64,000 bases of DNA from Periconia sp. R9002 (taxonomy: Eukaryota; Ascomycota; Dothideomycetes; Pleosporales; Periconiaceae), in assembly GCA_023627715.1 (NCBI GenBank), contig JAMAHW010000044.1:1-64000 (forward strand), written 5' to 3'. The notes below the pieces were generated by a model. It saw nothing but the letters and a program-made list of their open reading frames with translations. It had not been told where the DNA came from and did no database searches. The position numbers were made by a program, and so were the translations under genes. This document shows, piece by piece, positions 1-64,000 of the stretch (the first letter of the stretch is position 1; the number at the start of each line of letters is the position of its first letter).

Positions 1-37
1 AGCCCCTGTCGTTCAGAGTGCACGAGCCGTATTCAAA

Positions 38-57
38 GGGATTATACTCATAATCCC
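38..57. repeat. Short perfect inverted repeat at left edge
   Basis: An 8-bp arm (gggattat) is followed by a 4-bp loop and its perfect reverse complement. It lies in the first bases, where composition is still near normal, just before the AT-rich block begins. It could be the end of the degraded element or chance. Confidence 0.4.
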
Positions 58-3000
58 ATTTACGTCTGATTTGATAGAAATATAGACACTTCTAGTTTAG
101 TCTTACCTAGTCTACTAGGATCTACTAAAATATAGGCTATTATAGAAAATAATAGCCTTATACCCTTAAAACCCTTAATTATCTACTTCTTATACTAAAA
201 GGCACCCCTATAGTTATCTAGAATATAGGTAGTACTAATATACTTATTATAAACTTCTACAAAAGTTAGAAGTATATTTATCTTATTCTTATCTAAGTCC
301 TTAAAAGGCTTATAGAGCTCTTTAAGATTCTTTAAATATATTATAACTAGTAAATATATATTAAGAGTTAGAGCGTTAGGTTTTTTAATAAACTAGTCTA
401 AACTATCCTAGTCTATAGTCTCTATAATATAACTCTTATAAAGCTAATTAACTTTCTTTATAAAATTTTTAAAAGACTTAGATCCTAATATACGCTTTTC
501 TTTCTTATTAGTATATGTAATAAAACTATTAAGACGTATATAAGCTCTCTAAACTTCTAAAGTAACGTTCTAGAATAGGAACCTTTAAGTAGACTACTTT
601 AGTTTATTTAAGTCCTTCCTAGTAATAACTAAATCTACTACTATCTTCTTAAGAGCTGCTAACTAAGTAAGAGATAATACTAAACTATCCCTATAACGCT
701 TAAGCCCTTCTAAGTAATTAAAGTAATTAATAACTATACTTAGAAGCTTTAATAATTTAATAACCCTAGGTTAATTATTAAAAGCTTTAAGAAAATTAGA
801 GAAGCCTTTAGTATTAGTAGTAGTCTAGAGCTAGTATAATAAATTTCTAATAAAAGTATTAACTATCTTAAACTTCTAAGAAAACTAACTTAGTTTATTC
901 TTAACTACTTCTAAAAACGTAAACCTCTACTCTATCTTAGCTATTTTTACCTAGTTAGTAGTATATCCCTCTTATAAAGTTTAAATAAGCTCTGCTTATT
1001 AATTAAGCTTCTAAACTAATTTATTATTAGAGGTGTTACTTAGATTAGAAGCTACTAGGGTAGACTAAGGTAAACTATCTACTTTCTATACTAACTAAGT
1101 TAGCTTTTCTTTATAAACTTTAACCTTATTTTTAAAGTAAGTAAGTACTTTTACGTTAGCTTAGGTTAAAGTAAGTATCTAGAGGTTTTAGATATCTTCT
1201 TTTAGTATCTTTAAGCAACTATTGTATATAGAAATCTTAGTAGTATATTAACCTAGCATCTTCTTTATTATATCCTTAGACCTAAGGCTACCTTAATTAT
1301 TATTAAGTTACCTTTTAAGCTTAGAAATTTAAGTATCTATAAATAAAATATAGCTAACTAACTCTAAGTTACTTTTTATATTTAGAGAACTATCTTAAGC
1401 TAAGTTAGTAAAGTTTAGTCTAGGCTAAAACGCCCTAGTACTTACTAAATTATATAAGATTTTATATTTCTTTCTCTTACTAGGGGTTATAGAACTAGCT
1501 ACCTTCTAAGCCTTATACTTAGATATACGTTATAAGGAGAAAAAAACTTCCTATTAAGTACTGCTATAGAATTAAAGATAACTAAAACTCTAAGTACTAC
1601 TAAAATCTTAGCTAGATATAGTTAGTAAAGTTTAATCTAAACTATCTTAGGATATTACTTATAACTAGTACTTTATATAGATTTCCCTTAGCTTACTAGT
1701 AGCTAGCGTAGCGCTACCTATTTTAGGATAGATAACTATTATTTCTCTATCTTTATCTTTAGTAGAAAGGAATTTATCTTTATTTTTAGAGAACGTTATA
1801 AAGTAGTGTAGAAGTAGCTTAGTAGAAAGCTTAAAAAGAATATCTCTAAAGATAACTTTTATATAACGTATTACTATAGGAACGTTTTTAGCTTTAGGCT
1901 AATATAAAAGGTTAGAATAAAAATAGTCTAGACTAGATTAGAGGAGACTTATTAATCTACACTTACCCTAGAAGGCTATATAGCTAAAGTAAAAGTATCT
2001 ATTAGCGTACTAACTACTAAAAATTATAGTAAAAGATTATAGAATATAAATATAAGGAATATAACTAGAGATCTTTTTCTAGGTCTTAGTAGCTAACTTC
2101 TTACTCTAATTAGTAACCTAACCTATATAAAGACTATATATAAAGAGAATAAGAACTATATAATTAGTAAAAACTCCCTTCTAAGCTTTTATAAAGCGGG
2201 TATCTATAATTTTAATCTTAAAGATAAAGCTAGCTTTAGTGTTTATACTTAGAGAGACTAATATCTAAGTCTTAGGAGCTATTTTAACTAAGAGAGGCCT
2301 AGTTTAAGCTAAAAAATAAAAAAAGTATAGTTATAAGCGTTAGAAGTAGGCGTATAAGGCGTAAAGTATAAAAAAGCGAAAGTATTAGAGAGAGTAATTA
2401 AGAGTAGTAATAGTAAAGTAGTTAGAGTAAGGTTAATAATTAAAAAGAAGTATAAGAAGGTAGAAAGTAGAGTCTTAATTATTACTCTAGGTAGTAGTAT
2501 TAACTTTCTCTTACTTTACGTAGTTACGTACGCTACGTAATTTAACTTTACCTCCTCTTACCTTACTACTACTTACTAAATACTCTCCCCTTTTTAATTT
2601 TTTTACTATATTAGAAATCTTTACTATAAATATACTCTATAATACCTACCTAAAGTACCCCTTATAAGTCTAGGATAGACTCGCCTAAAAGAGGAGGCAT
2701 TATTATAGGTTAGCTATATCTAGCCTAAACTAGCTATACCTAGACTAGAGCAATATAGTATACTCTAGACTAAAAAACTCTAGTAGAAAAACTCTAAATA
2801 GTAATATTTAAGAAGTATAAGATAGGTTAGCTATAAATAAGATAGGCTAGATAAAAATAGAGTAGACGGGACGTAACTAGAGTAGACTAGACGTAACTAA
2901 AGCAGCCTAAGATAGATAAAAGTAGTAAATACCTATATAGAGAAAGGTAGGTATTTATAGAATCTTTAGCTACTAGTACTTTTAGAATTAAGCTAGTTTA

Positions 3001-6000
3001 GCCTATTATCTACTATACCTATAGCCTATTTTCACACTAGCTTAGCTATCTTAGCCTACCTATCTACTTTTTTATATATAATACTATACCTTTTATACTA
3101 CTCTTATATATACTACTACTTAAATTAAGAGTACGTCTACTCTTAACTTTAGCGTATTAGTTACTATAAACACCTACTACGACCCGCTTATTAGCTACTC
3201 TACTAACTTATTTTTTTCCCTCTAGCTTTTTACGTTATAGTAGTAGTAGACGTACTATAGTACTTCTACTAACTATACTATCTTAGCTATACTACTATAG
3301 TATATAATTACTTAGCTATATAAGTACTACTTTATTAGCTTACCTACTAACGCCTTTACTACCTCCTCCTCCTTTTCTATATTATAGTTATAGACTTAGT
3401 AGTAAATATTAGGGTAGGTAGTACTACTATAGAACTACTAGCACTACTCCTTACTTAATAAACCTATTAACTATATAAACTAAGCCTTTTTACTAGGCTA
3501 TAGTGTTACTATTAAGTACACTACCTACGTTTTAACTACTATTAGCTTTTATAGTACTAGTATTTACTCTCTTTAGCCTTATAGTAAATCTAGAACCGCG
3601 TAGTACTTATTTACTATAATTTAGTTTAGCTAACTTATCACCCGCTAGTAGTTAAGGAACTATCTAAATACTTTACTTACTACTAACTTAGGCATAACTA
3701 GCACTACTTATACCTACTTACTTAGCTAATAGCTACTCTACTTTATATACGTTATACCTAGCTAGTAGTATTACTCTTCTATATTTACTTGTAATAATAC
3801 TAGTAGGATAATAATAACTATAACGCTAGTAGATATAAATGCTAGTAGTATAATTAGTATACTCTTCTCTACTCCTATCTCTATAATAGCTATAATAGGG
3901 CTTTCCTACTATATAATAGCTTATAACGCTAGCTTCTAAACGCTATAGAACGTAGCCTACTTTTTAACTATCTTTTTTAACTAGTGCTTTACGTCTACGT
4001 ACTATATTATCCTTTACTACTAGTACTTTTTCTTAATTACCTTCTTACGCGCTACTTAAGTCTATAACCTCTTAAATTAGAGCTTAATTATATACGCTAT
4101 ATATAGGAATACGTACTATTCCTAGCTAACTTTCTAGAACGCTACTTACTTAGACTTAGTACTAAATACGGCTTTACTAATATATTACTTATATATTAAC
4201 CTACTAACGTATAAGCTATACTTAGTTTATAGATTAGCTACCTTATCCTCTTTATAGTTACTACTATCTTTTTTCTTATCTACCTATAGGTAGGCTTATA
4301 CTACTATTTTATTACTAATATACCTATAGTAGATAGCCTTACTTCTATATCTCTACGCTATAATATTTAGCTTAATATTTATATACTTTAGTAATATCTT
4401 TTAGAGGGCGTATTTAACGTAGTTAGCATTCTATAGCTTTATAGCTAGCTCTTTCCTTTTTTCTTTTTCCTCTTTCTTTTCCTTCTCTAACCTACTTTCT
4501 CTATTATTTTTATTTATAGCTAACCTTTTCTACTATAGCGCTTTCTACTTCTTTTTAGGCTTAAGCTACTAAATATATATACTACTCTCTATAGCTCTGC
4601 TGCGTATAATACCCTTTATTTTTTCCTAAAATAGTAGCGTAAACTATAGATAATATACTAGTAACTTACCTACTTTATATAGTAGATAATAGTAAATTAC
4701 TTTAGACTACTCTATTAACTTAATATTTTTATAGTATTAAGTTACTATTCTTATTAACCTATTCTTAATAAATACTTTATAGCTTTCCCTATTTACGCTA
4801 TTCTTATACTAAATAGTTAGCAGCTCTAACACCTACGCTAGGAACCTATATATTATATATACTAGTATAACTAACTTTTAGTAGAATACTTATATAGTTT
4901 ACTAGTACTACTTTACGTAGTCTACGCTTTATACTATAGGCTAGCTAGCTACTATAGCTTTTTAGGTAGCTGCTATATTAATAAATACCTTTTGTAATAA
5001 CCTTTTCTTAATAATCTACTACTCTAGCTATAATAGGGGCCTAGGTACGTTTATAGCTTCTTAGTTTTAGACGTCTTCTATAAAGCTCTACCCTATCTTC
5101 TACTTAGCTAGGTTATTAACTAACTAATTCTAGTAGATAGCTAGTAGTGTAGTTATACTAGGTACTAGCTTACTTTTATTATCTACTTATAGTAGTATTA
5201 GCTTCTTTATTAGGTGCTGCTATATACTAGCTACTACGCTATAGACTATTAACTATAACTATACTATACTAAAATAGATATACCTATATAATAATATGTT
5301 ATCTACTTAGTTAATTACGCCCTCTACGCTAGTGTTAAACTAGATTTTTATCCTATACGCCTTTAATTATAGAATAGTATCTATAGAGGTTAGCTAGCTA
5401 TAGTAGCTTATTAACGTTATAAAGTAGTTAGCTATATTTTATACTAAGTTAAAATAGCTATACACCTTCTTTTCTGCTTTACTGTAATCTAGCCTCTCTA
5501 CTTCTAGCTAGGCTATCTCTACTCTATATATCTACGCTACTCTATATAATACTAGTATATATAATACGTTAATAATAGTAGTTTACTTTAGCGTATATAG
5601 TAGTAAGCTAACCTACTTACTATTTACGTTAATACTTATTACTACTATAGCGCTAATTAATACGCTATAGTACTTATAATTACCTAGTAAGTAGTTTAAT
5701 AAATATAATATAAACGTTAATATAACTATTTCTAGCTTCTACTCTTACTCTTCGCCTAGCTTATTATTACTATCTATCTTTTTAAACTAGTCCTCCTTAC
5801 TCTTATTACTATCCTACCCTATAATAGCTTCTATTTTCTATAGTAATATAGCCTATTTTATAGTAAGTTAATATAATAGCCTTTTCCCTTATACCTCTTT
5901 TCTTTTTCTTTTTCCTATACTAATTTTGGGCAACGCGTAGGTCTACTATATATACTATATAATTTCTAACTACTACCCGCTATACTTAATTATTATCCTT

Positions 6001-7194
6001 TCTATCTATTATACGTTAAACAGCTTCTTATTAGTACTACTACTTACCTTACGCTAGTTAATATAATTTATAGCTACTATCCCTACTACATCTAGCCGTA
6101 ATAACTACTAGGTCTTATAGATAACTATTTATAACGCCTAATATACTTAATTTAGCGCTTTTTTTTTAGAGCTAGGCTTTTATATAGTAGTTAATAACTA
6201 GCTATAATTAAAACTTTATAAATACTTTACCTACCCTACGTAATCTAGCTATACGTAGAATAAGTACTAATCTTAGTCTACTTTAATATAGTTCTACTAC
6301 TCCTTCTTTTTTACCTTAATATTAATAGTAGCCTAGCTTAATAATATTACTACTACGCACTAGATATCTTTATCCTCTCTATCTACTATATACGTATTTA
6401 GCTAGGACGGGCTAATAGTAAATAACCTACCTAACTAGCCTATACTTTAGAACTTCTAATATACTATACCTTCTACCTATATTATTAGATACTTAGCTAG
6501 TAACTTTTAAGCTTATTAACTTTACTTTTAAAAGTTCTTCTACTTATACTTCTCCTAGTAATACTTCTAGATATACTTTAGCTATTAATAGATGTATTTA
6601 TATATCTTATTACTAGGTGTAGCCTTTACGTATATAAACGTGTTCTTATATATAGGTAAGTATAGTATAGGCGTAGCCTCTAGCTTAAGAAATATAACTT
6701 TATCTTTTATTTTTACTTATCTATAGAATAATACTATAGCTAAAGTAATCTACTATTATATTTTAGAAGTTAGTTTCTTATACTTACTATTTAAATAGCC
6801 TTATAGCTATAACTATAGTAGGCCTTAGTAGTACGTTTTATATATTACAATATAGTGCGTAGGTAGATACGTAAAAATTACGTCTAATTACTCTATAGTA
6901 AGTATAAATAGTAAATAAAAATACTAGTATACGCGCTATAGTAAAGGTGCTAATAGTATTCTACCCTAGATTATAGTATAGTTACCCTAGATTAATTAGG
7001 TATATAGCTTTACTTAGTAGCTGCTACGCTAACATTAATACACTACCCTTCCTACCTATATTCTACTATAAAACATAACTTAATAGATATATAAAATATA
7101 GTAATTAAATTACTAAATTACGCTGCACCTCCCTATAAAGTTATATTAAAATCTAATATTATCTTAAGTCTATAAGATTTATAATAGTAACCCT

Positions 7195-7263
7195 AAATCC
7201 TATAGCCCCCTATCTTTTAGCGTACACGTGCCACATTTAAATCCCATAGACCCTATAGGATTT
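7195..7263. repeat. Inverted repeat at right edge of AT-rich block
   Basis: An 11-bp perfect inverted repeat (aaatcctatag at 7195-7205, ctataggattt at 7253-7263) encloses a 47-bp segment at the exact place where RIP-like composition ends. The enclosed sequence loosely resembles bases 1-40 in the same orientation (agcccc start, then a cacg and an attcaaa/atttaaa core). It may mark the terminus of the destroyed element. Confidence 0.4.
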
Positions 7264-8313
7264 GCCTATTACAGATAGGTCCAACCTCAAAGTTAGACAC
7301 GAGCGGCTCGTCAGCGCCGGTTTTCATAGCTGCATCTACCTCCAGCACTCTCACCGTACCCGTTTTTAAAATAGAAAGAATGAAAGAAACAAAGGAGGCA
7401 CAGCGCTAACAGCGCTAACAGCGTTCAGCTCCTCCGCTATTATACAAAGCACAATGCGGCACAGTAGCATGGGGTGGGGGCCAAAATTGCAAGATAGTTC
7501 CCCGGCGCCTCGGGGGGCGAGGGGAGAACGAATGAGAAGACGGCAGACTGGGCACATTCAGCCCATCTGGGCAATAATGTATTATTGCTTACGTTCGGAG
7601 GAAGCAAGGGCAGCCAGTACTTCGTTACATTTTCTTCTTCTTACCTCATCATATTTAACCATACATGGTTAGAAGAGCTGAGGTGTAACTACATTTGTGT
7701 CGAGCCGGCCTGCGGAAGGCACGATGACTCGCCGCACGGCGCGGGATGAAGTATTCCTGCAGGACGCTAAACCGGTGAGGTCTGGGTTACAGGTAATGCC
7801 AACCATTAGTATGAGTCCATGGGCCAATGTTGCATAGAGAATACACTCACATTCGCGCCGGCGGTCAGCTGAAGTTTACACAATATGACTGGATCGAGTC
7901 AGCGGGGCTCAGTGCCTGTGGTGAATGTAATCGTGATGGTGACTATTCCTGCTATCGACAGACCAGCGTGACAGATGCTGAACAAGAGTGTTGTCGTTCT
8001 TTCCCATAACCGTGTTTGCCTGTTCTTCCCAAGCCAGGAGGCATCCTTAAACAAGATGACCTGCTGCAAAGCCGATCTGCGGTCACAGCAGTCACAGGAA
8101 CAGCTCAATTCTTTATCGCATTGCACTAGTTGTCGCCCCTTATCTTAAAATTCTGCTTACGTTTCTACAGCTTCCTGTTCACAATAGCTGGGCGAAAAAC
8201 CGATTCGAATTCATCCCTCTTAAGATGAGGTGTATGCCGCCGATCATTGAGATATTTTGCCGTCGAACTGTATACCGCCTTAGCAACGAACACGAAGAGA
8301 TATTCTGGATTGC
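7264..8313. other. Gene-free stretch right of the AT block
   Basis: Normal-composition sequence with no convincing coding region; the short open frames overlap on opposite strands and lack recognisable domains. It contains a small tandem repeat of a 9-bp unit (cagcgctaa) at 7401-7427. It probably holds the 3' flank of the HET gene and the transition into repeat DNA. Confidence 0.6.
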
Positions 8314-10392
8314 CTAGCAGATTGTGAAACTCTCTTCTTCCACTTCCCCAGCTTTCAAAGTTGCGATCGCTTCGCCCCTCATTATCCCATGAATATATGC
8401 CTCTTGAACCAGCTTGTATTGTCGACTCTCTTCATCCCGAGGGTCCTGTTGTCTGAAAACGAAAGGACACTTCGCCCCGAAAAGAATGCAGATGACGTCA
8501 CCAGGCTTCGTTGGCCAAAGCCCAAGTCCGAAGTATCCCTTCTTAGTGAAAAAGAAGCTCCTACCGTCGCCCATCAATTTAAAATCGACATAGTACCTTT
8601 CAGCATCCCCATCCCCGGGACCTGGTATTATAGCACTATTTACCACGCCAGGGAATTCTAGAACTGTTTCTAAGCCTGGAGACTTCAAATCATAGACGGC
8701 CTCCAGCCAAAGCCGGAAGTAGGCTCGAAAGTCACGCCGATGTCTGTCCATGTCGTCCTCTGCGCAATCATACGTCGTTATACCTGCGATGAGGGTAAGT
8801 GAAAATGCATCGAGCCAGGCATCGCCATAGGCAGATGCCGAGCTCTCCCCTAACTTTCGTGCTTGCTGCCAGATTGAACACAGCGCAAAAGTGGAATCCA
8901 CATCGGTTTTTGTTGACCCCTCTCTCCCCAAAGCAAGCATCGACCGCAACTTCTCTGGGCTTGAGGCTAAATCATCAGCCGTGAAAGGAAAAGCATCCTC
9001 CACTACGTCAAAGTAAACACCTTGTGCATGCAGCTGATGTAAGTCGTCAACAGAAGGCTTCTTGCCTGAGGGTGCCGAAAGTATCCCTCCATCAGCACGA
9101 TAAAAAAAGCCATAGTAGACGCCAAGAGTACAGGACGTGTACTCCTCCGGCCAGCACCAAGGAACCCAAGAAGGATAGTCTGCCTTCAGCTGGTCCTCAT
9201 TATGCTCCACTGGGGAGAGGATGGAAAGGCCGTGTTTCTTTAGAAGTTGGACAGCAAGCTCGAACCATACCTGCATATGATCCTTCTCATAATCGGGCAT
9301 CATGATGAGTCCCGTACCATCCTCCAACCTCGCAAGAGGGTGTCCCAGAAGAGAGTAGACATGGTCGCGGGGATTGCTGCAATTCATGCCCCGCGCCTGG
9401 TTAACCAAATCCACAATGTTGTTCTCCGGATACGTCGCCGTGTCCCGCCAATTCTCCAACCAGTTCTCCCAGTCGACATGAATCGAGACGAACGACACGC
9501 CAGCCCTAGTATCCAGATTTGGCGCCCTCCTCATCGTCCACGCGGCCACTTTCATCAGATCCCGATAGGCAAACTCGACGGGTCCGTACAGAACTCTCGG
9601 ATCCTTAGCCAAACCAACCTCCTGCAGAACCCATGTCCGCGTAAACCACGGGAGTTTCTGAAATTTGGCCAGCGACTTCCACCTAGCGTCGTCGTAGAGC
9701 GAGTCTGTCGGGTCCAGCACCGGCATGTCGGCGATGGACTTGTACTTTGAAATCATCTGCGTCATGTCATACACCAGGCTGGCAACGTCCTCGGCGGCGC
9801 CGTCCGTGTCGCGGCCCATGCAGACGAGGACCTTGTGTGCGTGGCGGTATACCTCGCTCATGAACGCAACGTGGTGGCTTTTTTCTCTATCGTTGCTTTG
9901 GTTGATACATATCTGTAAAGTGTAGCTCCGTTATTGGCTTATGATCTCTACGTATTTATTTTCGGAACTCGGCGATTTTCTTAGGGTGTGGGAGTCACTT
10001 ACAGCGTCGGCCCACACAATCCTCGTTCGATACGTGAGGCGGATTCTTTTCAACGCTGCGAGCAAATTGAGCGTGACCTTGAACTCTCTCCCGTTGCAGA
10101 GAATGGGCACTGTATTAGCGGCGTCGCCCCAGACGTAGGAGAGGGCATCGTATTCAGGGGCATGGTGAAGCTCTGTGATGAGCAGCCGGATGGATACCGG
10201 GTCGTTCCATGCTCCTGGGCTCAGTTCGATCAACCTTATAACCCGGCCCTGTAGTAACGGGAAGTATAGGGGTTGGTCGAGGCCATGGGGCTGGAATTTG
10301 CGCTTACCCGGGCCAGGTTGGGTTATGTCGCCTTGTTCGGGGAAATCTAAGACTTTGGGGTTTTGAGCTTGCAAGTCCTGGGAGTCTTCCAT
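8314..10392 (-). CDS. HET-domain (heterokaryon incompatibility) protein
   Basis: Two exons: 10392-10003 and 9912-8314, with a 90-bp intron (GTAAGT donor, CAG acceptor). Splicing restores the HET signature across the junction, and the lengths sum to 662 codons plus stop. HET motif 1 (YDALSYVWGD) is at residues 81-90 and the second motif (WADAICINQ) at about 127-135. The C-terminus carries the pattern common to this family, with the words GDVICILFG, YIHGIMRGE and a hydrophobic strand. HET proteins trigger programmed cell death when incompatible fungal individuals fuse; members exist in tens of copies per genome and most have no proven role. The gene starts at the ATG at 10392. It is the first intact gene beside the RIP block, a typical position for fast-evolving HET genes. 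No NACHT or repeat domain is attached, so which signal it senses cannot be inferred. Confidence 0.9.
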
Positions 10393-12841
10393 TGTGGGCT
10401 CCGATGTTGTATTTTGGTTTTTTCTCTAGTGATGTGTGAGTTCGCGTTGTCGCATTATCGTCGCCGGAAACGAGACAAGCGGGGGTGAGATTGAGGGACT
10501 GGAAGATTTATAGCGGAAATCACCCCCAATCTGCAGGGTTTTCTGCTCTTGTATCGTTTTAAATTACTCGTATCTCGTATCCCATAAACGATGATACGAT
10601 TGATCGCAGCATGGATTGTCGCAAGATGGGTCGATTCAGCTTATGGCAGAAACTGCAGGTCTATCAATTGATTCGGGAGGAAGTTGTTCCGCTTCAGCCA
10701 TACTTAGGATGTAAACCGTAGCCACCTATCCTTATACTCAACCCACCGACTGCCGAATCGATCCAGTTTGGTAGCAAAGTTGCATGATTTACATGTGACA
10801 TGACTTTTCACGTGACCTTATCTGGGCGTAGAACTTTCTTCCACAGTTGTTCCCTCAAACCATCATTATGCTGCGCATATGTGCTTCCCTGCATATATTA
10901 CAGTAGCACCCGCCAATCATAAGCCATTGTGTAGCCGTACTCTTAAGCCATGACCCCGCACACCCACGAGTCTGCATTTGATAAAGCTCCTCGTCCTCTC
11001 CCTTCCTTTCTGTCTTCCCCCAACGAGCACAAATAACGCGCCCGCTGAACCGCAATCAATGATTGGTGGGATTGTTGTGTGCGCCGTCATTTCTCCAACA
11101 CAGCCTTGCTTTAATAGTCGCGCTGGTGGTGGACTTCCTCTACCTAGAGCTGCAGATTAGCCAGACGATATTAGAGCTTGGAAAGGTAGTTGTGGGATGC
11201 ATTCGAGGGCCCCGCTATTCGTACCGCTCTTGAATATCCACATGATTGGGGCTTCCCTTTTCGACCCCTCAGTGTCATGAATAGTTTCACAACACCGAGC
11301 CATCTGGTCTGGAATGAAGATAGAGCCCATACGCCCTGGGGTGGTTTGGCAGGATCATAGTGTTATTCCTACTTTTTCACGCAGTGCATTGATAGCCTTG
11401 CGATATGACACCGGACTTTCGACTTTCCAATGTCTGCGGGCAGGAGTTACGTCGTATCTCTTGATTGATACACGAAACTATGAAATGGTGTTCGGTGGCA
11501 CATTCTGCGTAATGAACTGTATGGCACTGACTTTGCTGAATCCAGAAGACAATCATATACCAAATGGTACTGGTATTGAGTTGCCGTGATTGGAAGAGTC
11601 AGAGGACGTAGTCGAGCAAGACTCGGAGGATAGATCTTCGCCTGCAGACAAGGGAAATCATACCAGAATGAAGACGAGTCTATGCTCGCCCACTGGAAAG
11701 GCTCATCCAACAATCATGGCCCATCGACTATCATTTCAACACAAAGCTTTTAGTTCTACTGCCCTACTCCGCTCAGCTTATCGTCAAACTTGCGCGAGTT
11801 GCCTATAAAGTCAGAAAGGTAAGCCATGTCGGCTTCTTTCTATCCCAATGAAGCTTTTCCAGGTACCAGCGAACGCATTTTGGTATTAACTTGCCCAGCC
11901 GATAGAGCCGGTTCTTCCCAACCATGGAGTATTTCACTCTAACTCATTAACTCCAACAACTCCGAGCATAACATTTGTTGCTTTGGATTCACAGTTCTTC
12001 CTCCGTGTTTCTTTGTCAACGATTAACATGCAAGTATTACTACCTTTCTCCTGTGAATAACTCTCCCAACCGTACTCCACCGCCGTTCTCGCTACCACCA
12101 TCTCCATGCCATTCTGCGTCTGCGCCTGCTACTCTAGCGACTAGTATATGTCGCAGACCGAAGGAGCATGGCATCCTTTCCACGCTTCACATCAGTGATT
12201 TGGCTGGGTGTCGAGTTTCAGGTAGCCGCATCTACCGACCCAGCATACTTTCAACGGCATCTTCCAAAAGGGCAACAACTAGAAACTCCCAGTTCCAATG
12301 CTCACCACCAATAATTCTTGGCCAGGGCACACATCCTGTGTTTCTTGCAATACAAGGTCAACGGGACTGTTATATACATTTCCACCATCGATAATTGACT
12401 GGATCCTCTTATAATTATCAATTTGAAATAGATTGTAGCAGCGAACGTTGCACGACACGTCTACCAACATTTACATTCATCGAGAAAAACCCCAGCAATC
12501 TTTGAATTTTGGTATGACTTGAAGATGGCGACCTTGGAATTGCCAACTCTTGCACACGTCACACAACTATAGAATATTAGGCATTAATCAAAATCATCTC
12601 AATATAGTCTACTGTGATCTGTGGAAAATTCACAAGCCGTTGTCAAAAATCAAGGGTGCAGTACACTTCACCGACAGAGTCAATATATTTGAGAAGGGTC
12701 TCTTTTACATCTTCCTCTGCCGATACATTTGCTCGAATCCGTTATGCCACCCTTATGAGAACCTTATCACAATCCCCAAGTAACGCCGGGACCGAATGAA
12801 ATAAGTCACTAGGCTTATCGCTATTCTCCTCTACGACTTCC
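10393..12841. other. Gene-free 2.4-kb intergenic region
   Basis: Contains the promoter of the HET gene and the 3' side of the MFS gene. Small open frames occur on both strands (for example 11314-11589 plus and 11975-12394 plus), but none has a recognisable domain, signal peptide or plausible splice partners. I see no gene here with support. Confidence 0.5.
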
Positions 12842-14511
12842 TCATGCAGATAATATCAAACTACTTTTCTTCCGTAGTGTTGGGCCAAATCTGAACAATA
12901 TCCACGGAATTGGAACAAGCACTAAGGATAAGAAGGCGAACACGCTTCCAGCCCAATGAACGCCCAGCTTTTCGTACATCGGAACGGTAAACAACGGGAA
13001 TACTGCCCCCAGAAGGTACCTAAAAGATCCGTTTGCAGCAACAGCTACTTTGTAGTCAGCCTCGATCTGTACAGTTGCGATGTGATAAATGAACATACCA
13101 GACGCGGACGTAGCAGCGCCATACGATACAACAAGGTAAGATATGGAGGATAACTTCAAATCTTTTTAGTTGACGACCATTGATTGCGCAAGAAAGAACT
13201 CACGAAGACGATGAAAGTCCCAAGGCCAAAGGGTATGCCACTGGCCATAAGTGCTGCCCAGTGACCACCTGGATGAGCCTCCCATGCGTACCTGTAGTGA
13301 GCATTAGCTTACCACTATAACATCAGTGAAAATTCTATAGCGAAAGATTCAACGAACCAGAACAGCCCAATAGGCAAAAAGATGCTACCAATCATGGCGG
13401 CGTACAGTCGCTGCTCCGGTGCTGAATAGCCACTGCGTCCTTGTCGCAAATATCGAGTATGAAGTGCGTTCTCCAGAATCATCAGGATGACTGTAGCGAG
13501 GCCATAGCCTAGGATCACACCGGCGACAGCGAGGCCAACCTGTCGAGTATCGAACCCATAGTCTAACGATAAGACATAAGGGGCACTTGCAAAGAAGCTG
13601 AATACTACTGCATATGCATATCCTGTGTATAAAGTCACGATAATCGCGATAATTTCGGTAGTAAGCATGACGGCTGATCGAAGTACTGCAGCCTTGAGTG
13701 TAGAAAAAGTCAACAGCAAAATGCCGAACCCGCCCGATTGTTTGGTGGTATGTTGTATATGGAACTCAGCGGTCTCCTTCATGAACAAGGTCAAAACCCA
13801 GACAGGTGCTCCTATCAAGGCTATCGTCCATTGAGTCCATCTCCAATTTCCTTGATATTCATGCATGACATAAGCTCCTACCAGTGGACCGAGAGACGGT
13901 CCTAAGAATGGGCCACAAGCAAAGAGCAGGCTTGCCAACTGCCCAGCCTTTGTAAGACCCCATACGTCAAGAATTGTTCCTGAACCAATGGCAACTCCAG
14001 CGGATCCCAAGAATCCACAGAGGAATCGGCAAGCTAGATGTGTGGCAAATCTTCGTGCGGCTCCAGAACCACCAGCAAAAGCAACCAAGCTTGCTGAAGT
14101 CACAATGTACAGCCAGCGACGTCCAGCGATTTCTGACAGAGGAGCGAGGATCAGAGGGCCGAATGCCAATCCTAACATGTATAAGGTTCCCGAAAGAAGA
14201 GCTGTGGTACGACTAATACTGAACTCAGTCATGAGCGCATTGGTGGCTGGGACGGTAATGGTTGCGGAAAATGTACTTTCTTCGGTCAGCCCGAAGTCGA
14301 CAGTGTGGAACAACCGAAATGCTGCGTCCTTGATAACTTACATCAGAAATGCCAGGAAACAAGGCACCGCAGTATGATAAATCTTCTTTCCCTGACTCCA
14401 TTCCGTGACAAACCCGGTTTTGAGCTCCGGGCATCCATTGACAGAACCCGGATTTGGAGAGATGGAGCCCAATCCTGCATCTGCATCGTTTCTGATATCA
14501 GCGTCTGGCAT
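12842..14511 (-). CDS. MFS transporter (DHA1-like)
   Basis: Five exons: 14511-14342, 14275-13358, 13291-13204, 13153-13099 and 13047-12842, with introns of 66, 66, 50 and 51 bp. The lengths sum to 478 codons plus stop. The protein is a 12-helix major facilitator of the drug:H+ antiporter 1 type. The first helix follows a short soluble N-terminus, the helix 2-3 loop carries the signature LSEIAGRRWLY, and GPFLGPSLGPLVGAY gives the antiporter-like motif in helix 5. Introns 2 to 4 were placed because they restore the helix order expected of the family, with the words GLFWYAWEA and GSFRYLLGAVFPLF. It likely exports a small molecule such as a drug, polyamine or toxic metabolite from the plasma membrane; the substrate is unknown. 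It lies head to head with a Zn2Cys6 regulator that may control it. Confidence 0.87.
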
Positions 14512-14936
14512 GTTGGAAAAAAAAAGGTTGCAGATGTGCTATTGATCTGGATGAAGGAACTGGTCAAGACACGATGAGGGGATGCGATTCAAGGTGCAAA
14601 TATCATGATCTCACACTTTAAAGGACCATCATGTCTATATAACAGATATCATTATTGTGATCATCTTCCCATCTTCGGCTTCTCGCAGGCATTCCATCCC
14701 GTCGCCGCTGGAGTGCCATTGGCCAGCACCTTTACATCCTCCAGGCCTCGGACCCACCGGCACCGAGAATGCCGGCTTATGTAAGACAGGCCCAGAGAAC
14801 TCCTCCATCCACCGGCAGTCATTGTCCACCACAGAGGATACAACTCAGATCAGCATCTCACTTTCAGTTCACTAGAAGGCTGCGTTTCTTACAACTCATC
14901 ATCGAAAAGTAAAGCATCTAGCATCAACTATTATCA
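14512..14936. promoter_or_regulatory. Shared divergent promoter of MFS and Zn2Cys6 genes
   Basis: A 425-bp region lies between the start codons of the MFS gene (minus) and the regulator gene (plus). A TATA-like word (tctatataa) lies near 14634-14642. Head-to-head placement of a transporter and a Zn2Cys6 factor commonly means direct regulation, but no CGG-N-CCG operator stood out clearly to the eye. Confidence 0.5.
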
Positions 14937-17307
14937 ATGGCCGTACAAAAAAGGCCATACGATGCTATCAATGACAATGACCTACCCCAAGCCGATATGA
15001 GGTCAAATGCGCAGAACTATAGGACTTCAGCACGCTCATGTAAAGGATGTCACCAAAGGAAAGTACGCTGCGACCGTGGAGACCCTTGCACCAACTGCTC
15101 GAGGTCTGCTGTTGCCTGCGTGTATCCCACAAAAGAGAACGACGTCGCACGAAAAACAAACACATTGCAAGATATCTGCAGCCGCTTGGAGAATATTGAG
15201 ACTTTATTGTCTCGTCTTTCTGAGGCTAGCCAGACCAACACGAGAATTGCTAGGGATCATGGTGGGCACGAGTCTCAAGCTCAAGTTCAACTTGAGGGGA
15301 GTAGATTTGCCATAGACGATTCGGGTAGAACACGCCCCGGCAAATCTACATGGCAGCTTTTGTTGGATGATCAACATGATTTGCAATCCATGGAGGATTT
15401 GGATGACAAGACGCTGCTCCATGATGTAAGACATGACTTCCTAAATTGCTACTATGTGAGGCTCTTATGCAACACAATCTCGTTTAAAGAATGTCAAAAG
15501 ACTAAGTTGAAACGCTGAGTAGGAAGAAATAGACCTAACGAAATCAAGTGGGTTGGAAAGAGCACCATCGCATCTTGAAAGAAAAGTAGGTGCTGATCAT
15601 ACTTATTCATCACCGGACAATCTGTATGCTAGTCCAGGGGCCGCATTCCATGTACTGGATTATTATCCAGATACAGCTCTTGCACTTCGGCTCTGGGATG
15701 TGTACGTCAAATCTGTCGATCCGGTCGTCAAAATCTTACATATACCAACTGCCCAATCCGTCATCATATCTACCATCTTGGAACCCAAATCGGCACGATC
15801 TCCAACAGTAGCCTTGACGTTCGCCATCTATTTTGCCGCAGTCACAGCTCATATTCATGACGACAATCATGATCTCATTGACTTGGGCTGTGAGAGAACA
15901 ATACTATTGGAACGCTTCAAGATATGCCTCGATCGACTGCTTATGGGAGCAGAACTTCTGAACCATCCTGACACGACGACGGTACAAGCCCTCGCGATTT
16001 ATATAGTGAGTATTCACCTTGACTGAGAAAACCTCACGCCCCTTCCAATCACGTCGTCTGGCTAACAATGTGTGCGGCAGACCAGTTTGCGAGTCTATGA
16101 GACTGGTAGAAGGGTTTGGGTCCTCAATGGACTGGCGATCCGTCTCGCTCAATCGATTGGTCTGCACCGTAATGGTGCTTCTATGGGAATAAGTTTGTTC
16201 GAGACAGAAATGCGTCTTCGTCTATGGTGGCATCTGTGTGTTCTCGAGTCTCGTGCCCTAGAGGATCAGGGGATGCAACCGGCGATTGATGTCACAAACC
16301 CAAATTTACGACTCCCTTGGAACGTAAACGACCACCAAATCCATCCTGACATGACATGCTATCCGGTGGAGTCAAAGGGTTGGACAGACATGTCTTTCTT
16401 TCTGATCCAAACTGAGTCTTGCCGAGTGCTGCATCCAATCCTTGGTCTGCAAGAGCAACACTCTGCAGATGCTGCTTCTGGAATAACAGAAAAGCGCGAC
16501 CTATTCAAAGAGCGTGAGCAAATGATGTCAGCTCGATATGGCCTTTCATCTGGGCATGGCGCACAGTCTGATATAACACGCGTCGCGGATCAGCACACCA
16601 TTACTGCCTGCAAGAAAATAGAATTCGTGCTGCAATTAAGAAGAGAAGTCAGTAGACGAAAACAAAAGAAAAAAGCAGAGACAGTTACCCCTGAAGTACA
16701 TGAAGCATCGTTCAAGATAGCTTGCGATACGCTGGAAAGCAATCATATATTACCGAGTGAAGGTTTTCCTTCCCGGTTCAAATGGTTCTTCCACATCTAT
16801 AATCAATGGTACGCCCTTGCCTACGTCCTTCGCTGTCTCCGGGATAATCCGTCCGGCCCCGGGACAGACCGCGCATGGTCATTGATCGAAGACCTTTTTC
16901 CTTGCAAAACAAGATTTCATGCGAATACCACAAAGACATATGAAGAACATGGCTCTGGTAGTATATGGAGCTGCCTCAGTCTGCTTCGAACTCAGGCTCT
17001 GGTGTCAAGAGCCCATGCACAACCACCCGTAGCTTCTGAGGCTATGGCGACTCAGTCTTGTAGCAATGATCGTTATTGTATTACTACAGTCTCGTCGCAT
17101 GATGAACTTGAACAGTGTTCTCAGTTCACATCAACGTGGAATGAACAGCCTGCACTTTCTGAATTGGGTCAAATACTCAGTGTTGACAATGGTCAAGACG
17201 CGTTTCCTTTTGATCTATCATGGCCAGGTACGTTGGATTTTCTCGACTCGGATTGGAATGCCGTCATCAATGGGACGTTGGATCATAACGAAGACGTGAA
17301 CGGATAG
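14937..17307 (+). CDS. Zn2Cys6 fungal transcription factor
   Basis: Three exons: 14937-15425, 15523-16005 and 16081-17307 (introns 97 and 75 bp, both phase 0), giving 732 aa. The N-terminal binuclear zinc cluster is complete: cysteines 35, 38, 45, 51, 54 and 61 in the spacing C-X2-C-X6-C-X5-C-X2-C-X6-C, with the basic segment HQRKVRC. A linker with a heptad-like LENIETLLSRLSE follows. The middle of the protein carries the fungal-specific transcription factor domain, recognised from words such as YETGRRVWVLNGLAIRLAQS, SIGLHRNG, RLWWHLCVLESR and GWTDMSFFLIQ. The protein is expected to act in the nucleus as a DNA-binding regulator. Its divergent neighbour is an MFS transporter, so a resistance or export circuit is the simplest guess. 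The intron models are supported by uninterrupted family-like sequence across each junction. Confidence 0.9.
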
Positions 17308-17338
17308 AACAAATACGGTGTCAGGATTCTACTTGCAA

Positions 17339-18475
17339 CTATTTACAAGGAATAGAATTACAGTCTAGCGACATTGTTGAAGGCATACCACCTAGATTCT
17401 TCGTGAAGTCCTTCTGAAGCGTAGATAGCCGGAAATCTCCAAAGGGCATCTTCATATCCGCACACCATTGGCAATCCTTCTTCCACATATTGCTTGACAT
17501 GCCCGATTTCCCACAGTTGATATTCCACTTCATGTAACCATTCCCCCGTTTGTTGTTTGGCTGTATAGTAGCCCGCATGCTGAACTCGTTGGGGAAAGTC
17601 ATCGGCTTCATCGTGCGATATGTATATCCGTCGGGGCACTTCCCGGTCGCGGGGTCCTTCTTGTTGGTGTAGCAACAAGAGCCATCTTTTTCCACCCAGC
17701 CATTGCACTTCACTGGAGTACGTTCTGAAGCGTGTCGCACGATAAGATCAGTGTCCAGCATAGAGAGCAAGAGGTTCTTCATCGCTTTCGTGAGAGTATC
17801 TCCCTTCGCGTACTTGTCTGAGTATCCTGTCGTGCTGATGGTGCACCCGCCCGCGAACTTTTCGTCATTTGTCGTATTAAAGTCCCCATTCGATTTGAGC
17901 GAGAATAAGTTGCTGATCCTGTCGATGTACATATTCGGCGTCCCTTCATCAGGATAATACTTCACGGTCGTCGGCCCCGCCCAAATCTCAACTTCGTAGT
18001 GATCACTCTCTGGAGGTGCAGGGCCTGGAGCTGGCAGTGGAGATATTCCATCCTCGCCCCTGATTCCTCTGTTGAACTTGTCGACGCGCTGTTGCCACTT
18101 GGCTTGTTCAGTGCCCTCTGGGCTCAAGGCACTAGCGCGGCCATAGCTATCCCAGCATGTTTGTACAGTCTCGCCGGGCACATTGGGACCGCAACCGTCT
18201 TTGAGTTTTGCGCAGATGAATTTTGCAATAACGTAGAAGTCTGCGCGGGAGCCGATATCCTTTCTGAAGGAGTCCTGGTTTTTGGGCTGAAACATTATGG
18301 ACCCCTGGCCCGCTGCGGGAAGTAGTTCGATGGTGGGATCTTTGCATTCGCCATACTTGGGGACCTCACGAGGTACGAGCAGAGATGTTGTGAGGATGGG
18401 GCTGCTGGTTGGGATAGCAGACGCGAGTCCCAGGAGCGGAAGGAGAAGCAGGTGAGCAAGTTGGATAGGAGCCAT
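17339..18475 (-). CDS. Secreted cysteine-rich protein, unknown function
   Basis: A single uninterrupted frame. I chose the ATG at 18475 rather than the upstream in-frame ATG at 18511, because it puts a clean signal peptide (MAPIQLAHLLLLPLLGLASA) at the N-terminus. The predicted precursor is 378 aa. The mature part has 14 cysteines, including a CC pair and a CxxC (CQWC), and several aromatic-glycine turns, so it is likely a disulfide-stabilised extracellular protein. A proline-rich linker (PLPAPGPAPP) lies near residue 150-160 and may separate two domains. I do not recognise the family. It converges on the Zn2Cys6 gene with a gap of only 31 bp. A TATA-like box lies about 90 bp upstream of the start. 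Confidence 0.75.
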   Translation of the reverse strand: MAPIQLAHLLLLPLLGLASAIPTSSPILTTSLLVPREVPKYGECKDPTIELLPAAGQGSIMFQPKNQDSFRKDIGSRADFYVIAKFICAKLKDGCGPNVPGETVQTCWDSYGRASALSPEGTEQAKWQQRVDKFNRGIRGEDGISPLPAPGPAPPESDHYEVEIWAGPTTVKYYPDEGTPNMYIDRISNLFSLKSNGDFNTTNDEKFAGGCTISTTGYSDKYAKGDTLTKAMKNLLLSMLDTDLIVRHASERTPVKCNGWVEKDGSCCYTNKKDPATGKCPDGYTYRTMKPMTFPNEFSMRATIQPNNKRGNGYMKWNINCGKSGMSSNMWKKDCQWCADMKMPFGDFRLSTLQKDFTKNLGGMPSTMSLDCNSIPCK

Positions 18476-18565
18476 AAGTGTCAAATGTATGAAACTCGAG
18501 AGATAGAACAAAATATTTCGAGCAGATAAAATTTGATGAGATAAATTGGGTAAACAGCTACAGCA

Positions 18566-18572
18566 TTATATA
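18566..18572 (-). promoter_or_regulatory. TATA-like box of the 378-aa secreted protein gene
   Basis: The minus strand reads TATATAA here, about 90 bp upstream of the chosen ATG at 18475. This spacing fits a fungal core promoter and supports the downstream start codon. Confidence 0.45.
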
Positions 18573-20426
18573 CAAGCCCGGTTCCTCAAATGCTTCATAG
18601 CTTGCAACCTCACTCCAACGGGTGCTAGCTTCCGATGCCACTCCAACGTTTTCTAATTTTTGATATCCTTAACGCTTTCTAGCTTCCTACAACCATGCGA
18701 TGATAATTTTTTCCATCTTTTGATCCAACGCAGATTACCTTTAGCTTCAGCGGCGCTATACTTGTCAGCTGAATGTAAGGAAGCAATGTAACACTCCCCT
18801 GCAAGCCGACATAGCAGCACCCTTGGCATACATGTATTTAGGCGCTAGCTGTTTCACCGCCTCATCCTGGGACAGGGATTCCAGCGACGAACTAACGAGC
18901 AAAAGGATGGGGAACACACGCATCGCCACTCTCTCAGCCCTATGACCCTTGTGCTGGCCAGGTCTAGGTCAATAGGCCTCGGTTGCGATATGGAAGCTGA
19001 AGCAAAACGGGATGAACAGGGCTTAAATGCTCGCCGACTACCAAGTACTTGTAGGAGGGAAATGGTTTAGTGTTGAAGTCTACAAGGTCCACATTTAACT
19101 CGTTGAGGTTAGTGCAGTGGCCTCAGCCGAAGGCACACGGATTTTTTTCCAAAGCTGTTCTCTTATGCGCTTGGCTTCAGCGGACTTTGAAGGGAAATTG
19201 GAAGCTGAAAAGCGCCGTCTCAGTCTGTTAGAATGAAAGACCCCTGCCCTATGAACGAAAGGCGAGTTCCGACAAATCAACAGCTTTTATGAAGGATTTG
19301 TTTGACCACGCACTTCCTATAACTGTTGTGCGCACTTCTACGTGCATAACGTTTCTAGAGTACATGTAGCATTTGCAACACACTCTCCCTAATCCTAAAT
19401 AATATTAACTAAAGTGGAGTGGCTAGCCCTGTTTGTATGAATTCTACTATTGTACACATAGAGCCGTGTGTGATATTGAGGGTTGTAGAAATGAACGACA
19501 TCTCGTATGAAATTGAATTTGATCATACGAGAGAAACGTGGAGGGAGTGATGCCACGACAACTTTTCTCGAGTATATATATGTTGAAGCGATTGACTCAG
19601 CATCAGCAGTAAATACATCCACGTCACCGTTACACAAGACCTGGGAGATACACCACGGCCTGTATTAATAACCCCGTAACCCCGCGGCGGCAATCAGACG
19701 TAGTGTTGCGAGAACGCATATCGTGCTGGGGGATGGTGCGAAGAGAAATAGGTGATGGTGCCCGTAGAGAAGAGAAACTTAGCACCATATTCCACTTAAT
19801 CCGATTGGGCTGACTTCACATTCGAGCTGTTGATGAGATTGTGGAGACCATATCACGAATAGGACATAATTCAACTCACTTGAAACATATTTCGTCGGCG
19901 AGGTTATCACAACCGTACATGCTAATTTGGGATGGTGGGAAATATGAATCTTTCTAAGTAACGGCAGACTAAGAATGATGCCAACGAAGAAAGCAGCCAA
20001 TTTAGGGCGAAGAAAGCCCGCAATAAAGCCTCTAGATAAAATTGTGTGGATGAATCAGGGGTTTCACTGAGAACTTACCATATTCACCTCATTAATCGAC
20101 TGTATATTATGTCGTTTGTGAATCGGACAATAAAATACCCCAAAGAATATCCTATAAACTTTTTTCAAAATACTTAGTCTATACAAAAATTCGTCGGTCT
20201 TAGTCACAATAGAACATAAACATTCCAATATAGGTTTGTATTAGAGTTTCTGCAAGCCCAGATCGTTTCGGAACTATCAAGACTAAGATCAAGAACAGTC
20301 TATAATAGGAATTCTAAATTAAGTAACAGCTTATAACTAGACAACCAGAAGATAATGTACGCAAAAACATGACGAAAACTTGATGTGACATATTGAAGCG
20401 CATGGCACATTGAACTGTCACTTAGA
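18573..20426. other. Gene-free region, weakly AT-rich
   Basis: No supported coding sequence. Short frames at 19095-19280 and 19779-20000 (minus) lack domains or plausible exons. The word ccactccaacg recurs near 18610-18650, which hints at decayed repeat DNA, and the stretch from about 20,030 to 20,330 is AT-rich. Confidence 0.5.
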
Positions 20427-21354
20427 TCATCCGGAGTATGAAGTTGCGTCACAAGACGCGTTGCATCCCAGGTGTAAAGCCGTAGCAGGCTCGGTGATGT
20501 CGACATCCTTGCTCCAGACAGTTTCATCGCCGTGTCCCTTGTTGCAACGGCGGCGAATGTACCCGTGGTTCACTTTGACAGTTTTTGAAATGAACAATTT
20601 GTGACACTTCTTATCTGCAGGAATTGTTAGCAAAAAAGATATATAGAAATGGATGATATTACGAACCGTTCCAGGTACAGAGCACGTTGGTGGAAACGTC
20701 AATGCATTTGGAGTTAGTGTTGGTGGTCTCAACACCGACAGAGACGCCAAGGAAACTTTTCAGAATATCGGCTGACACATCGGCTGAAAAGGTGACGCTG
20801 GACTCTGTGCATGTTTGGACTCCGTGATCGACCCCCAACTGGCATTCGGATGTCGTTGCACAATTAAGGGATGAATCGGGCTCCCAGCCAGTTTCCTTTT
20901 GCTCCGCTGACACATAGAACAGGTCAGTCCAGCATTTGTCGCCCTATTTAATTGTTTCAGATCATGTCACGCATAAAAAAAGCTAAGATGCTCACTTACA
21001 CCACTGTTTCGCTCAGTTAGATTGTATGCGTATATGGAGAGAAGGAAGTACGTACATTTGCCATTTTCCATAGTGCCAGACGTCAGCCGTCTTTATATAA
21101 GTTCCACTGCCATCGGGATGACTGCTCGTCTGTCCAGTGAAGTCTCCGAAATAATCAGTCGGACCGGCGGCCCGCTTCTCGATATATCCGGCATCACGCT
21201 TGCTTCCGGCAGTGCGTTGACCTTGGTCGGTTGTTCCCGGGAGAATCTTGACATCACGTTCAACCAGATTCGGTGATGCATCCGCCGTGGGTGCCGCAGA
21301 GGCAGCGGTCAGAAGAGCTGCGATAACAGCGAAGTTCCGGATAGTGATTTGCAT
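20427..21354 (-). CDS. Secreted pre-pro protein with a 4-nt micro-exon
   Basis: Exons 21354-21056, 21003-21000 (4 nt), 20943-20667 and 20614-20427, with introns of 52, 56 and 52 bp. The sum is 255 codons plus stop. The start at 21354 gives a signal peptide ending near ALLTAASA-APTA. A short pro-region contains two dibasic Kex2-type sites (KR at residues 52-53 and 60-61), so the mature protein probably begins near residue 62. The mature part has 10 cysteines, arranged in the words GDKCWTDLF, CTWND, HGYIRRRCNKGHGDE and LGCNASC. This looks like a fungal effector-like or antimicrobial-type secreted protein, but I cannot assign a named family. The micro-exon (TGGT) is required because splicing exon 1 directly to exon 3 breaks the frame, and the intron between the two fragments contains a stop in frame. 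Confidence 0.75.
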
Positions 21355-24300
21355 GTTGACTACGTAAAAAAAGATTGAACGAAAGTATGAATCAAAAAGA
21401 GACGAAAACTTTGATGGTGATGAAATGAGTGACTGTGGTGAGGTGTTCTGGTCTATGCGAATTGGTGGACTTGTCCTTTTAGGTATACTTATACACATCT
21501 TTCTGTTCGCACCGCATGCCCCGATTCATCCAAAAACTATGCGCGGTGTGCATTCGTCCGTGTTTCCCAATCGTAGGCTCGAGTGATGACGGTAAAATGC
21601 AATCGGGAACAATCCACAACCCGTAGAAGCATGCAAAAGAAGTCCGACTACAGCTTATTCATCGAAGCTATGCCTGATTCGTTCGTGGGCGAGATGAGAG
21701 TGAGCTTAGTGATCTCACTAGCGGCCGAGTCACAGATTCATAGCCAGTAGAAATGATTCGGTAAAGCTGCGCCATGTTTTGAATGACGATCGGGTGTCGC
21801 ATTAGACGCGTGCGCCTCGTGTCGAAAAGTGAACATTGCTTAAAAAATGAAAGGGCACGGATATAAGGAATGTATTGCGATTGCGTGTGTTTTGTATGCA
21901 TGTAGATGTGAGATTCTCTCTGTATGTGCTATAGTGAGGCGAGATGTTTTTACGTGCCTCGCGACAGCTATCATCAATTGATGTGATGCTTGATTCCCGA
22001 ATCAATGAGCTTCCACCAGGTGGATCTAGCCTGCGACATCTGGGAATAAAAGGCTGAGAATAGATACTTGACGCTGCACTTAAGATATTCTCGATACAGG
22101 AAAAATTGGATTCCAAATCAAAAGCTGGAGTACGAGCGCTTAGAACAAAGAGGGGCTGCTAAAATACAGTAGATGTTTCGATGCCTATCTCCGTCAAATG
22201 ATTCCATTACCCCATCGGGAATTGATGACGGGATGCAATCACCGACATAAGCAAAGCAGTTAATTCTTAGCGGCTTCCATCGCAAAATGCACCACACAGG
22301 GGCTTTACACATTCTTTCCTATAGGTTCCCTGTTAAAGTGATCCTGGCTCAGGCCAAGGATATTCTATGATATCACTCATAATAGGTATGCACATTTATG
22401 CAGTTATTTTCCTGCAACTGAGTGCCAAGGATGTATCTTTCAACATGAAAAAGGAGTGCAACTCATCATTGTCGTATACTAGGCTTACCTGAAGGCTTCC
22501 AGTATAGTTCAGTCACTTCTCTAGGGTAGTAACTTGTTACAAATACAATGTTTGGTTAAACATCGCTACTGAGCGAGTGTATGCTAAGCTAACCTTCTCT
22601 ACGTATTCACTTGTCTATTTCGGGTAAATAATCATAATTGTCCCCTCCAAACTGGTCCTCAAACCTGATAAGCTTAAGTATATATATTTGAAACCTGGTC
22701 CCTGCCTGAGGTCATACACGGGTAGGACGAACTGATGAGGATATTGGAAATGTAGGGAACTACTCACTATTCTTCAACTTGAAGTATCAATTACACCAAT
22801 CTTGCACGACCAAAACATTTCTACTAGACAACTACCATTGCTTACACTAGCGACGCGTTGGAAAAAGTAGCGCGCAACGCTAACTATACAACACTCAGTC
22901 TTATCCTACTAGGTACACTTTTCCTATTAATATCCCATGAATCCGTAGCTAAGACGCTCTGACTAAGGTTAAAATTAAGGCAATGCGGAGTAGCTTGGCG
23001 GGCATAGGTATTTGAGGTCCGACATTGTTAGACATACCCTTAGTGGGTTAGCTCAAGGAACGAGCTGCGCGATGAAAGCTGATGTTATCTCCAGAGCTGG
23101 AGTGATGGTGTTGACACTTCCAGCGTCTGATAGCTAGTAAACACGTAGCACGTTGGCGCGTTTGCTAAAGATCACGTCACAGTAGATCCTAATGGTGATG
23201 TTCTCACCCAGCGTAGCTGAAGCATGAAAGAAACAGACCTTTTGGAAGAAACGACGAACACACCCACTCTGAAACCATAGTAATACTTGGTTGCATCAAA
23301 AGCACTGTGCATTGTGTCTCCTGTTTTCCAGGCACCGCTGAAAGGGAGATTCAAGGCAAATATCCAGCACGAGCACACTCATAAGCCCCGTCTTATTTCC
23401 ATTTTTGACGATGATACTGAAGCAATAAAAGCTTCTGCAATGCGGCCTATTTCAAAACTCATTTGATTTCATTGCAGGAATCAACCGAGTCTATTGATAA
23501 ATTTGCTACACGTTGCGTTTAGTACAACTGCACCGATGTCTTTTGGTACGAGAATACAAACTTATGATTTTGAATTTGATCCTCACAGAGTATCACTATC
23601 CTGGGTATCGACACAGGTGGGGGTAACACTGTAACGTCCTTGGCCGGGACGGGCACACAGGGAATACAAACTTATATAATTGGATTTGTCTATGCGATAT
23701 CATGAACGGTTCTACTGAGTCCCCGGTCAATGACCTTGGTCGCTTACTCCCATTTCCGTATGGTTTTAACTGCTGAATACTCTGTTTGTCAAGGTAGCGA
23801 TACTTACTATAGGTTAAATCTAAAAAAATACTTTAAACCGCAAATACGAGTGTATAAAAGTGAGATGCATACTTTTCTGGTACCACATAGGTCCTTTCTC
23901 CGACCTGAGCAGTCAAGTTACAGAGTCCTGTGAATTAGTCCATCGAGGACTAAAATTGCCACTCTCTTGGAAATGGGTTATGTTGGAACACCCAGGTTCA
24001 TAGACAGCAGCGAATGCCATCGGAAGGTACCGATTCAAGTCCAAGACATTCTAGGCGCACTCCCTTACGACCTACGATTCCCCAGCTGGAAATCCAACAA
24101 CATACTTCACAACCTAGTGGTGATAAACATTCTTAAAGCTAATTCACTATCCTGCTATAGTCGGTGTGCTCGTTACAAAGAACCTATATGAGGATTAATA
24201 GCTTAAAGAATGCGCCAACGAATATTACGGCATTCATTGGACGAAAACAAGCCCATAATATCATGACAACGTATAATCATAATGAATGTGCGAAGATAAA

Positions 24301-24394
24301 ATCTAGTCCTCATTCCTTCCTTCCCTGGTGCTCCTCTTCCCATCGCGACATCCCCAGCAGTGGCAGATCTTAACTAGCAGTCCACATTCCCACC
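21355..24394. other. Gene-poor 3-kb region with degraded repeats
   Basis: Upstream flank of the secreted protein gene, then DNA without supported genes. Short frames occur but none shows a domain. A copy of a dispersed repeat (22560-22695) lies here, and the stretch around 22,400-23,800 is AT-rich and looks like old transposon or RIP-touched DNA. No intact transposase was seen. Confidence 0.5.
22560..22695 (+). repeat. Dispersed repeat, copy A
   Basis: About 130 bp resembles 26946-27080 in the same orientation. Shared words include ccttctct, acttgtctat, ctcgggt/ttcgggt, caaactggtcctca and agcttaagtata. Divergence is substantial, so the pair is old or RIP-mutated. Confidence 0.55.
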
Positions 24395-25712
24395 CTACGA
24401 CCGCATAACAATAGCTCTCCCCCAATTAACATTCCCCCAATGATCCGCAATCTTGACATCCACCCTCGGCCGGTCCGTCCACCCATGCATGCACCCCGAA
24501 TCCGTCGCCATCTTACACGCCCGCTGCGCATGCTCCTGGTTGTGCACTTCAATCGAGTTGTTCCCGCCCGCAAGAGAATTCGGGCAGTCCATGCCCACGC
24601 TGAAATTGCCGTTACCCGCATCGAACGACACACCGAACGCCGAGCCATAGGTCCCAAGCGACCATGACTTGACCTGGTACTTTGAGTACACAAAGAGACC
24701 GCATGAGAGAAAGTCGCCGTTGGGAACCGCTGCCGGAATCATCTCGGGGACGACGCGGCGCTCGCCGTTCTGGATATGTTCCATCATGGGGAGGATGTCA
24801 TTGGGGGTGTCGTTGATGACGAGCAGCACGTTTGTGGCGTCTTTGAGGAGGAGGTAAGCGCCGCCTGAGAGGAATGTGTTAGTAGGCGCCCACGAGGCAT
24901 GTCATGAAGTAGGGCATTGCTGTAATGTACTCACCGGCTATGGCGGCCAGAGCCGCGACCAAGACCCCGCCCGTAGCCAGGGCGGCAGCCGTAAACCCAG
25001 CACTCCAAAGGATGAGCACGCATGCGAATGAGCCCGCAAGCTCGCTTGCCACGAAACCTACGGAAGCCAGCCATGCGGCGCCCTTTGCGAGCATGGTGAT
25101 GAGCGACGTCGATGTCTTTAGCTCCTTGTTGCCGTTCGAGATTGCGTCCATGACGGCTCGGATCTCCGCCGCTAACTCATTCCCCTCCTTCTCATGGAAC
25201 TTCTTCAGCTTCGTCCGCGAGATCAGAAAGGGTGCTGCACGCTGCTGAGCCGGAATTCCATTGCGCCAGCTATCATTCATGCGGAACCCGGAGAACTTCT
25301 TCGCCTCCTCAATCGTCTTCGCAATGCTTTCCTCCGTGATACTCTCCGACAGGGGCTTGCCGAGCACGGAAACGTTTTCGATCTCCTCCTGGTTGAAGTA
25401 GCGCGTGATGCCCGCGTCTTGCTTAACGAAGTTGCGGTAGTCGAAGCCTTTCTCGGCAGCGGTCTTGGTCAGAAACTCGGCGATGTCGGCGAAGAGGTTG
25501 GTGCCTGCGCGGTAGAGGATGCAGATTTCGATGCCCTTCCGGGTAGGCTTCGTGTCGGTGGAGGGGATGGCAATTTCGCTGTTTGTGAAGCGCTTTTGCA
25601 TGGCGCGGATGAGCTCGAAGCATTGGAAAAGGAGGCGAGGGCGGTTCATCTCTGAAGGGTTCGCTGTGCTGTTCCAGCATTGCATGTTGTACTGTCCTGC
25701 TTCGAGACCCAT
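24395..25712 (-). CDS. Unknown 415-aa protein with long hydrophobic core
   Basis: Two exons: 25712-24935 and 24864-24395, with a 70-bp intron (GTGAGT donor, CTAAC branch, CAG acceptor); 415 codons plus stop. The N-terminal 190 residues are soluble and partly helical, with charged stretches such as SIAKTIEEAKKFSGF. Residues of about 195-275 are strongly hydrophobic and rich in Ala, Gly, Val and Leu, enough for two or three membrane passes, and the intron falls inside this segment. The C-terminal 130 residues are again soluble and carry the words NSIEVHNQEHAQRACK and GCMHGWTDRPRVDVKI. There is no N-terminal signal peptide at the chosen start. The soluble-hydrophobic-soluble layout resembles membrane-inserting or pore-forming proteins, but this is only an analogy; I do not recognise the family. 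Confidence 0.75.
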
Positions 25713-26747
25713 TGTGAAGATGATAATAAGGTATGTTTCTGGTAACTTGGTGACCTTGCTGATTGTAGTAGTGAAGATGCTGTCAAGTTCGTGCGATGGT
25801 GTGTCAATTGAAACGGAAAGTGATGTAGCTTTATAGAGAAGAGAGAGACAATAGATAGCACAGCGCTGACACGTATACATGGTCTAGATGTATCATTCAC
25901 GCTATTGTCAAGCCACGAGCGTACGGAGAGACCGCGTTCAGCTAAGCCATCATCAAGCCGATGTGCGTAAAATGTCAATTCACGCATCGTATTTTCGTCA
26001 CATGTGGTCTGGAACGAAGTACACCTGCAACCATTCGCCTAAAGTGCAGAGGCGGATTGGCAAAGGAGAGCTGTCTCGCTTCATCGATGAGGGCTTTCAG
26101 CTCTTAAACTCCTCGAAATGACCGATTTGACCATAATCGCCACTCTTCTGATACCGTAATGCGCGTTATAGTTTCCAGGCAGTACTCTCGTGGGCTATTA
26201 GTGAACCTGTCTCATATGTGGCATTCCATATGATCTCGCACAGGTACCTCTACATATTCATTCTTCGAACACCCAACCTCCCACCACTTTCGCATGTTCT
26301 AGCCTTCCAGTCACCGCCTATCCTCGCGGATTCAGCTAGTGGCGATTCATCTATCCGCTTCCGCGGACTGCATATGCAAAAGATGGAAGGCAGAGCAAGA
26401 ACCCTCATTGGCTGATTAAGAAACTCTAGTACCTATTCTGTCTCTGTAGTACCAATGCGGTAATTTCAGGCTAGGAAATGCATTGGCAGGCTATCACAAT
26501 TTGCCACAAAGGGGTGCTCGGACGAAGCGGCGCATTCGCTTCCAACTTAAAGTTGATTTTCCTATGTAAGCGAGAACCTACTGACCTCGCTTCTAGAAAA
26601 AGTTTGGGGGTTTATAATCTCCAACAAGTGAAGATTTGCGGAGTTGCCGATATCTACATGCTTTTGGAAGTGGTAGGTACTTTTAGCGACGAAGCGGGAT
26701 GAAGCGAATTAATTATAGGTAGACAAGATCTTCCGGAATATCGTGAA

Positions 26748-26789
26748 CCGGGATGCTAAGCCCTTGGAACACCAAGCTTAGCATCCCGG
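26748..26789. repeat. Long near-perfect hairpin
   Basis: The outer arms ccgggatgctaag (26748-26760) and cttagcatcccgg (26777-26789) are perfect reverse complements. Inside them cttgg (26763-26767) pairs with ccaag (26772-26776), leaving a 4-nt loop and a 2-nt bulge. The total is 18 paired bases per arm. It may be a MITE remnant, a terminator or an end of a mobile element. Confidence 0.7.
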
Positions 26790-26945
26790 GGTTTGATGCT
26801 AGCGTGCTTTACATGATCTGCAACAGCAAAGATAGGTTCAACTTCTTTCCTAGAACTCTAAACTACGCCGATTCGGTTTTACCTACATGGTATACAGGCA
26901 CTCCGCTTGGTGATCCTATTGTATCGTATGCATTTAGAGGATGTA

Positions 26946-27080
26946 AACATACTAAGTGAGTGTAGGTAGAGCTGACCTTCTCTCTATATTTACTTGTCTA
27001 TCTCGGGTTAGTCATCATGTTATCTCTTACAAACTGGTCCTCACACTCTACGAGCTTAAGTATAAATATATGAAAGCTTT
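26946..27080 (+). repeat. Dispersed repeat, copy B
   Basis: Partner of the repeat at 22560-22695, same orientation, sharing the words caaactggtcctca and gagcttaagtata. It starts about 160 bp after the hairpin, so hairpin and repeat may belong to the same decayed element. Confidence 0.55.
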
Positions 27081-27210
27081 GAGATCATGTGGCCTGTCAG
27101 CGTACCAGGTCGTCACCGATTCCAGTATTGCAGACACTATGGTAAAGATATTAGATCACGACAAAGACCACGGTCAGTATAAAATGGTAGATAGACCATA
27201 TATTTCCGAT

Positions 27211-27254
27211 AAATGAGTGAATAATAGTGAGTAAATGAGTGAATAACAGTGAGT
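27211..27254 (+). repeat. 22-bp tandem duplication
   Basis: Two adjacent 22-bp copies (27211-27232, 27233-27254) differ at one base, a t/c difference. They lie 85 bp beyond the stop codon of the small secreted protein gene. Confidence 0.7.
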
Positions 27255-27338
27255 AAGCGATTTCCAGAACCAGTCCGACCCTACACCTTCTCCCTCCTAC
27301 CAATGCCTCCTACCGTCCTTTTCTCGCGTAGCCCGCCA

Positions 27339-27737
27339 CTAAAGGGTGCATTGCCAATCAACGAAGTAGCCAATCTCCCAAATGCCGCACGAGTGACCCT
27401 TGCCAACATAGTTGCACGTGCTGATCTTGTCGCCACCAACATGCCACAGCTCCGGGGTACCGGTGCCACAATTCTTAAGCACATACGAATTGCCACCTTC
27501 CTGGACGGCGATATCACACGGGCTCTTGTCTTTTGAGGTAAGAGTAAGGAAGTGGCCGAAACAAATGTCGTCACCTTCCCTCCACGCAATCTTATTGTCG
27601 GAACTCCCGCCAAAGAAGATGGCATCAGGACCCCGGGCTGCGAGTTTGAGCGTGGTACCGGCAACTGGTTCGGCGGCAGGAGCGGCGCTGGCGGTGAGCG
27701 CGGCACTGAAAAAAGCGACAATAGAGGAGAACTGCAT
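27339..27737 (-). CDS. Small secreted cysteine-containing protein (effector-like)
   Basis: Intronless 132-aa frame. The N-terminus MQFSSIVAFFSAALTASAAPA is a clear signal peptide. The mature chain of about 112 residues has six cysteines, in the words DDICFG, KSPCDI, LKNCGTG, ISTCNYV, GHSCGIW and DWQCTL, enough for three disulfides, with many glycine and aromatic residues. Small size, secretion and even cysteine number are the usual marks of fungal effector or surface-acting proteins, and nothing in the chain suggests an enzyme active site. It stands alone in repeat-rich, gene-poor DNA, as effector genes often do. The family is not recognised. Confidence 0.8.
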   Translation of the reverse strand: MQFSSIVAFFSAALTASAAPAAEPVAGTTLKLAARGPDAIFFGGSSDNKIAWREGDDICFGHFLTLTSKDKSPCDIAVQEGGNSYVLKNCGTGTPELWHVGGDKISTCNYVGKGHSCGIWEIGYFVDWQCTL

Positions 27738-28542
27738 TTTGGAGATTCTAGGTATAGATGAGGGTGTCTGTTGCTAAAGCAAAAAAAAAGTTTGGGTTCG
27801 AATAGTTATTCAAAAAGAGCGTGGTCGGTCTGTTGGAAGCGAATGAATTGAAGAGACTGAAGAAATAGAAGTAAAGCGTTTGGTTGAGAAATTTCGAGTA
27901 GACCAAACATGAAGTTTATATACATACTCTACGTTCCAATTGACAAGAGTTGGAATCTTTCGGAGTAGTCAAGTATTCCGACATGCAGTTGGTAAAGTTG
28001 GAGTGAGATGGGATGGATGGCGTCAGCGACTTCTGCTAAACCACAACAACAAACTAGCGGTCTATCCAAGTATTATTTAAGTAATTGTTAAACTTTTGAT
28101 TACCAGATTTGGTGAATCTACTGCAACAACTTCGGAGAGTGCACGATAGCGACTGTTGAGCAACTCACGGCTTATCAAATAGATGGGTCTAGAAACTAAT
28201 AGACCATGCGGACTTTACCAGCGCCGTGTGAACTGAGTAGCGTTTATGATATAGAGTAAACTTAGTACACCGATAGGAAACCCCTAAGTCCGTCCTGCCC
28301 CGACTTGCTTAATATATCGGCCTTTAAATTCGCGTATCGTGTTCGGACTTAGTATCTTTTATTGTTAACTTAACTCGTCCATTAACCACTATTTTCTGCT
28401 GAGCTTGCAGAGGAATCAAACATTTAAATATGCACTAAATATATACATGGGCACTACCCCTCACCTGCAAATTTCCCTGGATTTCTTACTATGGAGCATA
28501 ACCCCCTACCATATGTACGTTGCATGCAACGACGTACATGGC
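27738..28542. other. Intergenic region, no gene seen
   Basis: Holds the promoter of the small secreted protein and the 3' flank of the regulator-like gene. No supported coding sequence. The 28,250-28,380 stretch is AT-rich with scattered short CG-rich words and could be decayed repeat. Confidence 0.5.
27915..27922 (-). promoter_or_regulatory. TATA-like box of the small secreted protein gene
   Basis: The minus strand reads TATATAAA about 180 bp upstream of the start codon at 27737. Confidence 0.4.
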
Positions 28543-30208
28543 CTAGTCTTCTCTCTTCAAGATGCTCATATCCGCCCACATCCCCTTCACCTCTTCATCC
28601 AACTTACTCAACCACAGGCACTGCCGCATGCAATCCAGAACCTCTTCTGGATCGGTGCCCACCGAGAACCCTTGGTACTCCAAAGCCATGATTGTGTACT
28701 GCCTGAAAAAGGAAAAGTGCTCGGTGCCGCGCGTTGCAAGCCCACCCATGATTACTGTCCATATGAGGATATTAGGGGCCTGCGACCACCGAAAAACGAT
28801 ACACTTCTCGAGCGCGGCTCTGAGCCTCGGCGCGGCTGTGGAGACTACGAGCGAGTAGTGCTGATTGTAGGCGATGACGAGGAAGATGGCAAGGGACAGG
28901 GCAATGCTTTGGTCGACGGGGTTGCCTTTCGCGAGACCTTCTTCGGCCAGCTTGTACCAGTCAAAGAGGCGGTAGACCAGGAGGCAGATGCGCCTTTGCA
29001 TTTTGATGGGATCCACCACGCAGTTTGGATCGTCATCCCAGGCGTTGAGGTCATCCGTAAAGACCACAATGTCGACGATGAGGCTTGAGAGGGCCTCTTT
29101 GAGGCGTAGAGGATGGAACAAGCGCAACGTGTGGGTTGATGAGGGAATTTCGTATCGCTGTCCGTGGTCAGTCAAGTCGACGAGGGCGGCATAGGGCCGT
29201 TCAAACGTGGAGATGGCATGGGTGATGCTGTGCGTGAAGATGAACGTCTGCAGGCAGGGGTTCGATGATAGAGCCACAAGGCCACCTCTTTGGTCAATCA
29301 TGGCCTTGAGACCGTTCTGGTGCATTTTCCACTGGCGCGTGCACCATTCGACATTTTCCTCGGCCGTGGCTGCCTCCTCTTCGTGGCACATCAGCATGAA
29401 TACGGCGGCGATGACATTGTCGTCGATGCAGTTCCGAGCGTGACGGAGCTGCTTGTTGATCTCGTTGATGGTATTGATCTTGCACTGAAGCACGTACTGA
29501 GCATTGACGAGGCCCGCAAACTGGCTGAAGTGGGCGCTTGAGGTGAGAATGGCGTAAATGAAGGGCGCGCTCGTGTCCGCTGTGATGCACTTGGATACCC
29601 ACCTCGTGATGGCTCTCCTGGAAGAGCGGTGGCGGTCGACGGGCACGAAGCCAAGGGCATATGTGTTGACGACTGGGACGAGGTTAGCAGTGGTGATGAT
29701 GGGGACGGGGAACGGTGAGCTTGCGCCTACAATTTTCAAGCAGCTTGCACATGGTTGGGTCGAGGCGGACGGGCAGGCATGCGAGGTCGGCGACGAAGCG
29801 CACATTGTAGCCGGCGCGGTCTGGGAAGAAGGCTAATTGATCTGAGTGGCAGCCGTCGCAGGTGCCGCAGGGCGAAGAGGGCTGGTGGGGGCTATCACTG
29901 GACGTGCCGCTGATGGGGCTCCTCGCAGCGATGTGCGGCCAAGATGTCGAAGGGCTGCACGTCAAGTTGTCGCTGTCGGCCATCGTCGAGGTTCTGCTTG
30001 GTGGTGGAGAAATTGAGTGAGAGTATGTCGACTTGGGGCTCTTTTGGCGCGTACTCCTGGACTTCCTGCTGTGCGCCGTCCTCATAACAAAGCTTCGCAC
30101 TACTTTGTCAGGCTTTGCATTGATGCCATGGTTGTCTGAGTCGATGAACATAATTTGCACGGGCCTCTTGCCGATATTCTGGCTTTGTTGCGAGTCCATC
30201 TTGTTCAT
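28543..30208 (-). CDS. Fungal transcription-factor-like protein without zinc cluster
   Basis: Two exons: 30208-29731 and 29672-28543, with a 58-bp intron (GTAGGC donor, TGCTAAC branch, CCCAG acceptor); 535 aa. The N-terminus has a basic patch, VVRSFVMRTAHSRK at about 36-49, of the kind found in many fungal regulator-like proteins that lack a Zn2Cys6 cluster. A serine/proline-rich linker follows. The C-terminal 370 residues are alpha-helical and resemble the fungal-specific transcription factor domain 2 family (PF11951 type): paired helices with the words FIYAILTSSAHFSQF, IAAVFMLMCHEEEA and TRQWKMHQNGLKAMIDQRGG. No zinc-binding cysteine pattern occurs, so direct DNA binding is doubtful and any role in transcription is inferred. 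A second methionine four codons in could be the real start. Confidence 0.8.
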
Positions 30209-32592
30209 GCATGGCGACGCGGCGATGTGGACGGTTAGAGTCAGTCAAGTAATCAGTAGATGGGAGAGTGGCTGGAATTAAAGACAGAAAAGAAGCATAT
30301 AGCTCGACAGCATAGCGACTCAAAGAGACTCTTTAACGTGCAGTAGCCTCGCACTCCTCTCGCCCATGCCCTGTCGCCTAGCCGCATCAGGGGCTCTTTT
30401 CCCCTCATACAGCTGCTGATGTACGTGCAGCTGAAGTGTCTAAGCAACAGGTATACCAGTACTTACATGTACCCCCAACCGCTGACGCCTAATGGCTGAA
30501 TCATCCGTTTCACCCCCGACGGTTCGAACATGGGTTCCGTGTATAGCATTGATGGCTGACATACTCGAGTATACCGCAGATAATCTTCTGGGGCGAATAC
30601 TCACAGAAATTAATAGAACGGAGAAGATCCCTTCCACCGCTCCCCTCTACGCTGCTTTTTTGCACTATTACTGCATACTGAGTAATCACCGATCCTAACC
30701 CAGTTCACCACGCCTACGCTGTACACATTTCCTCAGCATGACGATTACATACTCGTCCTGCAACAAACACCACGTCGCCGTGGACCCGCAGGGGCACGCT
30801 TCATCACGCTTGCACTAGCTCGTAGTCTGATACTCTTCCAATCTGCTCGTCAAGCGGCTTGTGTAGAATGATATACCATCCTTGGATCAACCAAAACAAT
30901 CCGAAAAATGTAAATCAAAAGGTGAAACAGAATGTGTATGTAGTTGTGCTGTGCCCTGAACCCCCAGTCGGCGTCTAGGTTTATGTTTCTATCCGTGCCG
31001 TCACATGCAATGGTCTTTCTAGCTTCTTCCGACACGGGATCTTGCACAGCCCTACGAATCTGACGTTCAAATTCACGAAGCTAATGCATGATCGGACAAT
31101 TCACTTGATATAGATATAGTTAACCTTCTAGACTTACCCTGAGATAATCGTGGCTCTTACTGCCCAGGATTTTGTTTCTATTCCACTCTCGTTACTCATC
31201 CCAATTTGCTCACCTGTCATTTTTTTCAGTCTTTGCATTCCCATTTCTGTATTTTTTGATTTCCTTGTCGGTGAACCCAGCAGCCTTGAAGCGCTCAGTT
31301 CGACGTTGCCTTCATCTCTGGCGATCTCTACAACTATCGAGAGCATCCCTTAAATAATCTTCGATGCCGAATTGCATATGGATTTCCGGTAACGGATGGT
31401 AAGCGAGTGAGAATCAAGCATCCATGGCCGCGGATTAAGTTTTGTTGCCATCACTGCAGCGTGACTTGATAGGATGTTCTGAAGAAATCCACAGCGATCT
31501 CAACATCTTCTCTAAAGGATCTGAATGAGAAGCAGGGTAAATAGATGATTCTATGGAATGCTCCACATGTTGCAAACCGCCGAGAGCAAACTTTGGGTTT
31601 CCCAGTATTTTCGACCCGGATCTGCACTGTAGTCTGCACCGTTGCCCCTCACTCGTTCAGCACACGAAAATGCTGTTTTTGCTAAAATAAGGGTTGACGT
31701 GATATTGTTAAGGTTATTCGTCGATCTTACCTATTTGAGTTTAGACACTTAGGGACCACGCTAAATCTCGTGGCTTAGGACTACATTGGGATTAGTGCAA
31801 TAAGGGGCCCACCACATAAATCATAACGCGAATAGTCTAATATAGAGCGGGCGACCAATAATTCGTAAGTGTAAGTAAGATAATGGCATGGGGAAACGTA
31901 GGTTTGATTTGTTGTTACTACTTGATGGGATTGTTGAGCATTGTTCAAGCTCTATTTATATCTCTGGGTGCACAGTGAGGCGGTGGCAGATTTATTAAAC
32001 TTCAAGATGAACTTATCTTTCCTGTTTGTGGAAGCACAGAGATGGGGGCTTTTCCGTCTGTAGGGTGCATGTGAGCGTCAGCTACGCTTCCCGTAATGAA
32101 CATCTCACGGCTTGCTGCAGATTTACCCTGTTACGATCCTCTAAAACCACCAATCGTTGTTAATTGTTTATTGAGTCATACGGTAATTGGTGGTGACTTG
32201 GGTGGGACTAATGTATTAATTGATAGAGAAGGCGGTAAATGGACTACCCCAACCTCCTTCTCTGCCGCTCTAGTGAGTACCGTTGCAACTATAGTATAAA
32301 CTGACCGTCTCGTCGCTGGTGCCAGTGTATATCTTCGAGTATTCGTCCGAATCTTTCTCCGAGATCTTACACCAACTTCAAGATTGGTCCATGTAGTTCT
32401 CAAGTGCTCTACGTCTATTCAACTGCTATGGTCTTGTGTCGATACGCAAAGTAGCAATAGTCTGCCATAATTTATTCTTTTATTTCATACCACCAGACTG
32501 GAGTGAAACCCGCCATCAACAACGTTGAACGTTCTACAGGGTTGCTACTCGACCTTGCGCCTGTTTAACTGCTCGTCGAGCACAGCCCAGCT
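30209..32592. other. 2.4-kb region without intact genes
   Basis: Only short, interrupted coding traces are visible. The best is at 31210-31362 on the minus strand, listed separately; another short in-frame trace lies at about 30,990-31,080 (minus). The right part, about 31,650-32,550, shows no gene. Confidence 0.45.
31210..31362 (-). pseudogene. Possible coding remnant, unknown protein
   Basis: Read on the minus strand, the frame gives EDYLRDALDSCRDRQR, a stop, then RFKAAGFTDKEIKKYRNG and a second stop. The charged, helix-like sequence with few rare residues looks more like real protein than chance, but no start, splice sites or partner exons were found. It may be the tail of a decayed gene. 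Confidence 0.25.
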
Positions 32593-33213
32593 ATGGACAC
32601 CACAGATGATGACGGAACAACCCCCACTTCATCTCCCTGCAGCGAATGGGCTAGAGTCAGTACTCGAATATCTTGTGCAGCAGGGGGGAACGCTGAGATG
32701 ACTTGTAAGAATCATGAAACTCCGCTCATGGCTGCAGAAAGCAAAAGGGATGTTTCCATTGTTGAGATGCCGCTTCGCCATGGTGTCGTCGATGCGACTA
32801 GTGAGCAAAGCCACCACTACACTGAGACTCAGGCAGCAGCCGCCAATAGACATGAGAAGATTGTAGCACGATACTGAAGGTTATTCCAACTATAAAACAG
32901 GTCGGCAGCGTCGATGGAACATCTCTCTGTACAGCAGTGGGATCAAAGGATCTCAGGGTCGTCCAAATCCTACTAAATTACGGGGCGGATATCAACCTCG
33001 CAGCAGGCAAGGGAACACCTTTAGAGTTTTCAATTTCAACGAATTCACCAGTATTATCTAAGCTCGGTAGTTCTCTTCTTCCAGGAAAAGGATATGGATG
33101 TGAATGTTGTTAGCGAAGGGAAGTTCGGCCCCGCCTTACTCACGGCTATTTCTCGACGCGATCTAACTTTTATCACGAGACTATTGGAAATGAAAGCGCC
33201 AAGAAAAGGGTAA
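32593..33213 (+). pseudogene. Decayed ankyrin-repeat protein gene
   Basis: Successive fragments in different frames match ankyrin repeats: ETPLMAAESKRDVSIVEM followed by a helix-2-like LRHGVVDA (first frame, ending at 32877), then DGTSLCTAVGSKDLRVVQIL and NYGADINLAAGKGTPLEFS (about 32,911-33,050), then GPALLTAISRRDLTFITRLL (to 33,213). Frameshifts and stops separate them and no single splice model joins them convincingly. Ankyrin arrays in fungi commonly end NACHT or HET-associated receptors, but no such domain was found upstream. The piece is best read as a broken remnant. Confidence 0.65.
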
Positions 33214-34265
33214 AAGGCCAATTCATGTGGGGATCCCCAAGCGTTTCTGCTGCTGCGGCAGGAGAGGAATCTCGACAGTAGTTCGGATGTAGACGAGGTC
33301 AATTTGAGGTCGTCAGAGTCTGACTCGGACACTTGAGTGGGTGCGCGGTTTACTAGGCTTGAGCTCAAAATATCTTATTGCTAAGGACACTTTCAATTAC
33401 TCCCTTGGTCTCTGGACGGCCCTGCGTGTGATTCACTGTACGACAAATGTCACAAGCCATATTTGATGAGTCCCAAAAGTTCAGGTCGGTGATTTAAAAA
33501 TAGAAACTTGACGCGCTCTGATTGTGCCGGAATTTGGTGAATGGCTCGTCAATCAAGCGCATCTCCCTGGTCGAGACAGACCTCTTGTCTTTATCGTAAC
33601 TGCACCATCGAACACTGGGGGCGATGCGACTTTACAACTGGCGTGTATCACCTCGAATGCGGATACATCATTGAACACATCTTCTGGTATGTTCGTGAAG
33701 GTTGGAACATCCGTACACCATTTTAAGGCATGAAGGAAGAAATAAATATGTCGTATCGCAGGAATGTATGTCACTAGAAGATATTCTGAAGGCTAATGGG
33801 CAGTTTCCCGCTTGGGCTTATACTTTCTCGCTCACCAAAAGCACCTAGCTTGTTCCATAAAGCTTAAAATACAGAGAGCACCGTGTGGAGTAAAGGGTGA
33901 GGTGTGACGTGCGAAGTGCGAGATGCGAGATGCGAGGTGCGAGGCAAAATTTTGATTTTGCTAGGCCGTCCAGATGACTTAGCGCACAGGTTGGTGGGCA
34001 TTGAGGAAGCTAGACCCTCTCAAAAGCACTGTAAAACCTCTTGTGAAGCACTAATAGCTTTTTTGAAGTTGTGGTTAGGTGTGGTCTTAGCAAATCGCGG
34101 CCACTCGCACATGGAGTAAGGGATCGATAATATATTACTTTTGGCCCCAGAAGATTGCCTTGTTGATAACGGAAATACCCTAACTAATACCAATCTCTCC
34201 AGTACTCAATGCAGCATCACCCCTGCCCACTACATTCACCATCAATTCTTCCATCGAGACGTCCG
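33214..34265. other. Intergenic region with a minisatellite
   Basis: No supported gene. A 61-codon frame at 33541-33726 (plus) with three cysteines has no start context or homology that I can see. The 7-bp repeat at 33909-33943 lies here. Confidence 0.45.
33909..33943 (+). repeat. 7-bp tandem repeat, five copies
   Basis: Five units of the form [ag]tgcga[ag] run head to tail, followed by one more g. Units differ only by purine transitions. Confidence 0.8.
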
Positions 34266-35059
34266 TCAGTTCGATCCTGCATCACTATTTCTCGCCTCCA
34301 TAATCACAGTTGTGATTCCACTCAAATCATCAGCGGAATGCATAACGGACTGGCGTCTCCAGCCCAACTCCACCGGGAGCCGCTCTTCCTGGTAGAAAAT
34401 GCGGACGAAATCTTTACGGGCTGTGACATTGGCGTAATTACCATTGTTCTTCGGGTCTTGCGAAACGGACAAGAACATCAGGGCCCCAGTTCCTAGTCCG
34501 CCCGCGATATCGAGAGAGGATGGTGGCGGGTTTGTGTCTAGATGTTCGATAGCAACCCGAGCTTTTCCCCAGGTTGTCGGGGTCACATCGCTCTGATGGC
34601 CGCTTGCGTCCAGAGCAAAAGCAATCCTGCCGGGGTTGATGGGATGTTTGTAGTCATCGCGCGCCACGGAGCACTTCACGTCGGTGACGTTAGGCACAAA
34701 GAGTTGTTCTAAGTCGATACGAGCTGTTTTTGTATCAAGGCCGAGGGCTCCGAAAATGAAATCGACGGCGCCTTGACCGACGGCTGCCTCAAAGTTCATG
34801 GCATTAGAGAAAGCCTCAACCATTTCAGGCCCACTAATTGAGCGGCCATTGTGCGGGCTACAATGATAATGAGTTAGCAACCTTCCAGTCGGTTTGTGTA
34901 ATAAGCATACAGGTAACCATGGTTGGCGAGCACGTTCAAACCCGGGCAGGGGCTGCGAGAATCGCTCCTTGTAGGAGGAACATAAGGCCGGGTGTCAGAG
35001 GAACTTGGAAATGCGAAGGCGTTTGCCACGAAGATGGCGAGAGGAGCATAGATTTTCAT
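34266..35059 (-). CDS. Secreted chloroperoxidase-like (heme-thiolate) protein
   Basis: Two exons: 35059-34911 and 34857-34266, with a 53-bp intron (GTATGC donor, TGCTAAC branch, TAG acceptor); 246 aa. The signal peptide is MKIYAPLAIFVANAFA. The hallmark of the chloroperoxidase/unspecific peroxygenase family, SPCPGLNVLANHGYLP, spans the splice junction, with Cys38 as the expected proximal heme ligand. In active enzymes a second motif with acidic acid-base residues (EHD or EGD followed by SL-S/T-R) lies about 65 residues later. Here the corresponding region reads VTDVKCSVARDD, so the canonical distal motif is not obvious and activity may be altered or lost. At about 246 aa the length fits short family members. 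It probably works outside the cell on aromatic or aliphatic substrates if active. Confidence 0.85.
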
Positions 35060-36731
35060 AACGAGTAGTGAACTGTAGTCTCTCGGAAAATACTAACGGT
35101 TAGAGTTCTGACGAAGTGAGGACTCACGTTTGGGAAAGCATTGTCTTAAATACTTTAAGCCTTGGCCCCTTTTAACAAATTTTCAACTTTGGTAAGTCAC
35201 ACCAGGGAACAATAAATCGACATGGGGTATAGCCTCTCTGCAGAGCTTAGTTGGATGATTTTCCACTCAAACCACTAGGATCTACGAAACTCTTTTAATT
35301 ATCATTCCGCAGTCATCCGTGTGGGGTATTACCATACGGTTTGTGGTGTAAGTAAGCTATAGCTTACCAGGCTCATTCCAAATATCTTGTGGTCTGATGA
35401 AGTGATTGGAAGAATTCCGCGTAGGCTTTGACCTTGATCCTGCGGACAATATGACAAATAATTGAGTTCTATTTGGAATTCTGTGTGCCGGAGTTAACGT
35501 AACAGCCACTCAAGCTTCCAAAGTACTCGTTACAATTTATATTGCTTGTAATAAGATGGGACACGGCCGTTGATAGTACAATAATATACGGGAAAGTTGC
35601 GACGGGCTGCTAACGTTTACTCTATTACTTTATAGGTACGTATAGAAAATTTCCCTATTGGATTGAGATTTTCTTGCCTTGTTTCAAATCTTACTGTGAG
35701 ATGCAGTCGTATTGAAAATGAGAGGATTGGCATATCAAAATGTGTGTAATCATCAGATACAGGATTGGCATACAAGGGAAATGCAGAGCAGAAAGGCTTT
35801 GTTAAGGCGACTTGGGGTTTCTAGAAACTAGAACATACAGCCCTTCGTTCATACATTACGCAAAAAACAAAAAAGCTATAATGCTGTATTTGCTCTGGCC
35901 TGGTTTCTTTTAGTTCTGGGTGTCGATGAATTCGATTATTAGAAACTTCGCAAGGTAAGAAGTATACAGTGCTTATAAAGTATCTTACAATTTTGCCATA
36001 CAAATTGCCTAATATTGTTGTATACCAATAATCTGAGGAGGCCATAGTAGTAGCGCAGGCCGTTTGGACCTTCACATCACTATCTCCGAGCCGTGGTTCC
36101 TCCGGGAAATGAGTACAGAGTGTCTCACCCACGAGCTTGAGTTCTTGTCAGTTTCTGCTTGCTCGTTGAGACTCGTTCAAGAAGTTGATCTAGCCGGGTT
36201 CACAGTCGTTGATGCTTGCTCGGTATACGATAAGGTATGCTAGGTGCTGTCCGCCTGCTGTGACCGGCTTCTGATGTGTCCTCAATATCCGCTATGAGTG
36301 ACCCGACTGTATTCATACAGGGTTGGTTCCAATTGATCCTTTGGAGGCTGTAGGATTCGGGTCTAAGGTATTTCAAATGAATTTTGAGTGTGCGGGCTGA
36401 TGTTTGAACAGCCCCTATGTGGATGGAGATAGGGGTTTCGCGCTTTCGCGCTACTACCAGCGCTTGCGTAAAATTTCGCTCATAGATATCTATTCCAAGG
36501 CAATCCATGGCTGATGGTATAGCACTAGATGTAGCGGTATGTGTGTATGCAAAGACAGTGTTATTCATCAGTTTTATTCTGTTTTATTCGAAGTCATTTT
36601 TTCAGCAATCTACAAAAACTTCTGAACTCTAACACTTCACCAAGAATCTCGAGTCCGGTTTGGTGAAGCATTACACCCTTGCTTACGGAGATTGTGAGAC
36701 ATCGAAATTGTCTGGATATTTGTTCCATTTG
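35060..36731. other. Intergenic region, no supported gene
   Basis: Promoter of the chloroperoxidase-like gene, then about 1.5 kb without recognisable coding sequence. Unsupported frames on the minus strand (35821-36132 and 36200-36568, the latter 122 codons) show no domain or signal peptide. Confidence 0.45.
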
Positions 36732-37088
36732 TTACCAGAAGTCGATCACGGCCAGCAACTTCCCGTCCTCCCCAAACTTGCCATAGCTCCAGCCCTGCAC
36801 AGCCACTTCCCCGGTATCGACATTGATCATGTTCCAGTACAATGCGCAGGAGTCGTGGTGTTCGTACCATTTGATGTGTTTTACCGTTATCTTGTTCTCT
36901 GAATTTTGCAAGAGATCTCCAATGAGCTGAACCAATGCGTCGAGATCGTTGGAAACAGTCGATGCTGGATTAGTGTATGAAAAACCAGCGGTAGTCGCAT
37001 TCTTCAGCAGCTCGAGCCGCTTCTCTGCAGGCAGACCAAGATCCCAAGCTTTATCCCACTGCGCCCAGATTTCTGTCTTTGACGGCAT
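36732..37088 (-). CDS. NTF2-like (SnoaL-fold) protein
   Basis: Intronless frame of 118 aa. The chain starts with a helix (EIWAQWDKAWDLG), continues with helical NDLDALVQLIGDLLQNS, and then has alternating beta strands, ITVKHIKWYEHHDSCALYWN and VAVQGWSYGKFGEDGKLL, ending in VIDFW. This cone-shaped alpha+beta layout and size are typical of the NTF2-like superfamily, which includes SnoaL-type cyclases and many small fungal proteins of unknown role. The HH and Asp/Trp residues facing the presumed pocket are plausible ligand contacts, but no reaction can be assigned. It lies next to a broken O-methyltransferase, so a past secondary-metabolite setting is possible. Confidence 0.7.
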   Translation of the reverse strand: MPSKTEIWAQWDKAWDLGLPAEKRLELLKNATTAGFSYTNPASTVSNDLDALVQLIGDLLQNSENKITVKHIKWYEHHDSCALYWNMINVDTGEVAVQGWSYGKFGEDGKLLAVIDFW

Positions 37089-37421
37089 TGTCAGTGTATA
37101 ATTTTGATCGAAAGCGACCTAGTTTGGTTAGAAGTAGTTATTTCTGTAGGTCTCTTTTCTCACCAAAAACTTCTGAGTGTGATTAGGCGTCGATGATGTC
37201 TTAAACAGCACCTGGAATTATGCAAGTAATGTGTTCAAAATATAGGTGATCACAGTAGGATTTGGCTGCAGCCATCACTGGATTTAAGCAATGGGGGCTA
37301 CATGTCAAGTGGTATCGTGACAAATACTAGCGACTGCCGCGTCATCGACTAATCCCTTTGTGAGCCGCTGCAGGTGGGAACCTGGGGCGGTGGGGGCGAA
37401 CTCACGGAACCCACATCTCTG

Positions 37422-37449
37422 AGAACGAAGAACGAAGAACGAAGAACGA
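37422..37449 (+). repeat. 7-bp tandem repeat, four copies
   Basis: Four perfect units of agaacga lie upstream of the NTF2-like gene (about 330 bp before its start codon). Confidence 0.85.
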
Positions 37450-37754
37450 GACAGGCACCCATGCATAAATGGCTGTACACCGTCACGTTATAGTTGCATC
37501 TCTACCCAGCTCACCTTTGTTCGCAATTTCGCCATTCATTCACGAAACCCGGCGTAGTGAATGAACAAAAAACAAGCCCAATCGCGTAACACAGCTAATT
37601 GTTTTAGTCGTATCATATAGTTGCAAAGCATGTGGTATCACTAAATCAGCTGCTTTATGATGAGCCGCTTCTTATCAGTTGTCTGTTTCTGCCCTGCAGA
37701 CAGTAGGCAAGAATCCTTGTCCTTAATCTCAAGCTGGCCCTTTCCAACACCTGG

Positions 37755-37886
37755 TCTTCTAGACTTAAAGAAGGCAATATTACGAGGGGCTGACCTAATC
37801 TTCTAGTCTTAAAGAAGGAATTTCACGAGGGGTTCACATGATCTTCTAGACCTAAACAAGAAGGCAATTTCAGGAGGGCTAATCAT
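37755..37886 (+). repeat. Tandem repeat of a 43-45-bp unit, three copies
   Basis: Units begin at 37755, 37799 and 37842, each starting tcttctag and containing ttaaagaagg (or its variant) and acgagggg (or caggaggg). Copies differ by a few substitutions and small indels. The array replaces the 3' end of the adjacent O-methyltransferase remnant. Confidence 0.75.
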
Positions 37887-38757
37887 GAAATTGATAGAAA
37901 TATAAGATGGAAATAGGTAGGCTATGTCAAAGCTAGCCTGGAGCTCCATTACGCCTGTGTCCGGTAATACCAGGTCCTGAATAATAATATTAGAGTAGTT
38001 TGGTTTCATAGCGATGTGAAGGTGCCTGAGAATCATGTGACAGTATTTATCGAGCCAGTCGCGTAGGATATAGGTCATGTCATACACCCGGGCATCTCTA
38101 TCAAATTAGTGTTCTGCCTACGCTTAACACGGATTGGTCAAACTATCTTTGAGCGGTTGCTTAGTGAAGAAATCAAGAACCATTCTCCTCACCACTTTAT
38201 CCAGTTCGCCTTCTGACATTTCGTTGGGGACCGCGGCTATCTCTTGTAGCACCAGATCACCCTGATATTTCTGGCCTTTGTATATATCATGGAATGCCCG
38301 TGAATCGTGACAATTTCCTCCAGCCACATTCACAAAAAAAAACGTCACTGATTTCATCCTCCAAGCCATTCAAAAATTGCCCCTTGAAATCGTACCAATT
38401 ACACCAATATTCGCGGACCCTCATCATATTGCCCATGTAGACATTGAAATCTTGGAAGAGCTCAGTTTGGAGATCTTCGAAGATATCGAGCTTTGTCTGA
38501 TTTGGATACTGTGTAAGACCATCGCGCGGCTCAGTGGCAGAGTTGTAACCCGTCTCCGTAAGTAATTCAAGGGCTGTAATGGCTGCGCATACGATATTGT
38601 CATACATGAATCGATGACCTGCCGGAACTGGCTCTAAAGCCATAGCATCGATTGTTGCATTTGCATTCCGCCGGTGCTGCCCAGGTTCAGCCACAGAGTC
38701 GACAGCGGCGAGTGCACGTATAATGCGGGACACAAGTAACTCATCAGCGGCGGTCAT
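37887..38757 (-). pseudogene. Broken O-methyltransferase gene
   Basis: Fragments on the minus strand follow the order of a fungal class I SAM-dependent O-methyltransferase. The first is a dimerisation-domain end (DELLVSRIIRALAAVDSV, from 38757), then a helical part (TALELLTETGY). The SAM site follows after a frame change: NGLEDEISDVFF in one frame, then FFVNVAGGNCHDSRAF in the next. The strand/helix VRRMVLDFFTKQPLK comes next. After a further break come YDMTYILRDWLDKYCHMILR and IIIQDLVLPDTGV, which carry the usual catalytic-domain order. The frame change sits exactly at a nine-base poly-A run (plus strand, 38334-38342). The 3' end, which would finish the catalytic domain, is missing and is replaced by a tandem repeat. 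The N-terminal 100 or so residues were not found either. It is therefore a truncated, inactive copy unless the homopolymer is a sequencing error. Confidence 0.75.
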
Positions 38758-40326
38758 CTTCGCTAACCGGTTTTTTTTGTATCGTAACCGAGCTATATCT
38801 CCGTTCTACGATGTGGTCAAATAAGTTTAATTGAAGAATAGCACGCACAGCAACCTCCAGGAAAGGTTTGAGCACCATTTCTGTAGCTCGGTTGAGAGGA
38901 CCCTCAAGTGTCGGCGTGGGTTTTTTGCTAAGCTCAATGGCCTTTTTTGTTATGCACTGCTGTTGATTGTCTGTGGCGTCAGCTTCTTAAGCTCCGCGAT
39001 GATGATACCTGCTGTATCTCCCGGAGGTAACTCTGCTAGGAAGTCGAGGCATGCTGTTGGCGGGCTTGTCTGGTCACACCCCTCGGTCGATTGTTTCGTT
39101 TCGATTCCAAAACAATACCAATCGTATCATATTGGGTTGGAGTTATTATAAGTCTAATGAACGTCAAGTAGAGTAATTATGAGCCATATATATCTATGAT
39201 GATTCTACACAGCTGTAGTAGCAACGTACAACAATAAGTTTTGCAGATAGATTGGACGTGTTGCAAGGACTAGCATGTAAATAATCTTGATTTCAGCCAA
39301 AGCCGTGACATGCGGTTTCATTAATTGATATACCTAGTGTTGATACCGTGAGTGATTCGATTAATTGTTTGGGAACACAAGAAAACATCAATATGCGAGA
39401 AGTCCACATAATCAGCATTCAATGAATGGTTCATCAAGATCTATTCTTTCTCATACAACTTTCTAAATTGTTCATCAATGATTTGGCAGGAAGGCTCATC
39501 GCCGTGAACAGGCGTGAGCGCGCACTTGCACCGTACCGAGCAACTGATCCGTAGAGACTCAAACTGCAGCGGGAGGACCCGAATGTGCGTCCTCCATGAA
39601 AATGCAACTCGATGCAGATGGGATCAATATGACGGCAGCAATACAATACAAAAAAACGCGATTTAGCAGCTAGACTAGAAAATTGGTTCACCAAGAAGCC
39701 AATTGACTAGAGCCTTGCAAAATGAAGAAATAATTCACGTCATCAACTGTTGGAAACATTTCATCACCTCTAATCCAATGGCGATATCAGTCGGCTTTGA
39801 TTTCCCCAAATCCTAGGGTTGATGATGCAGGGACACTCCCCCGCGGAACCATGCGACCTATGTGGAGATGACAAGAAATGATAGCAAGTCACCGCACGTG
39901 AAGCGTCGCTATTATCCTTAGCCACTTTAATGGTTAACCGTAACCAATTACCTTTCTAATGATTAGGAACGATGCCTTTTTTTCGTGACAAATGTTCATC
40001 GTAACCATTGCCGAAGAGGTACTTTTAGTACTTAGCCTTAGTGGACCAATCAGATAGTTTCGGCGATTTTACTACCCACGTGCTACCCAACTAGATCACC
40101 CTAGCCCCATGGACTACAATTGTTCATCGCAGACCGTTAGGATCTGTTTTCCCAGCCGTTATTTATCCTTACCACAGTATTAGCAAGAAACAGCGACCAG
40201 CTCATGTTATCTCGCCTTCTTTTTAATCGTACTCTAGATTTGCAGAAGGCAAAAGACTATAAATTAAGTCCGTGACCTTACCCATGCATATTTGAATTTA
40301 ATTTTCCGACTCCTCAATTCCAACTT
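38758..40326. other. Intergenic region, no supported gene
   Basis: No convincing coding sequence. The frames at 38831-39151 (plus) and 39434-39694 (minus) lack domains. AT-rich words dominate around 39,150-39,400. Confidence 0.5.
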
Positions 40327-40917
40327 ATGATGGCGACTTTGAGCCTCGGCAACCGACGGCTTCCGCGGTACACACCAGATACAATCGACCGCCTTGACAA
40401 TGTGCTTGGAGACAGGTACATATATCATCACGAAGGACCTTACGATATAACCGATCGAGATCCACAAGTAATGGACTATTCATACAGAAACAATAACACC
40501 TTTAGTGACCCGGTAATCGATCCATCTGATATCTTTGATTGGTTTCGTCATAATGTGCACGATTTGACCGAGACCTCTCGGTACCAGGTGCGTGTTTCTT
40601 TCGGAGTTGTACTTTACACGAAATACAAATGCTAACCCTAGCTGGAAAATCTGCACCAGAGCTATCAGCCTAGTAGTATCATGACTGGGACCGCGCAGAA
40701 CCTACGGGAGACGGAGCCCCACAAATATAAGGATACGGTTTCTTATACAGAGAGTCTTGAGGATCCTTTGGTGGACTCGGATGAAGTGGCAAATCTCGAC
40801 GAATTATGGATGACTTCATTGTCACACAGGAGGGCTAAGCCAAAGTACTACGAATGGTACTCATGGTTGCGAAGGGCTGTAAGGCGCCTTCATGATCGTA
40901 TTCAAGGAGGAGTGTAA
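40327..40917 (+). CDS. Small Pal1-like protein
   Basis: Two exons: 40327-40587 and 40642-40917, with a 54-bp intron (GTGCGT donor, TGCTAAC branch, CTAG acceptor, phase 0); 178 aa. The N-terminal half contains RLPRYTPDTIDRLDN followed by YHHEGPYDITDRD. The HHxGPYD word, preceded by a DxLDR-like helix, is reminiscent of fungal Pal1-family cell-morphology proteins, though this chain is much shorter than Pal1. The C-terminal half is acidic in its middle and ends in a basic helix (EWYSWLRRAVRRLHDRI). No signal peptide. It is likely an intracellular scaffold-type protein or a partial paralogue; the family call is tentative. Confidence 0.6.
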
Positions 40918-42059
40918 CGTAGCAGTTCTGTTATACCTTCTCGGAAGTCTTTACATAACGAACTTGCTCATCTATGTAAATCGTAGCTGAAGGTTCTTGT
41001 CGTTGTAGTCCGCAAGTAGATAGGTAGTATTATCCTTTCGAAGTATTCAATAATATCGTCACTAATTGAATTCATGAATATCATTGTAGAGGAATGAGTG
41101 CACAAGCACATGTAGAGCTGAAACCACGTCAACATCTCTTCATAGCATCGTTTCCTGTTATCTCCGACGCTATTCTATAGAGGAAGTACTGAATCTTTGG
41201 TAGATACTCCCGGGTTTCTTTTTGAAAGTTCGAACCGTGGCTACTGTAACATTTTAGAGCATGAGGTCATTACGTCGCGAATTCAATTCACGAATATTAT
41301 TTGCCAGTGATTATTTCATATGCATACCTAGTACAATGTCGACATCGCTTCATATGACTGCTTTGCGTCTTGGCGTTGTCTTGGCGTTGTCTTTGAATTA
41401 TCGTCTTGGTGATCATGCAAAGCTGAATTCGTTCAACTAGACTGTGTCTGGGAAGCAATGTCGCCGACCAAATTCTGTGGGAGTGCTCGTAAATCGTTGG
41501 AAAATACTACCGGCTTTACTTTCTACCAATGTAAACTGGACCTACGCTAACATGTTAAGATAAGGTTTTGATCCATTATACTTGGCATCGAGATTCTTTG
41601 TTTTTATGAATCTGGGGAGGCCACATGATCTGTGAAAACCATAATATCTTCGTTATGCTGAGGTCAATACTCGGAAGAACATATGAATGTACCGGAATTG
41701 ATGTCTGTAAGCAGTAAAGCACCCTACCAACACGTCAAGGACACATGAGGCACACGTCAGGCACAATTGCGGAACGAGCCTCTTTTCCAACTATGCTTGG
41801 CGTTGTTGCCAAGTTCGGCGATCTGGGAACGAAGTAACCGGGGCATTCAGTTTGAGGGGTTGAAGTTACATATGCTGTACGTGATGTTACAATGTTTCAA
41901 AAGGGCAAATAGAGTATATAAAGACCTTCCTCAACGCATAATGTGCTTTACCACCATCACCTTAAGTGGCTCCAACTTGCTTGATCACCAATTTGACTTC
42001 AACCAACAATTCTTTCATCGTTTCACATACTTCATTTTCGAACAAATCATCCATCCATT
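40918..42059. other. Intergenic region upstream of the Gly/Asn repeat gene
   Basis: No supported gene. An imperfect tandem word (cttggcgttgt) occurs twice near 41,370-41,392. The right end holds the core promoter of the next gene. Confidence 0.5.
41915..41922 (+). promoter_or_regulatory. TATA box of the Gly/Asn repeat protein gene
   Basis: The sequence tatataaa lies about 140 bp upstream of the start codon at 42060, with CAAC-rich leader sequence between, as in highly expressed fungal secreted-protein genes. Confidence 0.55.
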
Positions 42060-43259
42060 ATGAAAAACACTACCCCCCAGCTCGCGGCTATCCTGTCCGC
42101 CCTCGCTCACGTTGGCTTGGGTGTTCCATATCCATCTGCGACTGGATATACCGCATCTGTGGTTGAATCCGTGGTGCCTGTACCCACATCATCCGTCACA
42201 CCTGATAAGGCCACTGGAGATGATGACAAAGTCGGTTCTAGTACTGGTACCTTCGACGGGGCAGGCGCTAACGGTGGCCAGCTCTGCGGATGCGGAATTT
42301 ACGGTCCCGATGGGTATGGCGGTGGTGGTATTAACGGAGCTGTCAACGGAGCTGTCAACGGAGTCCCAGGAGGATGGGGTGGAGCCGGAGGTTGGGGTGG
42401 ACCAGGAGGTTGGGGTGGACCAGGAGGTTGGGGTGGAGCGGGAGCTGGACCTTGGGGTGGCGCTGGAGGTTGGGGAGGACCAGGAGGTTGGGGTGGAGCA
42501 GGAGTTGGACCTTGGGGCGGAGTAGGAGCTGGATGGGGTGGAGCTTGGGGCGGAGCAAACGGAGGCGCCAACGGAGGCGTTAACGGAGGCGTCAACGGTG
42601 GTGTCAACGGAGGCGTCAACGGAGGTACCGATGGTGGTGTCAACGGCGGTGTCAACGGGGGTGCCGACGGGGGTGTCAACGGTGGTGTCAACGGGGGTAC
42701 CGACGGGGGTGCCAACGGAGGCGTCAACGGCGCTTGGAACGGTGGCGCCAATGGCGGTTGGAATGGCGGAGTGAATGGCGGTGCCAACGGCGCTTACAAC
42801 GGTGGTGCCAATGGTGGTTGGAACGGCGGAGTCAATGGCGGCGCCAATGGAGGTTACAACGGCGGTGCCGACGGGGGTGCCAACGGAGGCGTCAACGGCG
42901 CTTGGAACGGTGGCGCCAATGGCGGTTGGAACGGAGGTTGGAATGGAGGTGCCAACGGAGGTGCCAATGGAGGTTATAACGGCGGTGCCGACGGGGGTGT
43001 CAACGGAGGTGCCAACGGTGGTGCCAACGGAGGCGTCAACGGGGGCGTCAACGGCGCAGTTAATGGAGTAGGTCTCGGCGGCTACGGTACCCCCTACGTG
43101 GGCACAGGAGACGGAGCTGGTTGGGCCGGTGGTGTTGCGACTGGTGGTGTTGCGCCTGGTGATGTTGCGACTGGCGATGTTGCCCCTGGTGCTGTTGCGC
43201 CTGGTGGTGTTGTGACTGGTGGTGGTAAGAACGATACAGTGGATGATGTTGTCAACTGA
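42060..43259 (+). CDS. Secreted Gly/Asn-rich tandem-repeat protein
   Basis: Intronless 399-aa frame. The N-terminus MKNTTPQLAAILSALAHVGLG is a probable signal peptide, followed by a serine/threonine/valine linker and a short cysteine pair (CGCG, about residue 76-79). Residues 104-163 are a Gly-Trp block built from GGWGGP and GPWGG units. Residues of about 165-336 are made of roughly forty NGG[V/A/T/W/Y/D] tetrads, organised into larger units where GAWNGGANGGWNGG recurs. The C-terminal part has GDVATGDVAPG-like units and ends KNDTVDDVVN. The DNA itself is a minisatellite of 12-bp units (for example ggcgtcaacgga). Such low-complexity secreted proteins are usually cell-wall or extracellular matrix components or fast-evolving surface proteins. 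No GPI signal is seen. Repeat number is likely to vary among strains. Confidence 0.8.
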   Translation: MKNTTPQLAAILSALAHVGLGVPYPSATGYTASVVESVVPVPTSSVTPDKATGDDDKVGSSTGTFDGAGANGGQLCGCGIYGPDGYGGGGINGAVNGAVNGVPGGWGGAGGWGGPGGWGGPGGWGGAGAGPWGGAGGWGGPGGWGGAGVGPWGGVGAGWGGAWGGANGGANGGVNGGVNGGVNGGVNGGTDGGVNGGVNGGADGGVNGGVNGGTDGGANGGVNGAWNGGANGGWNGGVNGGANGAYNGGANGGWNGGVNGGANGGYNGGADGGANGGVNGAWNGGANGGWNGGWNGGANGGANGGYNGGADGGVNGGANGGANGGVNGGVNGAVNGVGLGGYGTPYVGTGDGAGWAGGVATGGVAPGDVATGDVAPGAVAPGGVVTGGGKNDTVDDVVN

Positions 43260-44439
43260 TGAGAGTCAGTGGTAGGCAGCATTTTGGACATCCGTTAGGA
43301 TGGACCGCTACTTTGGGAGGGAGACAGATGAACGAAAGGAATGCTAGGAAGTTTGTATAACATCAATTTATATTCACACGCTTCAAAGCCACAATATAGC
43401 CTGCTTCATAAAATTTTCCCTAGAACATTTCAGATCCTCACAAAGCGTGCAACTTGAGAAAACTGAAGGCTCCCGTTCCCAGACAGTAAGAGTGATGGGC
43501 ATTGAATGTTGTTGAAAGCCATTCAAGTAGTTGTCAAATACCCATGGGAGTCAGAAGCTTCAGGCCAGTGATACCAGAGCCGTGAAGTCGGTCGGCTTAG
43601 GGATGTAATGGTTGTTTTCTCTGTGCTCTTAACATTTATGGCTTTTAATATCGAATTTTAGAGAAACTTTTGGAAGCTGCATCTGAATGGAAGTGAGATC
43701 GATATCCATGATGCCGAGGTGGTGAAACACTCGCGATAATTATGATACAGAACGTTTCGACAGCAGCCCATATCTCATACCTGAGACATTCTTGGCTCTC
43801 CCGAATCCTCAATGAAATTAAGTATTGATTCTGCCTGGAGATGATTCGTCAAGCCGGGAACATGACGCGCGATTTGCCCATATGGACATTACCTAATTGG
43901 GCTAGTAGTCATGTTGAAAACGTTGTGGCTGTGCATCGGCACCCACACGGCCTAGACCGCAGCCACCTCCAGCGGTTCTGCAAGATTCCAAGGAGCTCGA
44001 AGCCCTACTTGACTAATTGTTATACCTCAACAACGGTCTGGAACATCTTTGCCCACAAAAAGAGATCTAGCTGCTCTCTCTCTGCGGCTCTCTTCCTACA
44101 CTCCTCCTTCAATCAAACATTTGAAAGGCGTCTTGGCATGTTGTGCTTTGATGAAGCGGGTGGAGTTGTCATTACATAGCACGCGAAATGTTAAAGTTTC
44201 AAGGACAGCCTGGCACAAATCTGCCATGGCAGGAAGAAATTGAAGTCATTGTGGACTCCAGAAAACACGAGATGAGTATCATGATTGAGTGGAAAGTCAT
44301 ACCAAAGAACCTGAAGTATACACAGAGACAACAAGCTCTGCACTACTAATATCAAGAGCGACAAGCCAAAGCCATCCAGCTTTCTTTAGTGCATCGGACT
44401 CGTCAGCGATGCCCTACATTGCCTGACTTGGGAGATGAT
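43260..44439. other. Intergenic region, no supported gene
   Basis: 3' flank of the repeat-protein gene followed by about 1 kb with only unsupported short frames, including 43841-44179 (plus, 112 codons, no domain). Confidence 0.5.
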
Positions 44440-44952
44440 CGTATTGGAGTCGCCTTTGCGTCCCAAGGTCGCATACAGAAAGACTAGCGTCATTGAGTAG
44501 TATCTCTTCTCAAAGTCCTCGCACTGTGCCCTTGGCAGAAATGTTCCCATTCGCCCAGGCACTCGCATCAGCAGTGTTACTGTTTTGTTCGGCGCGGTGG
44601 ATTCCCAAAGGACTGTGTGGCAATAACATTTGATTCTTTCCGAGCAACGATTCCCAAAAGCCAAACCTAACATCACCCTTTATCCTTGGATTTGAGTATG
44701 CGAGACCGGAGGATGCTGATTCTTGGAAAGCTCCCCTGAGAAATGACCTTTATGAGGCAGGAAAATTTGACATGTATCGGTATGCTGAGTGGACAAACGG
44801 TTTCACAAGACCATCTAATACCTATAGCCCTCGGGGTCCTTTTGTTTGAGATTGCTCTTTGGAGAAGTACAGAGAGTCTTCCGAGGCCTTGGTTCGAGAA
44901 AAGCTATTGCACAACGCAACCGTTCCTGCTTCCAAGGATTGTGGGTAGCTAA
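44440..44952 (+). pseudogene. Degenerate fungal kinase-like domain
   Basis: Read on the plus strand, the sequence gives ASAVLLFCSARWIPKGLCGN followed by NI, a stop and FFPSND, then SPFILGFEYARPEDADSW up to a stop near 44,850, and then ALGVLLFEIALWRS in another frame to 44,952. This is the order of the C-lobe of the degenerate protein-kinase-like domain found in fungal HeLo/prion-inhibition-type proteins: a helix before the catalytic loop, the word GFEYARP, then the YSLGVLLxEIxLW helix. Stops and at least one frameshift disrupt it, so it is a non-functional remnant. The N-terminal signalling domain was not located upstream. Confidence 0.6.
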
Positions 44953-45879
44953 TATAGCGAGGTGGTGAATTTATACTTGAGGAGTGATTTCGGTATTCTT
45001 TCTCACACTGAAGATCTAGATAAAAATCTTTTAGTTGAGTGTTGTGGGGTGTTCAGCTATTTCTCAGCGTGGAATAGCTACGGAAAGGCTAATGAACCAG
45101 TGAGACTGAATTGATATTTCTAACACACTCTTTTTTAATAGCTATATCTTTACTTAGCTTATATAATAAAACGATAAGAGGCTTTTCAAATCTGCTTCTC
45201 GCTGCTGGCTAGATTTCAAATACAGTAGAGGTTGTAAGGTAATTAAACGCGGAAGTCGTGTTTAAAGCAGGTCTACCTTGTGCGAGACGATAATCGAGGG
45301 ACATCAACCCAATGCGTCCTATTATTAAAAATAAACCACTTCGTTTACTTCGTTCTTGGATATTAAAAACGCCCTGGGGAAGCCTTGGGCATAACAATAG
45401 CTGAAAACTCGAAACGATGTTTCCTGTTTTTTGGGGAGTTGATTGACCCAATCGCGTTCTCGTGTTGAGGACGTTCTCGGTATGTGCGATGGGATTGGCT
45501 ACAACAATGATCCAACCCTCTACTGCGCGAAGCATGAGAGGAAGTGCCTGAGACACTCCAAATAAGCCAATGTATTGATTCAGTCTGCTAATTTTGGCAT
45601 AAGCGCTCGTGGCTGACGGAGATCTGGCTAAATGGACAACAGCACGACTGCAGCCTTGAGACATCGACTCGTGATGGACAGTTCATGATACACAGCCTGG
45701 TGTGGCAGCGTACGTGAGATGCGGCTGTCTCTAGTCATAGAATCTTTTACTTTAAGATATATAAGCTGCCCTTGAACAGTGCATCATTGTTAAAATTTGT
45801 TCAAGTTTCACATGTTCATGTTTTTATTGATATCTATTTTCATATATTAAACCTTTTCAAAAGAATTAATTGATCCCCT
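44953..45879. other. Intergenic region upstream of membrane-protein gene
   Basis: Contains a 151-codon frame on the minus strand (45209-45664) with no recognisable domain; I regard it as doubtful. The right end carries the core promoter of the next gene. Confidence 0.45.
45758..45764 (+). promoter_or_regulatory. TATA box of the membrane-protein gene
   Basis: The sequence tatataa lies about 120 bp upstream of the start codon at 45880. Confidence 0.5.
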
Positions 45880-47637
45880 ATGGCTCCTCAATGGAATTCC
45901 ACGAAGCAGGTGTCTGTCACCGCCTTGATGCTTTTCTACATGGCCGTGGTTGTGAGTGCAAGAAACAGTTCAAAATTTGATCGCATGACCTGCAGGGCCG
46001 AGATCATGGCAATGCAACGAGATGCAAACTTCAGCAAGAATACCCCGGAGTATTTCTTTCAAGACCCGGATAGCGAACTCTTGAAAAATGGCCCCGATAA
46101 CATGACACTCACGTTGCGCGGGTGCAACGAATTTTGCGGACCCGGGTCCTTCTACTGGGACGCTGGGGCGCGATTTACTACGTGGCTAATTCCTGTTCTG
46201 CTTCTTCTCAGCAATATCGAGCTGTCACCGATTGACAAGAAGCGGTTCATGACCATCATTCACGCACTTGGGGACCCAATAGACTCATTTTGGTCCCTGG
46301 CCCACAAGATTTACATCTGGCACCGCTTGTATGCTATTGGATTGAAGAAGCAACCGAGGGTTCCAAATGCTCAAATGTCAAAAAAAGAGCGTGCTAGGAT
46401 CATTGCCACGGTTCTTGCCGGATTCGAGGAGATATGTGGCGCTAAGATCGAATCTGAAGACTACTACCACATGGTCACCCGGCAGCTGGGCCGCCTGGGG
46501 GAAGCCGACGAGGATCCGATGAAGTTTGAAGAGTGGCGTCATACGGCTCGCATCCTTGCTGATGCCCGCACCAATGAGTTTTCGAGGACCTGCTTGGCCA
46601 TCATCATATACATCTTCGGGCTTGTTGCTGCCTTTATACCTGAAATTGGCGGAGGAAATACAACACCACCGGGAGGTCGCATAGCGAGCGCGATATTTCT
46701 CTCTTGGCTGGTGTCGCTAGCCCTTTTAAGCAACAGCGTTGGAGCTTTTACCTCACGACGAACGTGTCTTACGATAATGAGACTGTTCGTATGGAGAGTA
46801 ACCCACCTCGATGACGAACTGGGGGTGCACGAATCTGACCCCCAGGATATTGGTGTCCTAATTAAAGAGTCCTCGTGGGATTGTTATTTTGAATCTCTTC
46901 AATGGCTGGGAGCCATTTATACCTACCGACCGTGGAAGGTTATATACCTCTATATCGACCATCGAACAAACGCTCACCGCAGCAATGCTATAATGGCAAT
47001 CGTTGGCTTCTTGCCTATAGCCATCAGCATGATTGGTGCCTTTATTATCCTCTGGTTTGCCGTTCCCCCCGGATTCAGCTGTCGCCACTTTTGGGTCATC
47101 GCAATCTTCGTCGCATGGATAGGCAGCGCAGCTTTCACCTCATGGATATATACCAATTGGAAAAATAAGTATACCGGACACAGATTATGGCTGATTGTCC
47201 TCGTCAAGGACTTCGTGATAGGACTTTCGAGTGTGGTTATAATATTCCTTTCGACAGGCGGGCTCTTTAACAATTGCTGGTGCTGGAGCGCATACCTATA
47301 TCGCAGAAAAGAGGCATATGTGCCTCTCGACACCGACAACGCTTACCAAGAAGATGCGAAGAATGTATACTCTTGGGTTGTTGGGGCCTGTATGATAGCT
47401 CATGTATTATTTTTTATTGGGTTGCTATTGTGGTACAGACACGGTATGAATCTTGTGCGGTGGACGGAGTCCCGACGACGAACGGAGTGGGCGCATGAAA
47501 TGAATGAGCGCCTAGAACACACGAATGAGAACTATTTAGTTTTCTGGTACAGTAAAGACCAACTGGGAGAAGAAAGAAATGCTACAATAAGGAGGCATAG
47601 GACTTGGAGCGCAAGTCAAAGTAGACCTCGAAGATAG
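45880..47637 (+). CDS. Polytopic membrane protein, fungal unknown family
   Basis: Intronless 585-aa frame. A hydrophobic N-terminal segment (ALMLFYMAVVVSA) acts as signal peptide or first helix. An extracellular region with NMTLTLRGCNEFCGPGSFYW follows, then a helix at about 95-112 (TTWLIPVLLLLSN). A cytoplasmic region carries the word LGDPIDSFWSL, and at least six further helices lie between about 240 and 520. The C-terminus is basic. The cysteine-glycine ectodomain word followed by GDPID is shared by a large group of uncharacterised Ascomycete membrane proteins, known to me only as hypothetical. No transporter or receptor signature is visible. It lies 0.95 kb from the HET/kinase locus on the opposite strand; a functional link is speculation. 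Confidence 0.8.
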   Translation: MAPQWNSTKQVSVTALMLFYMAVVVSARNSSKFDRMTCRAEIMAMQRDANFSKNTPEYFFQDPDSELLKNGPDNMTLTLRGCNEFCGPGSFYWDAGARFTTWLIPVLLLLSNIELSPIDKKRFMTIIHALGDPIDSFWSLAHKIYIWHRLYAIGLKKQPRVPNAQMSKKERARIIATVLAGFEEICGAKIESEDYYHMVTRQLGRLGEADEDPMKFEEWRHTARILADARTNEFSRTCLAIIIYIFGLVAAFIPEIGGGNTTPPGGRIASAIFLSWLVSLALLSNSVGAFTSRRTCLTIMRLFVWRVTHLDDELGVHESDPQDIGVLIKESSWDCYFESLQWLGAIYTYRPWKVIYLYIDHRTNAHRSNAIMAIVGFLPIAISMIGAFIILWFAVPPGFSCRHFWVIAIFVAWIGSAAFTSWIYTNWKNKYTGHRLWLIVLVKDFVIGLSSVVIIFLSTGGLFNNCWCWSAYLYRRKEAYVPLDTDNAYQEDAKNVYSWVVGACMIAHVLFFIGLLLWYRHGMNLVRWTESRRRTEWAHEMNERLEHTNENYLVFWYSKDQLGEERNATIRRHRTWSASQSRPRR

Positions 47638-48586
47638 TCCCATTTTGTACGATAATAGAGACTCATTTACAGACGGAAGAACTTCTCGTGATGCACACCT
47701 TGTATGTGATATTTATATCAATTGCTTCTAGAAAGGATGCGTTGTGCACAGCCGTCATGGTAACAGAACTCGCTGCAAAAGCGGCGACGGTACGGGGTCA
47801 TGGCATCGGACGGTTATGTTTGTATGGTGCATGCTAATGAATTAAATACGTTTTTTTTTTTTAAAGTTATTTGACGTCAAAATCAATCAAGCTTGAAGGA
47901 CAAGTCATTTGTTTCCTTTGGCGTGACTTCGTCTATGGTCGCCTTTTACGGTTGGTACAGCCCTTCGATCTCTCATCGTCATCCTATCGCCGCTGGCTTC
48001 GACGATCTCGTGCATAAATCTCAGCGGTAGGTCTCCAGACATAGTTTGCGTAATATGGGCGGTGGACACTGCAAGGAGCTAAAGTTACACCGCTTCATCA
48101 GGCAGTGCAGGGTTTCACCCAACGTATATTACCCACCGTTATTGTATTACTCCTATCGTTCCTGTTTTGAAAAATCGAAGGCGGTTATAATATAAGACTA
48201 TTAGAAAAACAAGACCAAAATCTAGGATAATATAGGGACGTGTTCTACGCGCTTGGACATAATTACAGTTTATAGGCTAAATAATATCTGGAAAGCTTGA
48301 GGTGCGTGTAAGGCCATCGTCTTTCGAATTCGGAGCATTGAATTGTACTGGGTTCAACTAACTGACCTGTGATTCATGCACGCTTCCTATTTTTTGTTGC
48401 GCAGGCTTAGTTGCGTTGGTAGGTACTGTTTGCCTCCCTCGACCGCCGCTCCAGAATCGTAGAATCGGCGTAGTCTGCTTGGATGGTAACTATCTTCACT
48501 CAAAATGATAATCTGCTTCTGCGCCTTTTCCACCAGTACTATAAAATTTGTTTGAATTGATCTAGCGTCCACAAGCACAGATTCCA
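47638..48586. other. Intergenic region between convergent genes
   Basis: 3' flanks of the membrane-protein gene (plus) and the HET gene (minus). Contains a long T run near 47,852. A short minus frame (48387-48605) overlaps the HET 3' end and is not supported. Confidence 0.5.
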
Positions 48587-50624
48587 TTAGCGGATAGTTA
48601 CCCACGAACCTTCACTCGCGAGCACTTCAGGTCTAAGAGATGCTACGCCAACCCTTTCAAAAATCCCACTTTCCAGAGCATTACGGACTTCATGGATAAC
48701 CAATACGTGATGCTTCAAATTGACCTTTCCATTTTCCAACTTGTCCCTTCCAATAACCACGCACCTGAGGTCTTCAACGGCAAACTCTTCGTTGTCATCA
48801 AACGCAATAATGACTAACATATCATACGTGGTCATGTTGATCTTCCGTGCGAGTCCAAGAAATGAAGCTGACTCAATCCCGCCAGGAACTGAGAAAGGGT
48901 TTTTGAAATCATCGATGGCCCAGTCAATTTCCTTGAACCTCAACTCCGCCGTGGCGTCCATGTATTGGATGCCCCCCTCCTTAGAAAGAGACGACCATGA
49001 AGGAACGCGACGACCAGCTGGCTGGACAATCCGCTGTAAGCGTGTAAACTCCCGGCGTTTCCAGAGTAGCCCTCGGGCAAAATATTCTTCGAAAAGACCG
49101 TAAGCAGCTCTCGTTCTGAAGGCCCAGGCAAGTCTTCCTTGTAAGCCTAGAATTGCGACTGAACGATCTGTGGGCTTGGTGAATGCCAGGCCTGAGTATC
49201 TTTCGTAGAGATCTTGGATAAGTAGTTGCCTACCGTCTCGGTAATGACCGACAGCAGCGGTAGGAAAGTTTGCGTCACCCAGGAGGGCAACCTTGGAGCT
49301 ATGTCACCTTTAGCTGGGCGGAAATTACACGAGAATAGGCATACATATGCCGTCGCGTGTTTGGCTGGAAGAAGGCATACTTACTTCGTAAGGCGAGTGA
49401 GTGTCTCACAGTGGATGCCGGCACCGCACTCCCAATAGACCTGAGTTGAGGTAAAGAAAATTGTCCGCCGAGACAATGCTCTCTCCTGCAACACCCAGCC
49501 ACGGCTGTTCAGTGCGCTAAGTTCGACATCAGTGTAGAAGTCGTCAATGTCAGCACAAACATAAGCCGCTCCAGCCGTTTTTTCAGACAGCTTTATCACA
49601 GTACGCGGCGTGCGTTCGCGCAGGAAGCCATCCAGCGATGATTTTGCCGAACTCGCGCCAATCGTGCAGTATGCTGTGCTGAAAACAAGTTCCATCTTAG
49701 CTGACTCGCGCTGCCAGTCATCGTCATCGTCTTGAATGATGCACAATGAGTCAATCCAAATATAGCCGATCCCCAGACCCCGAGTCGCTGTTATAGCATC
49801 GCGGAAAGTACGTGGGAGAGCATCGAAATTGATGCAAGTCTTGAGATCTTTGATGTTGCCTTTGTAAGTGCAGAATTTCTCTTTCTCCTGTAGCGGTCCC
49901 CAACAGTGACTTAGTGCGACGTAACGACAAGACTGAATATCCGCTGTTTCTACAAGACGAATTCGCTGACCTATGTCAATGAGTCGTGTTGGCTTACTCT
50001 GTACATCTTTCTCGTCACGGTGACACATGTCATGGTCCGAGTCGCACACTTGGATCCATTCCTTGAGGAGAGCGTAGAATTCGCGAGATGCTTGGCTGAA
50101 CAAGGACGGCAGGCCAAACTGTGCGTCAGTTGGGATCTCGAGCCTTGGATCTGTACATTCATCAGCTAACTTCATCCCATTTGCTAGACTCAGAATCCTA
50201 CCTGGCTCGCAATAATATGACAACAGATTGGGACCACTTTTAAGCCCTACGTGAGCAGCATCTTGACGTAGCTCAACAGTGTGGGGTGGTTTGATACCTT
50301 TGCGATCCAATGCATCCAGCAGCAGTTTGCATAGGTTGCATGCTCGAGACCTTTCTCGAAGAAGAGCAACATCACAGAACCCATCGAATTTCCGATGTAA
50401 GTTATCTAGTGCGCAAGAGTCACATAGCCTTGTTGTACTGTCAGTAGATGAGGGTTTGGCTTGCTCCCACCCAATCTTGTCGAAGAAATCGGCAGCAAAA
50501 TCATTATCTGGAACCGAGATCCAATCGTCATTGAGCTTGCTTGATTGCTAGATGACTTAATTACCATCAATGCGCTTTTTGGCATAGAGGGTGTGCTTAC
50601 AAACTGCGGAACATTGGTTAGCAT
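48587..50624 (-). CDS. HET-domain protein, or C-terminal half of a kinase-HET fusion
   Basis: Stand-alone model: exons 50624-50601 (eight codons from the ATG at 50624), 50547-49385 and 49298-48587, with introns of 53 and 86 bp; 632 aa. The N-terminal region has the cysteine words LCDSCALDN and ACNLCKLLL, usual before a long-form HET domain. The HET core follows: YVALSHCWGP, then IWIDSLCIIQDDDDDW and STAYCTIGASSA, and SRGWVLQERALSRRTIFF, the last two being diagnostic. The C-terminal half continues with typical family sequence (YGLFEEYFARGLLW, VPSWSS, then a beta-rich end with RVGVASL). The alternative model joins the big exon starting at 50547 to the kinase frame upstream through very short exons, which would make the first small exon only TTT (50603-50601). 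Both models use the same two large exons, so the HET domain itself is certain. Confidence 0.85.
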
Positions 50625-50843
50625 GTCCACGCATTAGGAAAGTCTTTTACTCACTAACTAATGGCAAGTTACACACTGCGTTAGCGAGCTTGAACAAAAG
50701 GTGTAGATTAATTACTAACATTCTTCCCAAAGGAGAATGCTCAGTCAGTTAGGATTCTGGCCTAGATGCGAAGCGCTTACATACTGATGAAGTAGTTAGC
50801 CTTACAGACCAATTGATGCAAACATTGAGCGATACTAACTTAC
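50548..50843 (-). other. Chain of five mini-introns separated by four 3-nt exons
   Basis: Between the kinase frame and the HET exon, splice signals alternate in a regular way. The introns are 50843-50784 (60 bp), 50780-50723 (58), 50719-50676 (44), 50672-50604 (69) and 50600-50548 (53). The pieces left between them are three bases each: TAT (50783-50781), AAT (50722-50720), TGT (50675-50673) and TTT (50603-50601). The donors are GTAAGT, GTAAGC, GTTAGT, GTAACT and GTAAGC; four of the five introns contain a perfect CTAAC branch word; the acceptors are CAG, AAG, CAG, CAG and TAG. All junctions are phase 0, so the four codons Tyr-Asn-Cys-Phe would link kinase to HET without a frameshift. The stretch could also be one 296-bp intron, also phase 0, or an intergenic spacer if the two genes are separate. 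Confidence 0.55.
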
Positions 50844-52661
50844 TTCTTGATGGTCAGAGCCCTTTGATGTTTGACTGCTCAACGTGTTAGTATTGGTGTT
50901 CCAAGTTGGTGCCTGGACGATCATCTTCAGCGGTCCTTCTGGTGATTCAGGCACTGATTCCTCTGTTGGGGTAAGGGCTGAAGTCCGTTCGGTGCCCACC
51001 TTGCGAGTCGCTTGTGGATCCTGCGGGGCGAGTCTTCCCTTGATTTGAGGGATGTTCTTGATTTGCTTGATTTGAGGGATGTTTTTGGTTTGACGCACAG
51101 TCCTCCCAAGCTCAGATGCAGAAGGGTAATTCAATCTCTGCATTTTGAGATACAGTTCTTCGGCGTGACCCTTTTCATGGATTTCTTGTAGGGTCTTGTG
51201 AACTTTGCTAGCGATCTCGCGGAAGCGCGGTATGCTCTTGTATTCAACGGATACAGGAACTATGAGCAATCTTTTTCGAACAAGCCGGAGCATATCTTTG
51301 TAGGCTGTACCAGTTGCTAGCTGTTCTTTCAACCATCTCATCACCGAAACCACGTATTCGTTCACTTTGAAAGGTCTACTGCCATCAGGCTGAAGGTCCC
51401 TTTGCCAAAAATAGTCGGTAGTTTCGTCCCTAAACGCCTTGAGACCGCTATTACCAGAGACAAGCCACACGAGAAGCTCGAGTAGGATACAACCAAAACT
51501 CCAAATATCGTATTGGCGGGATCGAGGTCGCTCTTGGCCACGCAACTCTTCCATCTCTGGGGGTTCGTATCGGCGAGTACCCGACGGAGTTTTTGTCCCC
51601 TTGTCTACTCGGACGTTTGTGTGCTGTCCTTTCTCGTGGAAGGTAGTGAGACCAAGATCCGCTATCTGAAGCGATCCTATATTGTGTTCATATCCTTTCT
51701 CGAATAAAAGGATGTTCTCCGGTTTAAGGTCCCCATGTCGTACATTTTCATTATGAAGTACCTCGAGAGCTGAGCAAATCCCAGCAAACTGACCAAGAAG
51801 CCATAGCACCATTTTTCTCTCGCGAGCTGAAGCTTCGTTTTTTGCCCAGAAATCGCCAAGATTGCCCCCGTCAGCCCACCGAAAAATGAAACAACGATCT
51901 GGCTTACGCTCATACGCGGCTATGGGCTTGATCAAATGTTCTGACTGTAGCTCTCGTGCCCGAGTCAAATTTTCAGTCTCCTTATTTACCAGTTGCTCCC
52001 ACTGCAATTGGGGCAACTGTCCACCTCTTTTCAACCTCTTGATTGCAATTTGGAACGCTGGTAGTTTCTTCCACTCTATAAATGGAAGTTCTTGGTGACC
52101 AACAATGTGGCTTGCATGGATCACCGCCCTCGATACTTCTCCAAAAAAGCCATTCCCCTCTGGTCCCGCTGCCTCTTCTAAGAACGGTAGTCGTTGCTGA
52201 GGAGCTAGTCGGAAGCGAAACTTTTCTTTTCCACCAAAAACAGGTGATGTTAAAGTCCATTGATTGTCGAAGTAGTTTTGCTTCTGTTTTCGAGTTAATC
52301 CTCGAAACCATTTATATTGCGGTGCATCTGTTGGTTGAAGCCAGGTTTCGCCATAACCTTGCTCATTGATAACGATGGGCAGGGAGTCGTCGACGAGGTT
52401 CTCCTCCATGCATCGCTCCAATTGTTGCTCAAAGTTTTTCATTTCCATTAGGAAAAGAATGAGGAATAGTCGCCGGGCTTTCTTCAGAACGAAATGTACA
52501 ACATCATCCACATTCTTAACTTCTCGGCGATCCAGAACAGACCTCACATTCGACTCAGTAACAAATTCGCCCAATCTGTGCTCGGGCATGAATTCTCCCA
52601 TGTCCCCTTGGAGAAATGAGTCTTCCACAGCGTCTCTCAAGTTTGTGATGGCTTCTTCCAT
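50835..52661 (-). CDS. Serine/threonine kinase-like protein, probably N-terminal half of a kinase-HET fusion
   Basis: A 608-codon uninterrupted frame. An N-terminal region of about 165 residues contains a helical part (VVHFVLKKARRLFLILFLME) shared with the kinase-like gene at 55.8 kb. The kinase domain follows: glycine loop GNGFFGEVSRAV at 169-180, lysine 208 (AIKRLK), catalytic loop HGDLKPEN at 309-316, DLG (in place of DFG) at 335-337, activation segment end GTRRYEPPE at 361-369 and YDIWSFGCILLELLVW at 384-399. All core catalytic residues are present, so activity is plausible. A short internal repeat (KNIPQIK twice) precedes a serine/threonine-rich tail. The frame ends GAA-GTA-AGT-TAG, where GTAAGT is a consensus splice donor only six bases before the stop. 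Splicing there would continue the protein into the HET domain downstream on the same strand (about 1,234 aa in total). Confidence 0.85.
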   Translation of the reverse strand: MEEAITNLRDAVEDSFLQGDMGEFMPEHRLGEFVTESNVRSVLDRREVKNVDDVVHFVLKKARRLFLILFLMEMKNFEQQLERCMEENLVDDSLPIVINEQGYGETWLQPTDAPQYKWFRGLTRKQKQNYFDNQWTLTSPVFGGKEKFRFRLAPQQRLPFLEEAAGPEGNGFFGEVSRAVIHASHIVGHQELPFIEWKKLPAFQIAIKRLKRGGQLPQLQWEQLVNKETENLTRARELQSEHLIKPIAAYERKPDRCFIFRWADGGNLGDFWAKNEASARERKMVLWLLGQFAGICSALEVLHNENVRHGDLKPENILLFEKGYEHNIGSLQIADLGLTTFHEKGQHTNVRVDKGTKTPSGTRRYEPPEMEELRGQERPRSRQYDIWSFGCILLELLVWLVSGNSGLKAFRDETTDYFWQRDLQPDGSRPFKVNEYVVSVMRWLKEQLATGTAYKDMLRLVRKRLLIVPVSVEYKSIPRFREIASKVHKTLQEIHEKGHAEELYLKMQRLNYPSASELGRTVRQTKNIPQIKQIKNIPQIKGRLAPQDPQATRKVGTERTSALTPTEESVPESPEGPLKMIVQAPTWNTNTNTLSSQTSKGSDHQEVS

Positions 52662-54147
52662 GCTGAATCTAGTGGTAGGTGTTAGATCCCGAAAGCTTCA
52701 AACCAGGTGTGACAGTCCCTACTTTGGTGCAAAAGTGGTCATCGCGCTCAATGAGGCTGAGGCAAGAATTTCCAGGTGTGTCGAGTCCTCAGGCTCCCTC
52801 AATTGACGCCCCTATTTAAAACACAATGTGCAACAAGGCTGAAAGCCATGGCGACCAAATGCGGCTTGTTGAAGCTCAGGCGAACGCTTCCGTCTCCGCG
52901 CTTGTGTTGCAAGGATTCGCGGGCGGCTGCAGGTTAGAAATCCATCATCCTGTTACAATTAGAGTTTCTGACGGACCAGAAGGGAAGGGTGTATTGGTGG
53001 TGATGGCGGCTGCATTGCAAGTGCAGGAGACTTGGTCAGTCAACAAGGCTGTCCAATAAGGTTGGGCTTCGAAATGACGCATATGCACGGCTAATGCAAC
53101 TTTTGCGAGAACTATATCAGCTGAGCAGTCGAGAGACCCTCACCGGTTTATTGAGGAGAGAAGGCTGAGGCTCATGTGTTGCGCTTAATTGATGGATCGG
53201 TAATTGAAGGTTTGTTCCGTAGAAGTTCGACAATAAGAAGCACGCCGTCACTCTTAGCTGCAGATAGTGACCTCTAGTGATTTGCTACTCAATTAAGTCG
53301 ATAATCTTCTATGTACTCTTTGATAGTTATAGTAGCTAATAAGACTTTAGTATCTTCTACAGCTATAAGCTTAGATAATAATTATAGCTAATTATAAAGG
53401 GTTACTATATGTAGCTAAGAGTGACGGCGTGCTTCTTATTGTCGGATTTCTACGGTATTTGCGATGAGCAATCCCGAGCTAGATTGCAGACCATTGAGTG
53501 GCCGGATGTTAAGATCATCCCAAGAGTAAAAGCAGCACGGCTAACAAAAAATTGACGTCTAACCACCCACTAATGACTTTTTAATCGTAATCACATATGT
53601 TCTCTTTCTCTTCTTCGTTTGTTCTCACAAGGTACGCGGCGAGTGATTGCATGTTTAATCTGAACTTGGAAAAACAGAGTTTACTATTAAAGATAGAGTA
53701 CAGTGTCTTGACTTAATGAATGTACATATTTACATGCCAGGCTGAAGCATTATATCAAGATGTTGGGCAGCATTTGTCTAGTGGGCTGCGCCCTAGCTTC
53801 AGCCTAACCCATCAGCGCGCTATGGAATGTGAGATGTGCATCCCACGCGTATCATTTCATGCAGAAATCCGCCGAGAATAGGTCTTTTAGGAGAATTTGA
53901 CGTATCGGTTTAAGGTAGCGGACATACCAGCCGAGGCTCTGAAATTCGCGAAGACACGGACGCGAGGTTATCACGTTTTGCGCCTTTAGTAATATCTATT
54001 CCAACCCACTTCACAGAAGAAAAGGTTTTTAAATACGTTCCGTGGCCTTATATGTTTTATTTCTAGATTCGCGACTTATTACCATCGTACAATGACCGAT
54101 GCCTCCCGAAATACAACCTCCTTGAGATAATTCCCATTGATTATCAT
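52662..54147. other. Intergenic region containing a MITE
   Basis: Upstream region of the kinase gene, then non-coding DNA. A 77-codon frame at 52826-53059 (plus) has no support. The inverted-repeat element at 53215-53457 is the main feature. Confidence 0.5.
53215..53457. mobile_element. MITE-like element with 45-bp terminal inverted repeats
   Basis: The arms 53215-53259 and 53413-53457 are inverted copies matching at 42 of 45 positions (three differences, near the outer ends). The inner 153 bp is AT-rich and non-coding. The word tttg flanks both ends (53211-53214 and 53458-53461), fitting a 4-bp target-site duplication. Size, inverted arms and lack of coding capacity are those of a miniature inverted-repeat transposable element. 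No autonomous partner is in the window. Confidence 0.85.
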
Positions 54148-54525
54148 CTAGCGCCGTAGAAGTCTTGCACTGATTAACTCTTTCTCTGCCAGTTCGATAT
54201 CTTGGAGCCTTTCCTTGTATGTTTGAGGTCCTATTGTATATCTCTTTGAGCCGTCTTCATGATCAAACCCAGGGTCGCGATTCTGATTCTTCCCATTAGC
54301 GGCGACCACCGGCTGGGTCTCTTGACTCACTTCATCGTTCTCTCGATGTTTCGTATCAATATAGATGATATATATATTGTTGCGCAGAAATATTTTGAAC
54401 CGGTCCTTTCCAACCACATCTGAGAGGCGGTTTGAAAGATCCCGGGGGTGAATGCGATCGGTATGTTCGGCCCAGACACAAAGGTTGGCGTCCTTTCTCA
54501 CCAACGTCAAAGCGATGTTGCTCAT
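54148..54525 (-). CDS. Hypothetical 125-aa protein (doubtful)
   Basis: The frame is open from 54768, but the internal ATG at 54525 gives the more protein-like part, starting MSNIALTLVRKDANLCVW and ending in a charged helix (TYKERLQDIELAEKELISAR). There are beta-like strands in the middle (FKIFLRNNIYIIYID). No signal peptide, introns or recognised domain. It could be a real small intracellular protein or a chance frame. Confidence 0.35.
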   Translation of the reverse strand: MSNIALTLVRKDANLCVWAEHTDRIHPRDLSNRLSDVVGKDRFKIFLRNNIYIIYIDTKHRENDEVSQETQPVVAANGKNQNRDPGFDHEDGSKRYTIGPQTYKERLQDIELAEKELISARLLRR

Positions 54526-55845
54526 TGTAATCAGACTCGTTAAGGCTTTGAAGGGGTGATGGGGGGATGACGACCTTTTACGACAACTTTGACTGGCTTT
54601 GGTCCGTGCTAAATGAGTATCACCGGGCGCATATTCCGAGTGACCTCTCCTTATGGCTACCAATGAGCTGTGCGCGGCCTGGATGGATGCCTGAGCGGCC
54701 AGCTGACATCGGGAGTTAAAGGGTGGCGCCACGTTCAGGCACCGATATATTGGGGGCGCAGCGTCCACCTGCCAACCGAACCGTCACATCAGGCTCATAG
54801 GCGCTAATATCCTATTGCCCATTTCCGTGCTTGAACTCGGTGGCACGAGAAAACAGAGAATAAATGGCTCGCACAAAATACATCTGGAAAATGGCTCCAC
54901 TTTTTGCTTTCTCGTATGAATTGAATCAAACCCTTCGACTAACGGTCAGCTTGGGGCGATAATACCTGCGTACTGGGTTTCCGTGCCCCTCGCCTTACTT
55001 ACGGATACGGCGCAGCCTCGAGTGCATATGAAAGAAGGCAACCCCGCACACAAAATTATTGCCCTGGTGGCCTGTCAAGTCCGATGCCTCAGCCTGCAGT
55101 AAAACGGGATAGGACGGGCTAAGATCATCCGTACAGGTCAAGTCACCTCGGATAGCATCCCTATGACGCAAACTATAGCTCTGCCAACAAGAAGGTCCAA
55201 AACACAATTGTCAAAGCCTTGTAAGTCGTCAACACGACAGTTCGCGCTACACAACAGGGGTACAATCCGAGGTGAGACGGCGAAGCAGTTCTGTACACCA
55301 CGTGGGCCTCCTCCTCCAACTGCCACAGGCTTCCAAGACACCGCTCTCAGCCACTAATCTACTGTACGAGTCTTGTGGCTGGCAAACTGAGGATCCGAAA
55401 TGGAGGCAGTGCAGTCTCGAGAGGCCAGGGTTGCGCACGAGATGCAGCATACGCGCCCGCCCCCAACAAATTCTAGCCCCATAATTGCTTTTCCTACCGT
55501 GAGATAGGAAAACAGCCGCATTCACACACTTGGGGTGCTGTGCACGAGCGGCTGGAAATCGAAAAGGTTGATTGCTTTCCATTGGCTCTTTCTCCACTTG
55601 GTATGGACTGACGCACTTTAAGACGTTCTCAAGGCCCCACCAGTTCACCTTAGGGGCTATCTCTCGGTTATGCTGTTGCTACGATCCCTATCATCCATTT
55701 TCTCTTGTATTTTCATTTCCAGAGTCTCTGATCCCGGAAAACAGCACAGGAGTGCATGGCTGCCACCGTTGTTGCTGGCTTCGTTCATGCACCGTATGCC
55801 CAACCAGCCTCGTCGAAAAATAACGTCAGGTAATTCCTTTATCTG
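54526..55845. other. Upstream region of the second kinase-like gene
   Basis: No supported gene; several frames on both strands between 54,995 and 55,823 overlap and lack domains. It holds the promoter of the gene starting at 55846. Confidence 0.45.
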
Positions 55846-58311
55846 ATGGACATGAATCAGATCAAAGGGCCAGATAGCTTTTCGACTACGTCCGAAAGCT
55901 CACCGGGACCATTACGGTCGCGTGTCACACACCAAACCCTACATGTAACTCCTGGTCCTATCTCGACGCGATACAACTTCGACGAGAAAGGGTTTCTTGG
56001 CGGCCCCGAAATTCAACTAAATCAGAACAAAGGCTTGTTAAACCCTGTCAATGACGGTGACAATCGAAAGAGCCCCAGCAGTGATGCTTCTTCTGCTGTT
56101 CAAAAAGTCGAAGACTTTGGTTTCAGTGCAGCCGTCGCAAGTTTCGACTTTAATTCTATTAAACATGAGGCTCTCAATGTCCTCAGGGGTTACCAGAAGA
56201 CAGCATGCATCGAAACAAACTTGAGGGAAGAGTTTGAGAAGAGTTTGCAATTTAGCCAACCAATCACCAGTGAATACCTGCCGCTCGACAAGTTTAGAGC
56301 CCTTTTCAATCCAGGATCCATTGTATTGCTTTTGAAGGAGAGATACCCAGATTACTCGGAATCTGATTTGCTGAACAAGTTCCAGGACATCATCAGTCCA
56401 AATCGGGGGAATAGCCGGACCCGAATCCTCGGTATCCTTGTAGCTATGGAAAGCCTTGATCGTCTTGAAGAGTTTATCACAAGAGATATATGGGATCGCG
56501 ACTTACCCTTCAAAGACTCAAGGGAGTATACTGAAAAGTCTAGTATACTCAGCGGGTGGAAACGAAATGAGCGATTGGTGTTTTATGAAAACCAGAAGGT
56601 CTTTTTTGTCCCCTTTTTCGATATTCAGGAGAACAGGTTGTGCTCTTACGAGCTTGATCACGGAACAAGGCTTCCATGGGTTTCACTGGAGCCCAAATCG
56701 ATTGGAGGTACTGGGCAAGTCCATCAGCTGGAAATCCAACCCAGTCATCATAATTTTCGCAAACCTGGGGTATATCATTGACATTCCTACTAATGGCAAG
56801 TCGCTAACTTCATCAGTCTGATGCTAATCCAAGATTTGCACTCAAAGAGATTGCTGCCTCCGAGCAGCGGGCATATAGGAAAGAGCTTCACGCGCTGGAA
56901 AAGACTTGTGCACATGTGCAAAAAGAAAACCATCTAATCAAACTTTTGCTTACTTTTCAGCACGGCAATAACTTCTATTTGCTGTTTGAGTGGGCAGATG
57001 GGAATCTTCAACAGTTTTGGAAATCCAACCCCTCCATAGAACACTCGCTTTCGAATGAGATATGGGCGTCTCAACAGTGCCTTGGCCTAGCAAAAGCAGT
57101 CAGTCGCATTCACGGGCTCAGTTCGTGGCACAAGAGGAAAAGGAAGAGGTCACACTCTATCGTAGCCGAGAAAGAAGACGAATGTGTATGGGGAAGACAC
57201 GGAGACATCAAACCCGAAAACATATTGTGGTTCGAAGAATACGGGGATTTCCGAAGGCACCTGGTCATTTCTGACCTCGGGCTTGCGCGGTATCATACCG
57301 AATCCTCAAAATCACTGGTCCCCCGAACACTGCTTGACGGCATCACATGGGGTTACCGCGCGCCTGAGACAGACTTTGGGTCATCCATATCTCCAGGCTA
57401 TGACATATTCTCGCTAGGCTGTGTGTTCCTCGAGTTCTGTATATGGTATTTGCGCGGATTTGAAGAAGTGGGAATCTTTGTTCTTGAGCGGCACGACGAA
57501 GATAATCCCACATCTGATGATGTAATAAGAGATCAATTCTTTTGCATAACAGACAGTTCCAACACTGTTACGGATGCATGTTTGAAGAAATGTGTGGAAG
57601 AGGTATAATCGCCACTCATCATTCAATACTTTCATCTTACTGACGACAACGTAGCGATTGGCTCAAATGAGACACGGTACAAAGTTTACACAAGGAATGG
57701 CTAGTGTGATCGATCACATGCTCTGTTGCAATCCAGCAAAGAGACCAAAAATTGACCTTATACGCACGGATCTTCAGGAACTTGTTAAAACATTGACAAG
57801 ATCATCTACGCAGGAAATATCACAGGACTTGGCTTTTACATCCACCAATCCAAGTCTTTTGACACCGTTGGACAAGACCAACACATTGCACAGATACTCT
57901 TCACATTTGACTCTCGAAAGCCCAGAAGATTCCTCATCTACGGAGGCACGCGACGTCAATTGTGCCAAATCATCCCGATTTGATCATGACCACAATGCTA
58001 GCTACAGCGACTACGAGGACGCGACCAATGAAATCTCCGCCACAGTTCCGGGGCGAGTAACAAAAAGCGAAATGCTGCGGGCGGAAATCCAGGAAGTTGC
58101 ATTAACCCCGTCTTCATATTCCATTGCCTACCTACAGTCCTCACACCAATCTACTGTGCCACAGGTTCCCCAAAAACGATCTGTGGATGTCGGGGGTGAC
58201 TTAATTGAAAGGAACAACCGATCATCTACGACAATATTCAGGCATGCCAGGAACAGATCAAAGCAGTGGATGCGGCAGACTTGGAGTGACGTCAAGGATG
58301 TTTGGAGGTAA
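55846..58311 (+). CDS. Kinase-like protein with fungal N-terminal regulatory region
   Basis: Three exons: 55846-56769, 56817-57602 and 57655-58311, with introns of 47 and 52 bp, all phase 0; 788 aa. The first 280 residues are a fungal-specific region with a helical part (DLLNKFQDIISP) and the word DRLEEFITRDIWDRDLPF. The kinase domain has lysine 318 (FALKEI), FYLLFEWADGNLQQFW at 361-376, catalytic loop HGDIKPEN at 436-443, DLG at 461-463, GYRAPE and YDIFSLGCVFLEFCIWYL. The basic word HKRKRKRSH sits in an insert before the catalytic loop. The glycine loop is weak (GGTGQVHQLEI near 287-297). The C-terminal 150 residues are low-complexity and basic at the end. It is a relative of the kinase at 50.8-52.7 kb, which is transcribed away from it. 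Confidence 0.87.
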
Positions 58312-59599
58312 AGAACACTATTGATATCATCTCTTTCAACTCATCTTATAATTTATTTCTAAGTGCGAGCGCCGAGCGCGGGTTTTCAAACATCCTAGTT
58401 CATACTTTGAATCAGTCTTGATTTGCGTGTGTTTTTTGACCTTGAAATTTATTTTCACATACGCTAAATAAACTTTGAAGACTAAATCAATTGTTCCTAT
58501 CGTAAAAATATACTATACGACTATAATTATCTAGAATATATTTTATAAAATAAAAACTGTGCCGTTGAACGTCATAGCTCTTCTTAGCCTTGATTGGAAG
58601 CATGAGCTTGCCGGAATGCGTCTGGCTTATTATGCAACTCGCCGGGGCAAAGTTCCTGCCCTAGAACTAAGTTAATTAGACGAATAACTGAGTAGTATGA
58701 CTAATGGAGAGATGAACGCGATATTCCTCTAAAGCATTAACGCTTAGCGCCTAAAGGAATATTATTAATGCTGTGTTAGCTTAATACAGTCTGCTAACTC
58801 TTGTATGCAAACGACGTAGCGCCTCGAGTTGGAGAATTTCTATAAAATTGTAAGCAGTTGAACCCTTAAGAGCAGCAATATGACAACAACACCCATCTGC
58901 TTACCCTTACATTAGACCCGCCCTAGTCTTAATTATAATAGTTACCTGTAGGCACGTCCATAGCTAAGGACGTTACCTGAGATCCAAACCAGTGTTTATA
59001 CTTTGATTGATTATACCAATTAATTGCGAAGGAGAAACCACTTTTGATAACCCTTATAAGGGGACGCCCATGTGTGCCTTAGCTTGCTCCACAACAATCG
59101 ATGATCTGAACTGCCAAGCCCATGACAAGGCCATGCATCCTCTCGCTATTATATCACAGTCTTTGCTGTCCCAAACAAGTAATTTTAAGAATTATGAGGG
59201 TGCCGCTGACGTCGCAAAAATGCGGAACACAGCACCTCTAAAGTACAGCTTTGAGTCCCTACATTCTTATAAAAACAACTCGATCTACGAACTAGAGAAT
59301 ATTACGTAGGGCAACACCCTTTGCTTCGGATCAAAAGATAGGTAAAGGCTTTTAATGTCGGTTAAGGAATCCGGAACAAAATGATCTATTAGCTGGCGGT
59401 GATTACTTCTTTACATTTTTAAGTCTAGCGAATTGCAGTGCCAGATTTAGATGGAGACCCGTTAAAAATCACGATTTGAAAAGCACTTTGTCATGATCAT
59501 TTCTACCAATATATTCATATCTGCTAGGCAACTCTTTCGAGCAGAATGGCTCCTCGGCAGAAAGCGTCATCAATTCCTTCCATCGAGATGAATAGCAAA
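58312..59599. other. Intergenic region with a dispersed repeat
   Basis: AT-rich 3' flank without a supported gene. A 100-codon frame at 59007-59309 (plus) overlaps the repeat copy at 58952-59048 and is probably not real. Confidence 0.5.
58952..59048 (+). repeat. Dispersed 97-bp repeat, copy 1
   Basis: Matches 62446-62541 in the same orientation. The left end is a near-palindrome, gcacgtccatagctaaggac. Most differences between the two copies are C/T or G/A, as RIP would leave. Confidence 0.75.
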
Positions 59600-62050
59600 C
59601 TAGTATACTGAGGTAGTTGAAGGGTAGATCGGTGAAGGAAATAGTGGGATCTCTGTCGTCGTCAACGGTACGTAAGAGTTTGTGTGTGTGGCATTGCTTC
59701 AAATAGAATTAGAATATATGTTTCTTTAATTGGTCGAGGATGAATAAAGGGGGAATAGCGTACGGTGTTCCCGATGATGACAAATTTGCAGTCACTTTCT
59801 CCTCCCCCGTTGCGATATCATAATGGTAAATGGTTCTGTTGAAATAGGCGAGGGCGGCAACAGCTATTAATTCATTCGTCAGCAAATACATTAGCTGTCA
59901 CTGAGTGACTTACGCTGGTAGTACGGAATTTCGTGACCGGATTCGTAGACGCGAGCGAAAGAAAAATTCGAATATTGGCGGACTTCACCGTATTCGGTCC
60001 CATCCACAACCATCGGCTGGTAGCCAGCAGCGTTGAATTCTTTGCTGTGAGTGTACTGGAGAACTTTTGAAACGGCCTCACCGCCGAACCAGTTGCCTAA
60101 TTTCGTTAGAAAGTCTCAAGTAATAAGCGAAAGATGGATGAGTATAAATCTTGTCGAAGGTACGCGGATGAGCCGAAGGTGGCAGGTCACTTGGTATGTT
60201 ACGTCGCGGGGATGCAACATTTGTTGGATTCCCAGATCCAATTACATGTGCAGAGAATCCAATTTCCAGAAAACATTGGGTGTGAGAACTCACAGATATA
60301 ATCAGCGTCTCCATAGGCTAAGCTGACACGCACATCCTGGTCCAGTAGATACTCCAGGTCGAGCCTGAAATTAGGAAAGATGAAGTCACCCGTATTCTGG
60401 AAACTGGTTTTTGTGAGTCACAAAGCCCCGGAACGTGGTTCTCACACGATAGATGATGATACATACGCGTAGTAGATTCCATTGTTGCTAGAATAATTCA
60501 GAGTGACCCCCAGGGCTTCTTGGATCTCTCCCTGATTTAGATATGCAGACCAGTATCCCGGAGTCGTCGGATCACTCGCGTCTTGTCTTATGTCATACGT
60601 GCCTCTTCCAGAATACATGTAATACGGCTGGAACTATTAGTACGAAGCAGTGTCATGTGTGTGCGTGAGGTCACTTACTGATTCCACATTGTCACCTACA
60701 CAATCTAGTTAGTGACAAGTATTCTAGGAGAGCAGAAATTAACTTACGACACATATCGGCGGCTTCATTGCATACTTGCAACTGTCCAGGCGTAAGCTCC
60801 GCCTGAGTAATTGGGGCATCAACGTGGAAGTAGCTGAGGTTTCCCTCAGCTGATGCACGGCACTGATCAATCTGATACAAACAACCATTGAGCATGTTGT
60901 TTGCGAATTTCGCATAACTATAAACTGTGTCATTATATGCTTTGATGCCGTAGGTGTTGTTGACTGCGAATTCGGGGTAATGCTCGGCTTGGACAGACTC
61001 GTCAATGATGCCATTGATTATACCAAGGCTGTTGAATTTTAGCTGGTAGCCTGGCATGGTTCCGTTCTGGATCTTCAAGTTCTGACGATAAAAGTAGGAA
61101 AAAAAGGCTGGCCCGTAGTGGCCACCGTAGGATTCGGTGAACAAGTTAAAGTCGCGCGTTGGCCCCAAAGGACCGAGCTTTGCATCGAACTTGGGAATGG
61201 TCGCAAGCAACGCTTGGAGAACGCCCCAGGTAGCCGCGGCAGCCAAATCAGTGGTGTCTATGGTCCCGGTATTGAGTGGATCTAAGAGGGGCCACCGGCC
61301 GGTTGCAGGCCAATCGCTACTGTTGTAATGGAAATCCTCCGACCACGCGTTGAAAGATCCCACTCCCTGCTTCTGATAGCTGAAACCTGTTCCGACGGGC
61401 TGCGAGATATACAGCATATTACTAACGTTGTTCCAGGAGTAGGGGTTGTAGACGGCGGTAAGATTCTCGTCAACGGAGCAGGGCCCATTCTCTTCAAAAA
61501 GGCCAATTAAGGCTGAAATATGTTAGACTCCCTGGTTTGTATCCAGGACGGGCCGCTTACAATCTGAACCAGGACCACCGTTGAGCCAGAGTGTCAGAGG
61601 ATCTCCGGCTGGATCCCTACGACTTTCAAAGAACCAATAAAATACATGCGTCTGTCATGATGTGAGTCAAAGAAATTAAAAGAAAAGTCGCAAAGCAAGG
61701 AGATAGAGGGAGAAAGAAAAAAACGTAGAAGGGTATGGTAAGAGGTCAAGTGGCTAGACCCGTGAACATAGCACTCCATATAGCAAAAAGAGCAAAACAA
61801 TACGAACATTTGGCGCAACATCTACATAGCCAGAGTAACTGCCCACGCCTGGAGTCGTTTCACAGATTCCAGGATTTTTGTATCGGACTGTGACATTGTT
61901 GGGGGCAGTGGCTATTTTGTAGTCGTTGACCATCTTGGGGAGATACAGGTGGTCGCTACGCTTGTGCCAATACTTTTGCGAGACTGCATTGGCTTTCAGC
62001 GTAAGGGAAAAAAGCGCCAGTAAAGGCGTAACCGTTGATTTGGCAAACAT
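59600..62050 (-). CDS. Secreted serine carboxypeptidase (S10 family)
   Basis: Nine exons: 62050-61808, 61651-61561, 61512-60748, 60695-60679 (17 nt), 60627-60467, 60403-60294, 60096-59914, 59863-59764 and 59696-59600; 588 aa. Every junction keeps frame and restores family sequence. A signal peptide ends near TLKANA. The catalytic triad is visible: Ser239 in [10 protein letters not shown], Asp460 in [10 protein letters not shown] and His517 in [12 protein letters not shown]. The oxyanion region [20 protein letters not shown] and the substrate-binding ENGPC are intact. It removes C-terminal residues from peptides, acting outside the cell or in the vacuole at acidic pH. Several N-glycosylation sites (for example NNV, NVS, NYSS) are present. 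The C-terminus, after [11 protein letters not shown], is short and without a membrane anchor. Introns of 156 and 197 bp are longer than the others in this window, so those two junctions are slightly less certain. Confidence 0.9.
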
Positions 62051-62445
62051 TTTGAGTTCCCTACGAACGACAGGGTGACACAACCCAGCAAAGAGTACGA
62101 CACCCTTGACATATTTAAGCAATCTTGGAAAAGCTTATCATAAGCTTGGTGAGGTCACTATTCCCATCAAGGCGGGGTTATCGCATAGCAGCCTGATAGA
62201 CCCATGTAGAATTCTCTGTTTACCTGCCTCAATGGGCCTAGTAATCATTGATATTAGTATATCCAGGGCCCACAAGCTGACGTTGCGCTCGAACCGAGGA
62301 ACATAGGAAAAATAGGTGACGTAACTACCTTCAATAAAGCCTCTTTGCGGTAAAAGATAACTCAATCCTACTTGGTAGTGACAAAATACGTCGTCTACCA
62401 CACTAACCCCCAAACCTCAATCACGTGACCAAAAAACTGCTGTGT

Positions 62446-62541
62446 GCACGTCCCTAGCTAAGGACGTTACCCAACATTTAAACTAGTACTTATACCCTGA
62501 CTGATTACACCAATCAATTGCGAAGAAAAGGACACTTTGAT
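62446..62541 (+). repeat. Dispersed 96-bp repeat, copy 2
   Basis: Partner of 58952-59048. Shared parts include the words agctaaggacgttacc and caattgcgaag. The two copies flank the carboxypeptidase gene in direct orientation, 3.5 kb apart. Confidence 0.75.
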
Positions 62542-62865
62542 ACGTCGTCGACTATTATCAGACCGAGGGCCGAGTGATCAGTAATCTAAAGAGTCGCACT
62601 TATTAAGCGATATCCATTGTTTTATGAGTAGCATCCACAGAATCCATCATTATTAGATCAATTACTGGCTACTTACATCAATTTTTTTCCATTGGACAAC
62701 CCAAACCAAGCCATATACGGGATTGGACTACTCAAAGTCGTTGCGCAATTGGATGTAGGGGTGAAGTTTTACTGCGATCAATGACAACAGATCAGTAACC
62801 AACTAACGGAGGAAATCAACAGACAGAACGTATGACCTACATGTTGAGACTTGCTACATGTTGTT

Positions 62866-62964
62866 TATAAGAACGCCTTTCCTCAAGTCTCTTCGTAGTA
62901 TAAGAACGCCTTTCCTAACGTCTCTTCGTAGTATAAGAACAAATTTTCTGCAGTCTCTTTGCAG
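62866..62964 (+). repeat. 33-bp tandem triplication
   Basis: Three head-to-tail 33-bp units start at 62866, 62899 and 62932, each starting tataagaac and ending in a tctctt[ct]g[tc]ag-like word. Units 1 and 2 differ at about three positions; unit 3 is more diverged. The array ends 69 bp before the NTF2-like start codon, so it lies in the likely promoter or 5' leader. Confidence 0.85.
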
Positions 62965-63033
62965 TGCACAATTTGACAACTTACCCACATCATCCTCAGC
63001 GATACCCAGAAATCCTCGCGCTCTTGCTCCACT

Positions 63034-63582
63034 ATGTCTCTAGCGACATTGCCACCAATTTCTCCAATAACATCGAACAATGTCACCGCGGATGAGCGTA
63101 CCAGCGCAATCGATTTCGTTAACCGAGTGAACTTCCTCTTCGAGGAGTTTGACCATGACAAAATGCTGAGCGTTTTCCACCCGGACGCTGTTGTTTACCA
63201 TTTCCACGGCAAGATTCAGGGGCTTTCTGAGATGCGCACCTTCTTCCAGAAAGACTACCCCTACCTCATTCCTGGTGTCACTCGACACGCTACAAACCAC
63301 ATCGTTGATCGAGATGGTGAACACGGAGTCACGGTCCGATATCATGAGCATCTCGTACGGTACGCATGGCCAGGGAATGCGGGCCAAATACCACCAGGTG
63401 GCCATTTAGGAAGGGTATTGGAAAACGAAAGTGATCTTCCTTCCATCTGGCTCTTCACTCACATGGTGGACCGATTGAGAAAGACGGATGAAGGGGAGTG
63501 GAAGATATTGGAGAGATATCTTGGAGTATCTGCATTCAATCGAAAGCTGGATCCGCCGAAGGCTCGTCTTACGGACAATTAA
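63034..63582 (+). CDS. NTF2-like (SnoaL-fold) protein
   Basis: Intronless 182-aa frame. A helix pair (SAIDFVNRVNFLFEEFDHDKM) and the word FHPDAVVYHFHGKIQGLSEM open the fold, followed by strands (VTRHATNHIVD, GVTVRYHEHLVRYAW) and an end strand, WKILERYLGVSAF. This is the usual order of a SnoaL-like/NTF2 domain with His and Asp residues near the pocket mouth. There is no signal peptide. Related fungal proteins occur in aromatic-compound or secondary-metabolite settings, but the reaction here is unknown. It is transcribed toward the metallo-beta-lactamase-like gene only 228 bp away. Confidence 0.75.
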   Translation: MSLATLPPISPITSNNVTADERTSAIDFVNRVNFLFEEFDHDKMLSVFHPDAVVYHFHGKIQGLSEMRTFFQKDYPYLIPGVTRHATNHIVDRDGEHGVTVRYHEHLVRYAWPGNAGQIPPGGHLGRVLENESDLPSIWLFTHMVDRLRKTDEGEWKILERYLGVSAFNRKLDPPKARLTDN

Positions 63583-63809
63583 GTTCATAGTTGGATTATG
63601 TAGATAGCCAAGCTCTGGATCATGTGATTGGCTACGTCGAACGATTAGCGATTGTCAGATATCGGTGCTTTCCGGCAAAAACATGCGGGGAAGTGGGGCG
63701 GGTTTACGATAGCCGACCATACTTAGCTTTACATCAAATATAATCTCTGTCACCTAGCATCAGCTTGCGCAGCCCCCACAGTACTGCCCCATTCAAAACA
63801 TTAACCGCA

Positions 63810-64000
63810 ATGGCCTCCCCAATCTTCCTAGTACCACCATCCTCTAAAACAGTCGATGTCCGCATAATTGACACTACGGTTTCTATCCACGTTCCCATGC
63901 CCTCTTTTCTTAATCAATCCGTACCGTCTTGGGCTTTCCTTATTGAACACCCGCCCTCCGGCCGGAAAATACTCTTTGATCTGGGCGTCCGCAAGGACTG
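63810..64000 (+). CDS. Metallo-beta-lactamase-fold hydrolase, 5' part (runs off window)
   Basis: The start ATG at 63810 opens a frame to the window end (63 codons). The words VDVRIIDTTVSIHVPMPSF, WAFLIEHPPSGRKILFDLGV and RKD match the N-terminus of fungal lactonase-like metallo-beta-lactamase proteins, where the first strand and DLG turn precede the HxHxDH metal motif. That motif would lie outside the window, so the family call rests on the first strands only. Confidence 0.6.
   Translation, partial: MASPIFLVPPSSKTVDVRIIDTTVSIHVPMPSFLNQSVPSWAFLIEHPPSGRKILFDLGVRKD

What the first reader, a model, noticed from the sequence alone, without database searches (positions are those of the whole stretch)
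48587..52661. Kinase-HET fusion gene joined through a run of single-codon exons
On the minus strand, a complete kinase frame ends six bases after a consensus donor (GTAAGT). Downstream, the HET frame opens at 50547 with a TAG acceptor. The 296 bp between can be cut into five introns and four 3-nt exons (TAT, AAT, TGT, TTT), all phase 0, with four of five introns carrying a CTAAC branch word. A single 296-bp intron would also be in frame. Either way the protein would couple a kinase to a HET death domain (about 1,230-1,234 aa), a receptor-like layout with few if any described examples that I can recall. A run of consecutive 3-nt exons would itself be exceptional. It could alternatively reflect recursive splicing.
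Basis: partly seen in the sequence, partly recalled or inferred. Interest (0 to 1): 0.88.

Follow-up and report, generated by a model that had tools for sequence, protein, structure and literature searches.

The report
Runs of one-codon exons in fungus
A fungal gene that joins a protein kinase to a cell-death (HET) domain carries between them what looks like a run of introns with single-codon exons; four other genes of the same fungus show such runs, and in three of these the codons vary more than the introns around them, which suggests a hidden way of adding and varying protein residues one at a time.

Summary
On the minus strand the kinase exon (52661-50844) and HET exon (50547-49385) are separated by 296 nt that tile into five introns and four 3-nt exons (TAT AAT TGT TTT), all phase 0; 0 of 5000 shuffles tile. 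The kinase-HET layout is common: 26 of 29 proteins matching the junction region have both domains. What is new is the array. In the same genome a second kinase-HET gene (C78) shows eight introns and seven one-codon exons, a HET gene (C161) three, and two loci with secreted-looking first exons (C142, C197) four or five, and nine. In C161, C142 and C197 the units are visible tandem repeats (intron plus codon), and codon positions 1-2 are the most variable part of the aligned units (0 of 64, 0 of 67, 0 of 75 intron windows as variable; 2 of 76 with a smaller C197 set). Best reading: local tandem growth of intron+codon units, each spliced, adding one diversifying residue. No RNA data were available; for the window gene one spliced-out fossil array remains possible.

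The parts
50844..52661 (-). exon 1: protein kinase (PF00069 at residues 204-398), 606 codons, ends phase 0 at ...DHQE
   Evidence: PF00069 E 5.8e-26
50784..50843 (-). intron 1, 60 nt, GTAAGT...CTAAC...CAG
50781..50783 (-). single-codon exon TAT (Tyr)
50723..50780 (-). intron 2, 58 nt, GTAAGC...CTAAC...AAG
50720..50722 (-). single-codon exon AAT (Asn)
50676..50719 (-). intron 3, 44 nt, GTTAGT...CTAAC...CAG
50673..50675 (-). single-codon exon TGT (Cys); an alternative tiling uses TTA nearby
50604..50672 (-). intron 4, 69 nt, GTAACT...CTAAC...CAG
50601..50603 (-). single-codon exon TTT (Phe)
50548..50600 (-). intron 5, 53 nt, GTAAGC...TAG, no CTAAC word
49385..50547 (-). exon with the QSSKLNDDW start, Cys-containing N-part and HET domain (PF06985 at 49923-49483)
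49299..49384 (-). intron 6, 86 nt, phase 2
   Evidence: join gives LTRLTNSKVALLGD, compare P0029 LTRLQNSKVAFLGD
48587..49298 (-). last exon of the HET protein, with stop codon

Best explanation
The window holds one intact gene for a kinase-HET protein whose domain border carries a codon array: five short phase-0 introns separated by four exons of one codon each, adding Tyr-Asn-Cys-Phe between ...DHQE and QSSKLNDDW. Since a 3-nt exon leaves no room for two splicing complexes at once (recalled), the introns are most likely removed one after another (inferred). Such arrays arise where an existing phase-0 intron plus three bases is duplicated in tandem, each copy adding one residue (tandem units are visible at C161, C142 and C197; inferred for the older, diverged arrays of C44 and C78). 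The codon then changes faster than the intron around it, most likely under diversifying selection on the residue (inferred). In the HET genes this varies the linker between the N-terminal part and the death domain. Kinase-HET proteins probably act as intracellular triggers of fungal cell death (inferred from the HET family).
For: Exact tiling, 0 of 5000 shuffles; the same place in paralogue C78 tiles into eight introns and seven one-codon exons, 0 of 5000; C161 three, 1 of 5000. Introns within the window (no pair above z 1.5) and within C78 (none above 2.7; 136 pairs in all) no longer resemble each other, yet the AG-3-GT hinges are still there with usable donors, which one long intron would not require. 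Acceptor-to-donor spacing of exactly 3 occurs 5, 7 and 3 times in C44, C78 and C161 (one of the five in C44 is outside the tiling used); other spacings from 0 to 18 occur at most 3 times (7 in C78, 17 in C161). Strict whole-genome pattern: 6 hits in 42.9 Mb, reversed control 0; five lie in C161, C142 and C197, one (C194) reads by eye as coding sequence. In the three repeat arrays codon positions 1-2 exceed the intron windows (0 of 64, 0 of 67, 0 of 75), position 3 does not. Transition:transversion is 24:6 and 35:3 in introns but 2:6 and 3:10 in codons for C161 and C142; chance of the excess at positions 1-2 0.0025 and 0.0012. The arrays of C44, C161, C142 and C197 match only their own loci, so growth is local. 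None of 29 codons is a stop, weak alone. Ten database fusions join an HxE-like end to an xSSxLN-like start with no residue between; one (P0126) has one extra.
Against: No transcript or proteome data. Intron 5 of the window has only TTGAT and intron 2 of C78 no branch-like word; with a branch word demanded neither array tiles. One C142 unit has lost its AG, and one C197 unit has a 166-nt intron. With only the first seven C197 units, 2 of 76 intron windows are as variable as the codon. C105 and C2 have no intron at this border and C150 has one one-codon exon plus one of 15 nt, so the array is not needed by the family. Database gene models join the exons directly, though predictors rarely-nt exons (recalled). 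The hypervariability test could not be made on the window array. The possible 3' exon of C142 and the first exons of C142 and C197 have no relatives in this genome, and the C142 3' exon none in the protein search, so those genes are less certain.
Confidence: 0.74

Rival explanations
1. One 296-nt intron: the array is a leftover of earlier intron duplications, the micro-exons are now always skipped and the protein is 1230 aa.
For: Also in frame; ten database fusion models join the same two exons with no residue between; two donors are off consensus and intron 5 lacks a good branch word.
Against: Splice signals with exact 3-nt spacing persist in the window and C78 although the introns no longer resemble each other; hypervariable codons in three other arrays point to translated codons.
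Confidence: 0.17
2. Regulated microexons: the codons are included or skipped in combinations, giving a set of linker variants from one gene (up to 16 in the window, 128 in C78).
For: Every exon is one codon in phase 0, so any combination keeps the frame. A microexon switch is reported in Trichoderma (PMC11121469, abstract and passages).
Against: No RNA data; nothing in the sequence shows regulation. Not exclusive with the best explanation.
Confidence: 0.2
3. Local intron copying: one intron was copied repeatedly into neighbouring codon borders of an already existing peptide, so the codons differ because they are old coding sequence.
For: Explains different codons next to near-identical introns; the four arrays searched match only their own loci.
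Against: Insertion has no reason to keep exactly 3-nt steps in phase 0, while duplication must add whole codons; ten database relatives show no extra residue at the border in their gene models.
Confidence: 0.12
4. Two separate genes, kinase and HET, with an intergenic stretch of chance splice words.
For: The kinase frame has its own stop at 50835.
Against: 26 of 29 junction-region matches are fusions; the border of paralogue C105 is one open frame; no shuffle tiles.
Confidence: 0.03
5. A nested intron (stwintron) or an introner burst.
For: Both are described in Ascomycota (starts of abstracts).
Against: No intron interrupts a splice signal of another; three bases lie between them. DNA searches with the arrays of C44, C161, C142 and C197 found no copy elsewhere (the tool skips very common words; C78 was not searched).
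Confidence: 0.03

Closest known systems
Micro-exon genes (MEG) of Schistosoma
   Same: Secreted proteins built from many short exons, 3-81 bp, with alternative splicing (PMC10526429, abstract and passages).
   Different: Introns there are long, up to 5 kbp; in the passages seen no run of only single-codon exons and no tandem intron+codon unit; different kingdom, homology not tested.
RPS24 consecutive microexons (human)
   Same: Three consecutive microexons, one of them 3 bp (PMC12686416, abstract passages).
   Different: 3, 18 and 22 bp, not a run of single codons; no tandem units mentioned there.
Aphid bicycle effector genes
   Same: Many small internal exons of one phase in putative effectors (PMC9168663, passages).
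   Different: About 17 exons on average, phase 2; single codons not mentioned in the passages seen; insects.
Cryptococcus CNN00420, intron gain by repeat expansion
   Same: Tandem units containing a whole intron, in a fungus, EST-supported splicing, copy number varying between strains (PMC2395259, passages).
   Different: Unit about 107 nt that includes ends of exons; no single-codon exon or hypervariable codon in the passages seen.
Single 3-bp exons in fungi
   Same: 3-bp exon 2 of Ganoderma gpd (PMC8379801, one passage); 3-bp exons reported in fungal mitochondrial genes (PMC12308204, one passage).
   Different: Single exons, or organelle introns; no run of them described in those passages.
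Stwintrons of Ascomycota
   Same: Several U2 introns removed in order at one place (PMC12403724, PMC9024468, starts of abstracts).
   Different: Nested, no coding bases between the introns.
Introner-like elements of fungi
   Same: Multiplied introns in one genome (PMC4457414, start of abstract).
   Different: Here the four arrays searched match only their own loci.
Kinase-HET proteins of Ascomycota (Bipolaris, Periconia, Alternaria, Colletotrichum and others)
   Same: Same two domains; 26 of 29 matches; ten with the same border words.
   Different: Border arrays cannot be seen in protein records; those ten models join directly.

Membership tests
HET-domain protein (PF06985) | HET domain over curated cut-off | tested here: met
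   105.9 bits, cut-off 22.5
Protein kinase (PF00069) | kinase domain over cut-off | tested here: met
   91.9 bits, cut-off 31.7
Protein kinase (PF00069) | catalytic activity | not testable with these tools
   HGDLKPEN and ADLG words are present by eye; activity unknown
Kinase-HET fusion proteins | both domains in one reading frame | tested here: met
   in frame after splicing, by sequence only; border open in one frame in paralogue C105
Micro-exon gene arrangement | consecutive very short symmetric exons | tested here: met
   by sequence only
Micro-exon gene arrangement | exons present in mRNA | not testable with these tools
   no RNA data
Intron gain by tandem duplication | tandem units containing a whole intron | tested here: inconclusive
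   met for C161, C142, C197; not visible in the window or C78
Stwintron | internal intron interrupts a splice signal of an external intron | tested here: not met
   3 bases lie between acceptor and next donor at each hinge of the tiling
Introner-like element | similar introns at many unrelated genes | tested here: not met
   arrays of C44, C161, C142, C197 match only their own loci; C78 not searched

The most novel reading that the evidence does not exclude
This fungus has a genome-wide class of codon arrays: repeat tracts of intron+codon units in which splicing removes all but one codon per repeat. Repeat gain or loss then changes a protein by single residues, while a hypervariable codon sits in an otherwise conserved unit, so that self-recognition and secreted proteins can be lengthened, shortened and re-lettered residue by residue (possibly also by alternative inclusion). 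It would be a repeat-based diversification system in which introns hide the repeat from the protein.
Probability: 0.4. Interest if true: 0.93.

Novelty: new variant of a known kind. Interest (0 to 1): 0.86.

Why it matters
Runs of four to nine consecutive one-codon exons would be an extreme of gene fragmentation, easily missed by gene prediction, and would give a direct test of how introns multiply and how recognition proteins diversify. It also makes testable how a spliceosome deals with several 3-nt exons in a row. My searches of an open-access library (listings, with passages of seven of those papers) showed single 3-bp exons, in fungi too, and short consecutive microexons in RPS24, but no run of one-codon exons in a nuclear gene of a fungus.

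Tried and rejected
Other species: DNA of relatives could not be reached; viral contigs matched no pattern, and genome contigs gave 15 pattern matches that were no relatives; so the array is known from one genome. Rfam found nothing up to E 1 in 50400-51000. The C150 border was tested as a further array but does not tile with 3-nt exons alone. C194 from the pattern search reads as coding sequence (by eye). Relatives of the C142 and C197 first exons and of the C142 3' exon in this genome: only themselves; the C142 3' exon had no candidate in the protein database. C161: no kinase match on that contig among the 51 listed and none in L030; only listed frames in about 7 kb upstream, one of which has an IBR domain. 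Demanding a branch word in every intron: only C161 then tiles. Two-exon chains are no more common at length 3 than at other lengths, so pairs were ignored. Kinase-HET as a novelty was rejected.
Full report
What was checked. The window belongs to a 42.9-Mb genome in 267 contigs (C44:1-64000), a fungus by its genes and relatives. On the minus strand a 606-codon kinase exon (52661-50844, PF00069 91.9 bits) is followed by GTAAGT and, 296 nt later, by a HET exon (50547-49385, PF06985 105.9 bits) and, after an 86-nt phase-2 intron, the last exon (49298-48587).

The fusion is common. Of 120 listed relatives of the kinase exon (180 matched), 25 also carry HET. Of 29 matches to the junction region, 26 carry both domains, from Bipolaris, Periconia, Alternaria, Lophiotrema, Colletotrichum, Fusarium, Diplodia and others. 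A motif count over all 143 proteins on file finds 11 with an HxE-like end beside an xSSxLN-like start: ten with no residue between, one (P0126) with one. Kinase frames of close relatives end HREVC (P0001), HREVCQIH (P0002), HHEVC (P0008) or HQEVRTR (P0003), as if read into a GT donor at the same place (inference). In Monosporascus P0054, 17 extra residues beginning V-S and ending Q at this place look like one retained intron of 51 nt (inference), so some relatives seem to have one intron and no array.

The array is real as sequence. The 296 nt tile from the fixed donor to the fixed acceptor into five introns and four 3-nt exons; 0 of 5000 dinucleotide shuffles tile. Spacing 3 between acceptor and donor occurs 5 times, other spacings from 0 to 18 at most twice in this stretch. 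With exons of 1-30 nt allowed, 6 of 24 tilings are in frame without a stop and two of these are all-3-nt. If a branch word from my list is demanded in every intron, the window and C78 do not tile.

It recurs. The same border in kinase-HET paralogue C78 tiles into eight introns and seven one-codon exons (ATG GAT TAT GGA GCT GTG GAT; 0 of 5000 shuffles). C161, a HET gene on a contig without a match to this kinase, has three (GAA CGT ATT; 1 of 5000 shuffles). C150 has one (AAT) plus a 15-nt exon. C105 has no intron at the border: one open frame from the kinase end into the HET N-part, with five stops further on in the HET part. C2, with a different N-part, has none either. A strict whole-genome pattern gave six hits and a reversed control none; two more loci appeared, C142 and C197, and one hit (C194) looks like coding sequence. 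C142 (four one-codon exons, five counting a unit whose AG is lost) and C197 (nine, with one 166-nt intron among them) lie behind first exons that look like signal peptides (by eye, no predictor used), in phase 0. The pattern misses the window and C78 arrays, so five arrays are a lower bound.

How they grow. Tandem repeats of 68 nt (C161, 3.0 copies), 71 nt (C142, 4.8) and 73 nt (C197, 2.6) were called, each unit one intron plus one codon. DNA searches with the arrays of C44, C161, C142 and C197 found only their own loci (C78 not searched), so growth is local. In the window and C78 the units no longer resemble each other, yet the hinges of the tiling keep their spacing and usable signals; I take this as selection to splice each intron.

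The codon is the variable part. Aligned were 3 units of C161, 4 of 5 of C142 (the partial first unit left out, the unit with the lost AG kept) and 8 of 9 of C197 (the long one left out). Intron pairs differ at 15, 9 and 35 percent of sites, codon positions 1 and 2 at 100, 83 and 75 percent; no two-column intron window reaches that (0 of 64, 0 of 67, 0 of 75). With the first seven C197 units, 2 of 76 do. Position 3 is ordinary (15 of 65, 12 of 68, 25 of 77 columns as variable). In C161 and C142 intron differences are mostly transitions (24:6, 35:3), codon differences mostly transversions (2:6, 3:10); the excess at positions 1-2 has chance 0.0025 and 0.0012 under uniform change. The search pattern fixed the bases beside the codon, so conservation there is partly chosen; the codon and the intron interior were left free. 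The numbers are small and the test cannot be made on the window array.

Mechanism. Shown by sequence: geometry, recurrence, tandem units, codon variability. Inferred: sequential splicing, translation of each codon, growth of the window array by the same duplication, diversifying selection, and a role of kinase-HET in cell death (HET is a cell-death effector domain in Podospora: passages of PMC4986451; see also PMC12881547, passages). Origin by local intron copying and fate as one skipped stretch are kept as rivals.

Novelty. [quoted passage not shown] Single 3-bp exons are known in fungi, in Ganoderma gpd and in mitochondria (PMC8379801, PMC12308204, one passage each). MEG genes, RPS24, bicycle genes and the Cryptococcus intron repeats are the nearest kinds; in what I saw none is a run of one-codon exons made of intron+codon repeats. 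This absence rests on searches of an open-access library only.

Noticed in passing
G000:C197:15517-16329 (L038 1168-1980, minus strand): Nine one-codon exons behind a first exon with a signal-peptide-like start and an LELR end, next to a frame with a TRI5 (trichodiene synthase family) domain on the other strand (144.4 bits).
   Followed up: partly
G000:C142:19683-20395 (L033 1252-1964, minus strand): Tandem 71-nt intron+codon units behind a signal-peptide-like exon ending LEIRQ; a possible Cys-containing 3' exon has no relatives.
   Followed up: partly
G000:C2 (L031 2000-4954): The same HET N-part follows a repeat-like (TPR-looking, by eye) region in one frame, without intron at the border: the HET module has been joined to different N-terminal parts.
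   Followed up: partly
window 55834-58308, plus strand: A second kinase gene (PF00069 in 56808-57605) close to the kinase-HET gene; its other frames were not searched for HET beyond the whole-genome HET list.
   Followed up: partly
window 8317-9930, minus strand: Another HET frame in the window (PF06985 59.9 bits, second half of the domain).
   Followed up: no
window 1-6000: AT-rich stretch (27-29 percent GC) beside about 42-55 percent in most of the rest, perhaps a RIP-affected repeat region.
   Followed up: no
whole genome G000: At least 152 HET matches at E 0.001 in one genome.
   Followed up: no
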